Of a stretch of 64,000 nt of DNA, positions 1-64,000 are shown piece by piece. The notes under the pieces were generated by a model that worked only from the letters and a program-made list of their open reading frames with translations, was not told where the DNA came from and made no database searches. Positions within the stretch are counted from its first letter, which is position 1, and each line of letters begins with the position of its first letter. Where the stretch lies: the NCBI RefSeq assembly GCF_007830615.1, contig NZ_VLLI01000001.1, positions 124,001 through 188,000 on the forward strand, read 5' to 3'. This DNA is from Mucilaginibacter frigoritolerans. Lineage in GTDB: Bacteria; Bacteroidota; Bacteroidia; Sphingobacteriales; Sphingobacteriaceae. The position numbers and the translations under genes are program-made.

Positions 1-160
1 ATTTGCGGGGCTTAAATTTAAATAACTTTAGGCCGATATCTATTAAGTCCTTCTGACCGGTAGTATCAATATCGGGCGAATTGGTGGTATCAACCGGTAC
101 TTGTGCTTTTACTAATAAAGGCAACAAACAAATAAGTACTAAAAAAATATATCTGTGCAT
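1..160 (-). CDS. Surface-antigen (Omp85-like) barrel protein, N-terminal fragment, cut by window edge
   Basis: Reading down from an ATG at 160 gives a signal peptide (MHRYIFLVLICLLPLLVKAQ) and then a mature start containing DTTGQKDLIDIG. The next gene downstream of this start, at 251-1471, has DTTGKKDLIDIA at the matching place, so the two are tandem paralogues. Only about 53 residues are visible and the barrel lies outside the window. An outer-membrane role is inferred from the paralogue alone. The gap to the neighbour is about 90 bp on the same strand. Confidence 0.7.
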   Translation of the reverse strand, partial: MHRYIFLVLICLLPLLVKAQVPVDTTNSPDIDTTGQKDLIDIGLKLFKFKPRK

Positions 161-250
161 TAATCCTTAAAAGCAATTAAAAAGGAATTTGTTTGAATGG
201 TACAGAATTACGATTATTTAAACACCTGGAAAATAGATTGTGAATAAGGG

Positions 251-1471
251 TTAAAAAGCTTCACCAAGTCCTAAAATTACGGCCGAGTAGTTTTTGCTGA
301 CTCCATAATCAATACAAATATTGGTGTCTGACTTTTTGTTGAATTTTATACGCAAGCCTGTACCTGCTGCCGGGTTCCAGTATACAAAGCGATTATTTTT
401 AGGTTGACTGGCGGAGTTAACATTTGCGAATACCACAAAGCCCAATAAACCATTTTCGGTAATATCACGACGATATTCACTTTCAAAGTAAATTAATCTT
501 TTTCCACGATATCTGTTTTGTTCAATCCCCCGGCCCGAACGCTGGTATGGATCCATACCTATCGCTGGCAGGTTAAGATAAGGTGCTCCTGAATTTAAGG
601 TTGACCAGTAATAACTCCAAAACGCCAGTATATTTTTGGGCCCTGAGTTGCTAAGAGAAATGTATTTACGAAAATCGGCGAATATAGATTGCCAGTTATT
701 ATTACTGCCAACTACGTCGGTATTGTACCTGTAAATAAAGTTAACATACGCACCAGGTAAAGGGTTTAATGAGTTTTTGCGGGTATCATAAAGTACGTTA
801 ACAGTTGGTCCTGATGAAATAAAGTTATGATCATTAAGGGTCCCAAATTTGTAATGGCTAAAATTAATCAATGTATTATTATTCGTTATACTTTCAACAT
901 CCAGATAATAATCGAGATCATAACCAAGGCCAACAAAAAAATAGGGGGTTATGCGTTTCAACGCACTTTGATAAAAGCGCAAATAATTATAGCTAACCAA
1001 AAGCTTATAACTTTCGGGCTGGCCACCTCCCAGGCTCCAGGTATATTGCGGATAAACCAGGATACGGGTATCTCCCTGTATATTCCAGCTATTGTTATTT
1101 AACCAGAAACTTGATCGGATAGGTAGGCCATATCGCCCCTTTAAATTAAAATAAGGAGCGAAAGTAATGGTAGAGAGATAGGTTGTTTTTCTGTTGCCCA
1201 GGTAAAAACCTGCAGTAGTAGAGGTAACCAGTGCGTTTCCGCCCCCTGGTATAGATGTAGAAAGTGGTAAAAAGGAAAAGTAAATAGTCTTTTTATCATC
1301 CAGCGAAACCGGGCGTGGGGGTGATTTAACGAAGGAACGGGCAATATCTATCAAATCCTTTTTGCCAGTAGTATCAAAGTTCATGTGGGTTTTATCAATA
1401 GGGCTTTGGGCCATTATTGCATACGGAACTAAACAACCTGTAAGCATTAATAAAACCTTTCCTATTTGCAT
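251..1471 (-). CDS. Outer-membrane surface antigen (D15/Omp85 barrel-like) protein
   Basis: About 406 residues. The ATG at 1471 (MQIGKVLLM...) gives a clean signal peptide ending near MAQ, whereas the longer reading frame would begin at a TTG at 1480. The mature protein alternates short aromatic strands with turns. It carries a conserved-looking block (RGIEQNRYRGKRLIYFESEY, then GLLGFVVFANVNSAS) resembling the last strands of D15/BamA-type barrels, and it ends in Phe as outer-membrane proteins usually do. No POTRA repeats are visible, so it is a barrel-only relative and not BamA itself. The substrate is unknown. It has a tandem paralogue at the left window edge. Confidence 0.7.
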   Translation of the reverse strand: MQIGKVLLMLTGCLVPYAIMAQSPIDKTHMNFDTTGKKDLIDIARSFVKSPPRPVSLDDKKTIYFSFLPLSTSIPGGGNALVTSTTAGFYLGNRKTTYLSTITFAPYFNLKGRYGLPIRSSFWLNNNSWNIQGDTRILVYPQYTWSLGGGQPESYKLLVSYNYLRFYQSALKRITPYFFVGLGYDLDYYLDVESITNNNTLINFSHYKFGTLNDHNFISSGPTVNVLYDTRKNSLNPLPGAYVNFIYRYNTDVVGSNNNWQSIFADFRKYISLSNSGPKNILAFWSYYWSTLNSGAPYLNLPAIGMDPYQRSGRGIEQNRYRGKRLIYFESEYRRDITENGLLGFVVFANVNSASQPKNNRFVYWNPAAGTGLRIKFNKKSDTNICIDYGVSKNYSAVILGLGEAF

Positions 1472-1530
1472 CCAAAACAAAAATTAAGTTTAGCCAAATT
1501 ATTTAAAAAAAACATAAAACCCCCATTTTA

Positions 1531-2331
1531 TCAATCACCAATAAATTTCAAAACAGCGGCTGAAAATTCAGAAGTTCTAATAGCTGTATTGTGATTACCC
1601 GGAACATAAGTAAGTTCGGAATGAAGGATAAGTTTATTTAATCCTATTTCGGAGCCATTTTCTTTATCTTCAGTTCCCCGGATAATTAAAACCGGCTTTT
1701 TTACAGCAGCCAGTTCTTTTATGCTTGTTGATGGTTGATATTTTTGTTGATAGGCCAATGATAGTTCATCAAAATGCTGGCTGTGAATGTATTTTACCAT
1801 ACCATCTACATCATGTAAGGTAGTATCGCCCATTAAGGCTTTGTAGGCATGTACCCTGCGTGGCCAATCAGGATTGGTGTATGCATCGCCCATGCCACCC
1901 ATTATGGCTTTATGGATCCTTTTATCCAGCACTAACAATCGGGAAAGTATAATGGAGCCACGGGAATATCCTAAAGCATCGTAATGCTTAATGTTCAGGC
2001 TGCTCATTAACCCCATAATGTCTTTTGCTTCGGCATCGTTTGCATAAGCCAATTCGTTATGAGGTTTGTCAGAGTTACCGTTCCCACGCTGATCAATCAA
2101 TATCACCTTATAGCCTGCTTTCAGCAGATCTCCATAAACTGCGCAACTCTTCCATCCCTGCCCGGTTCCCGAAAAGCCGTGGATCAATATTACCGGGTAA
2201 CCATCACCCTTAACTTCATAATAGATTTTTGTACTGTCGAATGATGTAAAATAATTACCTTCAGCCTTTTGGGCAAAAAGGTGGGTAGTTATCATCAGTA
2301 AAATGCCAATCACTGTTAAGCTTTTTTTCAT
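1531..2331 (-). CDS. Exported alpha/beta hydrolase
   Basis: 266 residues from the ATG at 2331, which places a signal peptide (MKKSLTVIGILLM...LFAQ) at the N terminus. An upstream in-frame ATG at 2382 would overlap the preceding gene and hide the signal. The alpha/beta-hydrolase fold is supported by the oxyanion HGFSG at about 51-55, DQRGNGNSD at 80-88, the nucleophile elbow GYSRGS (Ser123), an acid Asp in RGTED (about 222) and His in PGNHNTA (about 247). It is probably a periplasmic esterase or lipase-like enzyme with unknown substrate. It lies 43 bp downstream of the serine hydrolase gene and is likely cotranscribed with it. Confidence 0.8.
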   Translation of the reverse strand: MKKSLTVIGILLMITTHLFAQKAEGNYFTSFDSTKIYYEVKGDGYPVILIHGFSGTGQGWKSCAVYGDLLKAGYKVILIDQRGNGNSDKPHNELAYANDAEAKDIMGLMSSLNIKHYDALGYSRGSIILSRLLVLDKRIHKAIMGGMGDAYTNPDWPRRVHAYKALMGDTTLHDVDGMVKYIHSQHFDELSLAYQQKYQPSTSIKELAAVKKPVLIIRGTEDKENGSEIGLNKLILHSELTYVPGNHNTAIRTSEFSAAVLKFIGD

Positions 2332-2374
2332 GCTGTAAATTACATTTAAATCTACTCTTCCAGGCCGTTTTCCG

Positions 2375-3283
2375 TTATTCATCCTTCATGTATTTTTCTA
2401 TTCCTTCTGCAGGTTTCCAATCACTTTTTGGTTCATAGTAATGCCATAATAACGCAGATATTTTTCTAATTAATATATCCGCTTCATTATCGGTAGTCCA
2501 GCGCTGATCTTTATTGTTATTGGTGATGATAGAAAACACATACCCGCCATGTGGCGCATTCACCAGTACCGTTTCTGATTTGGAAGCATCAACAGCGCCT
2601 TGTTTGGATATGGTTTGAATATAAGGAGGGATTTGTGAAAGCGCTTTATTGTCCCAAAATATCCTGCCCATATTACGGCTCATGCGCTCACTTGCTGCGG
2701 CACTTACAGCTTTCCCCTGGCGAATCATCGTGAACAGTCGGCACATTTCATAAGGTGTAGTAACCCCCCATCCATATTTGGCACGGATAGCTTCGCGCCC
2801 CAGAACCCTGGAGTTTACCCGCATCACCTTAAACCCATTCTGATCCAGCCAGTTGTTAATGTACTCACCGCCAACCAGCTTTTGCAGCCATAAGCTGGCT
2901 GTGTTGTCGCTCATGGTAATCATCAGCATAGCTACCTTACTCACCTCAATGGTGTCTCCATCTTTAAATGAGCCTAAAATATCTTCGCCTTTATAAAGTA
3001 ATGAATCGCGGTAAACCAGTTTTTGGTTGTATTGTATCTCACCTTTTTCAATCTTATCCATTAACCCGCACTGAATGCTTACTTTTATCATACTGGCGGT
3101 TGGGAAAAGGGTATCGGCATTAATGGTAACTGTTTTACCCGTCTTAAGATTTTGTACATAGATGCCCACCTGTCCGTCAAATCCTTTTATGGCTTCCTGT
3201 AGTTTAACAGTGAGCTTTTTATCGATTTGGGCAAAACAAGCGGAAGAGAGTAATAAAATAAAGACTAAAAATTTATACTTCAT
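2375..3283 (-). CDS. Exported beta-lactamase-fold serine hydrolase (class A-like)
   Basis: 302 residues with a signal peptide (MKYKFLVFILLLSSACFAQ). The serine-hydrolase motifs of class A beta-lactamases are present: SMIK at 64-67 (nucleophile Ser64 and Lys67) and SDN at 125-127. The usual KTG triad is KQG at 227-229. A TTPYEMCRLF block at 175-184 matches the conserved segment after the omega loop, but no clear class A Glu-x-x-x-Asn motif was found before it. This could be a true beta-lactamase or a penicillin-binding-protein-like housekeeping hydrolase. The altered KQG and the lack of a resistance context favour the latter. Confidence 0.75.
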   Translation of the reverse strand: MKYKFLVFILLLSSACFAQIDKKLTVKLQEAIKGFDGQVGIYVQNLKTGKTVTINADTLFPTASMIKVSIQCGLMDKIEKGEIQYNQKLVYRDSLLYKGEDILGSFKDGDTIEVSKVAMLMITMSDNTASLWLQKLVGGEYINNWLDQNGFKVMRVNSRVLGREAIRAKYGWGVTTPYEMCRLFTMIRQGKAVSAAASERMSRNMGRIFWDNKALSQIPPYIQTISKQGAVDASKSETVLVNAPHGGYVFSIITNNNKDQRWTTDNEADILIRKISALLWHYYEPKSDWKPAEGIEKYMKDE

Positions 3284-3546
3284 TATTTATTGGTTTTGAA
3301 CTACCTAAAGTATGAAAGCAATTTAAATATTGAAACTGATTGAATTCTGAAGTATCACTTAAAAGTTTATTTTTTATTAGTTAGATCAAGCTTTCATTAC
3401 CGTACATTCATTGTATCGAAAACGAACACGTTATTTAGTTTGATTTTGTTTAACTAAATGATATTCAATTGTTTGTTTGTTTGGCATCTTGTTGGTTCGC
3501 CTTACCTTGTTTTATCAATACGCTTTACCAGTTAATACCCATTGCT

Positions 3547-5976
3547 ATGTTAAAAAGTTATCTTAAAACGGCTTTCCGGTTTTTATTAAAAAATAAAACT
3601 TTCAGCTTTATCAATATTTTCGGATTGGCTACAGGTACTTTATGTTGCCTGTACATTTTGCTTTATGTACAGGATCAGTACAGTTATGATAAGCAGCATA
3701 ATTCTGTAAAAAATATCTACAGGCTTACAACCGACCTTGTTTTATCTGGCGACAAACATCACAGCGCAACTTCGTCGCCACCGATTGCACCTGCCCTAAA
3801 AAAAGATTTCCCGGAAGTGCAAAACGTTACAAGGGTAGTAGAAGTGGATAAGTTGGGTGCAAAAGAACATTTGCTGCGATATAAAGAGAAGTCGTTTTAT
3901 GAAAGTGAGGCCTATCTGGTTGACTCTACCTTTTTTGATATGTTCAACTACAATTTTGTGGAGGGGCATGCCACGCACGCTTTAGATGATCCATATTCTG
4001 TTGTTTTACTAAAAACCACGGCTGATAAGCTTTTTGGTAGCGAGAATGCTGTAGGGAAAATGATAAATATTAATGACGCCTACGGAAAGCATGATTTTAA
4101 AGTAACAGGGGTAGTGGATGAAAGCCTGGGCAAATCGCATTTACATGCCAATATGTTTATCACTATGAAAAGCAGCAGTACCGGTGTTTCTATTGCAAAT
4201 GATAATGAGTGGGCCGGTAATAATTTTCTTTTTACATATGTGAAATTACGACCCGGTGCAGATCCCAAAACACTTGAAAAAAAACTGCCTGCATTTTTAC
4301 TTAAATATGCATCTCAAAAATTAAAGCAATTGGGAATGCAAAAAGAGTTGCATTTACAGCCCGTTACATCTATTCACACTACAGCAGGTTTTGATATTGA
4401 ACCTACCAAAACAGCTAATCCATCGTTCCTATTGATTTTAGTATTAATTGCGGTGCTTATTCAAGTTATTGCCTGTATCAATTTCATGAATCTGTCTACG
4501 GCACGCGCTTCAAAAAGAGCCAAAGAAGTTGGAGTACGTAAGGTTGTGGGAGCAGGTAAATATGATTTGATTAAGCAGTTTTTGGGCGAGTCGTTTATAC
4601 TATCTTTTATCGGGGTAATTATTGCTTTGCCTTTGCTATGGATTGTGCTTCCTTACTTTAATGATATTACTCACGCGGATATCCGGCTGTCGTTTTTTGC
4701 TGACTACCGTTTATGGTTGATACTTACTGCGCTAATAGTGGTAACAGGTCTGGTAGCGGGCAGCTACCCTGCGTTCTATTTGTCGGCTTTTGAAGCTATA
4801 AAAGTTATAAAAGGCAATTTTAATAGTAGGATTTCGGCAATAGGTATCCGTAAAATATTGGTGATTATCCAGTTTGTGGTTTCTATTGTAATGATAACGT
4901 GTATTATCATTATTTACAGCCAGCTTAGTTTCATCAAAAACAAGGACCTCGGTTTTGATAAGAACCAGAAAGTTATCTTTAATTTTTATACTGATGATGC
5001 ACAAAAGCAAATGCCTGCACTGGCAAATGATTTAAGGCAGATTGCCGGAGTAAAAGCGGTTAATAGCGCAGATAATTACCTGAGCCAATTTGTAATGCAT
5101 GATCATGGCGTTTACCCGGCTGGTGGTAATATGGCTACGGCAATAGATGCACAGAATATTGCCAGCGATCAATATTTTATAAAAGCTTATGGTATAAAAT
5201 TATTGAGCGGCAGAGATTTTATACCCGGTGATTCGAACAAGGTAATTATCAACACCACGTTGGCTAAAAGGCTTAACCTAAATGCGCAAACTGCTCCCGG
5301 AGCCAGGCTTTATTCGCAATTTGGCAATGGTCCGCTAACCTTTGTTACGGTGGTAGGGGTGATGAATGATTTTAATTATAACTCACTACATGATGCAGTG
5401 CGACCCTTTATGGTAGAATATGACGGCAATGCAGGCGATATGTCGAGCATTATCGTATCAACCAATTCAAAGGATTATAAGGCGTTGCTAACGCAAATTG
5501 GGGCAATATGGCATAAAGACCTACCATCGGTTCCATTTGAATATTCGTTTATGGATAGCGAGGTGCAAAAACAGTATGAAACAGAAATTACCTTATCAAA
5601 TATTATTAATTCGTTTACTATAATAGCTATACTGATATCATGTCTTGGTTTATTTGGATTAGCTGCCTTTAGTGCTGAACAACGCAATAAGGAAATAGGG
5701 ATCCGCAAGGTATTGGGGGCTAGTGTATCGGGTTTGGTATCCCTGTTATCAAAAGATTTTTTAATACTGGTAGGTGTTTCATTTGTAATTGCCACACCAA
5801 TGGCCTGGTACGGCATGAGCAAGTGGTTGGAAGCCTTTGCCTATCGCATATCATTGAGCTGGTGGATGTTTGCCTTAGCGGGAGTGATGGCCGTTTTAAT
5901 AGCCGTACTAACCGTAAGCACCCAGGCAATTAGAGCAGCGCTGGCTAATCCGGTAAAAAGTTTGAAAACAGAATAA
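3547..5976 (+). CDS. FtsX/MacB-type ABC transporter permease (first of three)
   Basis: 809 residues from the ATG at 3547 (MLKSYLKTAFRFLLKN). A longer frame opens at a TTG at 3469 but adds an unconvincing leader. Architecture: a transmembrane helix near residues 20-40, a periplasmic MacB core-like domain, an FtsX helix bundle with ACINFMNLSTARASKRAKEV near 310-330, then a second helix, periplasmic domain and FtsX bundle. The C-terminal half holds GLFGLAAFSAEQRNKEIGIR followed by KVLGAS. The tail ALANPVKSLKTE is shared with the next gene. No ATPase is encoded nearby, as is common for this family in Bacteroidota. Substrate unknown. It is separated from the next permease by only 15 bp. Confidence 0.88.
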   Translation: MLKSYLKTAFRFLLKNKTFSFINIFGLATGTLCCLYILLYVQDQYSYDKQHNSVKNIYRLTTDLVLSGDKHHSATSSPPIAPALKKDFPEVQNVTRVVEVDKLGAKEHLLRYKEKSFYESEAYLVDSTFFDMFNYNFVEGHATHALDDPYSVVLLKTTADKLFGSENAVGKMININDAYGKHDFKVTGVVDESLGKSHLHANMFITMKSSSTGVSIANDNEWAGNNFLFTYVKLRPGADPKTLEKKLPAFLLKYASQKLKQLGMQKELHLQPVTSIHTTAGFDIEPTKTANPSFLLILVLIAVLIQVIACINFMNLSTARASKRAKEVGVRKVVGAGKYDLIKQFLGESFILSFIGVIIALPLLWIVLPYFNDITHADIRLSFFADYRLWLILTALIVVTGLVAGSYPAFYLSAFEAIKVIKGNFNSRISAIGIRKILVIIQFVVSIVMITCIIIIYSQLSFIKNKDLGFDKNQKVIFNFYTDDAQKQMPALANDLRQIAGVKAVNSADNYLSQFVMHDHGVYPAGGNMATAIDAQNIASDQYFIKAYGIKLLSGRDFIPGDSNKVIINTTLAKRLNLNAQTAPGARLYSQFGNGPLTFVTVVGVMNDFNYNSLHDAVRPFMVEYDGNAGDMSSIIVSTNSKDYKALLTQIGAIWHKDLPSVPFEYSFMDSEVQKQYETEITLSNIINSFTIIAILISCLGLFGLAAFSAEQRNKEIGIRKVLGASVSGLVSLLSKDFLILVGVSFVIATPMAWYGMSKWLEAFAYRISLSWWMFALAGVMAVLIAVLTVSTQAIRAALANPVKSLKTE

Positions 5977-5991
5977 TTGTCTGAACCAACT

Positions 5992-8373
5992 ATGATAAAA
6001 AATTATTTAAAAATTGCGTGGCGTAATATCATTAACAACAAGGTTTACAGCGCACTTAATATTATCGGCCTGGCTACAGGTATGGCCGTTGCTTTGTTAA
6101 TTGCCTTGTGGGTTAATTACCAATATTCGTATGATCAGTTTTTGCCTAATAACGGACGGCTTTACCAGGTAATGCGCAATTTTAATAGCAATGGTGATAC
6201 GCTAACCTTTTCATCTACCTCATTGAAACTGGCAGATGCGTTGCGCAATAACATTCCTGAATTTGACCACGTTGCCGAAACTGACGGACAAGGTGCTCAT
6301 GGCCTTATGGTTGGCAATAAAAAATTTTACCTTTATGGTATACAGGTCGGAGGCGATTTTCTGAAAATGTTTCCTTATCCATTTATTAGTGGGAATGCCA
6401 ATGTTGCATTAAAAGACCCTTTTTCTATTGTGCTTACTGAATCAACAGCAAAAGCCTTGTTTGGAAGTACCGACGTGATCAATAAGGTTGTGAGGGTTGA
6501 TAATCGCGACAATTTAAAGGTTACCGGTGTTATAAATGATCTTCCTGCTAATTCAACCTTTCAATTTAAATACGTTATCCCTTTTAGTTATTATGAGGCA
6601 ACACAAGGCTATGTAAAACGGGCGCGCACCGGGAGCTTTGGTAATAATAGCTTCGCGATTTATACGGAACTAAAACCCGGTACTTCTTTTGCAGCTGTAT
6701 CAGCCAAAATACAAAACATAGAAAAAGGTGAAACCAATAACCTCAATGCAATAAACTCCAATGTGATTTTGTATCCTATGCTCAAATGGCACCTTTACAA
6801 TGATTTTAAGAACGGGAAAGCTATCAGCGGATTTATTGATTATGTACGCATTTTTACCCTTATTGGTACGCTTGTTTTATTGATTGCCTGTATCAACTTT
6901 ATTAATCTTTCTACCGCCCGATCAGAGAAACGGGCGAGGGAGGTAGGCGTGCGCAAAGCAATCGGCTCAAGGCGAAACGATTTAATTTTTCAATTCCTGA
7001 TTGAGTCGGCTCTGATTACTTTTATCGCTTTCTTATTTTCTGTATTGTTTGTACAACTGGCCCTACCAGCATTTAACTCGCTTACAGGTACAGTAATTTC
7101 TATTCCATATGGTAGCCCGGTATTTTGGATAGTTATGACGGCTTGTGTATTATTTACAGCCTTGTTGGCCGGTAGTAGGCCAGCGTTTTATCTTTCTTCA
7201 TTTAATCCGGTTAAGGTATTAAAAGGCACCATACAAGGCGGTAAATCAGCAACCATATCACGTAAAATATTGGTAGTAACACAGTTTAGCTGCTCTATCG
7301 CTTTAATTATCAGTACGGTTATTATTTACAGGCAAATTCAATATGCTAAAGACAGGCCGATAGGTTACCAGATCAGCCGTTTAATGACTACTGAGGTAAA
7401 TTCAGATCTTGCCCATAACTATGATGCCCTAAGACACGACCTTTTGCAAAGCGGTGTAGTAACAGCCATTACTACATCAACCAGCCCTGCAACAACGGTT
7501 TGGTCGCATACGGATCTGGATAAGTTTCCTGGAAAACGGCCGGGCGAAACAGTGGAAATGGGCAACATAACAGTATCAGATGATTATTTTAAAACCTTAG
7601 GGATGCAAATACAATCAGGCAGGGACTTTGTATCCGGCTCGAAGGCCGATACCAACAATGTTATATTTAACGAAGCCGCCATCAAAAGGCTAAGGCTTGC
7701 CAATCCTGTAAACCAGATCATCACATGGGGAGGGCAGCAATTTCGGATAATTGGCATTGTGAAAAATGCGCTGATGAACTCGCCCTATAGCGATGCAGAC
7801 CCAACGATGTTTACTTTTAGCGCCAACAGCGCCAATTTTAATTTAATATATCAGTTATCGCCCAATGTAAACACTCATGCTGCAGTTCAAAAGCTGAGTT
7901 CCATCTTTAATACATATAATCCAGCTTATCCTTATGATTACCGTTTTGTTGACCTGGATTATAACAGCAAGTTTAGTCAGGAAGTACTTGTAGGTAAGCT
8001 GTCGGGAGTTTTTGCCGGGTTGGCCATATTTATTTCATGCCTCGGTTTATTCGGACTTGCTGCCTTTGTTGCCGAACAGCGCACCAAAGAAATAGGTATA
8101 AGAAAAGTACTAGGTGCCACCGTAGCCCAGGTATGGGTATTATTATCTAAAGATTTTATTTTGCTGGTGATGCTTAGCTGTGTTATTGCTTCGCCTTTAG
8201 CGTTTTACTTTTTGCAAAAATGGCTGCAGAAGTATGATTATCATATAAGCATTGGCCCGGGTGTGTTTATCATTTCGGCAGTTATGGCAATTGTTATTAC
8301 GCTGGTTACCATAAGCTCACAGGCCATAAAAGCGGCATTGGCCAACCCAGTGAAGAGTTTGAAGACGGAGTAA
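5992..8373 (+). CDS. FtsX/MacB-type ABC transporter permease (second of three)
   Basis: 793 residues from the ATG at 5992 (MIKNYLKIAWRNIINNK), matching the N terminus of the third copy. An in-frame TTG at 5977 is less likely. It has the same two-module layout as its neighbours: N-terminal helix, periplasmic domain, FtsX bundle with IACINFINLSTARSEKRARE, second periplasmic domain, and C-terminal bundle with LFGLAAFVAEQRTKEIGIR. The C-terminal motif KAALANPVKSLKTE is nearly identical to that of the upstream gene, so tandem duplication is likely. It would need a separately encoded ATPase. Substrate unknown. Confidence 0.88.
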   Translation: MIKNYLKIAWRNIINNKVYSALNIIGLATGMAVALLIALWVNYQYSYDQFLPNNGRLYQVMRNFNSNGDTLTFSSTSLKLADALRNNIPEFDHVAETDGQGAHGLMVGNKKFYLYGIQVGGDFLKMFPYPFISGNANVALKDPFSIVLTESTAKALFGSTDVINKVVRVDNRDNLKVTGVINDLPANSTFQFKYVIPFSYYEATQGYVKRARTGSFGNNSFAIYTELKPGTSFAAVSAKIQNIEKGETNNLNAINSNVILYPMLKWHLYNDFKNGKAISGFIDYVRIFTLIGTLVLLIACINFINLSTARSEKRAREVGVRKAIGSRRNDLIFQFLIESALITFIAFLFSVLFVQLALPAFNSLTGTVISIPYGSPVFWIVMTACVLFTALLAGSRPAFYLSSFNPVKVLKGTIQGGKSATISRKILVVTQFSCSIALIISTVIIYRQIQYAKDRPIGYQISRLMTTEVNSDLAHNYDALRHDLLQSGVVTAITTSTSPATTVWSHTDLDKFPGKRPGETVEMGNITVSDDYFKTLGMQIQSGRDFVSGSKADTNNVIFNEAAIKRLRLANPVNQIITWGGQQFRIIGIVKNALMNSPYSDADPTMFTFSANSANFNLIYQLSPNVNTHAAVQKLSSIFNTYNPAYPYDYRFVDLDYNSKFSQEVLVGKLSGVFAGLAIFISCLGLFGLAAFVAEQRTKEIGIRKVLGATVAQVWVLLSKDFILLVMLSCVIASPLAFYFLQKWLQKYDYHISIGPGVFIISAVMAIVITLVTISSQAIKAALANPVKSLKTE

Positions 8374-8469
8374 TACATAGAGAGGTGGGAGATCAGAGAT
8401 TAGCTTTTCTAACTATGATCTGAGGATGCCTGATGAACCAATAAACAAGTGAACTAATGAACTAACATC
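8374..8469. repeat. Degenerate word-repeat spacer
   Basis: The spacer between the second and third permease genes contains iterations such as GAGATCAGAGATTAG followed by GATGAACCAATAAACAAG and TGAACTAATGAAC. Similar GTTCATTAGTTC-type words occur at about 34022-34046 and 62708-62745. It looks like decayed short-word repeat DNA with no coding potential. Confidence 0.4.
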
Positions 8470-10896
8470 ATGATAAAAAACTATTTAAAAATTGCGGTAA
8501 GGCAATTGCGCAAACAACGGATGTATGCGGCAATTAAGATTGGTGGTTTTGCATTAAGTATTGCCGCCTGTATATTGATAGGGCTTTATATTAAAGATGA
8601 GTTGAGCTATGATCAATCTTACCCGGATACCAATCGTATTTACAGGTTGGTTGAATATTATACACATGATGGAAAAGTTGAAAAAGGTGATGATTACCCT
8701 GCACCAATTTCAAATGCGTTAAAAGCTGATTTTCCGGAGATAGAAAAATCCGCGCGTTTAATGCCAAATTCACTTTTCCCCGGAGCCGGAAACAATGAGT
8801 TGAGGCGTGCCGACCAGGTAGAGAATACGCATGAAGAAGGGTTCACTTATGCCGATGAGGATCTGTTGAATATTTTAAAGCTGCCAATGGTTTATGGAGA
8901 AAGGGAACATGCACTTTCAGAACCTAATACCATGGTGATATCCAAACGCAAAGCGGATAAGTATTTCCCTGGTCAAAATCCGGTTGGTAAGGTAATGTAT
9001 CTGAATAATGATCAAACCAAACCTTATAGAATTGGGGGAGTGATGGAAAATTTCCCAAAAACATCGCATCTGCAATTTGATTTTCTGCTTACCCTGAAAG
9101 GGGTTGAATTTTACAAAGGCGAGCAAACCAACTGGAATGCCAGTAATTACCCCGACTATGTGCTGCTGAAGCCAGGAACAAATATTGAGCAACTGAATAA
9201 AAAAATAACCGCTGACATCGAAAAAAATTATTTTTTGCCTGCATTGCTTAGTATCAGTTTTAAAGATGCCGCAAAATTATTGCAACAATTATCATTTAAG
9301 TTGCAGCCAATCAGCGATGTTCATTTAACATACGATGTGCAGGACGAATTTCAGCATGGTGACATCCGTTTTATCTGGCTTTTTGGAGCTGTGGCATTAT
9401 TTATTTTAACCATTGCCTGCATCAATTTCGTTAACCTTTCTACAGCTAAATCGGCTAATCGTGCTAAGGAGGTTGGGTTAAGAAAAGTTGTTGGCTCAAC
9501 CCGTGGAGGATTAATTAATCAATTTCTTACAGAGTCATTACTTTACAGTGTTATTTCATTTATGATTGGTATACTGCTGGCCTGGGCGTTATTGCCATAT
9601 TTTAATGTGCTGGCTTCAAAAACATTAACCATACCCTGGCTGGCACTGTGGTTTATACCGGTTATACTTGTAGCGGCATTTATAGTAGGCATAGTGGCCG
9701 GCATTTACCCCGCATTTTATCTTTCATCCTTTAAGCCTGCAAGTGTGCTTAAAGGGTCAATAAGTAACGGTAGCAAAAGCTCTGTTCTTCGTAATAGCCT
9801 GGTGGTATTCCAGTTTACGGCTTCCATTATACTTATCATCAGCACTTTTGTTATTTACAACCAAATGAAGTATATCCTTAACAAAAACCTGGGTTATAAT
9901 AAAGATCAGGTTGTTGTGCTGCAGGGTACCAATACACTGGGCGATAATGGCGTTAAAAATCTTAAGCAGGATCTGCTGAAGCTATCGTCAGTTAAAAGTG
10001 TTTCTATCAGCGATTATCTGCCTGTTGCCGATACTAAACGCAATGGTAATACCCTTTGGAACGAAGGAAAATCAAAAGTTGAAACCGGTGTAGATTCTCA
10101 GTTTTGGGTAATTGACGAGGATTACCTAAAAACGTTTGGCATAAAGCTTTTGGACGGGGTAAACTTTTCGCCTGATGGAAATAATGGTGGTGTTATCGTT
10201 AACGAGACTATGGTGAAAAAACTCAACATCAAAAATCCTGTAGGTAAGGCAATTACTCATGGGAGTGATGTGATGAGAATTATTGGCGTAGTAAAGGATT
10301 TTAATTTTGAATCGTTAAGGCAACCTATTGGTGCGTTAGCGCTTTTCAAAGGCATCAGCCCTTCTATTGTTTCGGTAAAAATAAATGGCGGAAACATACC
10401 AAACACTATCGCGGAAATTTCATCTGTGTGGAAGGATTTGGCCCCATCGCAGCCCATCCGTTATTCTTTTCTCGATGATCGCTTTAATAAAATGTATGAT
10501 GATGTGCAGCGGATGGGTCATATATTTACCAGTTTTGCTATTCTGGCTGTCGTGATTGCCTGTTTAGGTTTATTCGCTTTAGCAGCCTTTATGGCAGAGC
10601 AACGAAGCAAAGAAATCGGGATCAGAAAAGTATTGGGTGCAAGCGTGCAAAGTATTACCAAACTATTATCTTTTGATTTTGTAAAGCTGGTGGTGCTTGC
10701 CATCATCATTGCTTCGCCAATTGCCTGGTGGACCATGAATAAATGGCTGGAGGATTTTAATTACCGCATTACTATAAGTTGGTGGATATTTGCCTTAGCG
10801 GGCGTTGTTGCTATTTTTATAGCCTTGTTTACGGTGAGTTTTCAATCTATTAAGGCGGCTGTTGCGAACCCTATTAAAGCTTTGCGGAGCGAGTAG
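8470..10896 (+). CDS. FtsX/MacB-type ABC transporter permease (third of three)
   Basis: 808 residues starting MIKNYLKIAVRQLRKQR. It follows the second permease after about 95 bp of word-repeat DNA. Two MacB-like periplasmic domains and two FtsX bundles are visible: IACINFVNLSTAKSANRAKE in the middle and LFALAAFMAEQRSKEIGIR near the end, with the family-typical C terminus KAAVANPIKALRSE. The three genes probably form one operon, ended by the strong hairpin at 10937-10985. The paralogues are clearly diverged, so this is an old duplication rather than recent copying. Confidence 0.88.
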   Translation: MIKNYLKIAVRQLRKQRMYAAIKIGGFALSIAACILIGLYIKDELSYDQSYPDTNRIYRLVEYYTHDGKVEKGDDYPAPISNALKADFPEIEKSARLMPNSLFPGAGNNELRRADQVENTHEEGFTYADEDLLNILKLPMVYGEREHALSEPNTMVISKRKADKYFPGQNPVGKVMYLNNDQTKPYRIGGVMENFPKTSHLQFDFLLTLKGVEFYKGEQTNWNASNYPDYVLLKPGTNIEQLNKKITADIEKNYFLPALLSISFKDAAKLLQQLSFKLQPISDVHLTYDVQDEFQHGDIRFIWLFGAVALFILTIACINFVNLSTAKSANRAKEVGLRKVVGSTRGGLINQFLTESLLYSVISFMIGILLAWALLPYFNVLASKTLTIPWLALWFIPVILVAAFIVGIVAGIYPAFYLSSFKPASVLKGSISNGSKSSVLRNSLVVFQFTASIILIISTFVIYNQMKYILNKNLGYNKDQVVVLQGTNTLGDNGVKNLKQDLLKLSSVKSVSISDYLPVADTKRNGNTLWNEGKSKVETGVDSQFWVIDEDYLKTFGIKLLDGVNFSPDGNNGGVIVNETMVKKLNIKNPVGKAITHGSDVMRIIGVVKDFNFESLRQPIGALALFKGISPSIVSVKINGGNIPNTIAEISSVWKDLAPSQPIRYSFLDDRFNKMYDDVQRMGHIFTSFAILAVVIACLGLFALAAFMAEQRSKEIGIRKVLGASVQSITKLLSFDFVKLVVLAIIIASPIAWWTMNKWLEDFNYRITISWWIFALAGVVAIFIALFTVSFQSIKAAVANPIKALRSE

Positions 10897-10936
10897 AGCA
10901 AGGAAGTAGCAGTTTTTATGAGCGGTGACAGTAAAA

Positions 10937-10985
10937 TTATCTGAATCAGAATTGAATCTAAATTTGGCAATTCTGATTCAGATAA
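10937..10985. terminator. Strong bidirectional hairpin between convergent genes
   Basis: Perfect 18-bp inverted arms (TTATCTGAATCAGAATTG at 10937-10954 and its complement at 10968-10985) with a 13-nt loop. It lies between the third permease (+, ends 10896) and the esterase (-, ends 10995). The position and symmetry fit a shared transcription terminator for both genes. Confidence 0.75.
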
Positions 10986-10994
10986 TGAGTTTAA

Positions 10995-12614
10995 TTAATT
11001 ATCAGGATGCACCTTTTTCAGATAAGCATCCATTTCGCGGAGTAGTTGACCACTTGAATAAGGCCGCCAGCCATGGCCGCCTCGTTCGCCATAAGTAAAC
11101 GAGCCTCCATAGTAAGGATTGGTAGTTTTGATTAAAAAATCTTCCATATGGTAAACGCCGAAGTTCAAAAAGAAATCATCCATGCGGCCAGCAAATACAT
11201 GCAGTTTGCCCACTAATTTGGGGCCTACAGTTGTCCAGTTTTTTTCGAGATAGTAACGCATGTCAAAATTCTCTTTCCAGTAACAGGCTACAGAAGTATC
11301 CATCACACCGGTTTCCTCATTAAAAAGTGGTTTAAAATAGCCGTCGCTTCCAATAGGTCCGTAAACGGCGCTCCAAATATCCAGCTGACCGCCCGAACGT
11401 CCTTTTGTGCCATTAACCAGTTCCATGGTAATGCGTTGTTTTGAGGTGAGGCGCACATCTCCGGTTTGCCAGAAACGGGTATTGATGGTAGGTGTTTTAT
11501 ACCATTCAAACTCTTTATAAAAGGCGTTTTTATCTTCATAAACATTAATGCCCTCTACATTATGAAAATCAAGCGGGTCTGGTGAGAATGACCATGTACC
11601 GCCGTAAAACTCAGGATACAAAACCTGCAACGCAAATGATTCCCAGCCACCGGTTGAGCCTCCGGTTAATAAACGGGCATAACCTTCCCTGATGCAGCGA
11701 AACTGTTTTTCTATTTCGGGTATCAGTTCCTGGTGGATAGCATCACCATAAGGACCGTTATTTACCGTATTTACGGCATACGAATCGTCGAAATAAGGGG
11801 TAGGATGCTGCAAGGTTATGGCAATAAATGCAGGAAATCCATCGGATGTCCAATCTTTATAAAATTCACTCTGATCACTTTCCCTAAACCTGAATGGCGG
11901 GGCCAGCGAGAAATGCCCCTCCTCGTAAACCGTAGGATAGTGTTTATCAGGGTTTTCATCATAGCCTTTCGGTAACAAGATGGTTGCTCCAATATAAATT
12001 GGCTGTCCCCAAAATTTGCTGAGTATTTCACTCTTAATTTTAATATGCTTTACCCATTTGGTATCGGCAGGAACTGGAATAGGTGGTATTACTTGGTCAA
12101 CCAGTAATTTGATGGATTGGGTATGATTTTGATTAATAGAAATTTTTTGCACTTTACTATAGAGGTTGCCCGGTGAACGGCGCCAATCCTGCCCTTCCCA
12201 TTGGTCCATGTGCATCCATAAGGTGTGTCCGTCAGATCGTTTAAATTCTGTGTATTTGCTTAATACTGCTTGTACATAGTAATCGCCGGTAGGAATATCT
12301 TTAAGATCGTTTACCGGGTATCCCAGTATTGAACCATCCACTGTTATTTCCTGTGCCGGTTGCAGCTTTTCAAAGTCGACACCAAAAAACTGTGTGCCAT
12401 ATCGGCCAACTTGCAGTCGTGGTTCAATGGTATCTGCATGCGAAATTACCAGGAACATACGGCCTGTTAATGGTTTTGCGTCGGTTGCGGATGAAAAGGA
12501 TATTTTAAACTGGAGTTTTCCTTTTGCTCCGGCAATATTTTCTGCTTTTTGCTGGGAAAAAGCGTTTGTCAGGCCTGATAAAAGAAACGAAATGAGGAGT
12601 GATTTTAATTTCAT
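10995..12614 (-). CDS. Exported esterase (esterase D/PF00756-like)
   Basis: 539 residues with a signal peptide (MKLKSLLISFLLSGLTNAFSQQ). The N-terminal 190 residues form an Ig-like or accessory domain with repeated aromatic strands. The C-terminal part is an alpha/beta hydrolase of the putative-esterase type: the nucleophile elbow is GGSTGGW (Ser about 320), and a late GERGGHGWRPY near 512-522 probably holds the catalytic His. It likely acts in the periplasm on acyl or feruloyl-type esters, but the substrate cannot be told. It is monocistronic and convergent with the permease operon. Confidence 0.78.
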   Translation of the reverse strand: MKLKSLLISFLLSGLTNAFSQQKAENIAGAKGKLQFKISFSSATDAKPLTGRMFLVISHADTIEPRLQVGRYGTQFFGVDFEKLQPAQEITVDGSILGYPVNDLKDIPTGDYYVQAVLSKYTEFKRSDGHTLWMHMDQWEGQDWRRSPGNLYSKVQKISINQNHTQSIKLLVDQVIPPIPVPADTKWVKHIKIKSEILSKFWGQPIYIGATILLPKGYDENPDKHYPTVYEEGHFSLAPPFRFRESDQSEFYKDWTSDGFPAFIAITLQHPTPYFDDSYAVNTVNNGPYGDAIHQELIPEIEKQFRCIREGYARLLTGGSTGGWESFALQVLYPEFYGGTWSFSPDPLDFHNVEGINVYEDKNAFYKEFEWYKTPTINTRFWQTGDVRLTSKQRITMELVNGTKGRSGGQLDIWSAVYGPIGSDGYFKPLFNEETGVMDTSVACYWKENFDMRYYLEKNWTTVGPKLVGKLHVFAGRMDDFFLNFGVYHMEDFLIKTTNPYYGGSFTYGERGGHGWRPYSSGQLLREMDAYLKKVHPDN

Positions 12615-12735
12615 ATAACAGCAAATTATTAATGATTAAAAAAGATGATTGGCTTATCTTAAGCAATTTACCGTGATTTTTTCATTTAATAAGAAGCCAA
12701 ACAGCTTTGTTACATGAATGTTAAGCGAAAAGAAA

Positions 12736-12765
12736 AAGGTGTGAACCTTTAATTGGCCACACCTT
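12736..12765 (-). terminator. Rho-independent terminator after the 12.8-kb gene
   Basis: Arms AAGGTGTG (12736-12743) and CACACCTT (12758-12765). Read on the minus strand, the stem is followed by TTTTTCTTTT. It sits just downstream of the stop of the gene at 12792-13544. Confidence 0.65.
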
Positions 12766-12791
12766 CTTTAATTAAATGTTATCATTTGTTT

Positions 12792-13544
12792 TTACCACAA
12801 AAACAATGGTAAAAGCCAAATTGGCGAAACATAGTAAGGATCGTAATAGGGCTCATAATATTCAACGGTTTCTTCCTCTACAATAGTTTCAGTTCCGTTA
12901 TTATTATAATTGTTATCGTTTTGGTTTTGTTTTTGCTCTTCTTCCAGCAGCTTAATCATCAGCTCTGAACCTTGATTAATCATATCAACCATGGGATCTT
13001 CGCCAACTTCTTCGGGCTTGATTGCTGTTTTGCAGATTTCTTCAATTTCGCTCCATTCATTATCAGATACCAGGTCCATCTGCCAACCATTTGAGGCAGT
13101 GTCGAACCTGTTTTCATTAATAAACGACATAAATACTATTTCGGCAGGATCAATTTTCTTAAAAAGGGCTACTGCAATACGGAGATCATCAAAGCGTTCG
13201 TCATTTGTAAAATCGGCCCAGGCATCATCACTTTCAAAATCAAAATAACGGGCAAAAGCAAATTCACCTTTTTCCAGATCTACATAAGAGAAAATGTCAT
13301 ATACTTTTAAGTATTCTGTATACCGTTTCATGAAGGTATTAAATACATCTTGTCCTTTTGTGGTAACCTGGTAGTTTAGTCCGCTGGTTTGTACATAGCC
13401 TTTTGACATCAGCTCAATGAACAGCGGTTCCAGTACACTATCATCGCCATTGGCAACCGTTTGAAAATGATGCTGGCCATTAATCATCTCATTTAAAAGG
13501 ATGATGGCCTTAAATGATTTTTTATTATCGTCTGTTAAAAACAT
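12792..13544 (-). CDS. Hypothetical protein with winged-helix-like N terminus and aromatic tail
   Basis: 250 residues, no family recognised. Residues 1-75 (SFKAIILLNEM, LEPLFIELMSKGYVQ, YQVTTKGQDVFNTFM) have the helix-helix-wing rhythm of a PadR or winged-helix domain. The middle is acidic and aromatic (YVDLEKGEFAFARYFDFESD). After about residue 200 comes a low-complexity stretch (QNQNDNNYNNNG) and a Tyr/Pro-rich tail ending in a hydrophobic cluster (SPIWLLPLFLW). No signal peptide. It lies downstream of a PspA-family gene on the same strand, separated by a palindromic repeat, so a link to envelope stress is possible but unproven. Confidence 0.6.
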   Translation of the reverse strand: MFLTDDNKKSFKAIILLNEMINGQHHFQTVANGDDSVLEPLFIELMSKGYVQTSGLNYQVTTKGQDVFNTFMKRYTEYLKVYDIFSYVDLEKGEFAFARYFDFESDDAWADFTNDERFDDLRIAVALFKKIDPAEIVFMSFINENRFDTASNGWQMDLVSDNEWSEIEEICKTAIKPEEVGEDPMVDMINQGSELMIKLLEEEQKQNQNDNNYNNNGTETIVEEETVEYYEPYYDPYYVSPIWLLPLFLW

Positions 13545-13604
13545 GGGGGATTGAATGGTTTTGTGGATAGTTACTTCCTATCTAAAAAAAAGCAATAACC
13601 TACC

Positions 13605-13699
13605 CGTCATTGCGAGGTACGAAGCAATCTTTATGCTTTACAAATCATCAAGGGCTTTTATTGTCCTGTGTAGAGATTGCTTCGTACCTCGCAATGACG
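13605..13699. repeat. Palindromic REP/MITE-like element with perfect 26-bp arms
   Basis: Arms at 13605-13630 (begins CGTCATTGCGAGGTACG) and 13674-13699 are exact reverse complements, with a 43-nt centre. It lies just past the pspA-family stop codon. The CGTCATTGCGAGG...GAAGCAATC core is a widely seen bacterial palindrome type. A degenerate relative is at 22967-23033. Confidence 0.85.
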
Positions 13700-13711
13700 C
13701 GTGGTGAAGGG

Positions 13712-14413
13712 TTAATTTAACAATTTGGTGCGTTTAGCTTTAATAGCTTCCAATGCGTTTGATGATGAACCTACACCTAAAGCTTTATTGATTTCCTGCT
13801 CGGTTGACAGGGTTGAATCTTCAATTTGCGCATAAGCAGCAGCACGGAATTCTTGTGCCGATGCTTTTTCGTCCATACGGTTTAAGGTTGCCATTAAGCC
13901 ATCGGTATCGACATTTGAAAGCGTTTTGTTGATTTTTTCAGAAACCTCAGCTGTTTTAGCACGCGATTGAATCAATTTTGCACGGTTTTCTGTGTCGGTT
14001 ATCTGATCCTTAATTTGTTTTATTTTGAGGTCCATCACTGCTACAGCACTTTCTTCTTTTTCGGCCATTTTAGCAAACTGATCTGCTTCAATTGCTGCTT
14101 TTTGGTGTGCCTCGGCAGCTTTGGCAGCCAGTTCATTGCCTTTAACCTCGTCAAGCTGTTTGGTTTCAATACGATCAAGCAGTTCATTGGTTTTCTTTTC
14201 CCAATCATCGGCACTATTGCGGTATTGCAATTCGCTTGCGCGATGTTGCAGAGCAAGCGCTTTAATTTCGGCCTCGCCCTGTATGGCTTGCTGATAATTT
14301 TCTCTTAATTCGCGAAGTATCTGGTCGGCCATTTTAGCCGGATCTTCTAATTTATCTACTGCGGCATTAGCTTCGGCTTTGCCAATGCGGAATAACCTGT
14401 CAAATATGCTCAT
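13712..14413 (-). CDS. PspA/IM30 (Vipp1-like) family protein
   Basis: 233 residues from the ATG at 14413, giving the family-typical start MSIFDRLFRIGKAEANAAVD. A longer frame reaching 14545 would run into the upstream lipoprotein gene. The protein is almost entirely helical coiled coil: KMADQILRELRENYQQAI, long Gln/Glu/Lys heptads, then a short C-terminal helix. PspA-family proteins bind the inner membrane and form ring or rod ESCRT-III-like assemblies that protect membrane integrity. No pspF or pspBC partners are present. It is probably cotranscribed with the lipoprotein gene upstream (46 bp gap). Confidence 0.85.
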   Translation of the reverse strand: MSIFDRLFRIGKAEANAAVDKLEDPAKMADQILRELRENYQQAIQGEAEIKALALQHRASELQYRNSADDWEKKTNELLDRIETKQLDEVKGNELAAKAAEAHQKAAIEADQFAKMAEKEESAVAVMDLKIKQIKDQITDTENRAKLIQSRAKTAEVSEKINKTLSNVDTDGLMATLNRMDEKASAQEFRAAAYAQIEDSTLSTEQEINKALGVGSSSNALEAIKAKRTKLLN

Positions 14414-14459
14414 ATTATAAAATGTTAGATGCTTAAAATTAATTGTCTGTTTATTAAAA

Positions 14460-15194
14460 TTATCTTCTGCGGCCAAAACCACCACGGCTGCGCCCAAAAC
14501 TCGACCTGCCAGATGATGATGAACTGCTATGACCAAAGCCACCACTACGCACAGTTGATGGGCTACGGGTACTGAATGAACGTTGTGAACGTGATGGTGA
14601 ACTTAAACTGCTACGTGAACTTCTGGTAGACATAGCCGATGAAGTTGTTGGCCTGAAAGTAGTATAAGTGCGTGTACGTGTATAATATGACGGATAATAG
14701 CCGTAATGGTACATCGGCATATAATAAGCGTGCGGGCGCATCAGGTAACTGAGTAGCAGGAAATCAGTAAGTGAAAATGAGGAATGATAGTAATTATCAT
14801 TGCCCACATAATTAGGGTTGCCCTGTACACTTAAATCGGCAGTATTGTTTTGGGTGGGATCTACCTTAATGTGTGCAATAGTTACAGAGTCGGCATCACT
14901 TACATCATCAACTACGTTTAGCCTGTTTTGAGATGGCTCTTCCACTTTCAAATAATCAATGTTCCCGTCTTTATCCAAATCGAGGTTGCTTACATGATTA
15001 TTAGGATCGTTAATGGCTTTTTCAAGCGTTTGCGGGTCAGTGCTGGTTTTAACCAACTGAGCTAGTTTGTTTACATCAAAGCCTGCAGGAGCGTTGTTGC
15101 TTTCAATAGTTACATTATTTTGTTGCGGCGGGTTTTGCGTGCAACCGGCAGCAAGTATTGCTACGGCAGAGAGTACTATAAATATCTTTTTCAT
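14460..15194 (-). CDS. Lipoprotein with Ser/Arg/Gly-rich tail
   Basis: 244 residues. A lipoprotein signal with lipobox LAAGC places the lipid-modified Cys at about 18. Residues about 40-110 contain DLDKDGNIDYLKVEE, an EF-hand-like Asp loop followed by acidic segments. A hydrophobic Tyr-rich patch (LLLSYLMRPHAYYMPMYHYG) follows. The last 70 residues are almost only Ser, Arg, Gly, Thr and Phe and end SRGGFGRRR. This composition is seen in several Bacteroidota envelope proteins, and no enzyme function is evident. It lies directly upstream of the PspA-family gene in the same direction. Confidence 0.65.
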   Translation of the reverse strand: MKKIFIVLSAVAILAAGCTQNPPQQNNVTIESNNAPAGFDVNKLAQLVKTSTDPQTLEKAINDPNNHVSNLDLDKDGNIDYLKVEEPSQNRLNVVDDVSDADSVTIAHIKVDPTQNNTADLSVQGNPNYVGNDNYYHSSFSLTDFLLLSYLMRPHAYYMPMYHYGYYPSYYTRTRTYTTFRPTTSSAMSTRSSRSSLSSPSRSQRSFSTRSPSTVRSGGFGHSSSSSSGRSSFGRSRGGFGRRR

Positions 15195-15363
15195 CGTATT
15201 TAATCCTGAGTAAATTTATAAAAGTTGTTAATGATAACACAGAACTTATTGATTGTTTTTTATTGCAAGGTTGCTTATTGTTCTGATTGTAGTATTTAGA
15301 TGCAACTGGTAGCAGGATGTTACAAAAGCCGTTGTGTAATTAAATAAGATGGTGGCTTAAACT

Positions 15364-15480
15364 ATGCCATTACCATCTGATGAGGAAAATATCGGTTTAA
15401 ACCCATCCGAATATTTCAAAAAAAATCAGGAATTGTTAAGAGAAATGCAACAGATGTTTAAGAATAATGAAGTTTTTTGA
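15364..15480 (+). CDS. Possible 38-residue small protein
   Basis: An ATG at 15364 opens a short frame ending in TGA at 15478-15480. It encodes MPLPSDEENIGLNPSEYFKK followed by a charged helix (ELLREMQQMFKNNEVF). Composition is protein-like (acidic start, amphipathic helix end) and it is the only coding-looking piece in the 405-bp gap between the divergent lipoprotein and peptidase genes. It has no visible ribosome-binding site and could be chance or a gene remnant. Confidence 0.3.
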   Translation: MPLPSDEENIGLNPSEYFKKNQELLREMQQMFKNNEVF

Positions 15481-15599
15481 TAAGTAATGTCAGGTTAACA
15501 GGTTATTAAAGTGGTTTTATATATTTACAGCCTTGTTTTAAAAGTTGCGATAACTTTCATCAGGATAACCAATTATAAACTGAGAATTATTTAATAAAG

Positions 15600-16367
15600 A
15601 TGAGAAGGATTTGTTTTGTTATTTTACTAACATCTATTTGTTTTGCAGGTATGGGTCAAGGGACACAGGGTACAGCCACAAGAACTATTTTTGCCTATGG
15701 TGGTGGTTTTACCAAGCAGTTTATGAGTTATGTAATTACCCTAACTAAAAAAGATAATCCTAAAATATGCTTTTTGCCAACAGCAACAGGTGATAATGCC
15801 AATACCATTAATAGCTGGTACTCTGCCTGCGAAGGTTTACCGATGCGTCCTTACGTACAAAGAGCTTTTGTTGCTTCATCTACTGACTCAAAAAGCTTTG
15901 AAGAAAACCTGCTGAGCATGGACGCTATTATTGTTGGTGGTGGCAATACCCTAAATATGATGGCCATATGGAAAGCCCAGGGCATCGATACCGTGTTAAA
16001 AAAAGCATACAACAAGGGTATTATATTAGGTGGAGGAAGTGCCGGTTCTTTATGCTGGTTTCAGGGAGGTACGACCGATTCAAGACCTAAAGACCTATCT
16101 ATTGTAAAATGCCTTGGATTTATTCAAACCAGCCACTGTCCGCATTACCATAGCGAGCCATTGCGTAAGCCGCTTTATTTTGATAATATTTTACAGGGAA
16201 GACTATCAGCAGGCTATGCCATTGATGATAAGGCCGGGATAGTATTTGAGAATGAACAATATGTGCGAACTGTTGCCATTGATGATAAAAGCAATGCTTA
16301 CTATGTATCAGTTGTAAACGGACAGATTGATGAAAAGCTTTTGCCGGTTACACAGATCATCAAATAA
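15600..16367 (+). CDS. Exported S51-type peptidase (peptidase E / cyanophycinase-like)
   Basis: 255 residues with a signal peptide ending near GMGQ. S51-family hallmarks: GGGNTLNM at 113-120, the nucleophile elbow GGGSAGS at 144-150 (Ser147) and a His cluster (TSHCPHYHSEP, about 177-187). Cytoplasmic PepE cleaves Asp-X dipeptides and related exported forms act like cyanophycinase. Having a signal peptide suggests periplasmic peptide processing. It is followed by a 100-bp gap and then lpxK. Confidence 0.8.
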   Translation: MRRICFVILLTSICFAGMGQGTQGTATRTIFAYGGGFTKQFMSYVITLTKKDNPKICFLPTATGDNANTINSWYSACEGLPMRPYVQRAFVASSTDSKSFEENLLSMDAIIVGGGNTLNMMAIWKAQGIDTVLKKAYNKGIILGGGSAGSLCWFQGGTTDSRPKDLSIVKCLGFIQTSHCPHYHSEPLRKPLYFDNILQGRLSAGYAIDDKAGIVFENEQYVRTVAIDDKSNAYYVSVVNGQIDEKLLPVTQIIK

Positions 16368-16467
16368 TTTAAATCCTGTTTATCAGCATTTAGTAAGGCC
16401 GTCGGTTTCCATAAATCGATGAACCGGCAATCTCTGTTAAACTGTTTTCCTATCTTTACAGCGATTT

Positions 16468-17568
16468 ATGAAATACTTTCGCTGGCTTTTATTGCCGTTT
16501 TCATTGCTTTATGGCCTGGTGGTAATTATCCGCAACTGGTTTTATGATGCCGGGATATTTAAGAGCCATAAATTTGAAAAACCTGTAGTATCGGTTGGTA
16601 ACCTGGATGTTGGTGGTGCGGGTAAAAGCCCTATGACTGAATATCTTATCCGTTTGCTAAAAGATAATTATAAGCTGGCAACCCTGAGCAGGGGCTATGG
16701 CCGTAAAACAAAAGGGTACCTGGTTGCTGCTTTATTTAAGGGTATGCCAGGTGTACCAGGTGGCACAGTGCAAAGTGGGTTGGATGATTCTCATCATCAA
16801 TTAGCTGACCTTGTAGGGGACGAACCTGCACAATTCAAACACAAGTTTCCGGAAATTACTGTTGCCGTTTGCGAGAAAAGGGTAGAAGGACTTAAACGGC
16901 TATTACCTGATCATGATTTAATTATTTTGGACGATGCTTACCAGCACCGCGCAGTTGAACCAGGATTAAGTATTTTATTGTTCGATTATAATCGTATTAA
17001 TGAACCGCACTTTGTGCTGCCTGCAGGTAATCTTCGTGAACCTTTCAGCGGCAGGTGGCGCTCGCAGATCATCGTAATAACAAAGTGTCCTGCACAGTTG
17101 AGTGCTTCAGAACAGGTGACTATTGCTGAGAGGATTAAACCATTGCCTTACCAGAGCTTATTTTTTTCGAAAATAGAATATCAGCAGCTGGAAGATTTGG
17201 CAGGATTGCCGGTGGATACAGTAATAGATAGCGATACAACCGTGTTTTTGCTCACCGGTATTGCCAATGCTACACCACTTATTAAGTATTTAAATACGGT
17301 AACTACAGATATTATTCATCATAAATATCCGGATCATCATCCCTTTACTTTAAAAAATATCACTAAACTTGCTGATGAGTTTAAAGCCTGCACATCACAG
17401 AAAAAAGTAATTATTACAACAGAAAAGGATGCACAGCGTTTACAGGAATCATGGTTTAATAAGGATGAAAAAATACCTGTTTGTGTGATCCCTATAAGAA
17501 CCGTATTTTTAAATGATGACGATCATAAATTTGATCAGCTAATTATTGATTATGTTAGAGAGTATTGA
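16468..17568 (+). CDS. lpxK: Tetraacyldisaccharide 4'-kinase (lipid A)
   Basis: 366 residues. An N-terminal membrane-anchoring helix (LLPFSLLYGLVVIIRNWFYD) is followed by the P-loop VGGAGKS at 48-54 and the LDDAYQHR motif near 154-161 that is characteristic of LpxK. It phosphorylates the 4' position of the disaccharide precursor in Kdo-lipid A synthesis at the inner membrane. Compared with usual LpxK sequences there is an extra stretch of about 20 residues (KGMPGVPGGTVQSG, about 91-104) between the SRGYGRKTKG and GDEP blocks. The gene overlaps the following phosphorylase gene by 17 bp. Confidence 0.93.
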   Translation: MKYFRWLLLPFSLLYGLVVIIRNWFYDAGIFKSHKFEKPVVSVGNLDVGGAGKSPMTEYLIRLLKDNYKLATLSRGYGRKTKGYLVAALFKGMPGVPGGTVQSGLDDSHHQLADLVGDEPAQFKHKFPEITVAVCEKRVEGLKRLLPDHDLIILDDAYQHRAVEPGLSILLFDYNRINEPHFVLPAGNLREPFSGRWRSQIIVITKCPAQLSASEQVTIAERIKPLPYQSLFFSKIEYQQLEDLAGLPVDTVIDSDTTVFLLTGIANATPLIKYLNTVTTDIIHHKYPDHHPFTLKNITKLADEFKACTSQKKVIITTEKDAQRLQESWFNKDEKIPVCVIPIRTVFLNDDDHKFDQLIIDYVREY

Positions 17569-18367
17569 AAAAACCACAGCATACATAAAAAGCCGGATAG
17601 GCGATTTTGAACCTGAAGTAGGAATTATATTAGGAACAGGTCTTGGGGGCCTGGTACGTGAAATTGAAGTTGAAAAACAATTGATGTACTCCAATATTCC
17701 TGATTTTCCGATCTCCACATTGGAATTTCACTCGGGTAAACTGATTTTCGGAATGCTGGCTGGTAAAAAAGTAGTGGCTATGCAGGGCAGACTTCATTAT
17801 TATGAAGGTTATAGCATGCAACAGATTACGTTTCCGGTAAGAGTTTTGAAAATGCTGGGTATAAAAACGCTATTTGTATCAAACGCAAGCGGATCATTAA
17901 ATCCTGATTTTAAAAAGGGTGATTTGATGATAATTGAAGATCATATCAATTTGCAACCTCATAACCCGCTGATTGGGAGAAACGAAGAGGCTCTTGGTCC
18001 GCGCTTTCCGGATATGAGTGAGCCTTATAAACGCGTGCTGACAGCTAAAGCACTAGAAATTGCAAAGGCAAACAATATAATATGCCACAAGGGAGTTTAT
18101 GTTGCTGTTACAGGTCCTAACCTTGAAACCAAAGCTGAATATAAATATTTGCGGATAATAGGTGGTGATGCTGTTGGGATGAGTACCGTTCCGGAAGTGA
18201 TTGTGGCGAACCATATGGGCTTACCCGTATTTGCAATATCCGTATTAACGGATGAGGGTTTTGGAGAGGTATTAACCCCTGTTTCTGTAGAGGAAATATT
18301 GGCTGTGGCTGCTGAAGCCGAGCCTAAAATGACAATGATACTTAAAGAATTGATAGCCGGTTTTTAA
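17552..18367 (+). CDS. punA: Purine nucleoside phosphorylase (PNP type I)
   Basis: 271 residues from the ATG at 17552, which overlaps lpxK by 17 bp. An alternative TTG at 17546 would add only two residues. Trimeric PNP signatures: GIILGTGLGGL at the N terminus, HSGKL, the QGRLHYYEGYSMQQITFPVR block, VSNASGSLNP and TGPNLETKAEY near the purine site. It splits inosine or guanosine with phosphate in purine salvage. The downstream porin gene starts at the stop codon (TAATG), so the three genes are translationally coupled. Confidence 0.92.
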   Translation: MLESIEKTTAYIKSRIGDFEPEVGIILGTGLGGLVREIEVEKQLMYSNIPDFPISTLEFHSGKLIFGMLAGKKVVAMQGRLHYYEGYSMQQITFPVRVLKMLGIKTLFVSNASGSLNPDFKKGDLMIIEDHINLQPHNPLIGRNEEALGPRFPDMSEPYKRVLTAKALEIAKANNIICHKGVYVAVTGPNLETKAEYKYLRIIGGDAVGMSTVPEVIVANHMGLPVFAISVLTDEGFGEVLTPVSVEEILAVAAEAEPKMTMILKELIAGF

Positions 18368-20448
18368 TGCCTGACAAAATAAAATACTTACTGATTATAT
18401 TGTTCTGTGTTTTTACACAGGCAGTTTTTGCGCAATCATCTTCCAATTCTAATGGTCAATATAGTACTTCGGGGCAAAAGCCTAATTTAAGGGATACAAC
18501 CACCCAAAAGGTACTTACTGCCGATCAGGAGCTGGATTCATTGAGGAAGAAGCAGGATAAGAAAAAAGATACTGTTGTATTTAACTCAAAATTTATAAGG
18601 GTAACTAATGAAAGGTTATTGAGAGACAGCACACAATTGCTGCGCTTGGATACTGGCATTATAAATTTTGAAAATTATGGAGCACTTAGTCAGCCCAGGA
18701 GCCCTAAAATAGGTTTGGGCAACTTAGGTTTGGATGAACGGGATTTATTATTTACACCATCGCGTACCATTGGATTTGATGCGGGTTTGCATACATTGGA
18801 TGCTTATCTGTTGAATCCTGAAGATATTAATTATTATCGCGCCCGTGTTGGTTATACCAATATGTATGGTGGTTTAACAGATCAGATATTTAAATTATTA
18901 CATACCCAAAATGTCAACCCACGGTTAAACGTTGGTTTTAATCTTAATTTTATTGGTTCGCATGGAACTTATAGTCAGCAACTGTTATTACAAAATGTTA
19001 GTGATGTAAATGCGGGCGCCTTTGCATGGTACGAATCAAAAAACAAACGATATAACCTGTTAGCCAATTTACTTTATAATAATTTAAAAGCTCCCGAAAC
19101 TGGTTCCATTCAAAATGACTCTATCTTTAAAACCGGGTCAATCGACAAAACATCAGAGCCCGTACGTTTGGCCAGTACCTATGAAAACTGGAAACAAGCT
19201 GGACTTTATGTAAAACAGTTTTATTACATAGGCAGGATAGACAGTACCAAAAAAGGATCGGGTAATGAAAATATATTGCCCACCCAGCGTGTTAGCTATA
19301 CCCTTAATTATAATACCCGCAAGTATAATTTTTTACAAAACGAGGCTGATACTTATAATGTATTCCCCGATTATTATTATGCATCCAATTACTCGCGCGA
19401 TTCGCTCACGGTGCAGCATGTGCAAAATGAATTTTCCTATAGTTTTTACCTCCGGAGTAAATCGGTAAAGTTTGTTAAAAATGAAGTAAAGCTTGATTTA
19501 GGTTTGGCTGAAGACTATTATCATTATACCCAATACGTTGCTGATACTGCATTAAATCAATATGGTAATAAGGTTATTCAGTCCACAAAGGTTCAGGATG
19601 CTTCCTTTCAGGATATTACGCTTAAGGCAAAGTTTAGTTACAAGTTTAGTGACAAAATAGGTTTGGAAGGCGATTTTCAACAAATTGCCCAGGGCAGGGA
19701 TGCCGGCGATTTTTTGTACGATGCCAAAGTTTTACTCGCTGGCGGCCAAAAGGCAGGCCGAATAATATTTGAAGGATACACACAAAGCAGCTCGCCTCCA
19801 TTAGTGTATACTGATTGGATATCAAACCACTTTATATTTCACGATAAATTCAACAATCAAAAAACTAATAGTGTATCCTTTCACTACATTAATGATTTAT
19901 TGAAATTGGATTTGAAAGCTGAATACTTTTTGATAAATGATTACCTGTATTTTGCATCGCAACCTAATGGAATTGATGCAACACCAACCCAATTAAATTC
20001 TGATATCAATCTGCTTAAAGTTAGTTTAGGCAAAAGTATAGCCTGGCGCAGATGGCACCTGGATGAATTTTTAGTTTATCAAAAAACAGATTATCAGGCA
20101 ACTTTGCGTACGCCTCAATTTTATAGCTACACCAGTTTGTATTATAAAATGTTCCTGTTTCACGTACTATATTCAAATCTGGGTATAGATGTGCGTTATA
20201 ATTCGGAATATGTGGCTCCTTCATACGCGGTTGGTTTAGGGCAATTTTACAACGGTGCAAATGTTACCTTCTCTTCATATCCGATAGCAAGTGTCTTTTT
20301 TAAAGCCACTTTGCAGCGCACCAACTTTTTTATTATGTATGATTATGCCAATCAGGGATTGTTTAGCCCCGGATTTTATAATGTAAACCGTTATCCCCAG
20401 ATGGATCACTTGCTTAAAATAGGAGTGTCCTGGTCATTCTATAATTAA
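18367..20448 (+). CDS. Putative porin (Bacteroidota outer-membrane barrel)
   Basis: 693 residues with a signal peptide ending near VFAQS. A Ser/Gln-rich and Lys-rich linker (SLRKKQDKKKDT) is followed by repeated amphipathic strands. GFDAGLHTLDAYLLNPEDIN and YRARVGYTNMYGG look like the conserved N-terminal block of the Bacteroidota putative-porin family (PF14121-like). The C terminus ends in an aromatic strand (LLKIGVSWSFYN). The ATG overlaps the stop of the phosphorylase gene by one base, so it belongs to the lpxK operon. The transported substrate is unknown. Confidence 0.78.
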   Translation: MPDKIKYLLIILFCVFTQAVFAQSSSNSNGQYSTSGQKPNLRDTTTQKVLTADQELDSLRKKQDKKKDTVVFNSKFIRVTNERLLRDSTQLLRLDTGIINFENYGALSQPRSPKIGLGNLGLDERDLLFTPSRTIGFDAGLHTLDAYLLNPEDINYYRARVGYTNMYGGLTDQIFKLLHTQNVNPRLNVGFNLNFIGSHGTYSQQLLLQNVSDVNAGAFAWYESKNKRYNLLANLLYNNLKAPETGSIQNDSIFKTGSIDKTSEPVRLASTYENWKQAGLYVKQFYYIGRIDSTKKGSGNENILPTQRVSYTLNYNTRKYNFLQNEADTYNVFPDYYYASNYSRDSLTVQHVQNEFSYSFYLRSKSVKFVKNEVKLDLGLAEDYYHYTQYVADTALNQYGNKVIQSTKVQDASFQDITLKAKFSYKFSDKIGLEGDFQQIAQGRDAGDFLYDAKVLLAGGQKAGRIIFEGYTQSSSPPLVYTDWISNHFIFHDKFNNQKTNSVSFHYINDLLKLDLKAEYFLINDYLYFASQPNGIDATPTQLNSDINLLKVSLGKSIAWRRWHLDEFLVYQKTDYQATLRTPQFYSYTSLYYKMFLFHVLYSNLGIDVRYNSEYVAPSYAVGLGQFYNGANVTFSSYPIASVFFKATLQRTNFFIMYDYANQGLFSPGFYNVNRYPQMDHLLKIGVSWSFYN

Positions 20449-20449
20449 G

Positions 20450-20516
20450 ACCCCCTAACCCCCTGAAGGGGGAACTTGAAAATCGACTCCCCTTCAGGGA
20501 GCTGGAGGTTAGGTTT
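20450..20516. repeat. GC-rich palindromic element, diverged copy
   Basis: ACCCCCTAACCCCCTGAAGG and, 20 bp further, CCCTTCAGGGAGCTGGAGG form imperfect inverted arms between the porin stop and the stop of the convergent gene at 20509. It resembles the CCCC...TAA...CCCC/GGGG end structure of the elements at 35760, 39893 and 53783 and in leuS, but has diverged. The arm enters the last codons of the convergent gene. Confidence 0.6.
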
Positions 20517-21783
20517 TCTGTTTCTTCTTTCTTGCAGCAGGGAAAAGTACGTTATTTAAGATCAGCCTGTATCCGGGCGAGTTAGGGTGCAGCTTTAAAT
20601 CAGTTGGCGGATCGCCTACAATGTGCTGATAATCTTCCGGATCATGGCCGCCGTAAAAGGTCCATTGCCCCTTGCCATATTCGCCATGAATGTAACGCGC
20701 TTCATTGTTTGATTTCATTTCGCCCATTATGGTTACTCCGGGTTTAAGCAACTTTTTATTAAAGGCAGTGGTTAATCCCATAAAACCCTTTATTACTTTA
20801 TCGTGATTCTGTGTTAGCATGCTGGGCACTACATCCCACTTGGCCGAAAAATCAAACAAAGTAAAAAAGTCTTGTGTGCGGTCAACCTGGCGGGTTGAAG
20901 TTACATCAATATTGCTAAACTGGTGCGAAAGTGGGTTCATATCCAATGTGAAATTCTGGAAAGCAAAGGTCTGGCTGAAATCCAGTTTTGATTGCGCTTC
21001 AGGGTCGGCAGCATCTCCATCAAACATCGCCTCGCAAATGTCTGTATTGGCAGCAGCCAAGGCTATATCAAAGGTATCGGTACCCGAGCACATAGCAAAT
21101 AGGAACCCTCCTCCGGCACAAAAATCACGGATATTTTGGGCAACGGCCAGCTTCATTTGCGATACCTTTTTAAACCCCAGTTTATGAGCCGTAGCTTCCT
21201 GTATCTTCACATCATCGTTATACCATTGCGCGTACCTGAAAGCGCCATAAAATTTACTGTACTGGCCTGTAAAATCTTCGTGATGCAGGTGCAGCCAATC
21301 GTATTTAGGTAAATCGCCCCGTATTACTTCTTCATCATAAACCACATCATACGGGATCTCGGCATACTTTAAAACCAGCGTGACGGCGTCATCCCATGGA
21401 AGTTTGTTTTTGGGTGAGTAAACGGCCATTTTAGGCGCTTTTTCCAGCTTTACAATATCCATATTTACAGAAGGGTCGCTCACTTCGGTAACAATCTCAT
21501 TTACCTTGGCATCGGCTAAAACCTCATAGCTTACGCCACGGATTTTGCATTCATCCTCAATCTTTTTATCGTAGTTCATCATAAAGCTGCCACCGCGATA
21601 GTTAAGCAGCCAGTTTACTTCTTCGCCGTTTTTTAAAACCCAGAAGGCAATTCCGTACGATTTTAAATGATCTTTCTGTTCTTCATCCATAGGGATTAAT
21701 ATGGATGCTGCCCTTGTAATAAAGGGTAAAAGGTAAATAGCGAAAGCTAAAAGGTATTTTATTTTTGTTTTACTGATGATCAC
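20509..21783 (-). CDS. Exported protein of the Bacteroidota 'asparagine synthetase B' type
   Basis: About 424 residues if started at the GTG at 21783, which yields a signal peptide (IISKTKIKYLLAFAIYLLPF...RAAS) followed by ILIPMDEEQKDHLKSYGIAF. The first in-frame ATG upstream (21948) would give an implausible leader running past the divergent promoter. This family is commonly labelled asparagine synthetase B, yet no P-loop pyrophosphatase (SGGxDS) motif or N-terminal Cys glutaminase is visible, so that name looks doubtful. A GGGFLFAMCSGTDTFD segment resembles a class I amidotransferase-like elbow. Its real activity is unknown. Confidence 0.65.
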   Translation of the reverse strand: MIISKTKIKYLLAFAIYLLPFITRAASILIPMDEEQKDHLKSYGIAFWVLKNGEEVNWLLNYRGGSFMMNYDKKIEDECKIRGVSYEVLADAKVNEIVTEVSDPSVNMDIVKLEKAPKMAVYSPKNKLPWDDAVTLVLKYAEIPYDVVYDEEVIRGDLPKYDWLHLHHEDFTGQYSKFYGAFRYAQWYNDDVKIQEATAHKLGFKKVSQMKLAVAQNIRDFCAGGGFLFAMCSGTDTFDIALAAANTDICEAMFDGDAADPEAQSKLDFSQTFAFQNFTLDMNPLSHQFSNIDVTSTRQVDRTQDFFTLFDFSAKWDVVPSMLTQNHDKVIKGFMGLTTAFNKKLLKPGVTIMGEMKSNNEARYIHGEYGKGQWTFYGGHDPEDYQHIVGDPPTDLKLHPNSPGYRLILNNVLFPAARKKKQKT

Positions 21784-21877
21784 TTTTTGGGCAACTACAT
21801 TTATCCAAATGTAACGAATAATTGAATAGGGTATTATGTAATAGTTTTGATTGATAACTAACCTTTTGCCTTTCACC

Positions 21878-21907
21878 TTTATCCTTTCTGCTTTTTTGTT
21901 ACCTTTG
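21878..21907 (+). promoter_or_regulatory. Bacteroidota-type promoter for the cyclophilin gene
   Basis: TTTA at 21878-21881, an 18-bp spacer, then TACCTTTG at 21900-21907, matching the TTTG / TAnnTTTG consensus of the Bacteroidota primary sigma factor. The start codon follows 21 bp later at 21929, supporting that short start. Confidence 0.5.
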
Positions 21908-21928
21908 CTCTCTATTTTAAAAAAAGAA

Positions 21929-22366
21929 ATGAGCAAAGCAATTATCAAAACTGAAAAGGGCGATATGACCGTAGAATTTTACGATAAGGATGCCCCAAAT
22001 ACCGTTGCTAACTTTAAAAAATTAGCAAGTTCTGGCTTCTATAATAATGTAATTTTTCACCGTGTTATCCCTAATTTCATGATTCAGGGTGGCGATCCAA
22101 CCGGTACAGGTGCTGGTGGCCCGGGTTACAAAATTGATTGTGAATTAACCGGCGAAAACCAATACCATGATCGTGGTGTGCTTTCAATGGCTCACGCTGG
22201 CCGTAATACTGGTGGCTCACAGTTCTTTATCTGCCATAGCAGAGCCAATACCGCACATTTAGACAGAAATCATACCGTATTTGGTAAGGTAGTTGAAAAT
22301 GTTGACGTAGTGGATGATATCCGCCAGGGCGATAAAATATTGAGCATTGAGGTAATTGAAGACTAA
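21929..22366 (+). CDS. Peptidyl-prolyl cis-trans isomerase (cyclophilin)
   Basis: 145 residues from the ATG at 21929 (MSKAIIKTEKGDMTVEFYDK). An upstream in-frame ATG at 21851 would place the promoter inside the gene and is rejected. Cyclophilin signatures: FHRVIPNFMIQGGDPTGTG near 47-65, and the block SMAHAGRNTGGSQFFICHS, with the catalytic Arg, Phe, Gln and Trp/His positions typical of small bacterial PpiB proteins. No signal peptide, so cytoplasmic. It accelerates proline isomerisation during folding. Confidence 0.92.
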   Translation: MSKAIIKTEKGDMTVEFYDKDAPNTVANFKKLASSGFYNNVIFHRVIPNFMIQGGDPTGTGAGGPGYKIDCELTGENQYHDRGVLSMAHAGRNTGGSQFFICHSRANTAHLDRNHTVFGKVVENVDVVDDIRQGDKILSIEVIED

Positions 22367-22381
22367 ATAGTTAAGGGTACA

Positions 22382-22410
22382 GCAGTGAACGGTAATTCTC
22401 TCTTCACTGC
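22382..22410 (+). terminator. Hairpin after the cyclophilin gene
   Basis: GCAGTGAA (22382-22389) and TTCACTGC (22403-22410) form an 8-bp stem 16 bp past the stop codon. The T tract after it is weak (TTTGCC), so termination may be partial. Confidence 0.4.
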
Positions 22411-22437
22411 TTTGCCTTCGCCATAAAACAAAACAGG

Positions 22438-22950
22438 ATGAATTTATTAGGAATTGTTGCCGTATCAGGAAAACCAGGATTATGGAGAGCATTGGCTCAA
22501 AATAAAACCGGCTATATTTTAGAGAGCCTTGATGCGCAAAAAACTAAACTGGTAGCAAATATCTCTACCGCTAAACTGGCTGCGCTAAACGAGATTACCA
22601 TTTTTGGTTTAGAAGAAGATATTAAGCTGTTAGACGTATTTGAAAAAATGAAGAATGCTTCATCTGTACCTGATACAAAAGCAGACGGTAAGAAAATGCG
22701 CGAATTTTTCAGAGAAATAGCGCCGGATCATGATGAAGAGAAAGTGTATGCCTCTGATATGAAAAAAATTATCAGCTGGTACCAGGTACTGAAAGATCTT
22801 CCTTTATTTAATGAAGATGAGCCTGTTGCTGCTGAAGAGCCTGCCGTAACCGAAGAGCCTGTAAAGGTTGCTGAAACTGTTGAAGCCGAAGCCACCGCTG
22901 AAAAGCCTAAAGCGAAAGCTAAAAAGCCAGCCGCTAAAAAAGCTGAATAG
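22438..22950 (+). CDS. DUF5606 family protein
   Basis: 170 residues. MNLLGIVAVSGKPGLWRALA, SLDAQKTKLVANISTAKLAA and the short helical region around KKMREFFREIAPDHDEEKVY match the DUF5606 pattern known from Bacteroidota. The last 50 residues are Ala/Glu/Lys/Pro-rich (EEPAVTEEPVKVAETVEAEA, ending KAKKPAAKKAE), a disordered charged tail. No signal peptide. Function unknown. It lies 70 bp after the cyclophilin gene on the same strand. Confidence 0.8.
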   Translation: MNLLGIVAVSGKPGLWRALAQNKTGYILESLDAQKTKLVANISTAKLAALNEITIFGLEEDIKLLDVFEKMKNASSVPDTKADGKKMREFFREIAPDHDEEKVYASDMKKIISWYQVLKDLPLFNEDEPVAAEEPAVTEEPVKVAETVEAEATAEKPKAKAKKPAAKKAE

Positions 22951-22966
22951 TATTATCACTATCACC

Positions 22967-23033
22967 ACGCGTTGTTGCGAGGTACTAAGCAATCTCTAAA
23001 CTATACAGATCAAATAAGTTTAGAGGTTGCTTT
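22967..23033. repeat. Degenerate copy of the CGTCATTGCGAGG palindrome
   Basis: CGCGTTGTTGCGAGGTACTA then AGCAATCTCTAAACT and, further on, AGTTTAGAGGTTGCTT. It keeps the core of the 13605-13699 palindrome (TTGCGAGGTAC and AAGCAATCT) and a stem of about 10 bp in the middle, but the outer right arm has decayed. It lies between the DUF5606 and CDF stop codons and may act as a terminator. Confidence 0.6.
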
Positions 23034-23055
23034 TTGATTTAAACCTGTCTCCCAA

Positions 23056-23997
23056 TTAACAATCCTGCTGCTTACATTCCTCTTCCGAAAACTCGGGTTC
23101 AAAGGTGCTATGGCTAATATCCAGGTGCTCTAAACGGTGACGAAGATCGTGCTTGATGTTATCGAATGTTGAAATAAACTCTGGATCAATAACAATATGT
23201 GCGGTTAGTGCATTTTCGGTGGTGCTTAGTGCCCAAACGTGCATGTGGTGGATATCAACTACCCCCTTGGCCTTTAATAAGCTGGCCTTAATTTTATCAA
23301 GGTCCATTTCTTTGGGTACGCCATCCATTTCCAATCGCAGGCTGTCTTTAAGTAAGCTCCAGGTGCCTCTTAATATTACTATGGCTATAATTAAACTCAC
23401 AACGCTGTCAATCCAGTAATACTTGGTAAAATAAATGATGATACCTGAAATTACCACCCCGAATGATACGATGGCATCCATAGCCATGTGCATGTAAGCA
23501 CCTTTAACATTCAGGTCGGTATCTTTATCCTTAACAAATAGCCAGGCGGTAAAAGCATTAATACCAATACCAATAAATGATACCCATGCCATAGTACCAC
23601 CATCAACCTTTTCGGGTGTGATGAAACGTATTATGGCTTCGTACCCAATAAAACCTACGGAAACAAATAAAATAAGGGCGTTAAAAAAAGATACAATAAT
23701 GGTTGATCTTTTATAGCCATAGGTGTACTGACTGTTTGCGTTTACCTTGGTTAATTTAAATGCCAGTAGAGCAAGTGCCAGGCCTGCAACATCACTCAGG
23801 TTATGGCCCGCATCGGTTAACAGGGATAGGGAATGAGTGAATAACCCGGCTACCACTTCTATAACAACAAAAGCTGAGTTAAGGATAATACCTACTATAA
23901 AAGCAGTATTTAAATGATCAAGCTTAGGGGTATGATCATGGTGATGATGACCATGAGCATGTGAATGATCGTGCGAATGACTGTGACCTGATGACAT
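23056..23997 (-). CDS. Cation diffusion facilitator (Zn/Co/Cd exporter)
   Basis: 313 residues. The N terminus is a His-rich metal-binding stretch (about ten His in residues 5-21). About six membrane helices follow. Metal-site motifs are intact: DAGHNLSD at 62-69 in TM2 (Asp62, His65, Asp69) and HMAMD at 170-174 in TM5. A cytoplasmic ferredoxin-like domain with HHMHVWAL near 250 and a Cys-containing tail (EEECKQQDC) follows. Such ZitB/CzcD-type carriers exchange Zn2+ or Co2+ for protons at the inner membrane. No regulator gene is adjacent. Confidence 0.9.
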   Translation of the reverse strand: MSSGHSHSHDHSHAHGHHHHDHTPKLDHLNTAFIVGIILNSAFVVIEVVAGLFTHSLSLLTDAGHNLSDVAGLALALLAFKLTKVNANSQYTYGYKRSTIIVSFFNALILFVSVGFIGYEAIIRFITPEKVDGGTMAWVSFIGIGINAFTAWLFVKDKDTDLNVKGAYMHMAMDAIVSFGVVISGIIIYFTKYYWIDSVVSLIIAIVILRGTWSLLKDSLRLEMDGVPKEMDLDKIKASLLKAKGVVDIHHMHVWALSTTENALTAHIVIDPEFISTFDNIKHDLRHRLEHLDISHSTFEPEFSEEECKQQDC

Positions 23998-24043
23998 AGG
24001 CGCAAATTTAATTATTTACGCCAACAATAACAGTAAACCGCTA

Positions 24044-24970
24044 TTAAAAGAAGATTAGATATAAAATAAGCAGCATTAACGCATATTTAACCGCATAATA
24101 TAAGTTACGGTTATAGGCTTTAATACGTTTACCTACCAGCCTGATAGAGTATACATATCTGAACGCTTTGTTAATATTACCAGTTTTATCTTCGCCCATG
24201 TTTGGTGATACGGCTGCAGCCATAATGAACCAGCCAAAGAACTTATTCCAGGCACGGCCAAACATGGTATTAACCGGTCTCTCAATATCACAAAACAGGA
24301 TAATGCGGTCTATATCTGTTTTATTTTCAGCGTAGTGGATATAAGTCTCGTCGAAAATAACGTCCTCGCCATCTTTCCAGGCATAGCTCTGGCCATCAAC
24401 CACAATGTGGCAAAGTTCAGAGTTAGGGGTTATTAAACCCAGGTGGTAACGTAATGATCCGGCATAAGGATCGCGGTGCATCAACAACTCGCTTCCGGCA
24501 GGTAAAACAGCAAACATGGCTGCTTTAACATTAGGAATCTGCTGAAGTAAATCAATAGTTTTCGGGCAGTGTTTTTTTGCTGATGGATGAAAATCATCAT
24601 ACCATTTTAAATAAAAACGTTTCCATCCACGTCTGAAAAACGAGTTGAAACCCATGTCGTTATACTTGTCTGATCCTTTTATCAGCTCTTCGCGCTCCAA
24701 TTGTAAAGCTTCGTCGCGTATGGTTTGCCAGTTGTCTTTAAGCAGGTTTAACTGCGGAAAATGCTCCTGGCTTATGTATGGTTGATTCTCTACTCCCGAA
24801 AAGGCATACATGGGCATATTGATGGGAGCCATAAAGGTAGAGTGATCTGTAAGTTGCCTGAAAAATGGAAAGCGCACCTTGCCACGGTAATGAACTATAA
24901 CCGTTGAAATGATGAGAATATAAAATAAAATGAATTTTACCGATATTAGTTCTGTAACAATTTGATGCAT
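24044..24970 (-). CDS. Membrane-anchored aspartyl/asparaginyl beta-hydroxylase-family oxygenase (LpxO-like)
   Basis: 308 residues. One N-terminal helix (about 12-27) and one C-terminal helix (VKYALMLLILYLIFF) bracket a 2-oxoglutarate/Fe(II) oxygenase domain of the AspH type. The domain has LMHRDPYAGSLRYHLGL (His165 and Asp167) and a second iron His in YIHYAEN (about 212), with RIILFCD following as the 2-oxoglutarate Arg region. In Gram-negatives this family includes LpxO, which hydroxylates lipid A acyl chains, and ornithine-lipid hydroxylases. The two membrane anchors favour a lipid substrate over a protein one, but this is inference. Confidence 0.78.
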   Translation of the reverse strand: MHQIVTELISVKFILFYILIISTVIVHYRGKVRFPFFRQLTDHSTFMAPINMPMYAFSGVENQPYISQEHFPQLNLLKDNWQTIRDEALQLEREELIKGSDKYNDMGFNSFFRRGWKRFYLKWYDDFHPSAKKHCPKTIDLLQQIPNVKAAMFAVLPAGSELLMHRDPYAGSLRYHLGLITPNSELCHIVVDGQSYAWKDGEDVIFDETYIHYAENKTDIDRIILFCDIERPVNTMFGRAWNKFFGWFIMAAAVSPNMGEDKTGNINKAFRYVYSIRLVGKRIKAYNRNLYYAVKYALMLLILYLIFF

Positions 24971-25105
24971 GTTGCGCCTTTTTTTGCCAAAAATAGGATT
25001 ATTAAGCCTCCAATATCGTTAAATTAAGTTAATCGCTGATTTTTTTTACAAAAAGCTGACTAATAGTGGCTTTTGGTCAATGATTTTGTTGGTTATTATT
25101 TGTCT

Positions 25106-25150
25106 TGTCCGTCCGGTTTGGAGTACAGGGCAAGTGAACAGTTGCGGACG
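25106..25150. repeat. GTCCG palindromic repeat, copy 1
   Basis: TGTCCGTCCGGTTTGGAGTA at one end and GTTGCGGACG at the other, immediately downstream of the rlmH stop. It matches the 33.8-48.3 kb family in length and end sequence. Confidence 0.7.
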
Positions 25151-25154
25151 AAAA

Positions 25155-25628
25155 TTACTCGTGGTGATAAGGTTCACCCTTCATTATGGTATAAGCCCGG
25201 TATAATTGTTCAATAAAAAATAAACGCACCATTTGATGCGAAAACGTCATGGGCGATAAGGACAGCTTATCATTTGCCCGGTCATAAACGGTTTCATCAA
25301 AACCATATGGGCCGCCAACAACAAAAACCATGCTGGCTACAGAACCAACCTCCTTTTTTTGAATGTAAGCGGCAAACTTTACAGAGCTTAGTTCCATCCC
25401 TTTTTCATCAAGGAGTACCACATAATCCTGCGGTGTTATTTTTTTGAGGATCAGTTCTGCTTCTTTGGCTTTTTGTTGTTCGCGGGTTAGGGCTTTGGTG
25501 TTTTTTAATTCATCTAAATCAATGATCACTAATTTAGTATAATGCTTTAAGCGCTTAACATATTTGTCAATACCATCTTTTAAATAAGCATCTTCAGTTT
25601 TCCCAACGGTTAAAAAAGTGATCTTCAT
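25155..25628 (-). CDS. rlmH: 23S rRNA (pseudouridine1915-N3)-methyltransferase
   Basis: 157 residues, the usual RlmH length. It is a SPOUT methyltransferase with the trefoil knot visible as FVVGGPYGFDETVYDRA near 100-117 and the conserved C-terminal LSPMTFSHQMVRLFFIEQLY followed by RAYTIMKGEPYHHE. It methylates pseudouridine 1915 in helix 69 of 23S rRNA on assembled 70S ribosomes. It is divergent from the MutS-like gene with a 60-bp intergenic space that must hold both promoters. Confidence 0.95.
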   Translation of the reverse strand: MKITFLTVGKTEDAYLKDGIDKYVKRLKHYTKLVIIDLDELKNTKALTREQQKAKEAELILKKITPQDYVVLLDEKGMELSSVKFAAYIQKKEVGSVASMVFVVGGPYGFDETVYDRANDKLSLSPMTFSHQMVRLFFIEQLYRAYTIMKGEPYHHE

Positions 25629-25688
25629 GAAATAAATAAAATGTTTATTTAAAATATATCCGTTTATTTAGCCTGATTTTTATTTAAA

Positions 25689-27503
25689 ATGGAACCGAGT
25701 ATTCTCAACACTTATCAGCAAACCGCAGCATTTGCCCAGCAAGAGGCCGACAAATATAAAAAAATGGCTAATAACTATGGATTGTACAGGCTGTTGGCAT
25801 TTGGCTTGTTTATCCTTTCCATATGCGCTGCTATTGCTGTTGATGAAGTGGGAATTATAGGCTTCTCGCTAGCTGTTTTAGTTATTTGCTTTAGCTGGCT
25901 CATTAAAAAGCAAAATCATTTTGAAACCCTCGGCGCTTATTATCAGGACATAAAAAAGGTAAATGAAAATGAAATAACCAGTATTGAAAGCCGTGGCAAT
26001 ATGTATAATAATGGAGCCATGGTAAATAATGAAAAACATTATTACGCATCAGATCTGGATATTTTTGGCAACGGCTCTTTGTTTCAATTGGTAAACAGGT
26101 GCGCTACTTTTCCGGGTTTGGTTAAATTAGCCGGATGGTTAAATGCTCCAGCTAAAAAGGATGTAATTATACTGCGTCAGCAAGCGATTAGTGAAATTGC
26201 CAATAAGAACGATTGGAAGCTGGATATACAGGCCCACTTGCTATTTTCCCTGAAGCAGCAACGCGAACAAATCAAAAATCTGCTCGAATATTTAAAAATA
26301 CCCGTTGAATTAAAAGACGAAAAATGGCTCAGCCTGTATAGTAAGATTGCACCCTGGTTAGTGTTTGTTGCCATTATTACGGCTATATTTTATGTGCCTG
26401 CACGCTACTTTGTACCGATGTTAATGTTATTCAACTATCGCCTGGTTTCGTCACGATCAGAAATTGTAGATAAAACAGATTTGATTGCCGGGAAGATTGG
26501 GAAAACCCTGGCTCATTTTGTACTGGCCTTTAAAAGTATTGAAGGAGAGGACTGGCAGTCGGCTTATTTAAAAGAAGTATCGGCCAAAATAAAAACAGGG
26601 GATAAGGATAACGTTTCTCACAAAATACAACAGCTTTCGCTGCTGATAAATAAACTAAATTATCGACTTAACTTATTGGTGAAGTTTGTGCTTAATGTTT
26701 TTTGTTTGTGGGATATACGGCAGGTAATAGCCATTGAAAACTGGAAAAAAAACAACCACCAAAGTTTTGAAACAGCCTTTGATGTAGTTGCTGAATTTGA
26801 AGCCATCATCAGCCTGGCAAGCTTAAAAATAAATAACCACGATTGGTGCATACCTCAAATTGCTGATGGGGAAGGCTACACCATCATAGCAAAGCACCTG
26901 GCCCATCCGCTTATTAGTGGTGATAAACGTGTTGATAATGATTTTGAGCTGGATAACGCATTTAAGATCGATATTATCACCGGCTCAAACATGGCAGGTA
27001 AAAGTACCTTTCTACGTACCATAGGCATTAATACAGTGCTGGCCCTTTGCGGCGCCCCGGTTTGTGCCAGCGAAATGAAGGTATCGGTAATTACCATTAT
27101 TACCTACATGCGTATTAAAGATTCGCTGAATGAAAGTACCTCAACCTTTAAGGCTGAGCTTGACAGGCTACAGTTATTACTGAAGGCCGTTGAAAGCGAC
27201 GATAAGGTATTCTTTTTGATTGATGAGATGCTGCGGGGTACAAACTCGGTAGATAAATACAGGGGCTCAAAAGCGGTAATAGAGCAACTCATTAAAAAGA
27301 AAGCAGTAGGCATGGTGGCAACACACGATTTGCAGATTGCCGAACTGGAAGCCGCTCATCCTGATTATGTGCGTAATTTTTATTTCGATATAAAAGTAAA
27401 AGATGGCGAAATGCTGTTTGATTACAAGATTAAACATGGTGAGTGTAAAACCTTCAACGCTTCATTGCTGCTTAAGCAGATTGGGATTGATGTGGAGGAA
27501 TAG
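25689..27503 (+). CDS. Membrane-anchored MutS-family ATPase
   Basis: 604 residues. Two hydrophobic helices near the N terminus (about 35-53 and 57-74) and one or two more near 217-245 (VFVAIITAIFY, YFVPMLMLF) replace the mismatch-recognition domains of MutS. A helical lever follows, then the MutS ATPase: Walker A TGSNMAGKST at 430-439, the STFKAELDRL segment, Walker B VFFLIDEM at about 507-514, and the ATHDLQIAELE switch region. Mismatch-binding and Smr nuclease domains are absent, so this is neither MutS1 nor MutS2. The family is known in Bacteroidota but has no settled role. Confidence 0.8.
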   Translation: MEPSILNTYQQTAAFAQQEADKYKKMANNYGLYRLLAFGLFILSICAAIAVDEVGIIGFSLAVLVICFSWLIKKQNHFETLGAYYQDIKKVNENEITSIESRGNMYNNGAMVNNEKHYYASDLDIFGNGSLFQLVNRCATFPGLVKLAGWLNAPAKKDVIILRQQAISEIANKNDWKLDIQAHLLFSLKQQREQIKNLLEYLKIPVELKDEKWLSLYSKIAPWLVFVAIITAIFYVPARYFVPMLMLFNYRLVSSRSEIVDKTDLIAGKIGKTLAHFVLAFKSIEGEDWQSAYLKEVSAKIKTGDKDNVSHKIQQLSLLINKLNYRLNLLVKFVLNVFCLWDIRQVIAIENWKKNNHQSFETAFDVVAEFEAIISLASLKINNHDWCIPQIADGEGYTIIAKHLAHPLISGDKRVDNDFELDNAFKIDIITGSNMAGKSTFLRTIGINTVLALCGAPVCASEMKVSVITIITYMRIKDSLNESTSTFKAELDRLQLLLKAVESDDKVFFLIDEMLRGTNSVDKYRGSKAVIEQLIKKKAVGMVATHDLQIAELEAAHPDYVRNFYFDIKVKDGEMLFDYKIKHGECKTFNASLLLKQIGIDVEE

Positions 27504-27568
27504 AAATCAAAGAATAAAATCATCAGAGCCTGATAGATCATATCAAACTAAATAATTATCCGTTTGTC

Positions 27569-27615
27569 TATCCGTCCGGTTTTAGGTATTAGACAGATGG
27601 ACATCCTGTGGACAT
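27569..27615. repeat. Degenerate GTCCG repeat
   Basis: TATCCGTCCGGTTTTAGGTA keeps the left end of the family. The right end (GATGGACATCCTGTGGACAT) is only loosely related. It lies between the convergent MutS-like and TonB-receptor genes. Confidence 0.35.
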
Positions 27616-27629
27616 ATCCCTTAAACAAA

Positions 27630-27670
27630 AAAGCAGGAACCGGAGGTTTTACCCTGCTGATTCCTGCTTT
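27630..27670 (-). terminator. Rho-independent terminator of the barrel receptor gene
   Basis: AAAGCAGGAA (27630-27639) and TTCCTGCTTT (27661-27670) form a 10-bp stem with a 21-nt loop. On the minus strand the stem is followed by a T-rich tract (TTTTTTGTTT). It lies 34 bp past the stop of the receptor gene. Confidence 0.7.
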
Positions 27671-27703
27671 GTGAATTTTTATTATTTACTATACTACAGC
27701 TAA

Positions 27704-30220
27704 TTAATTACCTGCACCTATACCGCCCTGATCACCTTGTTTCTGATCATCATTCAGGCCTTTCTTTTGCTGTTGTGGATTGCTGAAGCTTACTTTACCA
27801 AAAGTATAGCTAAACGTTAAGCCCACAGAACGGAATGGAAACTCAAACTTGCTGGTCTGTGTAAAAGTAGGACTCACAGTGCTTGAGTTAAAGTCTTTGT
27901 ATTTGCTGAAAGGCTCGATAGTATTGATACCAATAGAAGCCTTTTTGTTAAATATTTGTTTCCTGACACCTGCACCTAATATACTAAACGCAGGATTACT
28001 TCCTTGTATAGTATATCTTGGAGAGTTTTCAACCGCAAATACTTCTGCAATGAAACCATTATTCAGTGTTACCGATCCGCTTAAGAAAGCGTTGTATGAT
28101 ATTCTGACACTGTTTTGAGTTTGATAAAAGCTATACAGCGGATAAACCGTTGGATCAAACGTAAATGCGTTTACACTTCCTCTTATAGTTAAAATCTTGA
28201 TAGGGTTTATCGATCCAAAAAAGCTTGCACCAAATGAGTTGTTTGTACCAATATTATAGTATTTGGTAAGTGTGCCGCTTGTAGAATCTCCTACAGCGCC
28301 ATCGCGAACAGTAATAACTTTTGCTACATTCTGGATTAATCCATCATTACGTTTATAGTAAACTGAGAAATTGATTACAGACGATTTAATAAACGTATTA
28401 TAGTTTAATTCTACAGTTTGTGATGTTTCAGGATCAAGATTTGGATTACCCACGCTTTGCACTAAAATATTGCTCTGGTTAAGAAATGGATTTAAGTATT
28501 GCAAGCTTGGCCTGGTTATACGCTTACTGTAGCTTAACTTCAAGGTTTGGGTTGAAGAAAGTGCTTTTTGTATAGTTAAACTCGGTATAAACGTATTATA
28601 GTTTTGACTAAACGGCGATAGTGCTTGTGATTGATTTATAGGATCGCCATGAATGTCTGTGTTTTCGAGCCTTGCACCCGCTAAAATGGTATAGCTCTTT
28701 GGCAAAGTAACGGTTAACACGGCGTAACCTGCACTAACATTCTGATTATAATTATATAAATTTGAATTAATAGGGTCAAATACTAAAGCACCGCCTGCAG
28801 CACTATCGGGAGAAAATACATTCGAAGTACTGCTTATTCTCCTGATAATCTCTTTACCACCTGCTTCCAACTTTAATACCTTGTTGATTGGTAAAGTATA
28901 ATCTAATTGTACTGTATATTCATTATTAATACCATCAATATTATCACCCTGGTTTGCGAAGGTTGAAGAAAACATGTTCGTATAGTTGGTTACTATTGAA
29001 CTATGGCTCCATTGGGTTGATAAACTGATTTCTTCGCCTTCTTTATGGAATTTGTGGGTAAAATCGATGTTCCAGTCAAAGCCGCCAAAAGAGTTGTGGC
29101 CAAGGGTTCTTGAAGTATCGGTATAATTATTTGTAGCGTCTATAAAATCTGTTTTAGAATTAAATGACTGTGCATTAGTATTAAACGTACCATCAGTAAC
29201 CCTAAAGGTTGATGTTATATTGTTATACTTATTAAAATCATATCCTGCGGTAAATGATCCTAAAACGCTGTATCGCTTTACACGACTGGTTCCGTTGCTT
29301 GTTTGTGATGTATGTGTAGCATCATCGGGATGAAAATCCTGGAACGATTGTGTAATAGATGTTTGCGGCCATGTAAAGTTACCACCTATATTAGCCGAAA
29401 GGGTTAAACGGTTTTTGGTGTAGTTGATGTTAGCATTGCCATTATTTTGACGTGTACCAAAACCACCACTTACCGAACCACTTAAACCCGACATATTGGT
29501 TTGCTTGGTTACAATGTTAATGATACCCGCAGTACCTTCTGCATCATATTTTGCAGATGGGTTGGTAATTACTTCTATTGATTTAATCTGATCTGCCGGA
29601 ATAGCTTTCAATAAATCTGATAAGCTGGCTGCAGTAGCGCCCGATGGCTTGCCGTTAATTAATACACGCACGTTACCATCACCACGAACAGATACGTTAC
29701 CGTTAATGTCAACAGCAACCAACGGTACTTTCTGCAATACATCTGATGCATTGCCACCGGCAGCAGTAAGGTCCTTCTCTACATTGTAAACCAATTTATC
29801 AATGTGGTTTTCAATCAGCGCTTTTTGGCCGGTAACAGTTACTTCTTTCAATACCTTTTGGCCTGGTGAAACCAAAACCTGCCCTAAATTTTTATCTGGC
29901 TTTGAATCGGTAGTAACTACAGGGTCAATTATTTTGGTTGGATACCCAATAAAGGTAATAGCTAGTTTATAGCTGCCGGGTTTTACACCATCAAGCTTAA
30001 AGTTTCCTTTTTCGTCGGTAACAACACCGGTAATAGGTGCTTTACCACCACTGCGATATAAGCCCACAGAGGCATAATCCATAGGTTTTTTGGTAACCGA
30101 GTCAATCAGTGTACCTGATATTTTCCCTACTATGCTTGATCCTCCGCCTGCGCCAAACTGGGCATTGGCTGCCGTTGCAAAACAACAAAATATTGCTATA
30201 ATTATGTAAAAACGCTTCAT
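27704..30220 (-). CDS. TonB-receptor-like outer-membrane barrel protein (OMP_b-brl_3 type)
   Basis: 838 residues with a signal peptide (MKRFYIIIAIFCCFATAANA). Residues about 30-115 form a carboxypeptidase regulatory-like beta-sandwich (GTLIDSVTKKPMDYASVGLY). Residues about 125-225 form a plug domain (LQKVPLVAVDINGNVSVRGD, VLINGKPSG, IEVITNPSAKYDAEGTAGII). The remainder is a 22-strand-type barrel. No TonB box is obvious. After the last strand (VGLTFSYTFGKVSF) there is a hydrophilic Gln/Lys/Gly tail, so the protein does not end on an aromatic residue. No SusD partner is present, which argues against a SusCD glycan system. Ligand unknown. Confidence 0.85.
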   Translation of the reverse strand: MKRFYIIIAIFCCFATAANAQFGAGGGSSIVGKISGTLIDSVTKKPMDYASVGLYRSGGKAPITGVVTDEKGNFKLDGVKPGSYKLAITFIGYPTKIIDPVVTTDSKPDKNLGQVLVSPGQKVLKEVTVTGQKALIENHIDKLVYNVEKDLTAAGGNASDVLQKVPLVAVDINGNVSVRGDGNVRVLINGKPSGATAASLSDLLKAIPADQIKSIEVITNPSAKYDAEGTAGIINIVTKQTNMSGLSGSVSGGFGTRQNNGNANINYTKNRLTLSANIGGNFTWPQTSITQSFQDFHPDDATHTSQTSNGTSRVKRYSVLGSFTAGYDFNKYNNITSTFRVTDGTFNTNAQSFNSKTDFIDATNNYTDTSRTLGHNSFGGFDWNIDFTHKFHKEGEEISLSTQWSHSSIVTNYTNMFSSTFANQGDNIDGINNEYTVQLDYTLPINKVLKLEAGGKEIIRRISSTSNVFSPDSAAGGALVFDPINSNLYNYNQNVSAGYAVLTVTLPKSYTILAGARLENTDIHGDPINQSQALSPFSQNYNTFIPSLTIQKALSSTQTLKLSYSKRITRPSLQYLNPFLNQSNILVQSVGNPNLDPETSQTVELNYNTFIKSSVINFSVYYKRNDGLIQNVAKVITVRDGAVGDSTSGTLTKYYNIGTNNSFGASFFGSINPIKILTIRGSVNAFTFDPTVYPLYSFYQTQNSVRISYNAFLSGSVTLNNGFIAEVFAVENSPRYTIQGSNPAFSILGAGVRKQIFNKKASIGINTIEPFSKYKDFNSSTVSPTFTQTSKFEFPFRSVGLTFSYTFGKVSFSNPQQQKKGLNDDQKQGDQGGIGAGN

Positions 30221-30380
30221 TTCTGGTATTTTTTCTAATTGGAGGCGAAAATACTTGAAATGTTACACGCTTTACCGCTTTATTTTTGCCATCACCCAGA
30301 TGTAACAAATTAGTTACGATGCAATATTGTTATTTATTGTGTCTTTAAGACACTCTGGTGACAAATCAGCCTGATACAGT

Positions 30381-33300
30381 TTATAATACAATATTTACTA
30401 TCCTGCCTTTTACCACTATTACCTTTTTAGGTGCTTTGCCATCCAGGTATTTTTGTACATCGGCATTGGCTAAAACGCTGGCTTCAATATCTTTTGGCTC
30501 AAGGCTCAGCGATATGCTCAAATTCATTTTTGTTTTACCATTGATAGAGATAGGATAAGCAAACTCATCCTCAATTAAATACGCGGCGTTGAACTTAGGA
30601 TAAGGCGCATACGATAACGTACCGGCTTCATTGCCCAACAATACCCAAAGCTCCTCACAAATGTGTGGTGCATAAGGCGACAGGATGGTTACCATATCCT
30701 GCAAAATACTGCGCTTGTTGCACTTCAAATCGGTTAGCTCGTTTACGGCTATCATAAAGCTGGATACCGAAGTATTGAACGAGAAACGATCAATATCTTC
30801 CTCAACCTTGCGGATAATTTTATGTAATGATTTTAGCTCTGCTTTGGTAGGCTCTTCGTTAAGTACGGTAAACTCCCAGGCATCGTTATGGAATAACCGC
30901 CAGAACTTGCGTAAAAACTTAAACACGCCCTCAATACCATTAGTGTTCCACGGTTTGCTTTGCTCCAGCGGACCTAAAAACATCTCGTACATACGCAAAG
31001 TATCGGCACCGTAACGCTCAATCAAATCATCAGGGTTAACCACGTTGAATTTAGATTTCGACATCTTTTCAACTTCCACACCACAGATGTATTTGCCGCC
31101 TTCTAAAATAAACTCGGCGTTGGCATATTCCTCGCGCCATTTTTTGAATTTATCAATGTTCAGCACATCATTCTCCACAATATTTACATCAACATGCAAA
31201 GGCGATGTTTGGTATTGCTTGCTTAATCCGTATGATACAAAGGTGTTGGTGCCACGGCCCAGCTCATCAATCAGCCTGTAAACAAAGTTACTACGACCCT
31301 GAATCATGCCCTGATTAATAAGCTTTTTAAAAGGCTCTTCTTCAACCACCAGGTTCATGTCTTTCAAAAACTTGTTCCAGAAACGACTGTACAGCAGGTG
31401 CCCGGTAGCATGCTCGCTGCCGCCAATATACAGGTCAACATCTTTCCAGTAGGCTATAGCTTCTTTTGATGCAAATTCATGATCGTTATTAGCATCCATG
31501 TAGCGGTACCAGTACCAACTGCTGCCTGCCCAACCCGGCATGGTGCTGAGTTCGTATTCAAAAGCATCGGCCCCCTCTAAATCTCCCCCGGTAGGGGAGA
31601 CTTTAACTTCGCTATCGGCATCGCCTGATAACAAGGTTTTATCTCTATCTGGTAAGCTATCTAACTTCAGCTTTATTTTTTCAACAATACCAGTAGGATT
31701 TTCTAAAACTTCATCATTTGTAAATTTGATTACTGTAAATCCGAAGTGGTTTAAAACTTCAGTTCTGGCATCATCAGCTTCTTTATTTAATTTATGATGA
31801 TGTCCATCAAGTTCTATAACTAATCCTTTTTGCAGCGAAACAAAATCGGCTATAAATTGACCTATTGAATGTTGTCTTCTGATTTTATGACCAGATTGGT
31901 TGTTTCTTAACAGTTGCCAAAGAATATTTTCGGCTTCAGTAGGCTGATTTCGGTGAGCCTGACTAAATTCCTTCAATTGTTCATAATACACAGGGTCAGC
32001 CGTTTCCCGATAATTGGCAGCCTGCTCAGAAAGCCCTCCCTTCCGGGTAGGGTTTGGGTGGGGCTTGTAATTCCATCCGGTAGCCCTTGCCAATGGTGGT
32101 TCGCCGCTTTCGGTAGGTAAATATTTATCAACCTCTGGCAGTACCAGTGGTAAATGGCTTTCTTCAATTAAATAAGGCAGCTCATCCTTAAAATAAACAG
32201 GAACAGGCTCGCCCCAGTAACGCTGACGGCCAAATATGGCATCCCTCATCCTGAAGTTTACCTTTGCCTTGCCTGCTCCAATGGCCTCTAATTTGGCTAC
32301 TACCGCTGCGGTTGCTTCCTTATAGGTCAAACCGTTAATAAAATCAGAATTAATGTATTTACCTTCCTTGGTTGGGTCGGCCTCGATATCAATTTTTTGT
32401 AGGTCGATGATCGGTACTATCGGCAAATTAAAATACTTGGCAAACAGGTAATCGCGCTGATCGCCTGATGGTACGGCCATTACGGCACCGGTTCCATATC
32501 CGGCCAAAACGTAATCGGCAATCCAGATCTGTACCTTTTCGCCATTAAGCGGATTAAGCACATAACTACCTGTAAAGGCACCCGATACCGTTTTAGCATC
32601 GGCCATACGCTCCAACTCCGATTTCTTTTTTGTTTTGGTGATATACGCCTCAATATCAGCCTTTTGTGCCGGTGTAGTTAATACATCAACCAACTCATGC
32701 TCTGGAGCTATCACCAAAAAGGTAACCCCGAAAATGGTATCTACCCTGGTAGTAAAAACTTCGATGTAGTGATTAGTGGTTAGTGATTTGATATTAGCTG
32801 CATTGTCAATAGGAAATTTAACACTTGCACCCACGCTTTTGCCTATCCAGTTGCGTTGCATTTCTTTTAAAGGCTCGGGCCAGTCAATGGTATCTAAGCC
32901 CTGCAATAACCTGTCGGCATAGGCGGTAATACGCATGCTCCACTGCATCATTTTCTTTTGCTCAACAGGGTAGCCTCCGCGCTCGCTAAAGCCGTCTTTC
33001 ACTTCATCATTAGCCAATACGGTACCCAATGCAGGGCACCAGTTTACGGTGCTTTCGCGTAGGTAGGTAAGGCGGTATTTTAATAGCTCGGCCTGCTGCT
33101 CCTGGTTGCTCATGGCTTTCCATTGCGCAGCGGTAAAGCTTAATATTTCTTCATCGCATACGGCATTGATGCCTGCCGATCCGTTTTGCTCAAAATGGCT
33201 TACCAGTTTGGCAATGCTTTCGGCTTTATCAGCATCTTTATTATACCAGCTGTTAAACAACTGCATAAATATCCACTGTGTCCATTTATAATAGCCAGGC

Positions 33301-33683
33301 GAGCTGGTACGCACCTCACGACTCCAATCAAAAGAGAAACCAATCTGATCCAGCTGACGGCGATAGGTGGCAATATTGGCCTCGGTAGTTATAGCAGGGT
33401 GCTGCCCGGTTTGTATGGCATATTGCTCGGCAGGTAAGCCAAAGCTGTCATATCCCATAGGGTGCAGCACGTTGAAGCCCTTTAAACGCTTGTAACGCGC
33501 AAAAATATCAGAGGCGATATAGCCCAGCGGATGGCCCACATGCAAGCCCGCACCAGAAGGGTAGGGGAACATATCAAGCACATAATACTTGGGTTTGGTA
33601 GTTTTATCTTCGGCTTTAAATGTCTGATGATCAGCCCAAAACTGCTGCCACTTTTTTTCTATATCTTTAAATTGATAGTCCAT
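30381..33683 (-). CDS. leuS: Leucyl-tRNA synthetase with in-frame DUF559 nuclease insertion
   Basis: 1100 residues, about 165 longer than usual for Bacteroidota. Class I motifs are intact: [18 protein letters not shown] near 38-55 (HIGH box as HVGH), the editing domain, [11 protein letters not shown] near 490, [17 protein letters not shown] near 716, and EKMSKSKFN with the KMSKS lysines. Between [10 protein letters not shown] and [12 protein letters not shown] lies an extra segment, residues about 540-705. It contains a complete DUF559 domain bounded at the DNA level by palindromic inverted ends. Removing it gives about 934 residues. The enzyme charges tRNA-Leu and is essential, so the insertion must be tolerated or removed. 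Confidence 0.93.
31569..32068 (-). mobile_element. Palindrome-bounded DUF559 nuclease element inside leuS
   Basis: Left end (coding strand) at 32066-32030 reads AAGCCCCACCCAAACCC and continues into a CCC/GGG hairpin. The right end at 31569-31608 on the plus strand reads GGCCCCCTCTAAATCTCC then CGGTAGGGGAGACTTT, with the perfect stem TCTCCCC/GGGGAGA. The ends are imperfect inverted repeats of about 37 bp. Between them, leuS residues about 566-677 form a DUF559 domain: [70 protein letters not shown]. The acidic residues expected of this Vsr-like nuclease fold (ADF, IELDG) are present. The whole unit is in frame with leuS. Mobility is inferred from the shared ends at 35760, 39893 and 53783. Confidence 0.75.
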
Positions 33684-33766
33684 TGGTTAATTTAACGCGT
33701 AATAGCCCGCGAAATTAATAAAATCCCTATTAGTTTGGTAGCTTTTTGTTTGTTGATTGTGGGAGT

Positions 33767-33856
33767 AGTCCATAGTCGATGGTCCATAGACCATCGACTT
33801 CCCCTGTACTGTCCGTCCGAAACGGAGTATAGGGTATGTGGAATAATTGCGGACAG
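33767..33856. repeat. Composite repeat unit A (CCATAGTCGA block + GTCCG palindrome)
   Basis: 33767-33800 is a CCATAGTCGATGGTCCATAG-type block made of overlapping CCATRG/GTC words. 33804-33856 is a GTCCG palindrome: CTGTACTGTCCGTCCGAAAC at the left, GTATAGGGTA in the middle, GCGGACAG at the right. The two parts abut. Confidence 0.8.
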
Positions 33857-33920
33857 AAGAGAGCTTAGTTTACAGTTCACAGACGATAGTGGATGCACTA
33901 TGACTTCTGCTTTACATATC

Positions 33921-34015
33921 CATCGACTCTATGGTCTATGGACTATCGACTATGGACTTCCCCTGTACTGTCCGTCCGGTTTTGAGTATAGGGTATGCGG
34001 AATAATTGCGGACAG
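33921..34015. repeat. Composite repeat unit B
   Basis: 33921-33960 carries the CATCGACTCTATGGTCTATG block and 33962-34015 the GTCCG palindrome (CCTGTACTGTCCGTCCGG ... ATTGCGGACAG). Its palindrome is nearly identical to that of unit A apart from a few substitutions, and both lie in the same orientation. Confidence 0.8.
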
Positions 34016-34102
34016 GTCTGTGTTCATTAGTTCGTTGGTTCATTGGTAGTATGGTGGCGGGTTCCTGGTAAATTGCTTTGCATATCATCACAATGGACTC
34101 CT

Positions 34103-34154
34103 TCCGTCCGGTTTGTTAATAGGTACCCTATACCTAATTTCGGACGGACAGTAC
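34103..34154. repeat. GTCCG palindrome in inverted orientation
   Basis: CCGTCCGGTTTGTTAATAGG ... CGGACGGACAGTAC. The central TACCCTATAC is the reverse complement of the GTATAGGGTA core of units A and B, so this copy is inverted relative to them. No CCATAG block precedes it. Confidence 0.75.
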
Positions 34155-34194
34155 AACATCAGGGTGACACCCTTTGGTTATCTACCTTTCAAAT

Positions 34195-34276
34195 CTATCG
34201 ACTATCGACCATGGACTATCGACTCCCCGTCCGCTTTGTCAACTACTACCCTATACTCCGTTTCGGACGAACAGTA
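34195..34276. repeat. Composite repeat unit C
   Basis: 34195-34225 is the CCATAGTCGA-type block (ATCGACTATCGACCATGGAC). 34227-34276 is the GTCCG palindrome (CCGTCCGCTTTGTCAAC, core ACCCTATACT, end TTTCGGACGAACAGTAC), in the inverted orientation relative to units A and B. Confidence 0.75.
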
Positions 34277-34671
34277 CAGCGCTAATTCAGCTATCTCAAC
34301 TGATAAAAAAGATGATATTTTATTTGAGAATTTAGCTGCAATTTGGTATATTTGTATGTATACCGACAGGGTAAATCAATCCACCACAATTTCCTGATTT
34401 AGTATCGCAGCCATCCTGAATTATCTATTTTTTAATAGGTAAGTATAGGTAAGGGTATTTTTAATTTTCAAGGTTTAAAATTTATATCAGTATTAATAAT
34501 TGATATACTATTTTTATTATTCAGGTAGATAACTTTTATGGCAGGTTAGCCTTAATCAGGTTAATGATAAATAAATCAATTCAGGTTGATATTAATATCA
34601 AATTATTTAGTTGCGGATTAATCTGATTTTATAATTAATAGGCTGATAGTTTATTGACTAATTAATTGCTA

Positions 34672-34753
34672 TCTATGGACTATCGACCATGGACTTTTCC
34701 CTGTATCGTCCGTCCGAAAATAAGTATAGGGTAGTGATGGACAAAGCGGACAG
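34672..34753. repeat. Composite repeat unit D
   Basis: 34672-34697 is a CTATGGACTATCGACCATGG block and 34701-34753 a GTCCG palindrome (CTGTATCGTCCGTCCG, core GTATAGGGTA, end AAAGCGGACAG). It is separated from unit C by about 400 bp of AT-rich DNA. Confidence 0.75.
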
Positions 34754-34888
34754 TTGCTTATACAAATTATTTCATCGCGGTGGTAAAATAATAAACCAAA
34801 TGTTACAATCTTTCGTACAAATGGCCTAGCAAACCTAAATAAACGCCCCCCTGGTTTAAATAGTATTCACTTTAGTTGTATTAATAAA

Positions 34889-34896
34889 TATCTTTG
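34889..34896 (+). promoter_or_regulatory. Possible -7 element for the lipoprotein gene
   Basis: TATCTTTG matches the Bacteroidota TAnnTTTG element and lies 28 bp before the ATG at 34924. No convincing -33 TTTG is spaced from it, so this is tentative. Confidence 0.35.
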
Positions 34897-34923
34897 TTTC
34901 ATAAACACAACAAAAACCTCATC

Positions 34924-35697
34924 ATGAAAATTAAATTCAGTGTCCTTTTAGTGCTGGCTATAAGTTTAGCCTTTACATCGTGCAAAAAGTCATCAACAGC
35001 TACTACTGATCCTCAGCTTACACCGCAACAGGTTGCAAGCCAGGTAGCGTTAAACTTTAGCTCAACATTATTAGGAGGCTCAGGTGGACTTAATATAGGC
35101 AAAGGTTTAAACGCACCACAATCACTTGCGGTACATACCAAAAGCAAACGGTTAAATGATTTGTCTGACGGGAATCTTTGCGGTTTAACTGTTGATACTA
35201 CATTTAATTCGACCGTTGCATTTGGCGATTCTACCATAACAGTAGCAGGTACCATTAACTTCTCCTTTAATTGCTCTGGAGGTGCGTTAAGCGGTTTCAC
35301 AACAAATGATAATTTTAATTTAGCATATTCAAGTCCTCAACTTGCAATTGCAGAAAAATCAATCTCAAGTTTAACTTTAACAGTAACAAACGTAGCTGAT
35401 TCTACTGCAGATGTAGCATTAAGTGGTTCGTCATCAACATCTGGTAGCTATCAGTATAAAACCGGCACTAAAAGAACCGGTACAGAAGCTTTCAGCTATA
35501 CTTTAACCAATTTATTGATTGATCCAAATTCAAGCTCTATAGTAAGTGGTTCGGCAAAGTTCAGTACATCAGGCAGCGGTCCTCGTGGTGTATGGAACTA
35601 CCAGGGTACCATTACCTTTTTGCCTAACAACCTGGCTACTATAGTAATTAATGGAAAAACTTATAATGTTAACCTGCTTACCGGCATAGTTAGCTAA
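34924..35697 (+). CDS. Hypothetical lipoprotein
   Basis: 257 residues from the ATG at 34924, giving a lipoprotein signal (MKIKFSVLLVLAISLAFTSC, lipobox FTSC, Cys at about 20) followed by a Ser/Thr linker (KKSSTATTDPQ). The mature protein is Ser, Thr and Asn-rich with alternating beta strands (VDTTFNSTVAFGDSTITVAG, TINFSFNCSGG, SGSYQYKTGTKRTGTEAFSY) and ends in a strand pair (ATIVINGKTYNVNLLTGIVS). No family recognised. It is probably a lipid-anchored periplasmic or surface protein, surrounded by repeat DNA on both sides. Confidence 0.7.
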   Translation: MKIKFSVLLVLAISLAFTSCKKSSTATTDPQLTPQQVASQVALNFSSTLLGGSGGLNIGKGLNAPQSLAVHTKSKRLNDLSDGNLCGLTVDTTFNSTVAFGDSTITVAGTINFSFNCSGGALSGFTTNDNFNLAYSSPQLAIAEKSISSLTLTVTNVADSTADVALSGSSSTSGSYQYKTGTKRTGTEAFSYTLTNLLIDPNSSSIVSGSAKFSTSGSGPRGVWNYQGTITFLPNNLATIVINGKTYNVNLLTGIVS

Positions 35698-35759
35698 GCG
35701 ATATTTAAAATAAACAGTAAGGGCCTTTTCCGATAATACGGGGAGGGCTTTTTTGTTTT

Positions 35760-35848
35760 AAGCCCCCTCTAATTCTCCCCCGGTAGGGGAGATTTTAGCT
35801 TCGCCCGCGTTTAATTTTTGAGCCCCTCCCTACCGGGGAGGGGCTCAA
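35760..35848. repeat. GC-rich palindromic element, solo copy (89 bp)
   Basis: Left end AAGCCCCCTCTAATTCTCC with the stem around CGGTAGGGGAGA, then GCTTCGCCCGCGTTTAA, then right end AGCCCCTCCCTACCGGGG. The first 45 bp match the right end of the leuS element, including the inner TTAGCTTCGC. No nuclease sequence is present. It lies between the lipoprotein and symporter genes. Confidence 0.75.
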
Positions 35849-35858
35849 CCATCAACCA

Positions 35859-35909
35859 CTGTCCGCTTTGTCAACAGGTACCCTATACTCCGTTTCGGAC
35901 GGACAGTAC
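35859..35909. repeat. GTCCG palindromic repeat
   Basis: CTGTCCGCTTTGTCAACAGG, core TACCCTATACTCC, end TTTCGGACGGACAGTAC. It lies 11 bp after the solo GC-rich element and about 50 bp before the symporter start. It is the cleanest copy for defining the family ends (CTGTCCG/CGGACAG). Confidence 0.8.
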
Positions 35910-35960
35910 ATAACAGATTGGGTTATCTCACCTTAAAAAAAATAATTTGTATAATTGTTT

Positions 35961-37211
35961 ATGTTTAAACGCTTACTCTTTAACCTCAACTTTCAGGTAA
36001 TTATTGGTATTTTATTGGGTGTGGTGGTTGGCTTCTTCTTTAAGTCGTTCGGGCCAACGGCAAAGCTCATCAGTCAAACCTTTATCAGCTTAATAACCAT
36101 GCTGATACCCTTTATTATATTTTTAACCATAGTGCTGGGCATTGCCGGCATGAGCGATATGAAAAAGGTAGGCAGGGTAGGTGGCAAAGCATTGTTATAT
36201 TTTGAGATCGTATCTACCTGTGCCTTAATAATAGGTGTAATAGTGGCCAATATATTAAGGCCCGGCGACAATTTTCCGAGTGATATAGCTGCTGACCATA
36301 GCAAGCTTGCCGTTTACCAGAAAGCTGCCGCCGATATGCACTGGATTGATTTTATAGTGCACATTGTGCCCAACAACGTCTTAGAGGCTTTTGTAAAGAA
36401 TGATATTTTACAGATCCTGTTTTTTGCCATACTTTTTGGCTTTGGTTTGAGCCGCATGGGCGAAGCCGGGCAAAGCGTAATCAGCCTGTTTGATAAGCTT
36501 TCAAAAGTATTCTTCAATATTATGCGCATAGTGATGCGGGTGGCTCCAATAGGCGCATTTGGGGGGATGGCTTATACCATTAGCACCTATGGCATCAAAA
36601 CGCTGCAACCTCTGGCTATGCTGATGGTTTCGGTATACCTTACTTCTATCTGCTTTATTTTTATAGTGCTCAATATTATTTGCAGACTGTACAAATTCAG
36701 CCTGTGGCAATACCTCAAATACATCAGGAATGAGATCCTGATTGTATTCGGCACCTCATCATCCGAATCTGTTTTACCGCTGATGATGGAGAAGATGGAA
36801 AAGTTTGGTTGTTCCAAATCAGTAGTCGGCCTGGTTATCCCGGCAGGTTATTCTTTTAATTTAGATGGTACGACCATTTACCTGTCCATGTCGGTTATTT
36901 TCCTGGCGCAGGTATTTCATATCCCGCTTACGCTGATGCAGCAGATCACCATTATAGGTATCCTGATGATCACCTCCAAAGGAGCAGCAGGAGTAACAGG
37001 CAGTGGTTTTATTATCCTTACCTCAACGCTGGCCGCCATAAAGATTATCCCAGCCGAAGGCGTGGCCATATTGTTGGGAGTAGACCGGTTTATGTCAGAA
37101 GCCCGTGCCATTACCAATATGATAGGCAACGGGATAGCTACCATAGTGATAGCGAAAAGCGAAGGCGAGTTTCATCCGGTAGCTGTTTTAGGTGATGGGG
37201 AAGCAGCTTGA
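35961..37211 (+). CDS. Dicarboxylate/amino acid:cation symporter (DAACS family)
   Basis: 416 residues from the ATG at 35961 (MFKRLLFNLNFQVIIGILLG). An in-frame TTG two codons earlier is unlikely. About eight membrane helices plus two re-entrant loops are suggested by SLITMLIPFIIFLTIVLGIA, the Ser-rich hairpin FGTSSSESVLP near 258-268, GYSFNLDGTTIYLSM (the NxDGT substrate and cation site) near 293-307, and the second hairpin SKGAAGVTGSGFIIL with VDRFMSEARAITNMIGN after it. It takes up Glu, Asp or C4-dicarboxylates with Na+ or H+. The exact substrate cannot be decided. Confidence 0.92.
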   Translation: MFKRLLFNLNFQVIIGILLGVVVGFFFKSFGPTAKLISQTFISLITMLIPFIIFLTIVLGIAGMSDMKKVGRVGGKALLYFEIVSTCALIIGVIVANILRPGDNFPSDIAADHSKLAVYQKAAADMHWIDFIVHIVPNNVLEAFVKNDILQILFFAILFGFGLSRMGEAGQSVISLFDKLSKVFFNIMRIVMRVAPIGAFGGMAYTISTYGIKTLQPLAMLMVSVYLTSICFIFIVLNIICRLYKFSLWQYLKYIRNEILIVFGTSSSESVLPLMMEKMEKFGCSKSVVGLVIPAGYSFNLDGTTIYLSMSVIFLAQVFHIPLTLMQQITIIGILMITSKGAAGVTGSGFIILTSTLAAIKIIPAEGVAILLGVDRFMSEARAITNMIGNGIATIVIAKSEGEFHPVAVLGDGEAA

Positions 37212-37278
37212 TGGAAGGGAGTTTGCAGTTTTTTCTTTCGTCGGCCCCTATAACATGTTGTAAAAGTGAAATACTTTC

Positions 37279-37353
37279 TCTTCGCTCGAAGAGTGGACTC
37301 ACCCTGCCATTGCTGCGCGCGGCATCCCTCTCTACGACAAGTCGTAAAGAGGG
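37279..37353. repeat. Inverted repeat flanking the interrupted gene, left copy
   Basis: The reverse complement reads CCCTCTTTACGACTTGTCG, then AGAGAGGG, then GGTGAGTCCACTCTTCGAGC. It aligns with the right copy at 37981-38050 across about 70 bp with scattered mismatches. The two copies lie in opposite orientation around the gene at 37386-37970. Each holds a local hairpin (CCCTCTT...AGAGAGGG). Confidence 0.7.
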
Positions 37354-37385
37354 AAAAGACAGTGAAGATTTATAAATCAATTTCA

Positions 37386-37970
37386 ATGAAAAAGTTAAAG
37401 TTCTTTCTTTTTATCTTATTTGTACTGTTGAATGTAGTAAAGGCACAAACCCTAAGCTATTTTCCAAATAAAGCGAACGATAACGATGCCTTGGATTCGT
37501 TTACTATCAAATGGTATTCAGGTCAACTTGCTGCAATGAAAGAACCCGTACTCTATAATAGAAAGGCAGACAATGAGACATACCGGTTTACCTGACTCAG
37601 AACATTTGATCATCCCATCGCTATCAGGGTTGAAAAACAAGGTGACAATTATATTCTTTTTTGGAAGATGTGTAGTGGATCAGGAGGATATGAGCCTGGT
37701 AAATTAATTCTGGAAAAACAAAAGTCAATCAGTAAATTAACGTGGCATCAATTCAAAGAAAAACTGGATGAAATAGGTTTTTGGGGAATGGCTACGAAAG
37801 AAAAAAGTATGGGTAATGATGGATCTGAATGGATCTTAGAGGGGGTCGTAAATGATAAATATCATGTAGTTGATAGATGGACGCCTAAGTCTTTAAGTGA
37901 TTATTATCAATGCTGTGACTACCTGTTGAAACTGACGGATATAAAAATTCCTGCTGATAGAAAATACTGA
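37386..37970 (+). pseudogene. Exported hypothetical protein interrupted by an in-frame TGA
   Basis: From the ATG at 37386 a signal peptide (MKKLKFFLFILFVLLNVVKA) and 69 codons run to a TGA at 37593-37595. Translation continues in the same frame to TGA at 37968-37970. The joined protein would be 194 codons. Across the stop the sequence reads ...NETYRFT-stop-LRTFDHPIAIRVEKQG, where a Trp (TGG) would fit naturally, so a single G-to-A change explains it. The downstream half is well-formed (YILFWKMCSGSGGYEPGK, LTWHQFKEKLDEIGFWGMA, CCDYLLKL). No frameshift is needed. Sequencing error is the main alternative. Function unknown. Confidence 0.7.
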
Positions 37971-37980
37971 ATTTTCCTAA

Positions 37981-38050
37981 CCCTCTTTGCCGCTTGCGGA
38001 AGAGAGGGAGAACGAGCGTAGCTACGTTCGTGAGTAAACTCTGCGGGCGA
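37981..38050. repeat. Inverted repeat flanking the interrupted gene, right copy
   Basis: CCCTCTTTGCCGCTTGCGG, then AGAGAGGG and CGTGAGTAAACTCTGCGGGC. It is the inverted partner of 37279-37353 and starts 11 bp after the stop of the interrupted gene. Confidence 0.7.
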
Positions 38051-38178
38051 TATTATCCTCCGGATACCCTCCTATCAAACTAACTAAAGAAATAGCCAAT
38101 ACTTTTTTAATACGTGCTTTAAATTTGTAGTGTGTAAATTATTTATTATTATTAGTTACATCTTCAAATCTATCTGTC

Positions 38179-38748
38179 ATGAAAATAAAATCAAGGGGTC
38201 TGCTATTCTTTATAGCCTTATCGGGTATTATATTATCAGGTATAAAAGCCAATGCCCAGGAGTATGTATCGCCAACCAAACCTGCACAAATTGGTCGTTC
38301 GCCAGGCGTAAAGGTTAAGCTCATCAGTGAGAATGGATCCACCAGAACCTATGTATTGGTATTTGCTAAGGGCGATGAAATTATGTCGGGCTTAAATGAG
38401 TTTGCTCAGAAATATAAGGTGCAAAGTGCTCATTTTACCGCCATAGGTGATGCTACCAGTGCTAAAATAGGCTGGTACGATAAAACCAACAAAATGTTTA
38501 AGGTTAACAATATTAACGAACAATCAGAAATTACCTCATTAATAGGCGATGTTGCACTCAGCAATGGCAAGCCGGTGGTGCATGCCCATATCAATTTGGC
38601 TGCTGCCGATGGTAGTGTACGCGGTGGTCATCTGCTGGAGGCTTTTGTAGCGCCTACGCTGGAAGTGATGATAACCGTTGAGCCGGTACCGCTTTATAAA
38701 AAACCCGACACCGAATTCGGCATATCTGTTATTGATCCGGCACAATAA
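38179..38748 (+). CDS. Exported PPC-domain (DUF296) protein
   Basis: 189 residues with a signal peptide ending near ANAQ. The mature part is a complete PPC/DUF296 domain: GDEIMSGLNEFAQKYKVQSA, HFTAIGDATSAKIGWYD, SLIGDVALSNGKPVVHAHIN, and the GGHLLEAFVAPTLEV signature near 154-168. PPC domains in plants accompany AT-hook DNA-binding proteins. Bacterial versions are usually cytoplasmic trimers of unknown role. An export signal on this copy suggests a periplasmic non-DNA role. The surrounding genes give no clue. Confidence 0.8.
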   Translation: MKIKSRGLLFFIALSGIILSGIKANAQEYVSPTKPAQIGRSPGVKVKLISENGSTRTYVLVFAKGDEIMSGLNEFAQKYKVQSAHFTAIGDATSAKIGWYDKTNKMFKVNNINEQSEITSLIGDVALSNGKPVVHAHINLAAADGSVRGGHLLEAFVAPTLEVMITVEPVPLYKKPDTEFGISVIDPAQ

Positions 38749-38802
38749 TAAAATTGTGACGATTAATTTACCATTAACTGCCGCATTGAAAGCTAAATTT
38801 AA

Positions 38803-38832
38803 TTTGACATTCGATCAAAAACTTTAGCTTTG
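38803..38832 (+). promoter_or_regulatory. Bacteroidota-type promoter for sucD
   Basis: TTTG at 38803-38806, an 18-bp spacer, then TAGCTTTG at 38825-38832: an exact match to the TTTG / TAnnTTTG consensus. The ATG of sucD is at 38854, implying a leader of roughly 15 nt. Confidence 0.7.
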
Positions 38833-38853
38833 CGCTACAAATTAAAAAATCCA

Positions 38854-39735
38854 ATGAGTGTACTCGTAAATAAAGATTCCAAGGTTATAGTTCAGGGTTT
38901 TACTGGTAACGAAGGTACTTACCATGCAACACAAATGATTGCGTATGGTACCCAGGTTGTTGGCGGCGTTACTCCGGGTAAAGGAGGGCAGCAACACCTT
39001 GAAAGACCAGTATTTAATACTGTTGACGATGCGGTTAAACAAACCGGTGCCGATGTATCCATCATATTTGTACCTCCTGCTTTTGCAGCTGATGCCATTA
39101 TGGAAGCTGCTGAAGCTGGTATAAAAGTAATTGTATGTATCACCGAAGGTATCCCTACAAAGGATATGATTTTGGTGAAAGAATATTTAACTGATAAGGA
39201 TTCGCGTCTTATCGGGCCAAACTGCCCGGGTGTTATCACTGCTGATGAAAGTAAAATTGGTATTATGCCAGGCTTTATCTTCAAAAAGGGTCATGTTGGT
39301 GTAGTTTCAAAATCAGGTACTTTAACTTACGAAGCAGTTGACCAAGTGGTTAAAGCCGGTTTAGGTATCACTACTGCCATTGGTATTGGCGGTGACCCAA
39401 TTATAGGTACTCCAACCAAAGAAGCGGTAGAACTGTTAATGAACGATCCTGACACGCACGGTATCATCATGATTGGTGAAATTGGTGGTGGTATGGAAGC
39501 AGAAGCAGCCCGCTGGATCAAAGAAAACGGTACTAAGCCGGTTGTAGGCTTCATCGCAGGGCAAACAGCTCCTCCGGGACGCCGTATGGGCCACGCAGGT
39601 GCTATTGTTGGCGGAGCCGATGATACTGCTGCTGCAAAAATGAAAATTATGCGTGAGTGCGGTATCCGCGTAGTAGAATCACCAGCCGAAATTGGTGCTG
39701 CTATGGCAGAAGAGCTGGCAAAAATAAAAGCTTAA
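38854..39735 (+). CDS. sucD: Succinyl-CoA synthetase (ADP-forming), alpha subunit
   Basis: 293 residues from the ATG at 38854 ([20 protein letters not shown]). An earlier in-frame start at 38830 would lie inside the promoter. The CoA-binding Rossmann fold is seen in [17 protein letters not shown], and the ligase signature in [20 protein letters not shown]. The phospho-His is His247 in [13 protein letters not shown]. It forms succinate and ATP from succinyl-CoA in the TCA cycle together with SucC, which is not in this window, so the two subunits are unlinked here. Confidence 0.95.
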
Positions 39736-39750
39736 TTACAGATCGGATTA

Positions 39751-39798
39751 TCGTCCGCTTTTGTCCATACCCCCTGGTACTTAAAACCGGACGGACAG
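39751..39798. repeat. GTCCG palindromic repeat, variant core
   Basis: TCGTCCGCTTTTGTCCATAC ... TACTTAAAACCGGACGGACAG, 16 bp after the sucD stop. Its core (CCCCCTGGTACTTAAAA) differs from the ACCCTATACT core and is shared with the copy at 48237-48287, so there is a second subtype. Confidence 0.75.
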
Positions 39799-39836
39799 GA
39801 AGCGTTTCTAATTGATATTCCATCATTAAATAAAAA

Positions 39837-39869
39837 GGAAATCCTGGTCGTAAATGGCTGGGATTTTTT
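39837..39869 (+). terminator. Possible terminator downstream of sucD
   Basis: GGAAATCC and GGGATTTTTTTATTTT form a short stem followed by a T run, about 100 bp past the sucD stop and beyond the repeat. The stem is only about six clean base pairs. Confidence 0.4.
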
Positions 39870-39892
39870 TATTTTGATAGATGTTGTTAAGG

Positions 39893-39987
39893 AAGCCCCC
39901 TCTAAATCTCCCCCGGTTGGGGAGACTTCAACTGCGCTCGCGTTGACTTTTTAAGTCCTCCCTACTGGGGAGGATTTAGGTGGGGCC
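39893..39987. repeat. GC-rich palindromic element, solo copy (95 bp)
   Basis: Left end AAGCCCCCTCTAAATCTCC with stem TCTCCCC/GGGGAGA, inner TTCAACTGCGCTCGCG, right end AAGTCCTCCCTACTGGGG then AGGATTTAGGTGGGGCC. It matches the right end of the leuS element for about 45 bp and has an inverted partner end. It lies between sucD and msrB. No coding content. Confidence 0.8.
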
Positions 39988-40126
39988 TATCGTCAACTCC
40001 GTGTAAACATCATCCCATCAAACAAAATAAGCCCCGTTTTTGTCGTATATTTATGTAGTTGAGAAAGGATAAAAAATCTAAAAAACCTTTTCATCAACAT
40101 AAATTAATCATCACAAATTAAACAAT

Positions 40127-40492
40127 ATGAACTACAATCAATTAACACCCGATGAAGAATGGGTAATACTACACAAAGGCACCGAAAGGCCATTTACAGG
40201 CGCACTGTTAGATAATAAAGCGCAGGGCGTATACGTATGCAAAAGGTGCGACACACCGCTGTATACTTCCGAATCAAAGTTCGAATCTCACTGCGGCTGG
40301 CCAAGTTTTGACGATGAAATTCCGGGAGCCGTAAAGCGCGTGCCTGATGCCGATGGCCGTCGTGTTGAAATTGTTTGCGCCAATTGCGGGGCTCATTTGG
40401 GTCACGTTTTCGAGGGCGAATATCTTACTCCAAAAAATGTTCGTCACTGCGTAAATTCTGTTTCCATGAAGTTTATTCCCCTGGGCTCTTAA
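40127..40492 (+). CDS. msrB: Peptide-methionine (R)-S-oxide reductase
   Basis: 121 residues, a compact MsrB. Zinc ligands Cys38/Cys41 (CKRC) and Cys84/Cys87 (CANC) are present. The catalytic Cys is Cys108 in [19 protein letters not shown] near 54-61 and GHVFEGEY near 92-99 are family signatures. It reduces methionine R-sulfoxide in oxidised proteins using thioredoxin. No signal peptide, so cytoplasmic. No msrA is nearby. Confidence 0.95.
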
Positions 40493-40942
40493 CATCTTTT
40501 TTTTAATGAAAATCATCGTTCTGTAAGTTTTTCTTAACACTCAGATTACATGTACTTCATGCAGCGTAAATCATTCATTGCTAACGATTAATTATCTTTT
40601 GTTTATAACTTATAGGTGATGTTAAAAACTTAAACTATCATAGTCAGGATGCTTACCCTATCTTTGGATATAAGTTCTTTCAAGGCTATTGATAATTACC
40701 GGAACCCTACCGGTAAAGTGAAGTGAAAACCATGGTAATACATGGGTAACGAATAAAATATAAAGTAGTTTGGCGGAGGTAAGTGAGGGGGAGTAAGTAA
40801 GCAGTTGGCGTGATAAATTCAATTTATCAGCGGTTAAAAAACTAACGCTACGGTATAGCTATCGGCTTACCTCAAGGTGGGTAAAAAGACGAAAACGGGG
40901 TTTAATTAAGAGTAAGGTTAAATAAAGTATTAGAAGTATTAC
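40493..40942 (+). other. 450-bp non-coding leader upstream of nrdB
   Basis: No gene seen. It contains several short inverted repeats: TTACCGG/CCGGTAA around 40697-40717, and GATAAATT-C-AATTTATC at about 40813-40829. A purine-rich tract (GGAGGTAAGTGAGGGGGAG) lies between them. No match to a cobalamin riboswitch or to the NrdR-box palindrome was recognised. A long structured 5' leader of nrdBA or a separate small RNA is possible. Confidence 0.35.
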
Positions 40943-41914
40943 ATGGAACAGGAAACAGAATTATTACTAAGAGAGAACAAAGACCGCTTTGTAATACTAC
41001 CTATAAAGTACCCTGCCATTTGGGAAATGTATAAAAAATGCGAAGCCAGTTTCTGGACCGCCGAGGAGATTGATCTTTCTGACGATCAAAAGCATTGGGA
41101 TGCTATGAACGATGGTGAGCGTCATTTTGTATCGCATGTGTTGGCTTTCTTTGCAGCGAGCGATGGTATAGTGAACGAGAACCTGGCGGTAAACTTTATG
41201 AGCGAAGTGCAACTACCCGAAGCACGTTGTTTCTACGGTTTCCAGATCATGATGGAGAATATCCACTCAGAAACCTATGCTTTACTGATTGATACTTATA
41301 TTAAAGATCCGGCCGAAAAAGATCGTTTGTTCCATGCTATTGATACCGTACCCTGCGTAGGTAAAAAAGCAGAATGGGCATTGCGCTGGATCAACAACGG
41401 ATCGTTTGCCGAGCGTTTAATAGCCTTTGCAGCGGTTGAAGGGATCTTTTTCTCAGGCAGTTTCTGCTCTATATTCTGGCTTAAAAAACGTGGCCTGATG
41501 CCGGGTTTAACTTTCAGCAATGAGTTAATATCACGCGATGAAGGTATGCACTGCGAATTTGCCTGCTTACTATACAAAATGCTTGAAAACAAGCTAAGCA
41601 AAGAAGCAGCAACAGCTATTATTACAGATGCTGTTGAAATAGAGAAAGAATTTATTTCTGAAGCTCTACCGGTAAGCCTGATAGGCATGAATGCCAAACT
41701 GATGAGCCAGTATATTGAATTTGTTGCCGACAGATGGTTAGGTGAGCTGGGTTATGATAAAGTATACGGAGCATCAAATCCATTTGATTTTATGGAGATG
41801 ATATCATTACAGGGTAAAACCAACTTCTTCGAGAAGAGAGTAGGTGACTACCAAAAAAGCGGAGTTTTAAACTCACAGGAAAGCAAGTCGTTCTCATTAG
41901 ATGAGGACTTTTAA
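40943..41914 (+). CDS. nrdB: Ribonucleoside-diphosphate reductase, small (beta) subunit, class Ia-like
   Basis: 323 residues. Iron ligands and the radical Tyr region are seen in [33 protein letters not shown] and [14 protein letters not shown]; the EFISEALPV segment follows. The C-terminal tail [11 protein letters not shown] is the acidic peptide that docks on the large subunit. The protein holds the di-iron tyrosyl radical used for dNTP synthesis. It lies 108 bp upstream of nrdA in one operon, in the small-then-large order that is common in Bacteroidota. Confidence 0.95.
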
Positions 41915-42022
41915 ATAGCCGGTTTGAAGATTAGGGTACTTCAGCGAAGCAGAGAGTTCAATAAATAATTAATCATTAAAAATGCTCTCGCCGTGTTGGC
42001 GAAGAGATTAAAGGGGGTCCAG

Positions 42023-44395
42023 ATGTTTGTAATTAAAAGAGACGGAAAAAAAGAAACGGTAAAGTTCGACAAAATTACCGCGCGCATTGAAAAACTATGC
42101 TATGGTTTTCAATTGGTCGATCCGATTGATGTAGCTAAAAAGGTTATTGAAGGCCTGTTTGATGGGGTAACCACCTCAGAGCTCGACAACCTGGCTGCTG
42201 AAACGGCTGCATCCCTAACTACCAAACACCCCGATTACGCTTTGCTTGCCTCACGCATTGCTGTATCAAATCTGCATAAAAATACTATCAAATCATTTTC
42301 AGAAACTATGCGTATTCTGCATGGTTATGTTGACCCTAAAACAGGCAAAGATGCGTCAATGATCGCTGATGATGTTTGGGAAATAATTGAAAAGAATGCA
42401 GAAGAGCTTGACAGTTCGATTATTTACGACCGTGACTTTGGTTTTGATTATTTCGGCTTTAAAACCCTCGAAAAATCATACCTGCTAAAGGTTAACGGAA
42501 AGATAGCTGAACGCCCGCAGCACCTGTTTATGCGTGTAGCCGTTGGTATCCATAAGGAAGATATTGAAAGCGCTATCAAAACGTATAACTTAATGAGCGA
42601 GCGCTGGTTTACACATGGTACCCCTACCTTGTTTAACGCCGGTACGCCAAAACCTCAGATGTCATCATGCTTTTTAATTTCGATGAAGGATGACAGCATT
42701 GACGGTATTTATGATACGCTGAAACAAACTGCTAAAATATCACAAAGCGCAGGCGGTATAGGCCTTAGCATCCACAATGTAAGGGCTACCGGCTCATACA
42801 TCAGCGGTACTAACGGAACCAGTAATGGTATTATCCCAATGCTGCGTGTATTTAATGATACTGCCCGTTATGTTGACCAGGGTGGTGGCAAGCGTAAAGG
42901 TGCTTTTGCTATCTACCTGGAGCCATGGCATGCAGATATATTTGAATTTTTAGATCTGCGTAAAAATCATGGTAAAGAAGAAATGCGTGCGCGTGACTTG
43001 TTCTATGCTCTTTGGGTATCTGACTTGTTTATGCAACGTGTGGAAGCCAATGAGGATTGGAGCTTATTCTGCCCTCATGAAGCACCCGGATTGGCAGATT
43101 GCTGGGGTAAAGAGTTTGAAGACCTTTATACCAAATACGAAAGAGAAGGCCGTGCCCGTAAAGTAATTAAAGCACAGGAACTTTGGTTTGCAGTATTGGA
43201 TGCCCAGGTAGAAACCGGTACACCATACCTGTTATACAAAGATGCTGCTAACGGTAAATCAAACCAGCAAAACTTAGGTACCATAAAAAGTTCAAACCTT
43301 TGTACCGAAATTATTGAATATACATCTCCTGATGAGATAGCTGTATGTAACCTTGCATCAATAGCACTGCCACGTTTTGTTAGAGAAGGTGTGTTTGATC
43401 ACGTTAAGTTATACGAAGTAACCTACCAGGCTACCTTAAACCTTAACAAAGTAATTGATGGTAACTACTATCCGGTTAAAGAAGCAGAATACTCAAACCT
43501 GCGTCACCGTCCGGTTGGTTTAGGTGTACAGGGTTTAGCTGATGCATTTATCCTGCTGCGTTTACCATTTGAAAGCGAAGAAGCTAAGAAATTAAATAAA
43601 GAGATCTTTGAAACCATCTACTTTGCTGCTATGACAGCTTCAAAAGATTTGGCTATTAAAGATGGCCCTTATGAAACGTTTAAAGGTTCACCACTGTCAA
43701 AAGGAAAATTCCAGTTTGATTTGTGGAATGTAACACCAGAAAGCGGTCGTTGGGATTGGGAAAACCTGCGTTTAGATGTAATGAATCATGGTGTACGTAA
43801 CTCCTTATTGGTTGCGCCAATGCCTACAGCATCTACCTCACAAATTCTTGGTAACAATGAGTGTTTTGAACCATACACTTCAAACATTTACACCCGCCGT
43901 GTATTAAGCGGTGAGTTTGTAATAGTAAACAAGCACCTGCTGCGCGATCTGGTAAACCTTGGTTTATGGACACCTGCAATGAAAGATAAGATCATCACTG
44001 CAAATGGATCTGTACAGGATATTGCTGAGATTCCTGCAGATATTAAAGAACTGTACAAAACAGTTTGGGAAATAAAGATGCGTACCATTATTGATATGGC
44101 TGCAGACAGAGGAGCATACATTTGCCAGTCGCAATCGCTTAATCTGTTTATTAATCAGCCCAATGCTTCCAAGCTTACTTCAATGCACTTCTATGCATGG
44201 AAGAAAGGCCTTAAAACAGGTATGTACTACCTGCGTACACAGGCAGCTTCACAGGCAGTTAAATTTACAGTAGAGAACCAGGGCGGTAAAAACATGGATC
44301 CTGTAATTCCGGAAGTAGTTGATCAGGTTGCTGATGAAATACCGGAAGGCCCAAGCTGCTCAATGGAAGAAGGTTGCGTAACCTGCTCATCATAA
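42023..44395 (+). CDS. nrdA: Ribonucleoside-diphosphate reductase, large (alpha) subunit
   Basis: 790 residues from the ATG at 42023, preceded by AAAGGGGG as a likely ribosome-binding site. A GTG ten codons upstream is less likely. An ATP-cone domain occupies about the first 90 residues ([20 protein letters not shown]), so dATP activity control is expected. The catalytic barrel shows [52 protein letters not shown] and the [20 protein letters not shown] loop. The redox-active tail ends [12 protein letters not shown]. It reduces ribonucleoside diphosphates. Confidence 0.95.
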
Positions 44396-44401
44396 TTAAT
44401 T

Positions 44402-44475
44402 AGTCCATAGTCGATGGTCCATAGACCATAGTTAATCATCAGATCAAGATCTTTTGAATTGACTATGGTCTTTTT
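44402..44475 (+). terminator. CCATAG repeat forming a terminator after nrdA
   Basis: 44402-44432 is a CCATAGTCGATGGTCCATAG-type repeat. Its end AGACCATAGT (44423-44432) pairs exactly with ACTATGGTCT (44462-44471), followed by TTTTTG. The hairpin has a 29-nt loop. The repeat thus supplies one arm of a plausible rho-independent terminator 7-80 bp past nrdA. A second block of the same repeat is at 44497-44526. Confidence 0.5.
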
Positions 44476-44496
44476 GTTTTACTTTTGTATTAAATG

Positions 44497-44526
44497 CCAT
44501 GGTCTATCGTCCATTGACCATGGACT
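44497..44526. repeat. CCATAG-type repeat block
   Basis: CCATGGTCTATCGTCCATTG then ACCATGGACTA, directly before the small CWC gene. It belongs to the same family as 33767, 33921, 34195, 34672 and 44402, but has no GTCCG palindrome attached. Confidence 0.65.
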
Positions 44527-44534
44527 AAACAAAA

Positions 44535-44741
44535 ATGATCAAACACGAAATTATCCGTTGTGAGCGATGTGGTACCAGCATTGAATGTAAGGCAAACTCT
44601 TATACCAAATGCCAGTGCAGTGTGGTGCAGTTGAATTTAAATGAGGTTCAATACATCAGCGAGAACTACGAAGGCTGTATGTGTGCTGCTTGTTTACTGG
44701 CTTTGCAGGATGAATACAGGGCGATGATTGTAAATGTATAA
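44535..44741 (+). CDS. Small cysteine-rich CWC-type protein
   Basis: 68 residues with eight Cys in a regular pattern: CERC near 9-12, a single Cys in ECKA, CQC near 27-29, then CMCAAC near 48-53. The spacing suggests one or two structural zinc sites, as in the cysteine-rich CWC family. A paralogue with the same layout lies at 45202-45444 on the opposite strand. Function unknown. The gene starts 9 bp after a CCATAG repeat block. Confidence 0.75.
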   Translation: MIKHEIIRCERCGTSIECKANSYTKCQCSVVQLNLNEVQYISENYEGCMCAACLLALQDEYRAMIVNV

Positions 44742-44757
44742 GCATTAAATATCCATT

Positions 44758-44810
44758 CTGTCCGCCTAACGTTTTCAAAGTCTGGACTCAAAACCGGACG
44801 GACGGTACAG
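44758..44810. repeat. GTCCG palindromic repeat
   Basis: CTGTCCGCCTAACGTTTTCA ... AAAACCGGACGGACGGTACAG, in the convergent gap between the CWC gene and the thioesterase stop. The ends match the family and the centre is diverged. Confidence 0.7.
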
Positions 44811-44815
44811 GACTA

Positions 44816-45205
44816 TTAATCCTCCATTACTTTTATCGGATTTTTGTTTTTATCAATGGCTACAAAAGTGAAGGTTCCCGTAATAGCCTTTTCACGTTCA
44901 AAAGAATACATCTCTTCTACATAAATCTCTACTAAAACTTTGAGGCTGGTGTTGCCAATATGCTGCACTTTGCCAACCAGTTCAATAATAGTTCCTGCGG
45001 GGATGGGTTTTTTAAAATCAATTCTGTCTGACGATACGGTTACCATGGTTTTGCGTGTAAAACGGGTAGCGGTAATAAAGGCAACCTCATCCATCAGGTG
45101 CATAGCGGTACCACCAAACAGGGTGTCGTAATGGTTAGTAGTATTGGGGAATACGGTTTTAAAAATGCGTGTTTCTGCTTTGGTTATTCTTTCTTCTGTG
45201 GTCAT
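44816..45205 (-). CDS. Acyl-CoA thioesterase (hotdog fold, YciA/BACH-like)
   Basis: 129 residues. A single hotdog domain with the helix FPNTTNHYDTLFGGTAMHLM then DEVAFITATRFTRK, the signature of hexameric acyl-CoA hydrolases (Asn and Asp/Glu active-site positions present). It hydrolyses acyl-CoA thioesters in the cytoplasm. Its ATG overlaps the stop of the upstream CWC gene by 4 bp (ATGA-type), so the two are translationally coupled. Confidence 0.88.
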   Translation of the reverse strand: MTTEERITKAETRIFKTVFPNTTNHYDTLFGGTAMHLMDEVAFITATRFTRKTMVTVSSDRIDFKKPIPAGTIIELVGKVQHIGNTSLKVLVEIYVEEMYSFEREKAITGTFTFVAIDKNKNPIKVMED

Positions 45206-45444
45206 TCTTTTTTTGTTGGGGCGAATATAGCTTCCATTTTCTTCTTAATATCATTATAAACTATTTCGCGCTTTATAGATTGCAGGCAATCGCGGCATAA
45301 ACAATCGTGGTACGTTGTACGGATATACATCTCCTCCAGTTCAGAAAAGGTTAGCCCATGACATTGACACTGCAATATGTTACCCACCTTACATTCAAAA
45401 GGCTGCTGGCACCTGGGGCAATATTTGTTTTCGTGATTTGCCAT
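45202..45444 (-). CDS. Small cysteine-rich CWC-type protein (paralogue)
   Basis: 80 residues. CPRC near 9-12, FECKVGN, CQCHGLTFSELEEMY and CLCRDC near 49-54 repeat the Cys pattern of the protein at 44535-44741, with a basic C-terminal helix added (KREIVYNDIKKKMEAIF). It probably binds zinc. It overlaps the thioesterase start by 4 bp, suggesting the two products are made together. Function unknown. Confidence 0.75.
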   Translation of the reverse strand: MANHENKYCPRCQQPFECKVGNILQCQCHGLTFSELEEMYIRTTYHDCLCRDCLQSIKREIVYNDIKKKMEAIFAPTKKE

Positions 45445-45462
45445 AATGATAAATAGCTGTGC

Positions 45463-45486
45463 ATCCTGTTACAGATACACAGCCGT
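45463..45486 (-). terminator. Hairpin after metE
   Basis: AGCTGTG and CACAGC form a short stem directly past the metE stop. On the minus strand the following sequence is only moderately T-rich (TATTTATC). Confidence 0.35.
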
Positions 45487-45490
45487 TTTT

Positions 45491-47797
45491 TTAAGCATTA
45501 ATATCAAATGTTATTTTTTCACGGGCCACTTGGGCCGCCGTAACCATGTTTTGCAATGCTGCCTGTGTTTCGGGCCACTTGCGCGTTTTTAAACCACAAT
45601 CGGGGTTAACCCAAATATTTTCGGCCGGTAATAAAACAGCAGCCTTTTCAAGCAGGCTCACCATTTCATCAACCGTAGGTATGCGCGGCGAGTGGATATC
45701 ATAAACGCCAGGGCCAATTTCGGCAGGGTATTTAAAATCAGCAAAAGCTTCCAGCAGCTCCATTTGTGAGCGCGATGTTTCAATGGTAATCACATCCGCA
45801 TCCATTTGGGCAATGTGCTGAATGATATCATTAAACTCACTGTAGCACATATGGGTATGTATTTGCGTTTCATCCTTTACGCCGCTCGCCGAGATCCGGA
45901 ATGCCCTTACTGCCCAATCCAGGTATTCGGCCCTGTCTTCTTTAAGCAGGGGTAACCCTTCGCGGATAGCCGGTTCATCAATCTGTATCACTTTGATGCC
46001 CGCTTTTTCTAAAGCAACTACCTCATCGCGAATAGCTAAAGCAATTTGGTAAGTAGTTTCAGACCTTGGCTGATCATCCCTCACAAACGACCATTGCAAG
46101 ATAGTTACCGGGCCGGTAAGCATGCCTTTCATCAATTTTTTGGTATTGGCCTGTGCAAAGCTGCTCCAGCGTACCGTCATATCTTTAGGGCGGCTAACAT
46201 CACCATAAATAACCGGTGGTTTAACACAACGGCTGCCATAGCTTTGTACCCATCCGTTTTTGGTGAACAAAAAGCCATTCAGTTGCTCGCCAAAATACTC
46301 CACCATGTCGTTACGCTCAAACTCACCATGTACCAAAACATCAATGCCTATTTCTTCCTGCCAGCGAATAGCCGAAATAGTAGCCTGTTCAATTTCGAGA
46401 TCATATTGCTCCAGGGTAATTTCCTTTTTCTTTAACCTGGCCCTTAACTGGCGGATATCATCCGTTTGCGGGAACGATCCAATGGTAGTGGTAGGAAATA
46501 AAGGCAGCCCGAAGTTTTGCTGTTGTATTTTTTGCCTTTCAGCAAATACACTATGGCGCTGTGCATCCTGATCGGTGATAGCCATTGCTCTTCTCTTGAT
46601 CTCCTGTTTATGAATCAGCTTTGACAGGCTCCGGCTTGAAATGTCTTTCAGGTTCTCTAACAATAAGTCATTATTACCTTCAATAATTTCATTCAACTCT
46701 TTCACCTCGTTAAGCTTCTGCTTGGCAAAGGCCATCCAGTTTTTTATTTCAGAGTGGATATCGGTTTCCAGGTCCAGATCAAAGGGAGTATGCAATAATG
46801 AGCAGCTCGGGGCTATCATTAACCTATCTTTACCAATAACCGCCATTGCCTTTTTGATATGTGCCAGTGAGCGGATATAATCATTTTTCCAGATGTTACG
46901 GCCATCAACCACACCTAATGATAAGCTTAAAGTATCGGGTATAAGGGTTAATACGTTGTCCAACTGTTTGGGAGCCCGCACCAGGTCAATATGCAGTGCA
47001 CAAACCGGTAAACTAACGGCAAAAGAAGTGTTTTGATGTAAGCCTTCAAAATAGGTAGTAAGTAGGGTCTTTATTTCAGGGCACTCCTTTTTAATTTCTT
47101 TATAAGCATAAACAAATGCTTCTTTTTCTTTTTGGGTGAGATCCATCGCCAGGAATGGTTCATCCAGTTGCACCCAAACGGCACCTTCCTTTTTTAATCG
47201 TTTTAAAATGTCGATGTAAACCGGCACGATTTTTTTAATCAGGTCGATCTTTTCAAAGCCTTCTTCTTTTTCTTTGCCCAGCAAAAGGTATGATACCGGG
47301 CCAATCAATACTGGTTTAGGAATGGTACCGGTAACGTGTTTAGCCAGGTTAAACTCTTCAAAAACCTTTTCAGAAAATACACGGAACTCCTGATTTTGGG
47401 TAAATTCAGGCACAATGTAATGGTAATTGGTATCAAACCATTTGGTCATCTCCATGGCGGTAATGTCAAGACCATCTTTCTGATAACCTCTGGCCATAGC
47501 AAAATAAAGATCAATCTCTTTATTGTTTTCATTCTTAATCAGGATGTCGTTATACCTTGCCGGGATAACGCCCAGCATTAACGAGGTATCTAGCACCTGA
47601 TCATAAAAACTGAAATCATTACAGGGGATAAGGTCGATGCCTGCATCCTGTTGTAATTTCCAGTTTTTTTCGCGGAGAGAACGGGCAACGGCAAATAATT
47701 CTTTAGTGCCGATTTTGCCCGACCAGTACTGTTCACTGGCCTTTTTGAGTTCACGATTGGCGCCCACACGTGGGTAGCCGAGGTTGTTTTTGAGCAT
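45491..47797 (-). CDS. metE: Cobalamin-independent methionine synthase
   Basis: 768 residues if started at the ATG at 47797 (MLKNNLGYPRVGANRELKKA), which aligns with the usual MetE N terminus. ATGs at 47803 and 47824 are also in frame. The N-terminal folate-binding barrel is followed by the catalytic barrel, with zinc ligands in HTHMCYSEF (His and Cys) and NPDCGLKTRKW (Cys) and the Glu in VIQIDEPAIREG. It transfers the methyl group from methyltetrahydropteroyl-polyglutamate to homocysteine. The leader carries a cobalamin riboswitch (47970-48148), so expression should fall when B12 is available. This implies a B12-dependent MetH elsewhere. Confidence 0.95.
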   Translation of the reverse strand: MLKNNLGYPRVGANRELKKASEQYWSGKIGTKELFAVARSLREKNWKLQQDAGIDLIPCNDFSFYDQVLDTSLMLGVIPARYNDILIKNENNKEIDLYFAMARGYQKDGLDITAMEMTKWFDTNYHYIVPEFTQNQEFRVFSEKVFEEFNLAKHVTGTIPKPVLIGPVSYLLLGKEKEEGFEKIDLIKKIVPVYIDILKRLKKEGAVWVQLDEPFLAMDLTQKEKEAFVYAYKEIKKECPEIKTLLTTYFEGLHQNTSFAVSLPVCALHIDLVRAPKQLDNVLTLIPDTLSLSLGVVDGRNIWKNDYIRSLAHIKKAMAVIGKDRLMIAPSCSLLHTPFDLDLETDIHSEIKNWMAFAKQKLNEVKELNEIIEGNNDLLLENLKDISSRSLSKLIHKQEIKRRAMAITDQDAQRHSVFAERQKIQQQNFGLPLFPTTTIGSFPQTDDIRQLRARLKKKEITLEQYDLEIEQATISAIRWQEEIGIDVLVHGEFERNDMVEYFGEQLNGFLFTKNGWVQSYGSRCVKPPVIYGDVSRPKDMTVRWSSFAQANTKKLMKGMLTGPVTILQWSFVRDDQPRSETTYQIALAIRDEVVALEKAGIKVIQIDEPAIREGLPLLKEDRAEYLDWAVRAFRISASGVKDETQIHTHMCYSEFNDIIQHIAQMDADVITIETSRSQMELLEAFADFKYPAEIGPGVYDIHSPRIPTVDEMVSLLEKAAVLLPAENIWVNPDCGLKTRKWPETQAALQNMVTAAQVAREKITFDINA

Positions 47798-47969
47798 ACG
47801 CATAAAACTTTTTTGGTTAAACATTAAATTGAATTAATGCTCCTTACGGTTTTCGGTATGCTTTCGGAGGAAATGGTAATAAAAGACACAAGGGATAATT
47901 TAGGCGTGGAAATACCCTGCATATCCAATATGCTCTGACTACTGCTTCAAAACGCGAAAGCATTGTCTT

Positions 47970-48148
47970 AAACAGAGGGCAAGTATCCTGGCTCGTAACA
48001 TTGTTGCCGTCCTTCTCAACCCGGTGAATTGGGTAATGGACATTGTTAAAGGCAACAACCTTTTTGTGTTACTTACAGTTGCGCGACAGCCCGTGATTTA
48101 CACACGGTTCCTTTTTCATTCCGGATATACACCCGGAAACCTCACTGT
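47970..48148 (-). promoter_or_regulatory. Cobalamin riboswitch in the metE leader
   Basis: On the minus strand the leader reads GGAACCGTGTGTAAATCACG, then GGGCTGTCGCGCAACTGTAA, the conserved core of AdoCbl riboswitches (GGGAA..GGTGAAAATCC..GCTGCC-CGCAACTGTAA). Further down are CACCGGGTTGAGAAGG and AGCCAGGATACTTGCCC, which resembles the closing B12 box. About 170 nt separate the core from the metE start. A GCATATCCAATATGC hairpin near 47917-47931 could be part of the expression platform. The function (B12-triggered shut-off of metE) is inferred from known examples. Confidence 0.88.
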
Positions 48149-48236
48149 TGAAAATTAAAGTAAAGAACTTGCTGTAAAGATAGGTGATAAGACGGAAGTC
48201 CGCAAGTGGGTAAATTATCAATAGGGCAGATTTAAT

Positions 48237-48287
48237 TGTCCGCTTTTGTTTATACCCCCAGATACTTAAAACCGGACGGACAGACAG
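48237..48287. repeat. GTCCG palindromic repeat, variant core
   Basis: TTGTCCGCTTTTGTTTATAC, core CCCCCAGATACTTAAAA, end CCGGACGGACAGACAG. Same subtype as 39751-39798. It lies between the lipoprotein stop and the riboswitch. Confidence 0.75.
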
Positions 48288-48318
48288 GGGGGAATTAAGA
48301 GTTTCCATGTACTTGAGG

Positions 48319-48933
48319 TTAAATATTTATATGATTGGTTTTTAAATATGTTTTCAGGTCTTTTGCAATAATATAAGGGTAATCGTAATTAAACTGACAT
48401 TTGGATTTTTTTAGCTTTCTATGTTTACTATCTGTAAGGGTATATTTGGAACTGATTACATTAAAATCTGTATCATAGTATTTAACCAGATCTTCATGTG
48501 CAGCGTCATCCGCGTCAATGGTACACTCACTATTAAAAAAGCCTGCCATCCTTTCAAAAGCAAACAGTTTGCCTGATTTATTGAAGTAATTGAGATATTG
48601 AATGTCCCAATCTCCGCTCTCGCTGGTAGGTGATTCCGATATTAAAACGATATTACCATTTTTGTCTTTTACTAAGTTATAGGTAACTTCTACATCATCA
48701 GGGAATTTACCGTCTTTAATTAATTGCAAGCTATCACTGCCTGGTTTTTTTATGAGGACAATAACCGCGTTTGAATCATTCGCAAGCTTGTCAATACCCT
48801 TTTTTGCTTTTATTTCCTCCTTAAGAATTGATTTGGATTGTTGGCTGTTTTGGGACTTGCAAGCAGTTATTGTGCTGATTATAAATATTATAAAAGCGAT
48901 TTGCAAATAAGATTTCTTTGTAAGGTTCATCAA
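48319..48933 (-). CDS. Hypothetical lipoprotein
   Basis: 204 residues. Lipoprotein signal with lipobox ITAC (Cys about 25), preceded by LQIAFIIFIISTIT, and a Ser/Gln linker after it. The mature part is rich in Lys and Asp and resembles a small beta-sheet domain (VEVTYNLVKDKNGNIVLISE, WDIQYLNYFNKSGKLFAFER). No known family recognised. It lies 28 bp downstream of the GH3 gene on the same strand, so it may share that transcript. Confidence 0.65.
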   Translation of the reverse strand: MMNLTKKSYLQIAFIIFIISTITACKSQNSQQSKSILKEEIKAKKGIDKLANDSNAVIVLIKKPGSDSLQLIKDGKFPDDVEVTYNLVKDKNGNIVLISESPTSESGDWDIQYLNYFNKSGKLFAFERMAGFFNSECTIDADDAAHEDLVKYYDTDFNVISSKYTLTDSKHRKLKKSKCQFNYDYPYIIAKDLKTYLKTNHINI

Positions 48934-48961
48934 ACTAAAATAGTATAATACTTTGATCTGA

Positions 48962-51103
48962 TTACTTGATTGCTATATCTTTCTGCTCCCTAATATCTGC
49001 GGATGAACTGCCTATCATTAACAGCACAGGCTCTTTTTCAATCATAAAACTCTTTTTACTTGTACTCCAATAGGCAAGGGACGATGCCTGTAATTGGATA
49101 TTTACCGTTTGCGATTCGCCGGGGCTAAGGGTGACGCGTTTAAAGCCTTTCAATTCTTCCTGCGGTCTCTCTACCTTTGATTTAAGGTGTTTTACATAGA
49201 GTTGCACTACTTCATCGCCTGCACGGTTACCTGTGTTTTTTACGTCGATGCTGATGGTTATTTCGCCATTTTTGTTTACCTTATCAGTGCTGGTTTTTAG
49301 ATTGCTGTATTGAAAATTAGTATAGCTTAAGCCAAAACCAAAAGGGTAAAGTGGTTTACCTTTAAAGTACATGTAAGTGCGGCCATGCCTTATATTATAA
49401 TCCATCATTGATGGCAATTGTGTAAGCGAATCTGGCCAGGTTTGTACTAATTTGCCGCCGGGGTTTATATCGCCAAATAAAGCATCTGCTAATGCATTGC
49501 CCTGTTCCTGACTGCAATGGGTTATGTGAATAATGGCGGGGATATTTTGTTGCTCCCAGTTAATGGCGTACGGAAAATTACTCACCATCACCAAAATAAT
49601 ATTAGGGTTTACTTTGTACAGGTTTTTAATTAATGCTTCCTGTGCGCTGTCTAATGAAATGCTTTTGCGATCGACTGCCTCGCGGCCTTCGCTCGGGCCA
49701 TCAACTTTTTTCCAGCCTAAATTGCCGCTGGGGTTATTGCCAAGACAAACTACAACAGCTTCGGCACTTTTTGCCATGCTGATTGCCAAATTATCATTCG
49801 TGGTATAACTTACTGTTGCATTAGGGCCAAGCTTATTTTTTATGCCGTCTGCAATACTCACGCTATAAGCCGGGCTGCCGCTGTACCAGTCCTGCAAAAC
49901 CTCAGCACTCCGCGGGCCAACTATGGCAATTGATTTTAGTTTAGTTTTATCAAGCGGTAACAGGTTATTGTTGTTCTTTAGCAGTACGACAGACTTTTGA
50001 GTAATCAGCCTTACAAAATCACGGTTCTTTTGTGATAGCCATGGCTCCGGCCCCGATCCTATATTGCTGTAAGGTACCATTTGCGGCAGATCAAGTTGCC
50101 CCAGTTTAATCATTACCCTAAAAACTCCTCGAAGGTTGGCATCGATATCAGCCTCGGTTATTAGCTTTTTTTGTAATGCCTCCAGAGTACCGGGCTTATA
50201 GGTATCCAAAAACTGGTTGATGCCTGCTTTTATACATCCGGCGGCAGCCTCAGCAAGGGTAGGGTAATAGTGGTGCGCGTTTACCAGCATTCGGTAAGCA
50301 CCGCCATCGGTACAGATGATACCGTTTTCGCTCCATTCGGCAACTGTAATGTTTTTTAACATAGGACTAACAGCCTGTGGTATACCATTTACTTTGTTGT
50401 AGGATGCCATATAAGCCCTTGAGCCACCTTGTTCAACACCCATACGGAATGGAACTGAATAGTATTCCCTCAAAAGCCGCTCATCAAAATCAGAAGAGCT
50501 GCTGTCGCGACTGTTTTCGTTACTGTTGGCCAAAAAGTGCTTCATCAGTGCCGATGTCATCCAATACTTTGGGTCGTTACCTTGTAGTCCTTTGATGTAG
50601 GCTACAGCCATAGTGCCATTAAAAAAGGCATCTTCACCATAACACTCTTCTGTACGTCCCCATCGCGGATCGCGTCCTATATCGGCATTTGGGGCACGTA
50701 CTACAAGACCGCCTTTGTGATATTTTTCATTTTGAAAGATATATCGGGTTTCGTAAGCTTCAATTACCGCAGCCTGTTGTAATAGTTCAGGATCCCATGT
50801 TTCGGCCATGCCAATAGCTTGTGGAAATATAGTAGTAGGTACAGGTGTTTTGCGTCCCCAATCGCCTGGTAGGCCCATTGCTAATCCATGCAAACCCTCT
50901 ACATGCCCTGCCCCCTTTACCCCAAGGCGGGCAATAGTCGGCACAGTGCCCAGGCAGTTTACCTTTTCATCAAGCGTCATTAATGAAAGCAAATTGGTAA
51001 TCCTGTCTTCCGCTGCCAAGTCAGGGTTTTGGAACGGATATTTATATTGGGCAAATGAAAAATGCCCTATCAATATCAAAAACAGGCTCAATAAGTACTT
51101 CAT
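48962..51103 (-). CDS. Exported glycoside hydrolase family 3 (beta-glucosidase/xylosidase-like)
   Basis: 713 residues from the ATG at 51103 (MKYLLSLFLILIGHFSFAQ signal). An ATG nine codons upstream would spoil the signal. The GH3 N-terminal barrel has GRDPRWGRTEECYGEDAF and LMKHFLAN, and the nucleophile Asp lies in ICTDGGAY at about residue 266. The C-terminal alpha/beta sandwich (SVVLLKNNNNLLPLD) and fibronectin-III-like domain (VVQLYVKHLKS, PQEELKGFKRVTLSPGE) follow. It cleaves terminal beta-linked sugars in the periplasm. It sits next to the GH35-like gene, suggesting a joint polysaccharide substrate, although no SusCD pair is present. Confidence 0.9.
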   Translation of the reverse strand: MKYLLSLFLILIGHFSFAQYKYPFQNPDLAAEDRITNLLSLMTLDEKVNCLGTVPTIARLGVKGAGHVEGLHGLAMGLPGDWGRKTPVPTTIFPQAIGMAETWDPELLQQAAVIEAYETRYIFQNEKYHKGGLVVRAPNADIGRDPRWGRTEECYGEDAFFNGTMAVAYIKGLQGNDPKYWMTSALMKHFLANSNENSRDSSSSDFDERLLREYYSVPFRMGVEQGGSRAYMASYNKVNGIPQAVSPMLKNITVAEWSENGIICTDGGAYRMLVNAHHYYPTLAEAAAGCIKAGINQFLDTYKPGTLEALQKKLITEADIDANLRGVFRVMIKLGQLDLPQMVPYSNIGSGPEPWLSQKNRDFVRLITQKSVVLLKNNNNLLPLDKTKLKSIAIVGPRSAEVLQDWYSGSPAYSVSIADGIKNKLGPNATVSYTTNDNLAISMAKSAEAVVVCLGNNPSGNLGWKKVDGPSEGREAVDRKSISLDSAQEALIKNLYKVNPNIILVMVSNFPYAINWEQQNIPAIIHITHCSQEQGNALADALFGDINPGGKLVQTWPDSLTQLPSMMDYNIRHGRTYMYFKGKPLYPFGFGLSYTNFQYSNLKTSTDKVNKNGEITISIDVKNTGNRAGDEVVQLYVKHLKSKVERPQEELKGFKRVTLSPGESQTVNIQLQASSLAYWSTSKKSFMIEKEPVLLMIGSSSADIREQKDIAIK

Positions 51104-51158
51104 TCGGCTTAAAAGCTTATTTCTTTGCATTGGGGTTGGTAGGCTTTTATTCAGTTAT

Positions 51159-52772
51159 TTACCTGAGAGTAAGAGTGGCTTGCACAACCGTTGGTTCTGC
51201 ACTAAAAGCAGGGCCTCCCCAGTCGGTTTCATCACCATTAAGAATGCGCAATGCTTTAAATACTCCGTTTTTATAATAGCCCTCTTCTACCTTAAGGTAT
51301 TGCCATGCTTTGCCTGAGTTAGCGCCCGTAGGCTTAAAAGTAACGTGACACTGAGTACCCATCAGGATGAATTTATTTTCAGCCAATTGTACAATCATCA
51401 TTTTACCATTTGGTTGGGCATTGGCCTTTGTTTCGCCTCCGTTTCTGGTGCCAAAGGTTACTACGGCCTGCCATGCACCTAAGTCGATGGTTTGTTTGGC
51501 CTGGTCATCATGCTCAACAACTGCCTTTATCTTTCCTTCAAATGCCCATGTGGCCAATTCGCGCATCATGGGAGTAGCAGCGGCATATTCCAGTGCAAAA
51601 GGGGCCAGCTTTTCAGCTACTTCAGCGGGCTTTTTACCTTCTCCGTTATCATCTATCCCGAAAGGCGAAAAACCGATTCCACCATGGGCAATTACATCAT
51701 ACATATATTTCGCGTTATCCGGAATTAGACCTGCTTCGGGCACAAAAAGTGTGTTATCCGGTCGATTATAAAGTTCAATCACCTTTAAAACCCTTTCGCT
51801 GCCTGAAAGATAAATATCAGGTGCTAACAGATCGATTGCAGGAGCTGCCGCCTTCCAGATGGGAATCACATTATCTGTAGGGCCACCGCTTTCATAATTA
51901 GTGGCTTTTGGATTGGTAAGCGGATCGCGTAGTGCAGCATTCACATACATAGGCAAAGGATATACTGCTTTTCCAGCTGCTGCCACTTGTCCAATAAAAT
52001 GGGCTACAGACCAAGCGTGGAAATATTCATCAGCATCATCCCCAAATACCTGTTGCCATGAACCCGCAGCATTTGCGGGGCGATTTAACGCTTTAAGAAC
52101 CTCGGGTTTCAATAACTTTGCTGGTACCGGGCCTTCAAATAGTTTTTGCGCAATTGGAGAGTAATCCCTTACACTGCCCCAGGTGCCTGATTCGTTTTCT
52201 ACCTGTATCATAAGCACGGTATGCTGAACATCTGCTTGTTTTAAATACTTCATTACAGATGTAAAAGCATTGATATCAGTCTCCAAAGTGGCTTTGGAGT
52301 GCGGGGAAGGTGAATCAATGGGCTGACCGTTTTTACCGCTTACGTTGGGATATTTGGCGGCATCTTGTTTCATCCATTCGGGCATGTAATGGTTGCTGCC
52401 ATTTTTCCAGGTGGCAAACCACAGCAATACCAAATGTACCTTATGCTGACGTGCCTGGGTAAGCAATGTATCAACCACAGAGAAATCAAACTTGCCTTGT
52501 TGAGCCTCAATCTGTTCCCAATAAATGGGTACTTCGAGGGTATTGGCGTGCAATTTTTCAACTGCCAGCCATAGCTGAGGCAACATTGCCGGCCATGCAC
52601 TTGAATTATGAGTCTGGCCCCCTAATATTAAAAATGGCTTTCCGTCAACCAGCAGGGCATGCCGACCATTTTTTTCAATTATTACCGGCATGGTATTTAC
52701 TCGAGTTTGGCTAAACGTTTTTGCGATGGTAATTAAAAGCAGGGCAAGCAACAGAGTTATTATTTTCTTCAT
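51159..52772 (-). CDS. Exported GH35-like beta-galactosidase (DUF5597 type)
   Basis: 537 residues with a signal peptide ending near TFSQT. The barrel shows GQTHNSSAWPAM, HANTLEVPIYWEQIE, VLLWFATWKNG and the acid/base Glu194 in MIQVENESGTWGS. A second Glu in LFVPEAGL near 345 fits the nucleophile. The C-terminal part (about 380-537) is the beta-rich domain seen in DUF5597 members. It likely removes galactose or arabinose from side chains of plant polysaccharides in the periplasm. It runs in the same direction as the GH3 gene, with a 55-bp gap. Confidence 0.85.
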   Translation of the reverse strand: MKKIITLLLALLLITIAKTFSQTRVNTMPVIIEKNGRHALLVDGKPFLILGGQTHNSSAWPAMLPQLWLAVEKLHANTLEVPIYWEQIEAQQGKFDFSVVDTLLTQARQHKVHLVLLWFATWKNGSNHYMPEWMKQDAAKYPNVSGKNGQPIDSPSPHSKATLETDINAFTSVMKYLKQADVQHTVLMIQVENESGTWGSVRDYSPIAQKLFEGPVPAKLLKPEVLKALNRPANAAGSWQQVFGDDADEYFHAWSVAHFIGQVAAAGKAVYPLPMYVNAALRDPLTNPKATNYESGGPTDNVIPIWKAAAPAIDLLAPDIYLSGSERVLKVIELYNRPDNTLFVPEAGLIPDNAKYMYDVIAHGGIGFSPFGIDDNGEGKKPAEVAEKLAPFALEYAAATPMMRELATWAFEGKIKAVVEHDDQAKQTIDLGAWQAVVTFGTRNGGETKANAQPNGKMMIVQLAENKFILMGTQCHVTFKPTGANSGKAWQYLKVEEGYYKNGVFKALRILNGDETDWGGPAFSAEPTVVQATLTLR

Positions 52773-53039
52773 GTGGTGTAGCGTGTATTAAGCAAAGCTG
52801 CTATTTTAATGGTTATAATTGGAATTAAAGGGCCATATGGCGATTTCAAATATAGAGGCTAAATAATTTAGGCCTATGGCACATTTGTAAATAAATATGG
52901 CACAAATGTAAATACAGATAATTACGATGTTATTGTTACAATTAGGGCGCTGATACTATCTAAATTCTTTCCTTTATAGGGGCTTTTCTAAGTTTCAGTC
53001 TAAATTCCTATCTTCGCCACCCGAAATCATCTTATAAAA
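52773..53039. other. Divergent spacer before fabG
   Basis: 267 bp between the GH35-like gene and fabG, oriented divergently. It is AT-rich with direct words (GGCACATTTGTAAATAAATA, then GGCACAAATGTAAATACAG, about 52876-52916). TATCTTCG at about 53010 may be part of the fabG promoter. No gene seen. Confidence 0.4.
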
Positions 53040-53783
53040 ATGAAGTTATTAGAAGGAAAAATAGCGCTGATTACCGGTGCATCAAAAGGAATAGGCCGTA
53101 AGATTGCGGAGAAGTTTGCAGAGCATGGCGCTGATGTTGCTTTTACTTATTTATCATCAGTTGAAAAAGGGCTGGCTTTAGAGCAGGAACTGCAAAAGTT
53201 TGGAACAAAGGTAAAAGGCTATCGTTCTGATGCTTCGAAATTTGATGAGGCCGAAAAACTGATCAGTGATATTATTGCTGACTTTGGCACCTTACACGTA
53301 GTGGTAAACAATGCAGGTATTACCAAAGATGGTTTGCTAATGCGCATGACTGAAGAGAACTGGGATGAAGTGATGGATGTGAATCTGAAATCAATTTTTA
53401 ACGTTACCAAGGCAGCATCAAAAGTGATGATGAAAAACCGCAACGGCGTGTTCATTAACATGAGTTCTGTTGTTGGTGTACAAGGTAATGCAGGCCAGTC
53501 TAACTATGCAGCTTCAAAGGCAGGTATCATTGGTTTCTCTAAATCAATAGCAAAAGAATTAGGTTCAAGAAATATCCGTACCAACGTAGTAGCACCTGGT
53601 TTTATTAAAACTGAAATGACCGAAGTGCTTGACCCGAAAGTGGTAGAAGGATGGGCCCAGGCTATCCCACTTAAACGTGGTGGCGAAACCGAAGATGTAG
53701 CTAATACCTGTGTATTCCTGGCATCAGATATGGCTTCATACATCACCGGGCAGGTAATTCCGGTTGATGGTGGGATGTTGTAG
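53040..53783 (+). CDS. fabG: 3-oxoacyl-[ACP] reductase
   Basis: 247 residues, classic SDR. NADPH-binding TGASKGIGR at 12-20, VVVNNAGITKDG at about 87-98, catalytic Ser near 142 (INMSSVVG), Tyr156 and Lys160 (SNYAASK). The N-terminal LLEGKIALITG and C-terminal YITGQVIPVDGGML are typical of FabG. It reduces beta-ketoacyl-ACP in fatty acid synthesis. It stands alone rather than in a fab cluster. The stop codon touches the GC-rich palindromic element at 53783. Confidence 0.92.
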   Translation: MKLLEGKIALITGASKGIGRKIAEKFAEHGADVAFTYLSSVEKGLALEQELQKFGTKVKGYRSDASKFDEAEKLISDIIADFGTLHVVVNNAGITKDGLLMRMTEENWDEVMDVNLKSIFNVTKAASKVMMKNRNGVFINMSSVVGVQGNAGQSNYAASKAGIIGFSKSIAKELGSRNIRTNVVAPGFIKTEMTEVLDPKVVEGWAQAIPLKRGGETEDVANTCVFLASDMASYITGQVIPVDGGML

Positions 53784-53897
53784 GCCCCACCTAAATCCTC
53801 CCCGGTAGGGAGGACTTTTAAAGTTTTCGGGGATAAAAAGACTATTTACAGTAAATTTCCTAAAGTCTCCCCAACTGGGGGAGATTTAGAGGGGGCT
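53783..53897. repeat. GC-rich palindromic element, solo copy (115 bp)
   Basis: Left end GGCCCCACCTAAATCCTCC with the stem around CCGGTAGGGAGGAC; right end AAAGTCTCCCCAACTGGGGG then AGATTTAGAGGGGGC. Reverse-complemented, the right end matches the leuS element's right end almost base for base. It starts on the last base of the fabG stop codon. The 45-bp centre is non-coding. A long hairpin is possible. Confidence 0.8.
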
Positions 53898-53906
53898 TTT
53901 TCAAAT

Positions 53907-53943
53907 AAAAACAGCATATTTGGCTTACAGATATGCTGTTTTT
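53907..53943 (+). terminator. Hairpin overlapping the start of the VWA gene
   Basis: AAAAACAGCATAT (53907-53919) pairs exactly with ATATGCTGTTTTT (53931-53943), followed by ATTTT. It looks like a rho-independent terminator for fabG, yet the only good ATG of the downstream gene (53933) lies within its 3' arm. Confidence 0.5.
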
Positions 53944-56023
53944 ATTTTCAATTACATGGGGAACAGTTTCGGGATGGTGGGTACCTGCCTGCCTGTTATT
54001 GGGCTTATTATATGCCTGGCTTTTATACCGGCAACCTGTAAACCTTAGCAATAAATTCCGCTATTGGCTTTTTGTTGCCAGGGCTATTGTTGTCACCTTT
54101 ATTGCACTCATTTTGCTTTCGCCACTGGTAAAGTCGGTGAGTTATAATCCTCAAAAACCATTAGTGCTGGTATTGCAGGATAATTCTGAATCTATTAAAA
54201 TGTTCCCAGCTCCATCTTCAAAGGGGATTGAACAAGTGGTTAATGACCTGAGCGGCTTAAAAAAGGAATTAGGGAACGATTACGATGTTAGGGAGTTTCA
54301 TTTTAATAAAGAACTGGCCGATAGCTTAACCCAAAACTTTAATGGTAAACAAACCGATATAGCTAAAGCCCTGCAACAGCTAAATGACCGTTTTATTAAC
54401 CAGAATATTGGCGCATTGGTTTTGGCTACAGATGGTTTATATAACCAGGGTGCCGACCCGCAATATGAAGCAAAGAATTTTAAAACTGCCATTTATACCG
54501 TTGCTTTAGGCGATACCATAGCCAAACGCGATCTGTTAATAGGAAACATAAACTACAACAAAACTGCTTTTTTAGGAAATGATTTTGAGATAGAAGTACT
54601 GGCAGAGGCTTACCAAGGTAATGGAGAAAATATGCATTTATCCGTTACAGAAGATGGCAGGCAGGTAGCAGAACAAAATATCCCAGTAAATTCCAACGAT
54701 TTTCATAAAGTTGTACCTGTTAAATTAACTGCTGATAAAAAAGGGGCAAGAAAGTTTACCATCAGCATTGCTCCTGTTAAAAATGAGTTATCTGTTCAAA
54801 ATAATACTGAAGCTATTTATGTAGATGTGCTTGACACCAAAGAAAAGGTATTGCTTTTATATGACGCTCCGCATCCGGATATCAGCGTAATCCGACAGTC
54901 CATTGAGAATAATAAGAACTATGAGGTAAAGGCCAGTTTATTATCAGACCTCACCGCTGTTAAACCGGGCGATTATAGTTTGGTTATTCTGTATCAGTTA
55001 TCGGCAAGTGGTAATAGTATAGTGCCGAACCTATTAAAAGCAAAGTTACCTGTATGGTATATTGCAGGTGCCCAAACCGATTTGACTGCATTTAATAATC
55101 AGCAGAAGCTGATACATATTAGTTCAGGCAAGCAAGAAATGCAGGAGGTATTCCCACAACTTACAGGTGATTTTACTGATTTTACTTTGTCTGATTCCTC
55201 AAGAAATAAAATTGCTGCTTTCCCGCCTTTATTGGCACCTTATGGGAGCTATACTTCTGCACCGGGTGGAGGTACACTGTTAAAGCAGCGTATAGGAAAT
55301 GTAGAAACCAGTTATCCATTATTAGCTTTCGGCGATGAAGGTGGCGAGCGTATTGGAGTATTAACCGGTGAGGGTTTATGGCGATGGCAGCTGGCAGAGT
55401 ATCAGGCTTTTGGTAACCATCATGCACTGGAAGAATTATTTGGGCAAGGCGTTCAGTATTTAACCGCCAATGCCAACCGGCAGAAGTTTATTGTTTACCC
55501 GGCCAAACATGTTTTTGATGAAGGCGAAAATGTAATACTGAATGCAGAGCTGTATAACGATGCGCTGGAATTAATTAATACCCCGGATGTAAAAATTGAT
55601 CTGAAAAATGAAGCCGGGAAGAGTTATAGCTTCCTGTTCACCCGAAATAATCAGAGTTACCAGTTAGATGCTGGTACTTTGCCTGTGGGGGAGTACAACT
55701 ATTCGGCATTAACCAAAATTGGTGATAAAGCATTTAATGCTTCGGGACAGCTCACCGTAAAACCATTGAACCTGGAATCAAGACAAAGCGCCGCTAATCA
55801 TCAACTGTTAAATACCATAGCAAAAAACAGCGGAGGGGTAATGGTGAAACCATCGGCTATTAATCAATTGGCAGATCTGATCCGCAAAAATGAAAATATC
55901 AAAACAGTGGTTTATGAAGATAAGCACTACAGTGATATTATTGATGTAAAATGGGTGTTTGTATTGATACTGGCACTGTTAAGCGCAGAGTGGTTTTTAA
56001 GAAAGCGCGAAGGGGAAGTGTAA
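53933..56023 (+). CDS. Membrane protein with von Willebrand factor A domain
   Basis: 696 residues. Two N-terminal helices (about 15-32 and 46-63) and one C-terminal helix (WVFVLILALLSAEWFL) anchor it. Between them, a VWA domain starts with the MIDAS motif DNSES (Asp83, Ser85, Ser87), with Thr in QTDIAKAL near 140 and Asp in LATDGLYNQG near 166. Large periplasmic beta domains follow. The layout resembles Bat-type or other Bacteroidota VWA membrane proteins. Partner and function unknown. The start codon lies in a hairpin, which may limit its expression. Confidence 0.72.
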   Translation: MLFLFSITWGTVSGWWVPACLLLGLLYAWLLYRQPVNLSNKFRYWLFVARAIVVTFIALILLSPLVKSVSYNPQKPLVLVLQDNSESIKMFPAPSSKGIEQVVNDLSGLKKELGNDYDVREFHFNKELADSLTQNFNGKQTDIAKALQQLNDRFINQNIGALVLATDGLYNQGADPQYEAKNFKTAIYTVALGDTIAKRDLLIGNINYNKTAFLGNDFEIEVLAEAYQGNGENMHLSVTEDGRQVAEQNIPVNSNDFHKVVPVKLTADKKGARKFTISIAPVKNELSVQNNTEAIYVDVLDTKEKVLLLYDAPHPDISVIRQSIENNKNYEVKASLLSDLTAVKPGDYSLVILYQLSASGNSIVPNLLKAKLPVWYIAGAQTDLTAFNNQQKLIHISSGKQEMQEVFPQLTGDFTDFTLSDSSRNKIAAFPPLLAPYGSYTSAPGGGTLLKQRIGNVETSYPLLAFGDEGGERIGVLTGEGLWRWQLAEYQAFGNHHALEELFGQGVQYLTANANRQKFIVYPAKHVFDEGENVILNAELYNDALELINTPDVKIDLKNEAGKSYSFLFTRNNQSYQLDAGTLPVGEYNYSALTKIGDKAFNASGQLTVKPLNLESRQSAANHQLLNTIAKNSGGVMVKPSAINQLADLIRKNENIKTVVYEDKHYSDIIDVKWVFVLILALLSAEWFLRKREGEV

Positions 56024-56088
56024 AATTATGAATAGACAAACCGCTGTTATTTTATTTGTAATATCTTACAGGTAAATTCCAAGCCCTA

Positions 56089-57282
56089 ATGTCTCAACCA
56101 GTAACCTCAAACATTTCTGATAAACATAAATTATTAGGGCTTGATCATCTTCGGGCTATCGCAATTATTTCTGTTTTTCTTTTTCATTATCAATTTTTTG
56201 GGCATCCTGCATGGGAAAAAAATGTTGCCGGTTTTGGGTGGACAGGTGTCGACCTGTTTTTTGTTTTAAGCGGATTTTTAATATCCGGACAACTTTTTAA
56301 TACGATTGCCCAGGGGGAAATTATTTCGATGAGTGAGTTTTTCATCAAACGTTTTTTCAGGATATTGCCGCCCTTTTTAGTTGTCCTTACGCTCTATTTT
56401 GCTTTTCCTGATTTACGGGAATGGGGACACCCGTCGCCATTGTGGAGATATTTAACGTTCACCTTAAACTTTGGTCTCGATTTAAAAAAGTACGGAACCT
56501 TCAGTCACGATTGGTCGTTGTGTGTGGAAGAGCAATTTTATTTAATTCTTCCCATAGTATTTTGGTTGTTTACTTATTTAAAGGTGGGTAAAAAAGCCAT
56601 TTATCTGATTGTAATATTATTTGTAGCCGGATTTGCCTTGCGTTTATGGGGATGGTATCATTTTGTAGAACCAATATTATCAACCGATAATTTGGGCCTA
56701 ACCTGGAACAAATACATTTATTACCCAACCTATAATCGGTTAGACGGATTACTTACTGGCGTTGGCATTGCCGGATTGTTTACCTTTTACCCTAAAACTA
56801 AGAATTGGGTAAATAAACACAGTAATATAATTCTGCTGTTTGGACTAGTAGTTTTATTAGCTGCATACTTTGTAAGTACTCCGCAGGATACATTTTATAC
56901 CTGCCTGTTTGGATTCCCACTTATTTCAATAGGTTATGGAATTATTTTAGCGGCTATGGTATGTCCGTCAAATAGGTTGTTTAAAGCTAAATCGTGGCTT
57001 ACTGCACAAATTGCAACGCTGTCATATTCCATATATCTTTCACATAAAATAGTGATCCATACAACACAAAATCTGCTCGAAAAGGCCGGAATTGATAAGA
57101 ATAGTAATTTAACGATGTTGATCTGTATAATGGCAAGTGTTGGAGGAGCACTTGTATTGCGGTATGTTGTAGAAAAGCCTGCTTTGAGGCTAAGAGATAG
57201 TATATTGAAAAAGCGTAATATTAAAGAATCGGTTATTTCAAAAAACCTTGAGCCGTCAAATTCATTTACGAGGGCTAGGTAG
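56089..57282 (+). CDS. Acyltransferase 3 family membrane protein (OafA/YrhL-like)
   Basis: 397 residues with about ten helices. Family landmarks: LLGLDHLRAIAIISVFLFHY (the D-H-L-R-A-I motif and catalytic His), GWTGVDLFFVLSGFLISGQL, FFIKRFFRILPPF, and SHDWSLCVEEQFYLILPIVF. It transfers acetyl or other acyl groups to a carbohydrate such as O-antigen or exopolysaccharide across the inner membrane. The cytoplasmic C-terminal tail is basic. Substrate unknown. It is followed by word-repeat DNA (57299-57332). Confidence 0.88.
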   Translation: MSQPVTSNISDKHKLLGLDHLRAIAIISVFLFHYQFFGHPAWEKNVAGFGWTGVDLFFVLSGFLISGQLFNTIAQGEIISMSEFFIKRFFRILPPFLVVLTLYFAFPDLREWGHPSPLWRYLTFTLNFGLDLKKYGTFSHDWSLCVEEQFYLILPIVFWLFTYLKVGKKAIYLIVILFVAGFALRLWGWYHFVEPILSTDNLGLTWNKYIYYPTYNRLDGLLTGVGIAGLFTFYPKTKNWVNKHSNIILLFGLVVLLAAYFVSTPQDTFYTCLFGFPLISIGYGIILAAMVCPSNRLFKAKSWLTAQIATLSYSIYLSHKIVIHTTQNLLEKAGIDKNSNLTMLICIMASVGGALVLRYVVEKPALRLRDSILKKRNIKESVISKNLEPSNSFTRAR

Positions 57283-57298
57283 AATAATGAACCTGTTT

Positions 57299-57332
57299 TT
57301 TCTAACATCTAATCTCCAACCCCTAACCTCCA
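57299..57332. repeat. Short word repeat
   Basis: TTCTAACATCTAATCTCCAA then CCCCTAACCTCCA, a CTAATCTCC/CTAACCTCC iteration between the acyltransferase and FtsB-like genes. The GAGATTAG words at 8390-8405 are the complementary type. Confidence 0.35.
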
Positions 57333-57336
57333 AAAA

Positions 57337-57636
57337 TTACTCTTCTTTCTTCGGTGTTACTATTACAAAAACATCCTCATTATCTTTCTTCATAAGGTAT
57401 TTTTCGCGGGCAAATTTTTCGAGTTTCTGGGGATCTGAGGTTAACTCGTCGAGGTCTTTATTTACCTGGGTGGTTTCTTTTTGGTAGAAATCGCGCTGCT
57501 GTTTAAGCGTATTTAGTTGCTGATGGTATTGAAATTGAGAGAAAAGATCATTCTTATCAAAGAAAATCATCCAAACCACAAAGGCTAAGGACACCAGGAA
57601 GTACTTGTTTTTAAAAAGATCTATCAGGCGTTTCAT
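57337..57636 (-). CDS. FtsB/DivIC-family septum formation protein
   Basis: 99 residues: a short cytoplasmic basic start (MKRLIDLFKNK), one transmembrane helix (YFLVSLAFVVWMIFF), then a periplasmic coiled coil (YHQQLNTLKQQRDFYQKETT) with the family end FAREKYLMKKDNEDVFVIV. FtsB/DivIC binds FtsL and FtsQ in the divisome. The gene lies near eno in many Bacteroidota; here lspA and a helicase gene sit between. Confidence 0.85.
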   Translation of the reverse strand: MKRLIDLFKNKYFLVSLAFVVWMIFFDKNDLFSQFQYHQQLNTLKQQRDFYQKETTQVNKDLDELTSDPQKLEKFAREKYLMKKDNEDVFVIVTPKKEE

Positions 57637-57734
57637 AGCGTAAAATTACAAATTTTAGTTAAAACTATTCAAAATGTAATTGCCATGCAAATATGGTTTT
57701 AAACTTATCCACATGATATATGAGAATTGATTAA

Positions 57735-57766
57735 GTTTAGGTGGCTAAATTATCAGTCACCTAAAC
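57735..57766 (-). terminator. Hairpin after the DEAD-box helicase gene
   Basis: GTTTAGGTG (57735-57743) and CACCTAAAC (57758-57766) form a perfect 9-bp stem with a 14-nt loop, 17 bp past the helicase stop. The T tract is weak. Confidence 0.45.
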
Positions 57767-57782
57767 CTAATTAATTTAATAA

Positions 57783-59138
57783 CTATTCTCTGCGACCACC
57801 GCCGCCGCCACCTCTTTTAGCGCCGCTCATGCCGCTGCCGCCGGCTTCTCTTGCACCGCCCGATCCTCTGTGACTTGTTGCTTTACCTTTGTCGGCTCTG
57901 CCAAAGCTACGGCCTCTTTTTTGTCCGCTGCCACCATTGCCACCACCACCGCCTGAACCTTTCTTTTTGCCTTCGGCATGTTTGGCAACAATGCTTTGTG
58001 GGCTCATTGGATAAGGGTGAGCCTCCTCAACAGGAATTTCCTTGGCAATTAGCTTATGAATATCCTTTAAGAACTCAATTTCTTCCTCATCACAAAATGA
58101 AAATGCAATGCCATTAGCTCCCGCACGACCGGTACGGCCAATACGGTGTACATAAGTTTCGGGTATGTTCGGTAATTCGTAGTTGATAACGTGTGTAAGC
58201 TCGTCAATATCAATACCACGGGCAGCAATATCAGTTGCTATTAAAACCCGTGTTGTACGGTTTTTAAAGTTGGTTAATGCCCGCTGACGCGCATTTTGTG
58301 ATTTGTTACCGTGAATAGCTTCGGCAGTTATGCCTACCTTAATGAGGTCCTTTACCACCTTATCGGCACCGTGTTTGGTGCGTGTAAATACCAGTGCAGT
58401 TTTAATTTCCCTGTCTTTTAAGATGTGGATTAGCAATGATTTTTTATCATTCTTTTCTACATAAAATAAAGATTGTTGTATCGTATCAGCTGTTGAAGAT
58501 ATCGGCGCAACCTCAACCTTTTCAGGTTTGTTCAAAATGGTATCGGCCAGTTGCTGAATTTCTTTTGGCATGGTAGCCGAGAAAAATAGCGTTTGTCTTT
58601 TTGCAGGTATTTTGGCGATGATCTTTTTAACATCGTGTACAAAACCCATGTCGAGCATACGGTCGGCTTCGTCAAGTACCAGCATTTTAATGTGATCAAG
58701 GCTAACAAAGCGCTGATTCATCAAATCCAACAAACGGCCAGGTGTTGCCACCAGGATATCAACGCCTCTTCTTAAAGCATCTGTTTGCGGATTTTGTGAT
58801 ACGCCACCAAATACAACCAGGTGTTTTAAACCGGTATGTTTACCGTAAGCGGCAAAACTTTCATCAATCTGGATAGCCAGCTCACGGGTTGGCGTTAAAA
58901 TAAGCGCTTTTATGGTTTTTTGTTCTTTATGTTGAAGCCTGTCGTTATATAAAAGCTGCAAAATTGGGATAGCAAAAGCTGCTGTTTTGCCTGTGCCAGT
59001 TTGAGCGCAACCCAAAAGGTCTTTGCTTTGTAATATAATGGGGATAGACTGTTCCTGAATAGGGGTAGGGTTAGTATATCCTTCTGTTTTTAGAGCCCTA
59101 AGTATAGGCTCAATTAATTTTAAATCTTGAAATAACAT
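57783..59138 (-). CDS. DEAD-box RNA helicase (RhlE-like) with Gly-rich tail
   Basis: 451 residues. Q motif (TPIQEQSIP), Walker A AQTGTGKT at 45-52, PTRELAIQ at 83-90, DEAD at 156-159, SAT near 192, then [12 protein letters not shown] and [12 protein letters not shown] in the second RecA domain. The last 65 residues are Gly/Ser/Arg/Lys ([20 protein letters not shown], ending GGGGGGRRE), a non-specific RNA-binding tail. It remodels RNA in ribosome assembly or decay. A single-gene transcript is likely, with a hairpin downstream. Confidence 0.93.
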
Positions 59139-59332
59139 GTAATATTTTTATCTATGTGCCAACGCGGTTGCATAGCGGATCTGAAGAGTTGTCTGTGATC
59201 AAAACCGTAAAGCTAACGGGTAATTATTTGCAAAGATACGCTTTTTATTGGTAAGTAGGTTTTTGATGGTTTGAGCTACCAATAAATGTACTATTACGCA
59301 GAATAATATATTGATCAGTCTATAAAAACTAA

Positions 59333-59857
59333 TTAGGATAAACTTCCGGGTTCCTTTATTTCCGGCTCTTTTTTCTTCTTTAAATAGGCTTCCAGTAAAA
59401 TCATAAATGTACCGGCCATTATTGACATATCGGCCACATTAAATACTCCAGTTTGAAATATGACGAAGTTAATATGCATAAAGTCGGTTACAGAACCGTA
59501 TACAATACGATCATAAATATTGCCAAAACCACCACCAACTATCAGGATTATACCCAATACAGTAATCTTGCTAAGATTGGTTTTAACCAATACAAAACCC
59601 AGACCGAATAAAACAGCCAGCAGGGGTAAAATATTAAGTACCACCAATTTTACCGGGTGTGAAAGTGAGTTGCCCAGGCTTAAAAATGCCCCGGTATTTT
59701 CAACGTTTGATAAGGTAAAATGATTATGAAGATAACGAAGCTCGGAAAACTGGTCAAGCTTATGGCGTACTATTGATTTTGAAACCTGATCGCAGCCGAT
59801 GTTCAGGGCGAGGATAAATAAAATAAGAAAGGTTCTTAAAAGCCTGTTTGCTTTCAT
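59333..59857 (-). CDS. lspA: Lipoprotein signal peptidase (signal peptidase II)
   Basis: 174 residues, four membrane helices. Catalytic Asp pair: Asp116 in GNIYDRIVYG (N-x-x-D-R) and Asp143 in VFNVADMSI (F-N-x-A-D). SNVENTGAFLSLGN near 50-63 is the conserved periplasmic loop. It cleaves prolipoproteins before the lipidated Cys, and several likely substrates are encoded in this window (14460, 34924, 48319). A basic C-terminal tail follows the last helix. Confidence 0.93.
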   Translation of the reverse strand: MKANRLLRTFLILFILALNIGCDQVSKSIVRHKLDQFSELRYLHNHFTLSNVENTGAFLSLGNSLSHPVKLVVLNILPLLAVLFGLGFVLVKTNLSKITVLGIILIVGGGFGNIYDRIVYGSVTDFMHINFVIFQTGVFNVADMSIMAGTFMILLEAYLKKKKEPEIKEPGSLS

Positions 59858-59966
59858 CTGTTTGAACTTAGATTTATACGGTCAGATGATTTGCAGATCA
59901 TCTAAAGTTTCCAAAGATATAACTAATCCAAAGAATTGTTGAAATCCGATAAATTGAACAAACAAA

Positions 59967-59992
59967 AAAGCCGATCAAAATTGACCGGCTTT
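59967..59992 (-). terminator. Rho-independent terminator of eno
   Basis: AAAGCCG (59967-59973) and CGGCTTT (59986-59992) with inner pairing TCAAAATTGA. On the minus strand it is followed by TTTTTTGTTTG. It lies 31 bp past the enolase stop. Confidence 0.7.
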
Positions 59993-60022
59993 AATTTTTA
60001 TAATTCGAACTAATTCTAAAAA

Positions 60023-61608
<1,586 letters not shown>

Positions 61609-62703
61609 TTACTCCCACTTAAAGGTCTTCACCGCAACAGCATAGACAATAATAAACCATATGCCTAATATTAACAGGTCGTGCGTTACATCACCTAAAC
61701 CTGCACCTTCAAAGGCAACATCGCGCATGGCTTTGTTTAAATAGGTGAGGGGTAATATATTACTTAAACCTTGCAGCCAGCTTGGGAAAGCGGTTGTTGC
61801 AAAAAAGGTTCCTGATAGTAAAAACTGGGGTAGGGTGATGATGTTTGATAATGGCGGTACTGTGCTTTCATTTTTGGCGATGCCTGATATAATGAACCCG
61901 AAACCCATGAATACAATTAAGCCTATGGCCGATAGGATGAGCATATTTACTACCGTTGTAAAGCCATGCACCAGTGTAAAGCCAAATGCGTAATGACCAA
62001 CCAATATGATAAATAAAGCACCTATCCATGAGAATATTAAACGGGCCAGTGCCTCGCCTAAAACAATACTGTATTTTTTTACAGGTGTAGCAAAAAAACG
62101 TTTAATAACCAATGTTAAGCGTAAGCTTAAAAATACAAAAGCAGTACCAAATACGCCGCTGCTTAGTAAGGAGAAACCCAGCATGCCCGGTAGTAAAAAG
62201 TCTATGTATTTGTATTCGCGGCCACTTACTGTAGTTTCTTTTATTTCGGCAACAGGTTGAGGTGCTGTGCCACCCTGACTGTTTAACTGGTAAAAAACGC
62301 TGTTTAATAACGATTTTAAGATAGCATCTTTAGGTTGCGATGCTTTGGTGTACTGAATATGAAGCGTAAACGGCGGACGCGAATTGTTTTTCTGAATATC
62401 AATTATCGCATCAATTTTACCTTTCGATAGGTTTTTAGCCATCTCATCAGTCGACTGATCTTTTATTAGGTTGATGACTTTTGTATTGGCTAAAATCTTG
62501 TAAACAGGATTAAGCGTATCGGTCGTTTTGGCAACGCCAACATCAACAGTTACCGAGCTGCCGCCGATATTGGCAAAAACGATGATGAAAATTAAGGGAA
62601 ATGCCAAACTGAATACCACTGCTGAAGGGCTGCGGATAATAGAACGGAAACTGGCTACAGCTATAGCCATGGTTGCATTAAAATTGCTGTATGGTTTTTT
62701 CAT
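61609..62703 (-). CDS. ABC-2 type exporter permease
   Basis: 364 residues: an N-terminal helix (SAVVFSLAFPLIFIIVFANI), a large periplasmic loop (about 50-170), then five helices in the last 190 residues, the ABC-2 layout. FLLPGMLGFSLLSSGVFGTA and PLTYLNKAMRDVAFEGAG are family-typical. It works with the ATPase at 62807-63571, 104 bp away and transcribed first. Such pairs export drugs, lipids or polymers. Substrate unknown. Confidence 0.87.
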   Translation of the reverse strand: MKKPYSNFNATMAIAVASFRSIIRSPSAVVFSLAFPLIFIIVFANIGGSSVTVDVGVAKTTDTLNPVYKILANTKVINLIKDQSTDEMAKNLSKGKIDAIIDIQKNNSRPPFTLHIQYTKASQPKDAILKSLLNSVFYQLNSQGGTAPQPVAEIKETTVSGREYKYIDFLLPGMLGFSLLSSGVFGTAFVFLSLRLTLVIKRFFATPVKKYSIVLGEALARLIFSWIGALFIILVGHYAFGFTLVHGFTTVVNMLILSAIGLIVFMGFGFIISGIAKNESTVPPLSNIITLPQFLLSGTFFATTAFPSWLQGLSNILPLTYLNKAMRDVAFEGAGLGDVTHDLLILGIWFIIVYAVAVKTFKWE

Positions 62704-62707
62704 TTTT

Positions 62708-62800
62708 TGTTAGTTCGATGGTTCACGGGTTCAATAGTTCATTGGGTTGCCTGATAATTAGCTTTTTGCAAACTGCAAACTAGCACCTGCAAACTGCTCA
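62708..62800. repeat. Word-repeat spacer between the ABC genes
   Basis: TTAGTTCGATGGTTCACGGG, TTCAATAGTTCATTGGG, then TTGCAAACTGCAAACTAGC and CCTGCAAACTGC. The GTTCATTGG words recur at about 34022-34046 and, inverted, at 8432-8466. Confidence 0.4.
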
Positions 62801-62806
62801 AAGGGG

Positions 62807-63571
62807 TTACCCCTCACGCCATTCTTTGCCTGTTAGATTGATAAATACATCTTCGAGGTTGGCCAGTTTAACTTGTTTTTTACGTTCGAAGCCAGAGGCC
62901 ACCAGTTCGTCAATAAAATGATTGGGTGTATCAATGCCTACAATATGGCCGCCATCAACAAAGGCAACACGGTCACATAGTTCTTCGGCCTCATCCATGT
63001 AGTGGGTAGTAATCACAACGGTTGTTCCGCTGTCACGTATCTCACGGATTAAATCCCATAGGTTACGGCGCGCCTGTGGGTCAAGTCCGGTGGTTGGTTC
63101 ATCCAGAAAAATAATCTTTGGATTATTGATGAGTGTAGTAGCTATTGAGAACCTTTGTTTTTGTCCGCCTGATAGTTCTTTATATTTTGATTTGGCTTTA
63201 TCGGTTAAGGCAACCTTTTCCAGCATTTCGGTTGGCGTTTTATCAATGCCATATAAACCACAGAAAAGTTTGATTAATTCTGATAAGTTTAAATTAGGAT
63301 AGTATCCTGCCGCCTGTAATTGCACACCAATGCGTTGCTTTATGGCAGCCGCGTCGTGATCGACAGAAAATCCATCAACTATTACGTCGCCCGATGTTTT
63401 ATTACGAAGTGTTTCGATGATCTCTAAGGTTGTTGTTTTTCCGGCTCCGTTAGGGCCAAGCAATCCGAAAATCTCACCATCGTAAACTTCAAAACTTATT
63501 CCTTTAACGGCGGCAAAGTCGCCGTAGTTTTTTACCAGGTTTTTTACTGTTATAATAGGTTGTTTTGCCAT
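62807..63571 (-). CDS. ABC-2 type exporter ATP-binding protein
   Basis: 254 residues from the ATG at 63571 (MAKQPIITVKNLVKNYGDFA). An in-frame ATG six codons upstream is less family-like. Walker A GPNGAGKTT, Q-loop region VQLQAAGYYPNLN, ABC signature LSGGQKQR, Walker B IIFLDEPTTGLDP, and the H-loop THYMDEAEEL. It energises the permease at 61609-62703, 104 bp downstream. Confidence 0.93.
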   Translation of the reverse strand: MAKQPIITVKNLVKNYGDFAAVKGISFEVYDGEIFGLLGPNGAGKTTTLEIIETLRNKTSGDVIVDGFSVDHDAAAIKQRIGVQLQAAGYYPNLNLSELIKLFCGLYGIDKTPTEMLEKVALTDKAKSKYKELSGGQKQRFSIATTLINNPKIIFLDEPTTGLDPQARRNLWDLIREIRDSGTTVVITTHYMDEAEELCDRVAFVDGGHIVGIDTPNHFIDELVASGFERKKQVKLANLEDVFINLTGKEWREG

Positions 63572-63884
63572 GTTGTAAAAATCGTTCACAAATTTGATAT
63601 TTCAACTATTTTTTTGGTGAAAGGGCGAAAAATGATAAAGTAATGTTTTCTACAAGTGTTTTACCAGGTGACCAAACGAATGGATAATGGCCTCCAAATG
63701 ATTAAGTGCTTTTAAAGTGATGTGAACAATATGAATTGCGAGTAACGTTTTCATTGCTATTTGTGATTTATAGCACAAATTTGCATACAGGCCGGTTTTT
63801 TAGCTAAGCTTATTAGGTAAAGATGGTCAAATTGTCGGTGAAATAATTAAATATAACCGCTGAATGGAGGCATATGGCAATAAA
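63572..63884. other. Intergenic region, nothing recognised
   Basis: About 310 bp between the ABC ATPase gene and the carA terminator. AT-rich, no open frame with coding character, no repeat-family member and no clear promoter. The ATPase promoter must lie here. Confidence 0.5.
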
Positions 63885-63909
63885 AAAGCGGTGAAATTTC
63901 CACCGCTTT
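63885..63909 (-). terminator. Rho-independent terminator of carA
   Basis: AAAGCGGTG (63885-63893) and CACCGCTTT (63901-63909), 9-bp stem with a 7-nt loop. On the minus strand it is followed by TTTATT. It sits 6 bp past the carA stop. Confidence 0.75.
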
Positions 63910-63915
63910 CTGTTA

Positions 63916-64000
63916 TTAGTTTTTCATCAAATTGATGAAATCATCAAACAAGTATCTTGAATCGTGCGGGCCAGGAGATGATTCAGGGTGATATTGAACC
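63916..64000 (-). CDS. carA: Carbamoyl-phosphate synthase small subunit, C-terminal fragment
   Basis: The last 27 codons of a gene running off the right edge: VQYHPESSPGPHDSRYLFDD then FINLMKN. VQYHPE(A/S)SPGPHDS is the conserved C-terminal block of CarA's class I glutamine amidotransferase domain, holding the catalytic His and Glu of the triad. CarA supplies ammonia from glutamine for carbamoyl phosphate in pyrimidine and arginine synthesis. The rest of the gene lies outside the window. Confidence 0.88.
   Translation of the reverse strand, partial: VQYHPESSPGPHDSRYLFDDFINLMKN

Follow-up and report, generated by a model that had tools for sequence, protein, structure and literature searches.

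A DUF559 nuclease domain between palindromic ends, resident in frame in the leucyl-tRNA synthetase of Mucilaginibacter frigoritolerans and in other host proteins, mainly of Bacteroidota

The leuS gene of Mucilaginibacter frigoritolerans raises the question of how a complete nuclease domain came to lie inside an essential aminoacyl-tRNA synthetase, and whether that domain and the palindromes around it form one mobile unit. The gene, leucyl-tRNA synthetase with an in-frame insert, occupies 30381..33683 on the minus strand of the window (the whole 64,000-nucleotide stretch of contig NZ_VLLI01000001.1 that was analysed) and was identified by frame reading and profile matches as one uninterrupted frame of 1100 amino acids, whose product was hit by the NCBIfam model leuS_bact in three stretches (E 4e-276). 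A sequence-only reading had placed an in-frame insert of about 166 residues at 31569-32068, close to the extent measured here, 31570..32064 on the minus strand (495 bp, 165 codons), with the boundaries set by the GCCCC and GGGGC ends and seen against relatives' empty alleles. In leuS sense, the element begins with an imperfect palindrome, AGCCCCACCCAAACCC...GGGAGGGCTT (32031..32065, minus strand), and finishes with a palindrome, AAAGTCTCCCCTACCGGGGGAGATTTAGAGGGGGC (31570..31606, minus strand), which can also be written AAAGTCTCCCC...GGGGGAGATTTAGAGGGGGC; both are translated, and the ends and the gene are stop-free in one frame. The DUF559 (Vsr-like/EDxHD-like) nuclease domain spans 31662..31979 on the minus strand, corresponding to LeuRS residues 569-674 (Pfam match E 9.9e-30). 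In sum, the leuS insert consists of a DUF559 nuclease domain flanked on either side by a translated palindrome.

Domain searches of the insert detected no splicing (Hint) domain, with only DUF559 and the related MTES_1575 model matching at E up to 0.001, and a search of 31300-32400 at E up to 1 matched no Rfam intron family. The structure model of the full LeuRS was moderate (pLDDT 73.7, pTM 0.58), with the linkers 537-562 and 683-708 below pLDDT 50. The ends had been described from the letters alone as hairpin-forming palindromes; their palindromic character was upheld by recurrence and inverted-repeat tests, whereas the folding energy of the leuS copy, on which the claim does not rest, was unremarkable for its composition (z -0.31 for the imperfect 5' end and z -1.73 for the 3' end). 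In 10 of the 12 leuS genes filled with DUF559, both termini of the element carried the 3'-type end in inverted orientation, the exceptions being M. frigoritolerans itself (L144) and L145.

Profile analysis revealed that the insert matched DUF559 (PF04480) with 103.1 bits against a curated cut-off of 20.6, covering profile positions 2-108 of 109, and the D of ADF and the E and D of IELDG were all present, in line with the complete domain with acidic residues that had been claimed from the sequence. The domain showed a PD-(D/E)XK/Vsr-like fold with catalytic acidic residues, matching 3hrl (E 2e-7), a solved DUF559-like protein related to the leuS domain, and 3r3p (E 1.5e-4), while the fold match to E. 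coli Vsr itself (1vsr) reached merely E 0.17. The homing endonuclease I-Bth0305I matched the leuS DUF559 both by profile (E 2.7e-6) and by fold (E 1.5e-4). Across 117 embedded DUF559 copies, the catalytic Glu/Asp were conserved in 116-117, a biased figure because these loci were found through conserved motifs or top profile score. By these comparisons, the catalytic residues of the nuclease are intact and the domain is kin of a homing endonuclease catalytic domain. The M. frigoritolerans genome contains one intact DUF559 gene only, namely the leuS copy. A second DUF559 copy (L002, G000:C9:30135-30451) lies at the start of hisF, where a frameshift and a stop codon interrupt it; open-frame DUF559-HisF fusions were seen in relatives (L041, L052, L053, L055, and L056).

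To compare alleles across the genus, we located leuS in 142 of 149 Mucilaginibacter genomes and read 109 loci (30 in a first batch and 79 fetched of 112 further hits), of which the 103 with both insert sites readable were used for counts and for the tree (L146, L148, L198, L225, L250, and L251 were dropped). At site 2, the insert site of the window, 61 of the 103 loci were empty, 30 had a short or other insert, and 12 contained DUF559, each filled gene coming from a different genome. The number of filled loci is a lower bound, as coordinates place DUF559 beside leuS in a minimum of six further genomes (G082/L148, G093, G104, G138, G060, and G069). Because filled alleles recur in separate genomes next to many empty ones, the insert can be put down neither to misassembly nor to the ancestral make-up of LeuRS, the two outcomes that would have spoken against the sequence-only reading; the empty alleles that it had proposed to look for in relatives were abundant. 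L147, L174, and L146 (the last outside the 103) retained the end pair of the window around a spacer without a nuclease, L245 had a single fused palindrome at site 2, and site 2 of L157, whose flank is common to its filled neighbour L159, is a probable scar. At site 1, located at the start of the editing domain, a single genome carried DUF559 (G040; L042 and L206), and 18 of the 109 loci had clear short palindromes. Another repeat family (SQESRVKSQE or similar) was observed in frame at sites 1 or 2, for example in L154, L158, L166, L182, and L207, indicating that both loops collect several repeat families.

Filled and empty alleles were found in close relatives, with L151 (G022, filled) and L210 (G126, empty) only 0.024 changes per column apart. 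Mapping of DUF559 presence on the LeuRS tree required 10 changes, nine of them forced by starred branches; shuffled labels gave a mean of 11.5 changes and values as low as 10 in 41 of 500 shuffles. A single gain would imply 19 losses on this tree, and zero loss would imply 11 gains.

To estimate the age of the leuS copy, we compared substitutions in 10 of the 12 filled copies (L145 and L232 were left out). The DUF559 part showed a mean pS of 0.77 and pN of 0.139 (n=10), and flanking leuS showed a pS of 0.67-0.73 and pN of 0.083-0.105, with synonymous sites near saturation in this comparison. These values indicate that the nuclease within leuS is under strong purifying selection, and the synonymous divergence of the insert, which resembles that of the host gene, together with its sharing among relatives argues that the leuS copy is old. 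The closest filled pairs by DUF559 (L151/L152 and L163/L168) were also close by host gene. Comparison of 17 pairs revealed no raised or lowered similarity at the leuS site that would mark a conversion tract, and recent homing into leuS was evident neither as lowered synonymous divergence nor as such a tract near the site. In the DUF559 phylogeny, nine Mucilaginibacter site 2 copies formed one clade (support 95, starred), while the Pedobacter site 2 copies (L074 and L075) and the copy from a Flavobacteriales bin (L127) were placed apart from it. Judged from the sequences, the leuS copy has long been resident and has turned over repeatedly, be it through loss, replacement of alleles, or transfers long ago, and within the genus it behaves as an element that is inherited, lost, or shrunk to a short palindromic remnant. 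The M. frigoritolerans genome gave no sign of recent movement. The proposal that a mobile unit landed in leuS was therefore supported in its core and altered in its timing: the insert is common to relatives, old, and without a conversion tract.

DUF559 was also found inside many other proteins. Among the named DUF559 loci, which were the best 80 of 552 picked by likeness to the query and thus not a fair sample, 72 sat in frames of at least 300 aa. In-frame DUF559 was seen in 13 host families, mainly in Bacteroidota: LeuRS, IcmF, MetH, ligase-associated DEXH helicase, HisF, MetG, TruB, RecG, DUF5522, adenine deaminase, IleRS, another class I tRNA synthetase (probably ValRS, named by eye), and UDP-GlcNAc 2-epimerase. 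Hosts were defined by BLAST clustering with domain searches of representatives, the other members being assigned by clustering only; the HisF and TruB fusions are terminal. The records of the named loci were mostly from Bacteroidota, with a few from Ignavibacteriota and one bin titled Limnohabitans. In that bin, L107 has DUF559 inside RecG and is nearest to Flavobacterium difficile L139; the contig may be misbinned Bacteroidota DNA. A Bacteroidota sample contained DUF559 in 222 of 395 genomes, and among the 28 measured of its 30 top-scoring loci, 15 were in long frames and 13 were stand-alone.

Phylogenetic analysis of DUF559 (111 rows) showed 26 changes of host site, compared with a minimum of 17 and a shuffled mean of 78. 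The DUF559 parts of the IcmF inserts of G091 and Mucilaginibacter sp. X4EP1 (L039 and L092) were identical. Copies from MetG, adenine deaminase, MetH, and DUF5522 (L105, L111, L119, L126, L134, L141, L093, L109, and L132) were intermixed under a fork with support 83, a pattern hinting at frequent jumps around Chitinophagales.

To examine whether ends and nuclease belong together, we compared 260 bp on each side of 160 DUF559 loci for inverted repeats, with 301 displaced pairs as controls (mean score 11, 99th percentile 16). Of the 156 classed loci (L255 and L275, close to the end of a contig, were set aside, as were L109 and L114, in middle-sized frames), 81 of the 117 embedded ones and 30 of the 39 stand-alone ones exceeded the 99th percentile. 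The search for flanking palindromes at other DUF559 genes, proposed from the sequence alone, thus returned paired inverted repeats in both classes. Paired repeats were frequent at LeuRS site 1 (16/18), LeuRS site 2 (10/11), and the main IcmF site (22/24) and scarce at the main MetH site (2/13), in HisF (1/5), in RecG (0/2), and in IleRS (0/2); in total, 36 of the 117 embedded copies had no detectable paired inverted repeat. An end rule of AGCCYC on the left and GRGGCT on the right held on both sides in 45/117 embedded copies vs 0/228 controls, and on one side only in 39/117 vs 22/228.

By its DUF559, the LeuRS site 1 copy L042 grouped with the IcmF lineage (fork support 84, not starred), and its ends, GCCTCACCCCGGCCCTCTCC and GAGAGGATTTAGGTGAGGC, were of the IcmF type, unlike the LeuRS site 2 type. 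In addition, the stand-alone pair L316/L323 in G226 was 85.5% identical over 490 bp including the ends, with unrelated flanks, and L322/L329 in G350, 9 kb apart, were 76% identical over 534 columns. Copies of a unit at unrelated places in one genome, the mark of a transposon or MITE, are thus provided by L316/L323 and by L322/L329, and not by the leuS copy itself. Given L042, which combines the lineage and the ends of IcmF, and the L316/L323 copies, the ends and the nuclease move together, as had been suggested when the two were read as one mobile unit. Among the stand-alone copies of the genus, seven of the eight shown had other palindromes with CTCACC cores, these eight having been chosen for high scores from 20 fetched. 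An exact pattern written from one of these palindromes occurred in 13 of 20 genomes tried and was absent from M. frigoritolerans, and the stand-alone-type palindrome was found in 3 of 7 DUF559-less genomes tried.

The same repeat family as in leuS also occurs without the nuclease. Within the window, short doublets of this kind lie at 39895..39986 (92 bp) and 53784..53896 (113 bp), both in no long frame, and another short copy, its right half diverged, lies at 35762..35845. The exact pattern with both palindrome halves spelled out gave no hits in the M. frigoritolerans genome, and looser patterns were used thereafter; out of 66 pattern hits, 30 loci were read, which yielded 19 distinct nuclease-free doublets. 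Each consists of one end type facing the other, with lengths of 90-135 bp (15/19 at 91-95 bp) and no open frame longer than 54 aa. Reversed-pattern controls matched often (29 and 32 in the genome search, and likewise in the genus-wide one) and provided no null because the repeat reads nearly identically backwards; displaced windows were used instead. No clear target-site duplication was detected in the 19 short doublets or in the filled/empty leuS pairs. The Y1/RAYT transposase (Y1_Tnp, PF01797) had no match in the M. frigoritolerans genome and was found in 5 of 14 control genomes; as a candidate mover of the repeats in this genome, RAYT was rejected.

Across the genus, 124 of the 132 DUF559-containing genomes and 13 of the 17 without a DUF559 match had the repeat pattern (counted by hand from tables), a weak co-occurrence. 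Of the latter, G047 contained 33 copies and G053 contained 22, which makes both promising places for another mover or a recent loss to come to light. Repeats in DUF559-less genomes imply either that the nuclease was lost there or that something else keeps or moves the repeats. Other repeats were also observed in the window: GTCCG...CGGAC palindromes with TCTATGGACTATCGACTATGGACTT units in several copies and both directions beside leuS (33766-35942), and an inverted pair ACCCGTCATTGCGAGGTACGAAGCAATCTTTA at 13602-13702, with arms 94% complementary and 37 nt apart.

Comparison with known systems showed partial resemblances. Inteins with homing endonucleases also place a nuclease in frame in essential genes, and relatives have empty alleles; the leuS insert differs in that no splicing domain was matched in it. 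To our knowledge, in-frame palindromic elements are known as translated peptides, and their means of moving is unclear. In the accessible parts of two papers (PMC10969869, PMC3733652), Rickettsia palindromic elements are small palindromic repeats of about 150 bp that reside in frame in unrelated protein genes, are translated, and encode a conserved peptide, with no nuclease named there. The leuS-type element is likewise palindromic, translated, and in frame in unrelated proteins, and the earlier comparison with these elements holds as a statement on this way of life; the long form here differs in encoding a complete nuclease domain. A REPtron, as outlined in the accessible text of one of these papers (PMC3733652), is a RAYT transposase gene with palindromic ends and short dispersed copies; the DUF559 unit also pairs an enzyme gene with palindromic ends and dispersed short copies, but its enzyme is a Vsr-like DUF559 protein rather than an HUH tyrosine transposase (PF01797 had no match in the M. 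frigoritolerans genome), and DUF559 also resides in frame inside proteins. I-Bth0305I, according to the available portion of its description (PMC3943268), is a homing endonuclease that a phage encodes and whose DNA-binding region is extended. This EDxHD enzyme shares with the leuS insert a catalytic domain related by profile and fold and a patchy presence at a fixed gene site, whereas the insert was without a further matched domain or intron and has palindromic ends. VsrA of Caulobacter contains a DUF559 domain and is a proposed PD-(D/E)XK Vsr-like endonuclease with a proposed role in repair (PMC12907096); it is a separate host gene, and the accessible part of that paper describes neither palindromic ends nor in-frame residence.

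The leuS insert is a DUF559 member that lacks the RAYT of REPtrons and the splicing domain of inteins. DUF559 or PF04480 is mentioned in 15 of 5.39 million open-access papers, and DUF559 inserts in host proteins or palindromic DUF559 ends were not found in the titles and abstract openings of the open-access literature, a scope that leaves subscription journals mostly outside. The in-frame residence of the unit in leuS, and of its relatives in a dozen other bacterial protein families, points to a mobile element of a little-noticed kind, one that resides within proteins and is not excised.

We consider it probable, at roughly two chances in three, that the insert is a composite mobile element, a palindrome-bounded DUF559 nuclease gene that resides unspliced in host proteins. 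The unit would be a small DUF559 gene bounded by inverted palindromes whose family also includes nuclease-free short copies. On landing in frame in a variable loop, it would become a permanent domain with the translated palindromes as linkers; the host enzyme would stay functional without splicing, and LeuRS would be made and used as a full-length fusion. The nuclease, supplied by the host fusion or by stand-alone copies, may cut palindromic ends or empty sites and thereby spread the unit, and may also convert empty alleles. The short copies would be non-autonomous products, perhaps spread in trans by the nuclease. A broader proposal is tentative and could well prove wrong: that this is a new, Bacteroidota-centred class of element in which a Vsr/EDxHD nuclease moves both the unit and the short copies, surviving unspliced in essential enzymes.

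The repeats in 13 of 17 DUF559-less genomes count against nuclease-driven movement and would fit palindromes of a REP- or MITE-like kind moved by another enzyme, with DUF559 as cargo trapped between two copies. Such a passenger would also account for the absence of DUF559 from all 19 doublets read in M. frigoritolerans, for the embedded copies without paired ends, and for the pairing of different DUF559 genes with different palindrome families. Chance capture predicts otherwise than what was seen in stand-alone copies with other palindrome families, which are also bounded (30/39); moreover, the nuclease in leuS appears to be under strong purifying selection, and Y1/RAYT, the only transposase family searched, was not found in this genome, and we regard capture as unlikely. 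Spread of the leuS copy mainly through cutting of empty leuS alleles, in the manner of an intein without splicing, is doubtful rather than unlikely. It draws on the site-specific Mucilaginibacter clade (9 rows, 95*), the scattered occurrence beside sister species whose alleles are cleanly empty, the kinship to I-Bth0305I, and the 11 gains that suffice without loss where a single gain needs 19 losses; against it stand the lack of a conversion tract in the compared pairs and a synonymous divergence as large as that of the host, although near saturation places old events beyond reach.

The conserved catalytic residues, the low pN/pS, and a divergence resembling that of the host gene could also be explained by domestication, that is, by fusion of the domain to LeuRS and other enzymes and its retention there because it serves the host, for example in DNA repair or defence. 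The hosts share no common function, however, and the scatter among close species (a filled G022 at 0.024 from an empty G126) and the short palindromic remnants at the same leuS site make a domesticated domain quite improbable. Still harder to sustain is removal of the insert by an intein, an intron, or ribosome bypass before LeuRS works. An essential host enzyme and hairpins at both ends would suit such removal, but no splicing domain or Rfam intron match was found, the frame is open throughout with ends translated stop-free, and the linker length varies among relatives, so that this explanation is extremely improbable.

If the composite element does represent a new class moved by its own nuclease, clean loss would be hard for the host, and each translation of the host enzyme would also yield the nuclease. 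An element with a catalytic domain makes the mover of palindromic repeats directly testable in a 165-codon unit. For annotation, DUF559-bearing enzymes are easily mistaken for odd fusions, and the DUF559 sites are a source of natural insertion points in enzymes. LeuRS, MetH, IcmF, and other enzymes can house a whole foreign nuclease domain, which bears on how proteins gain domains.
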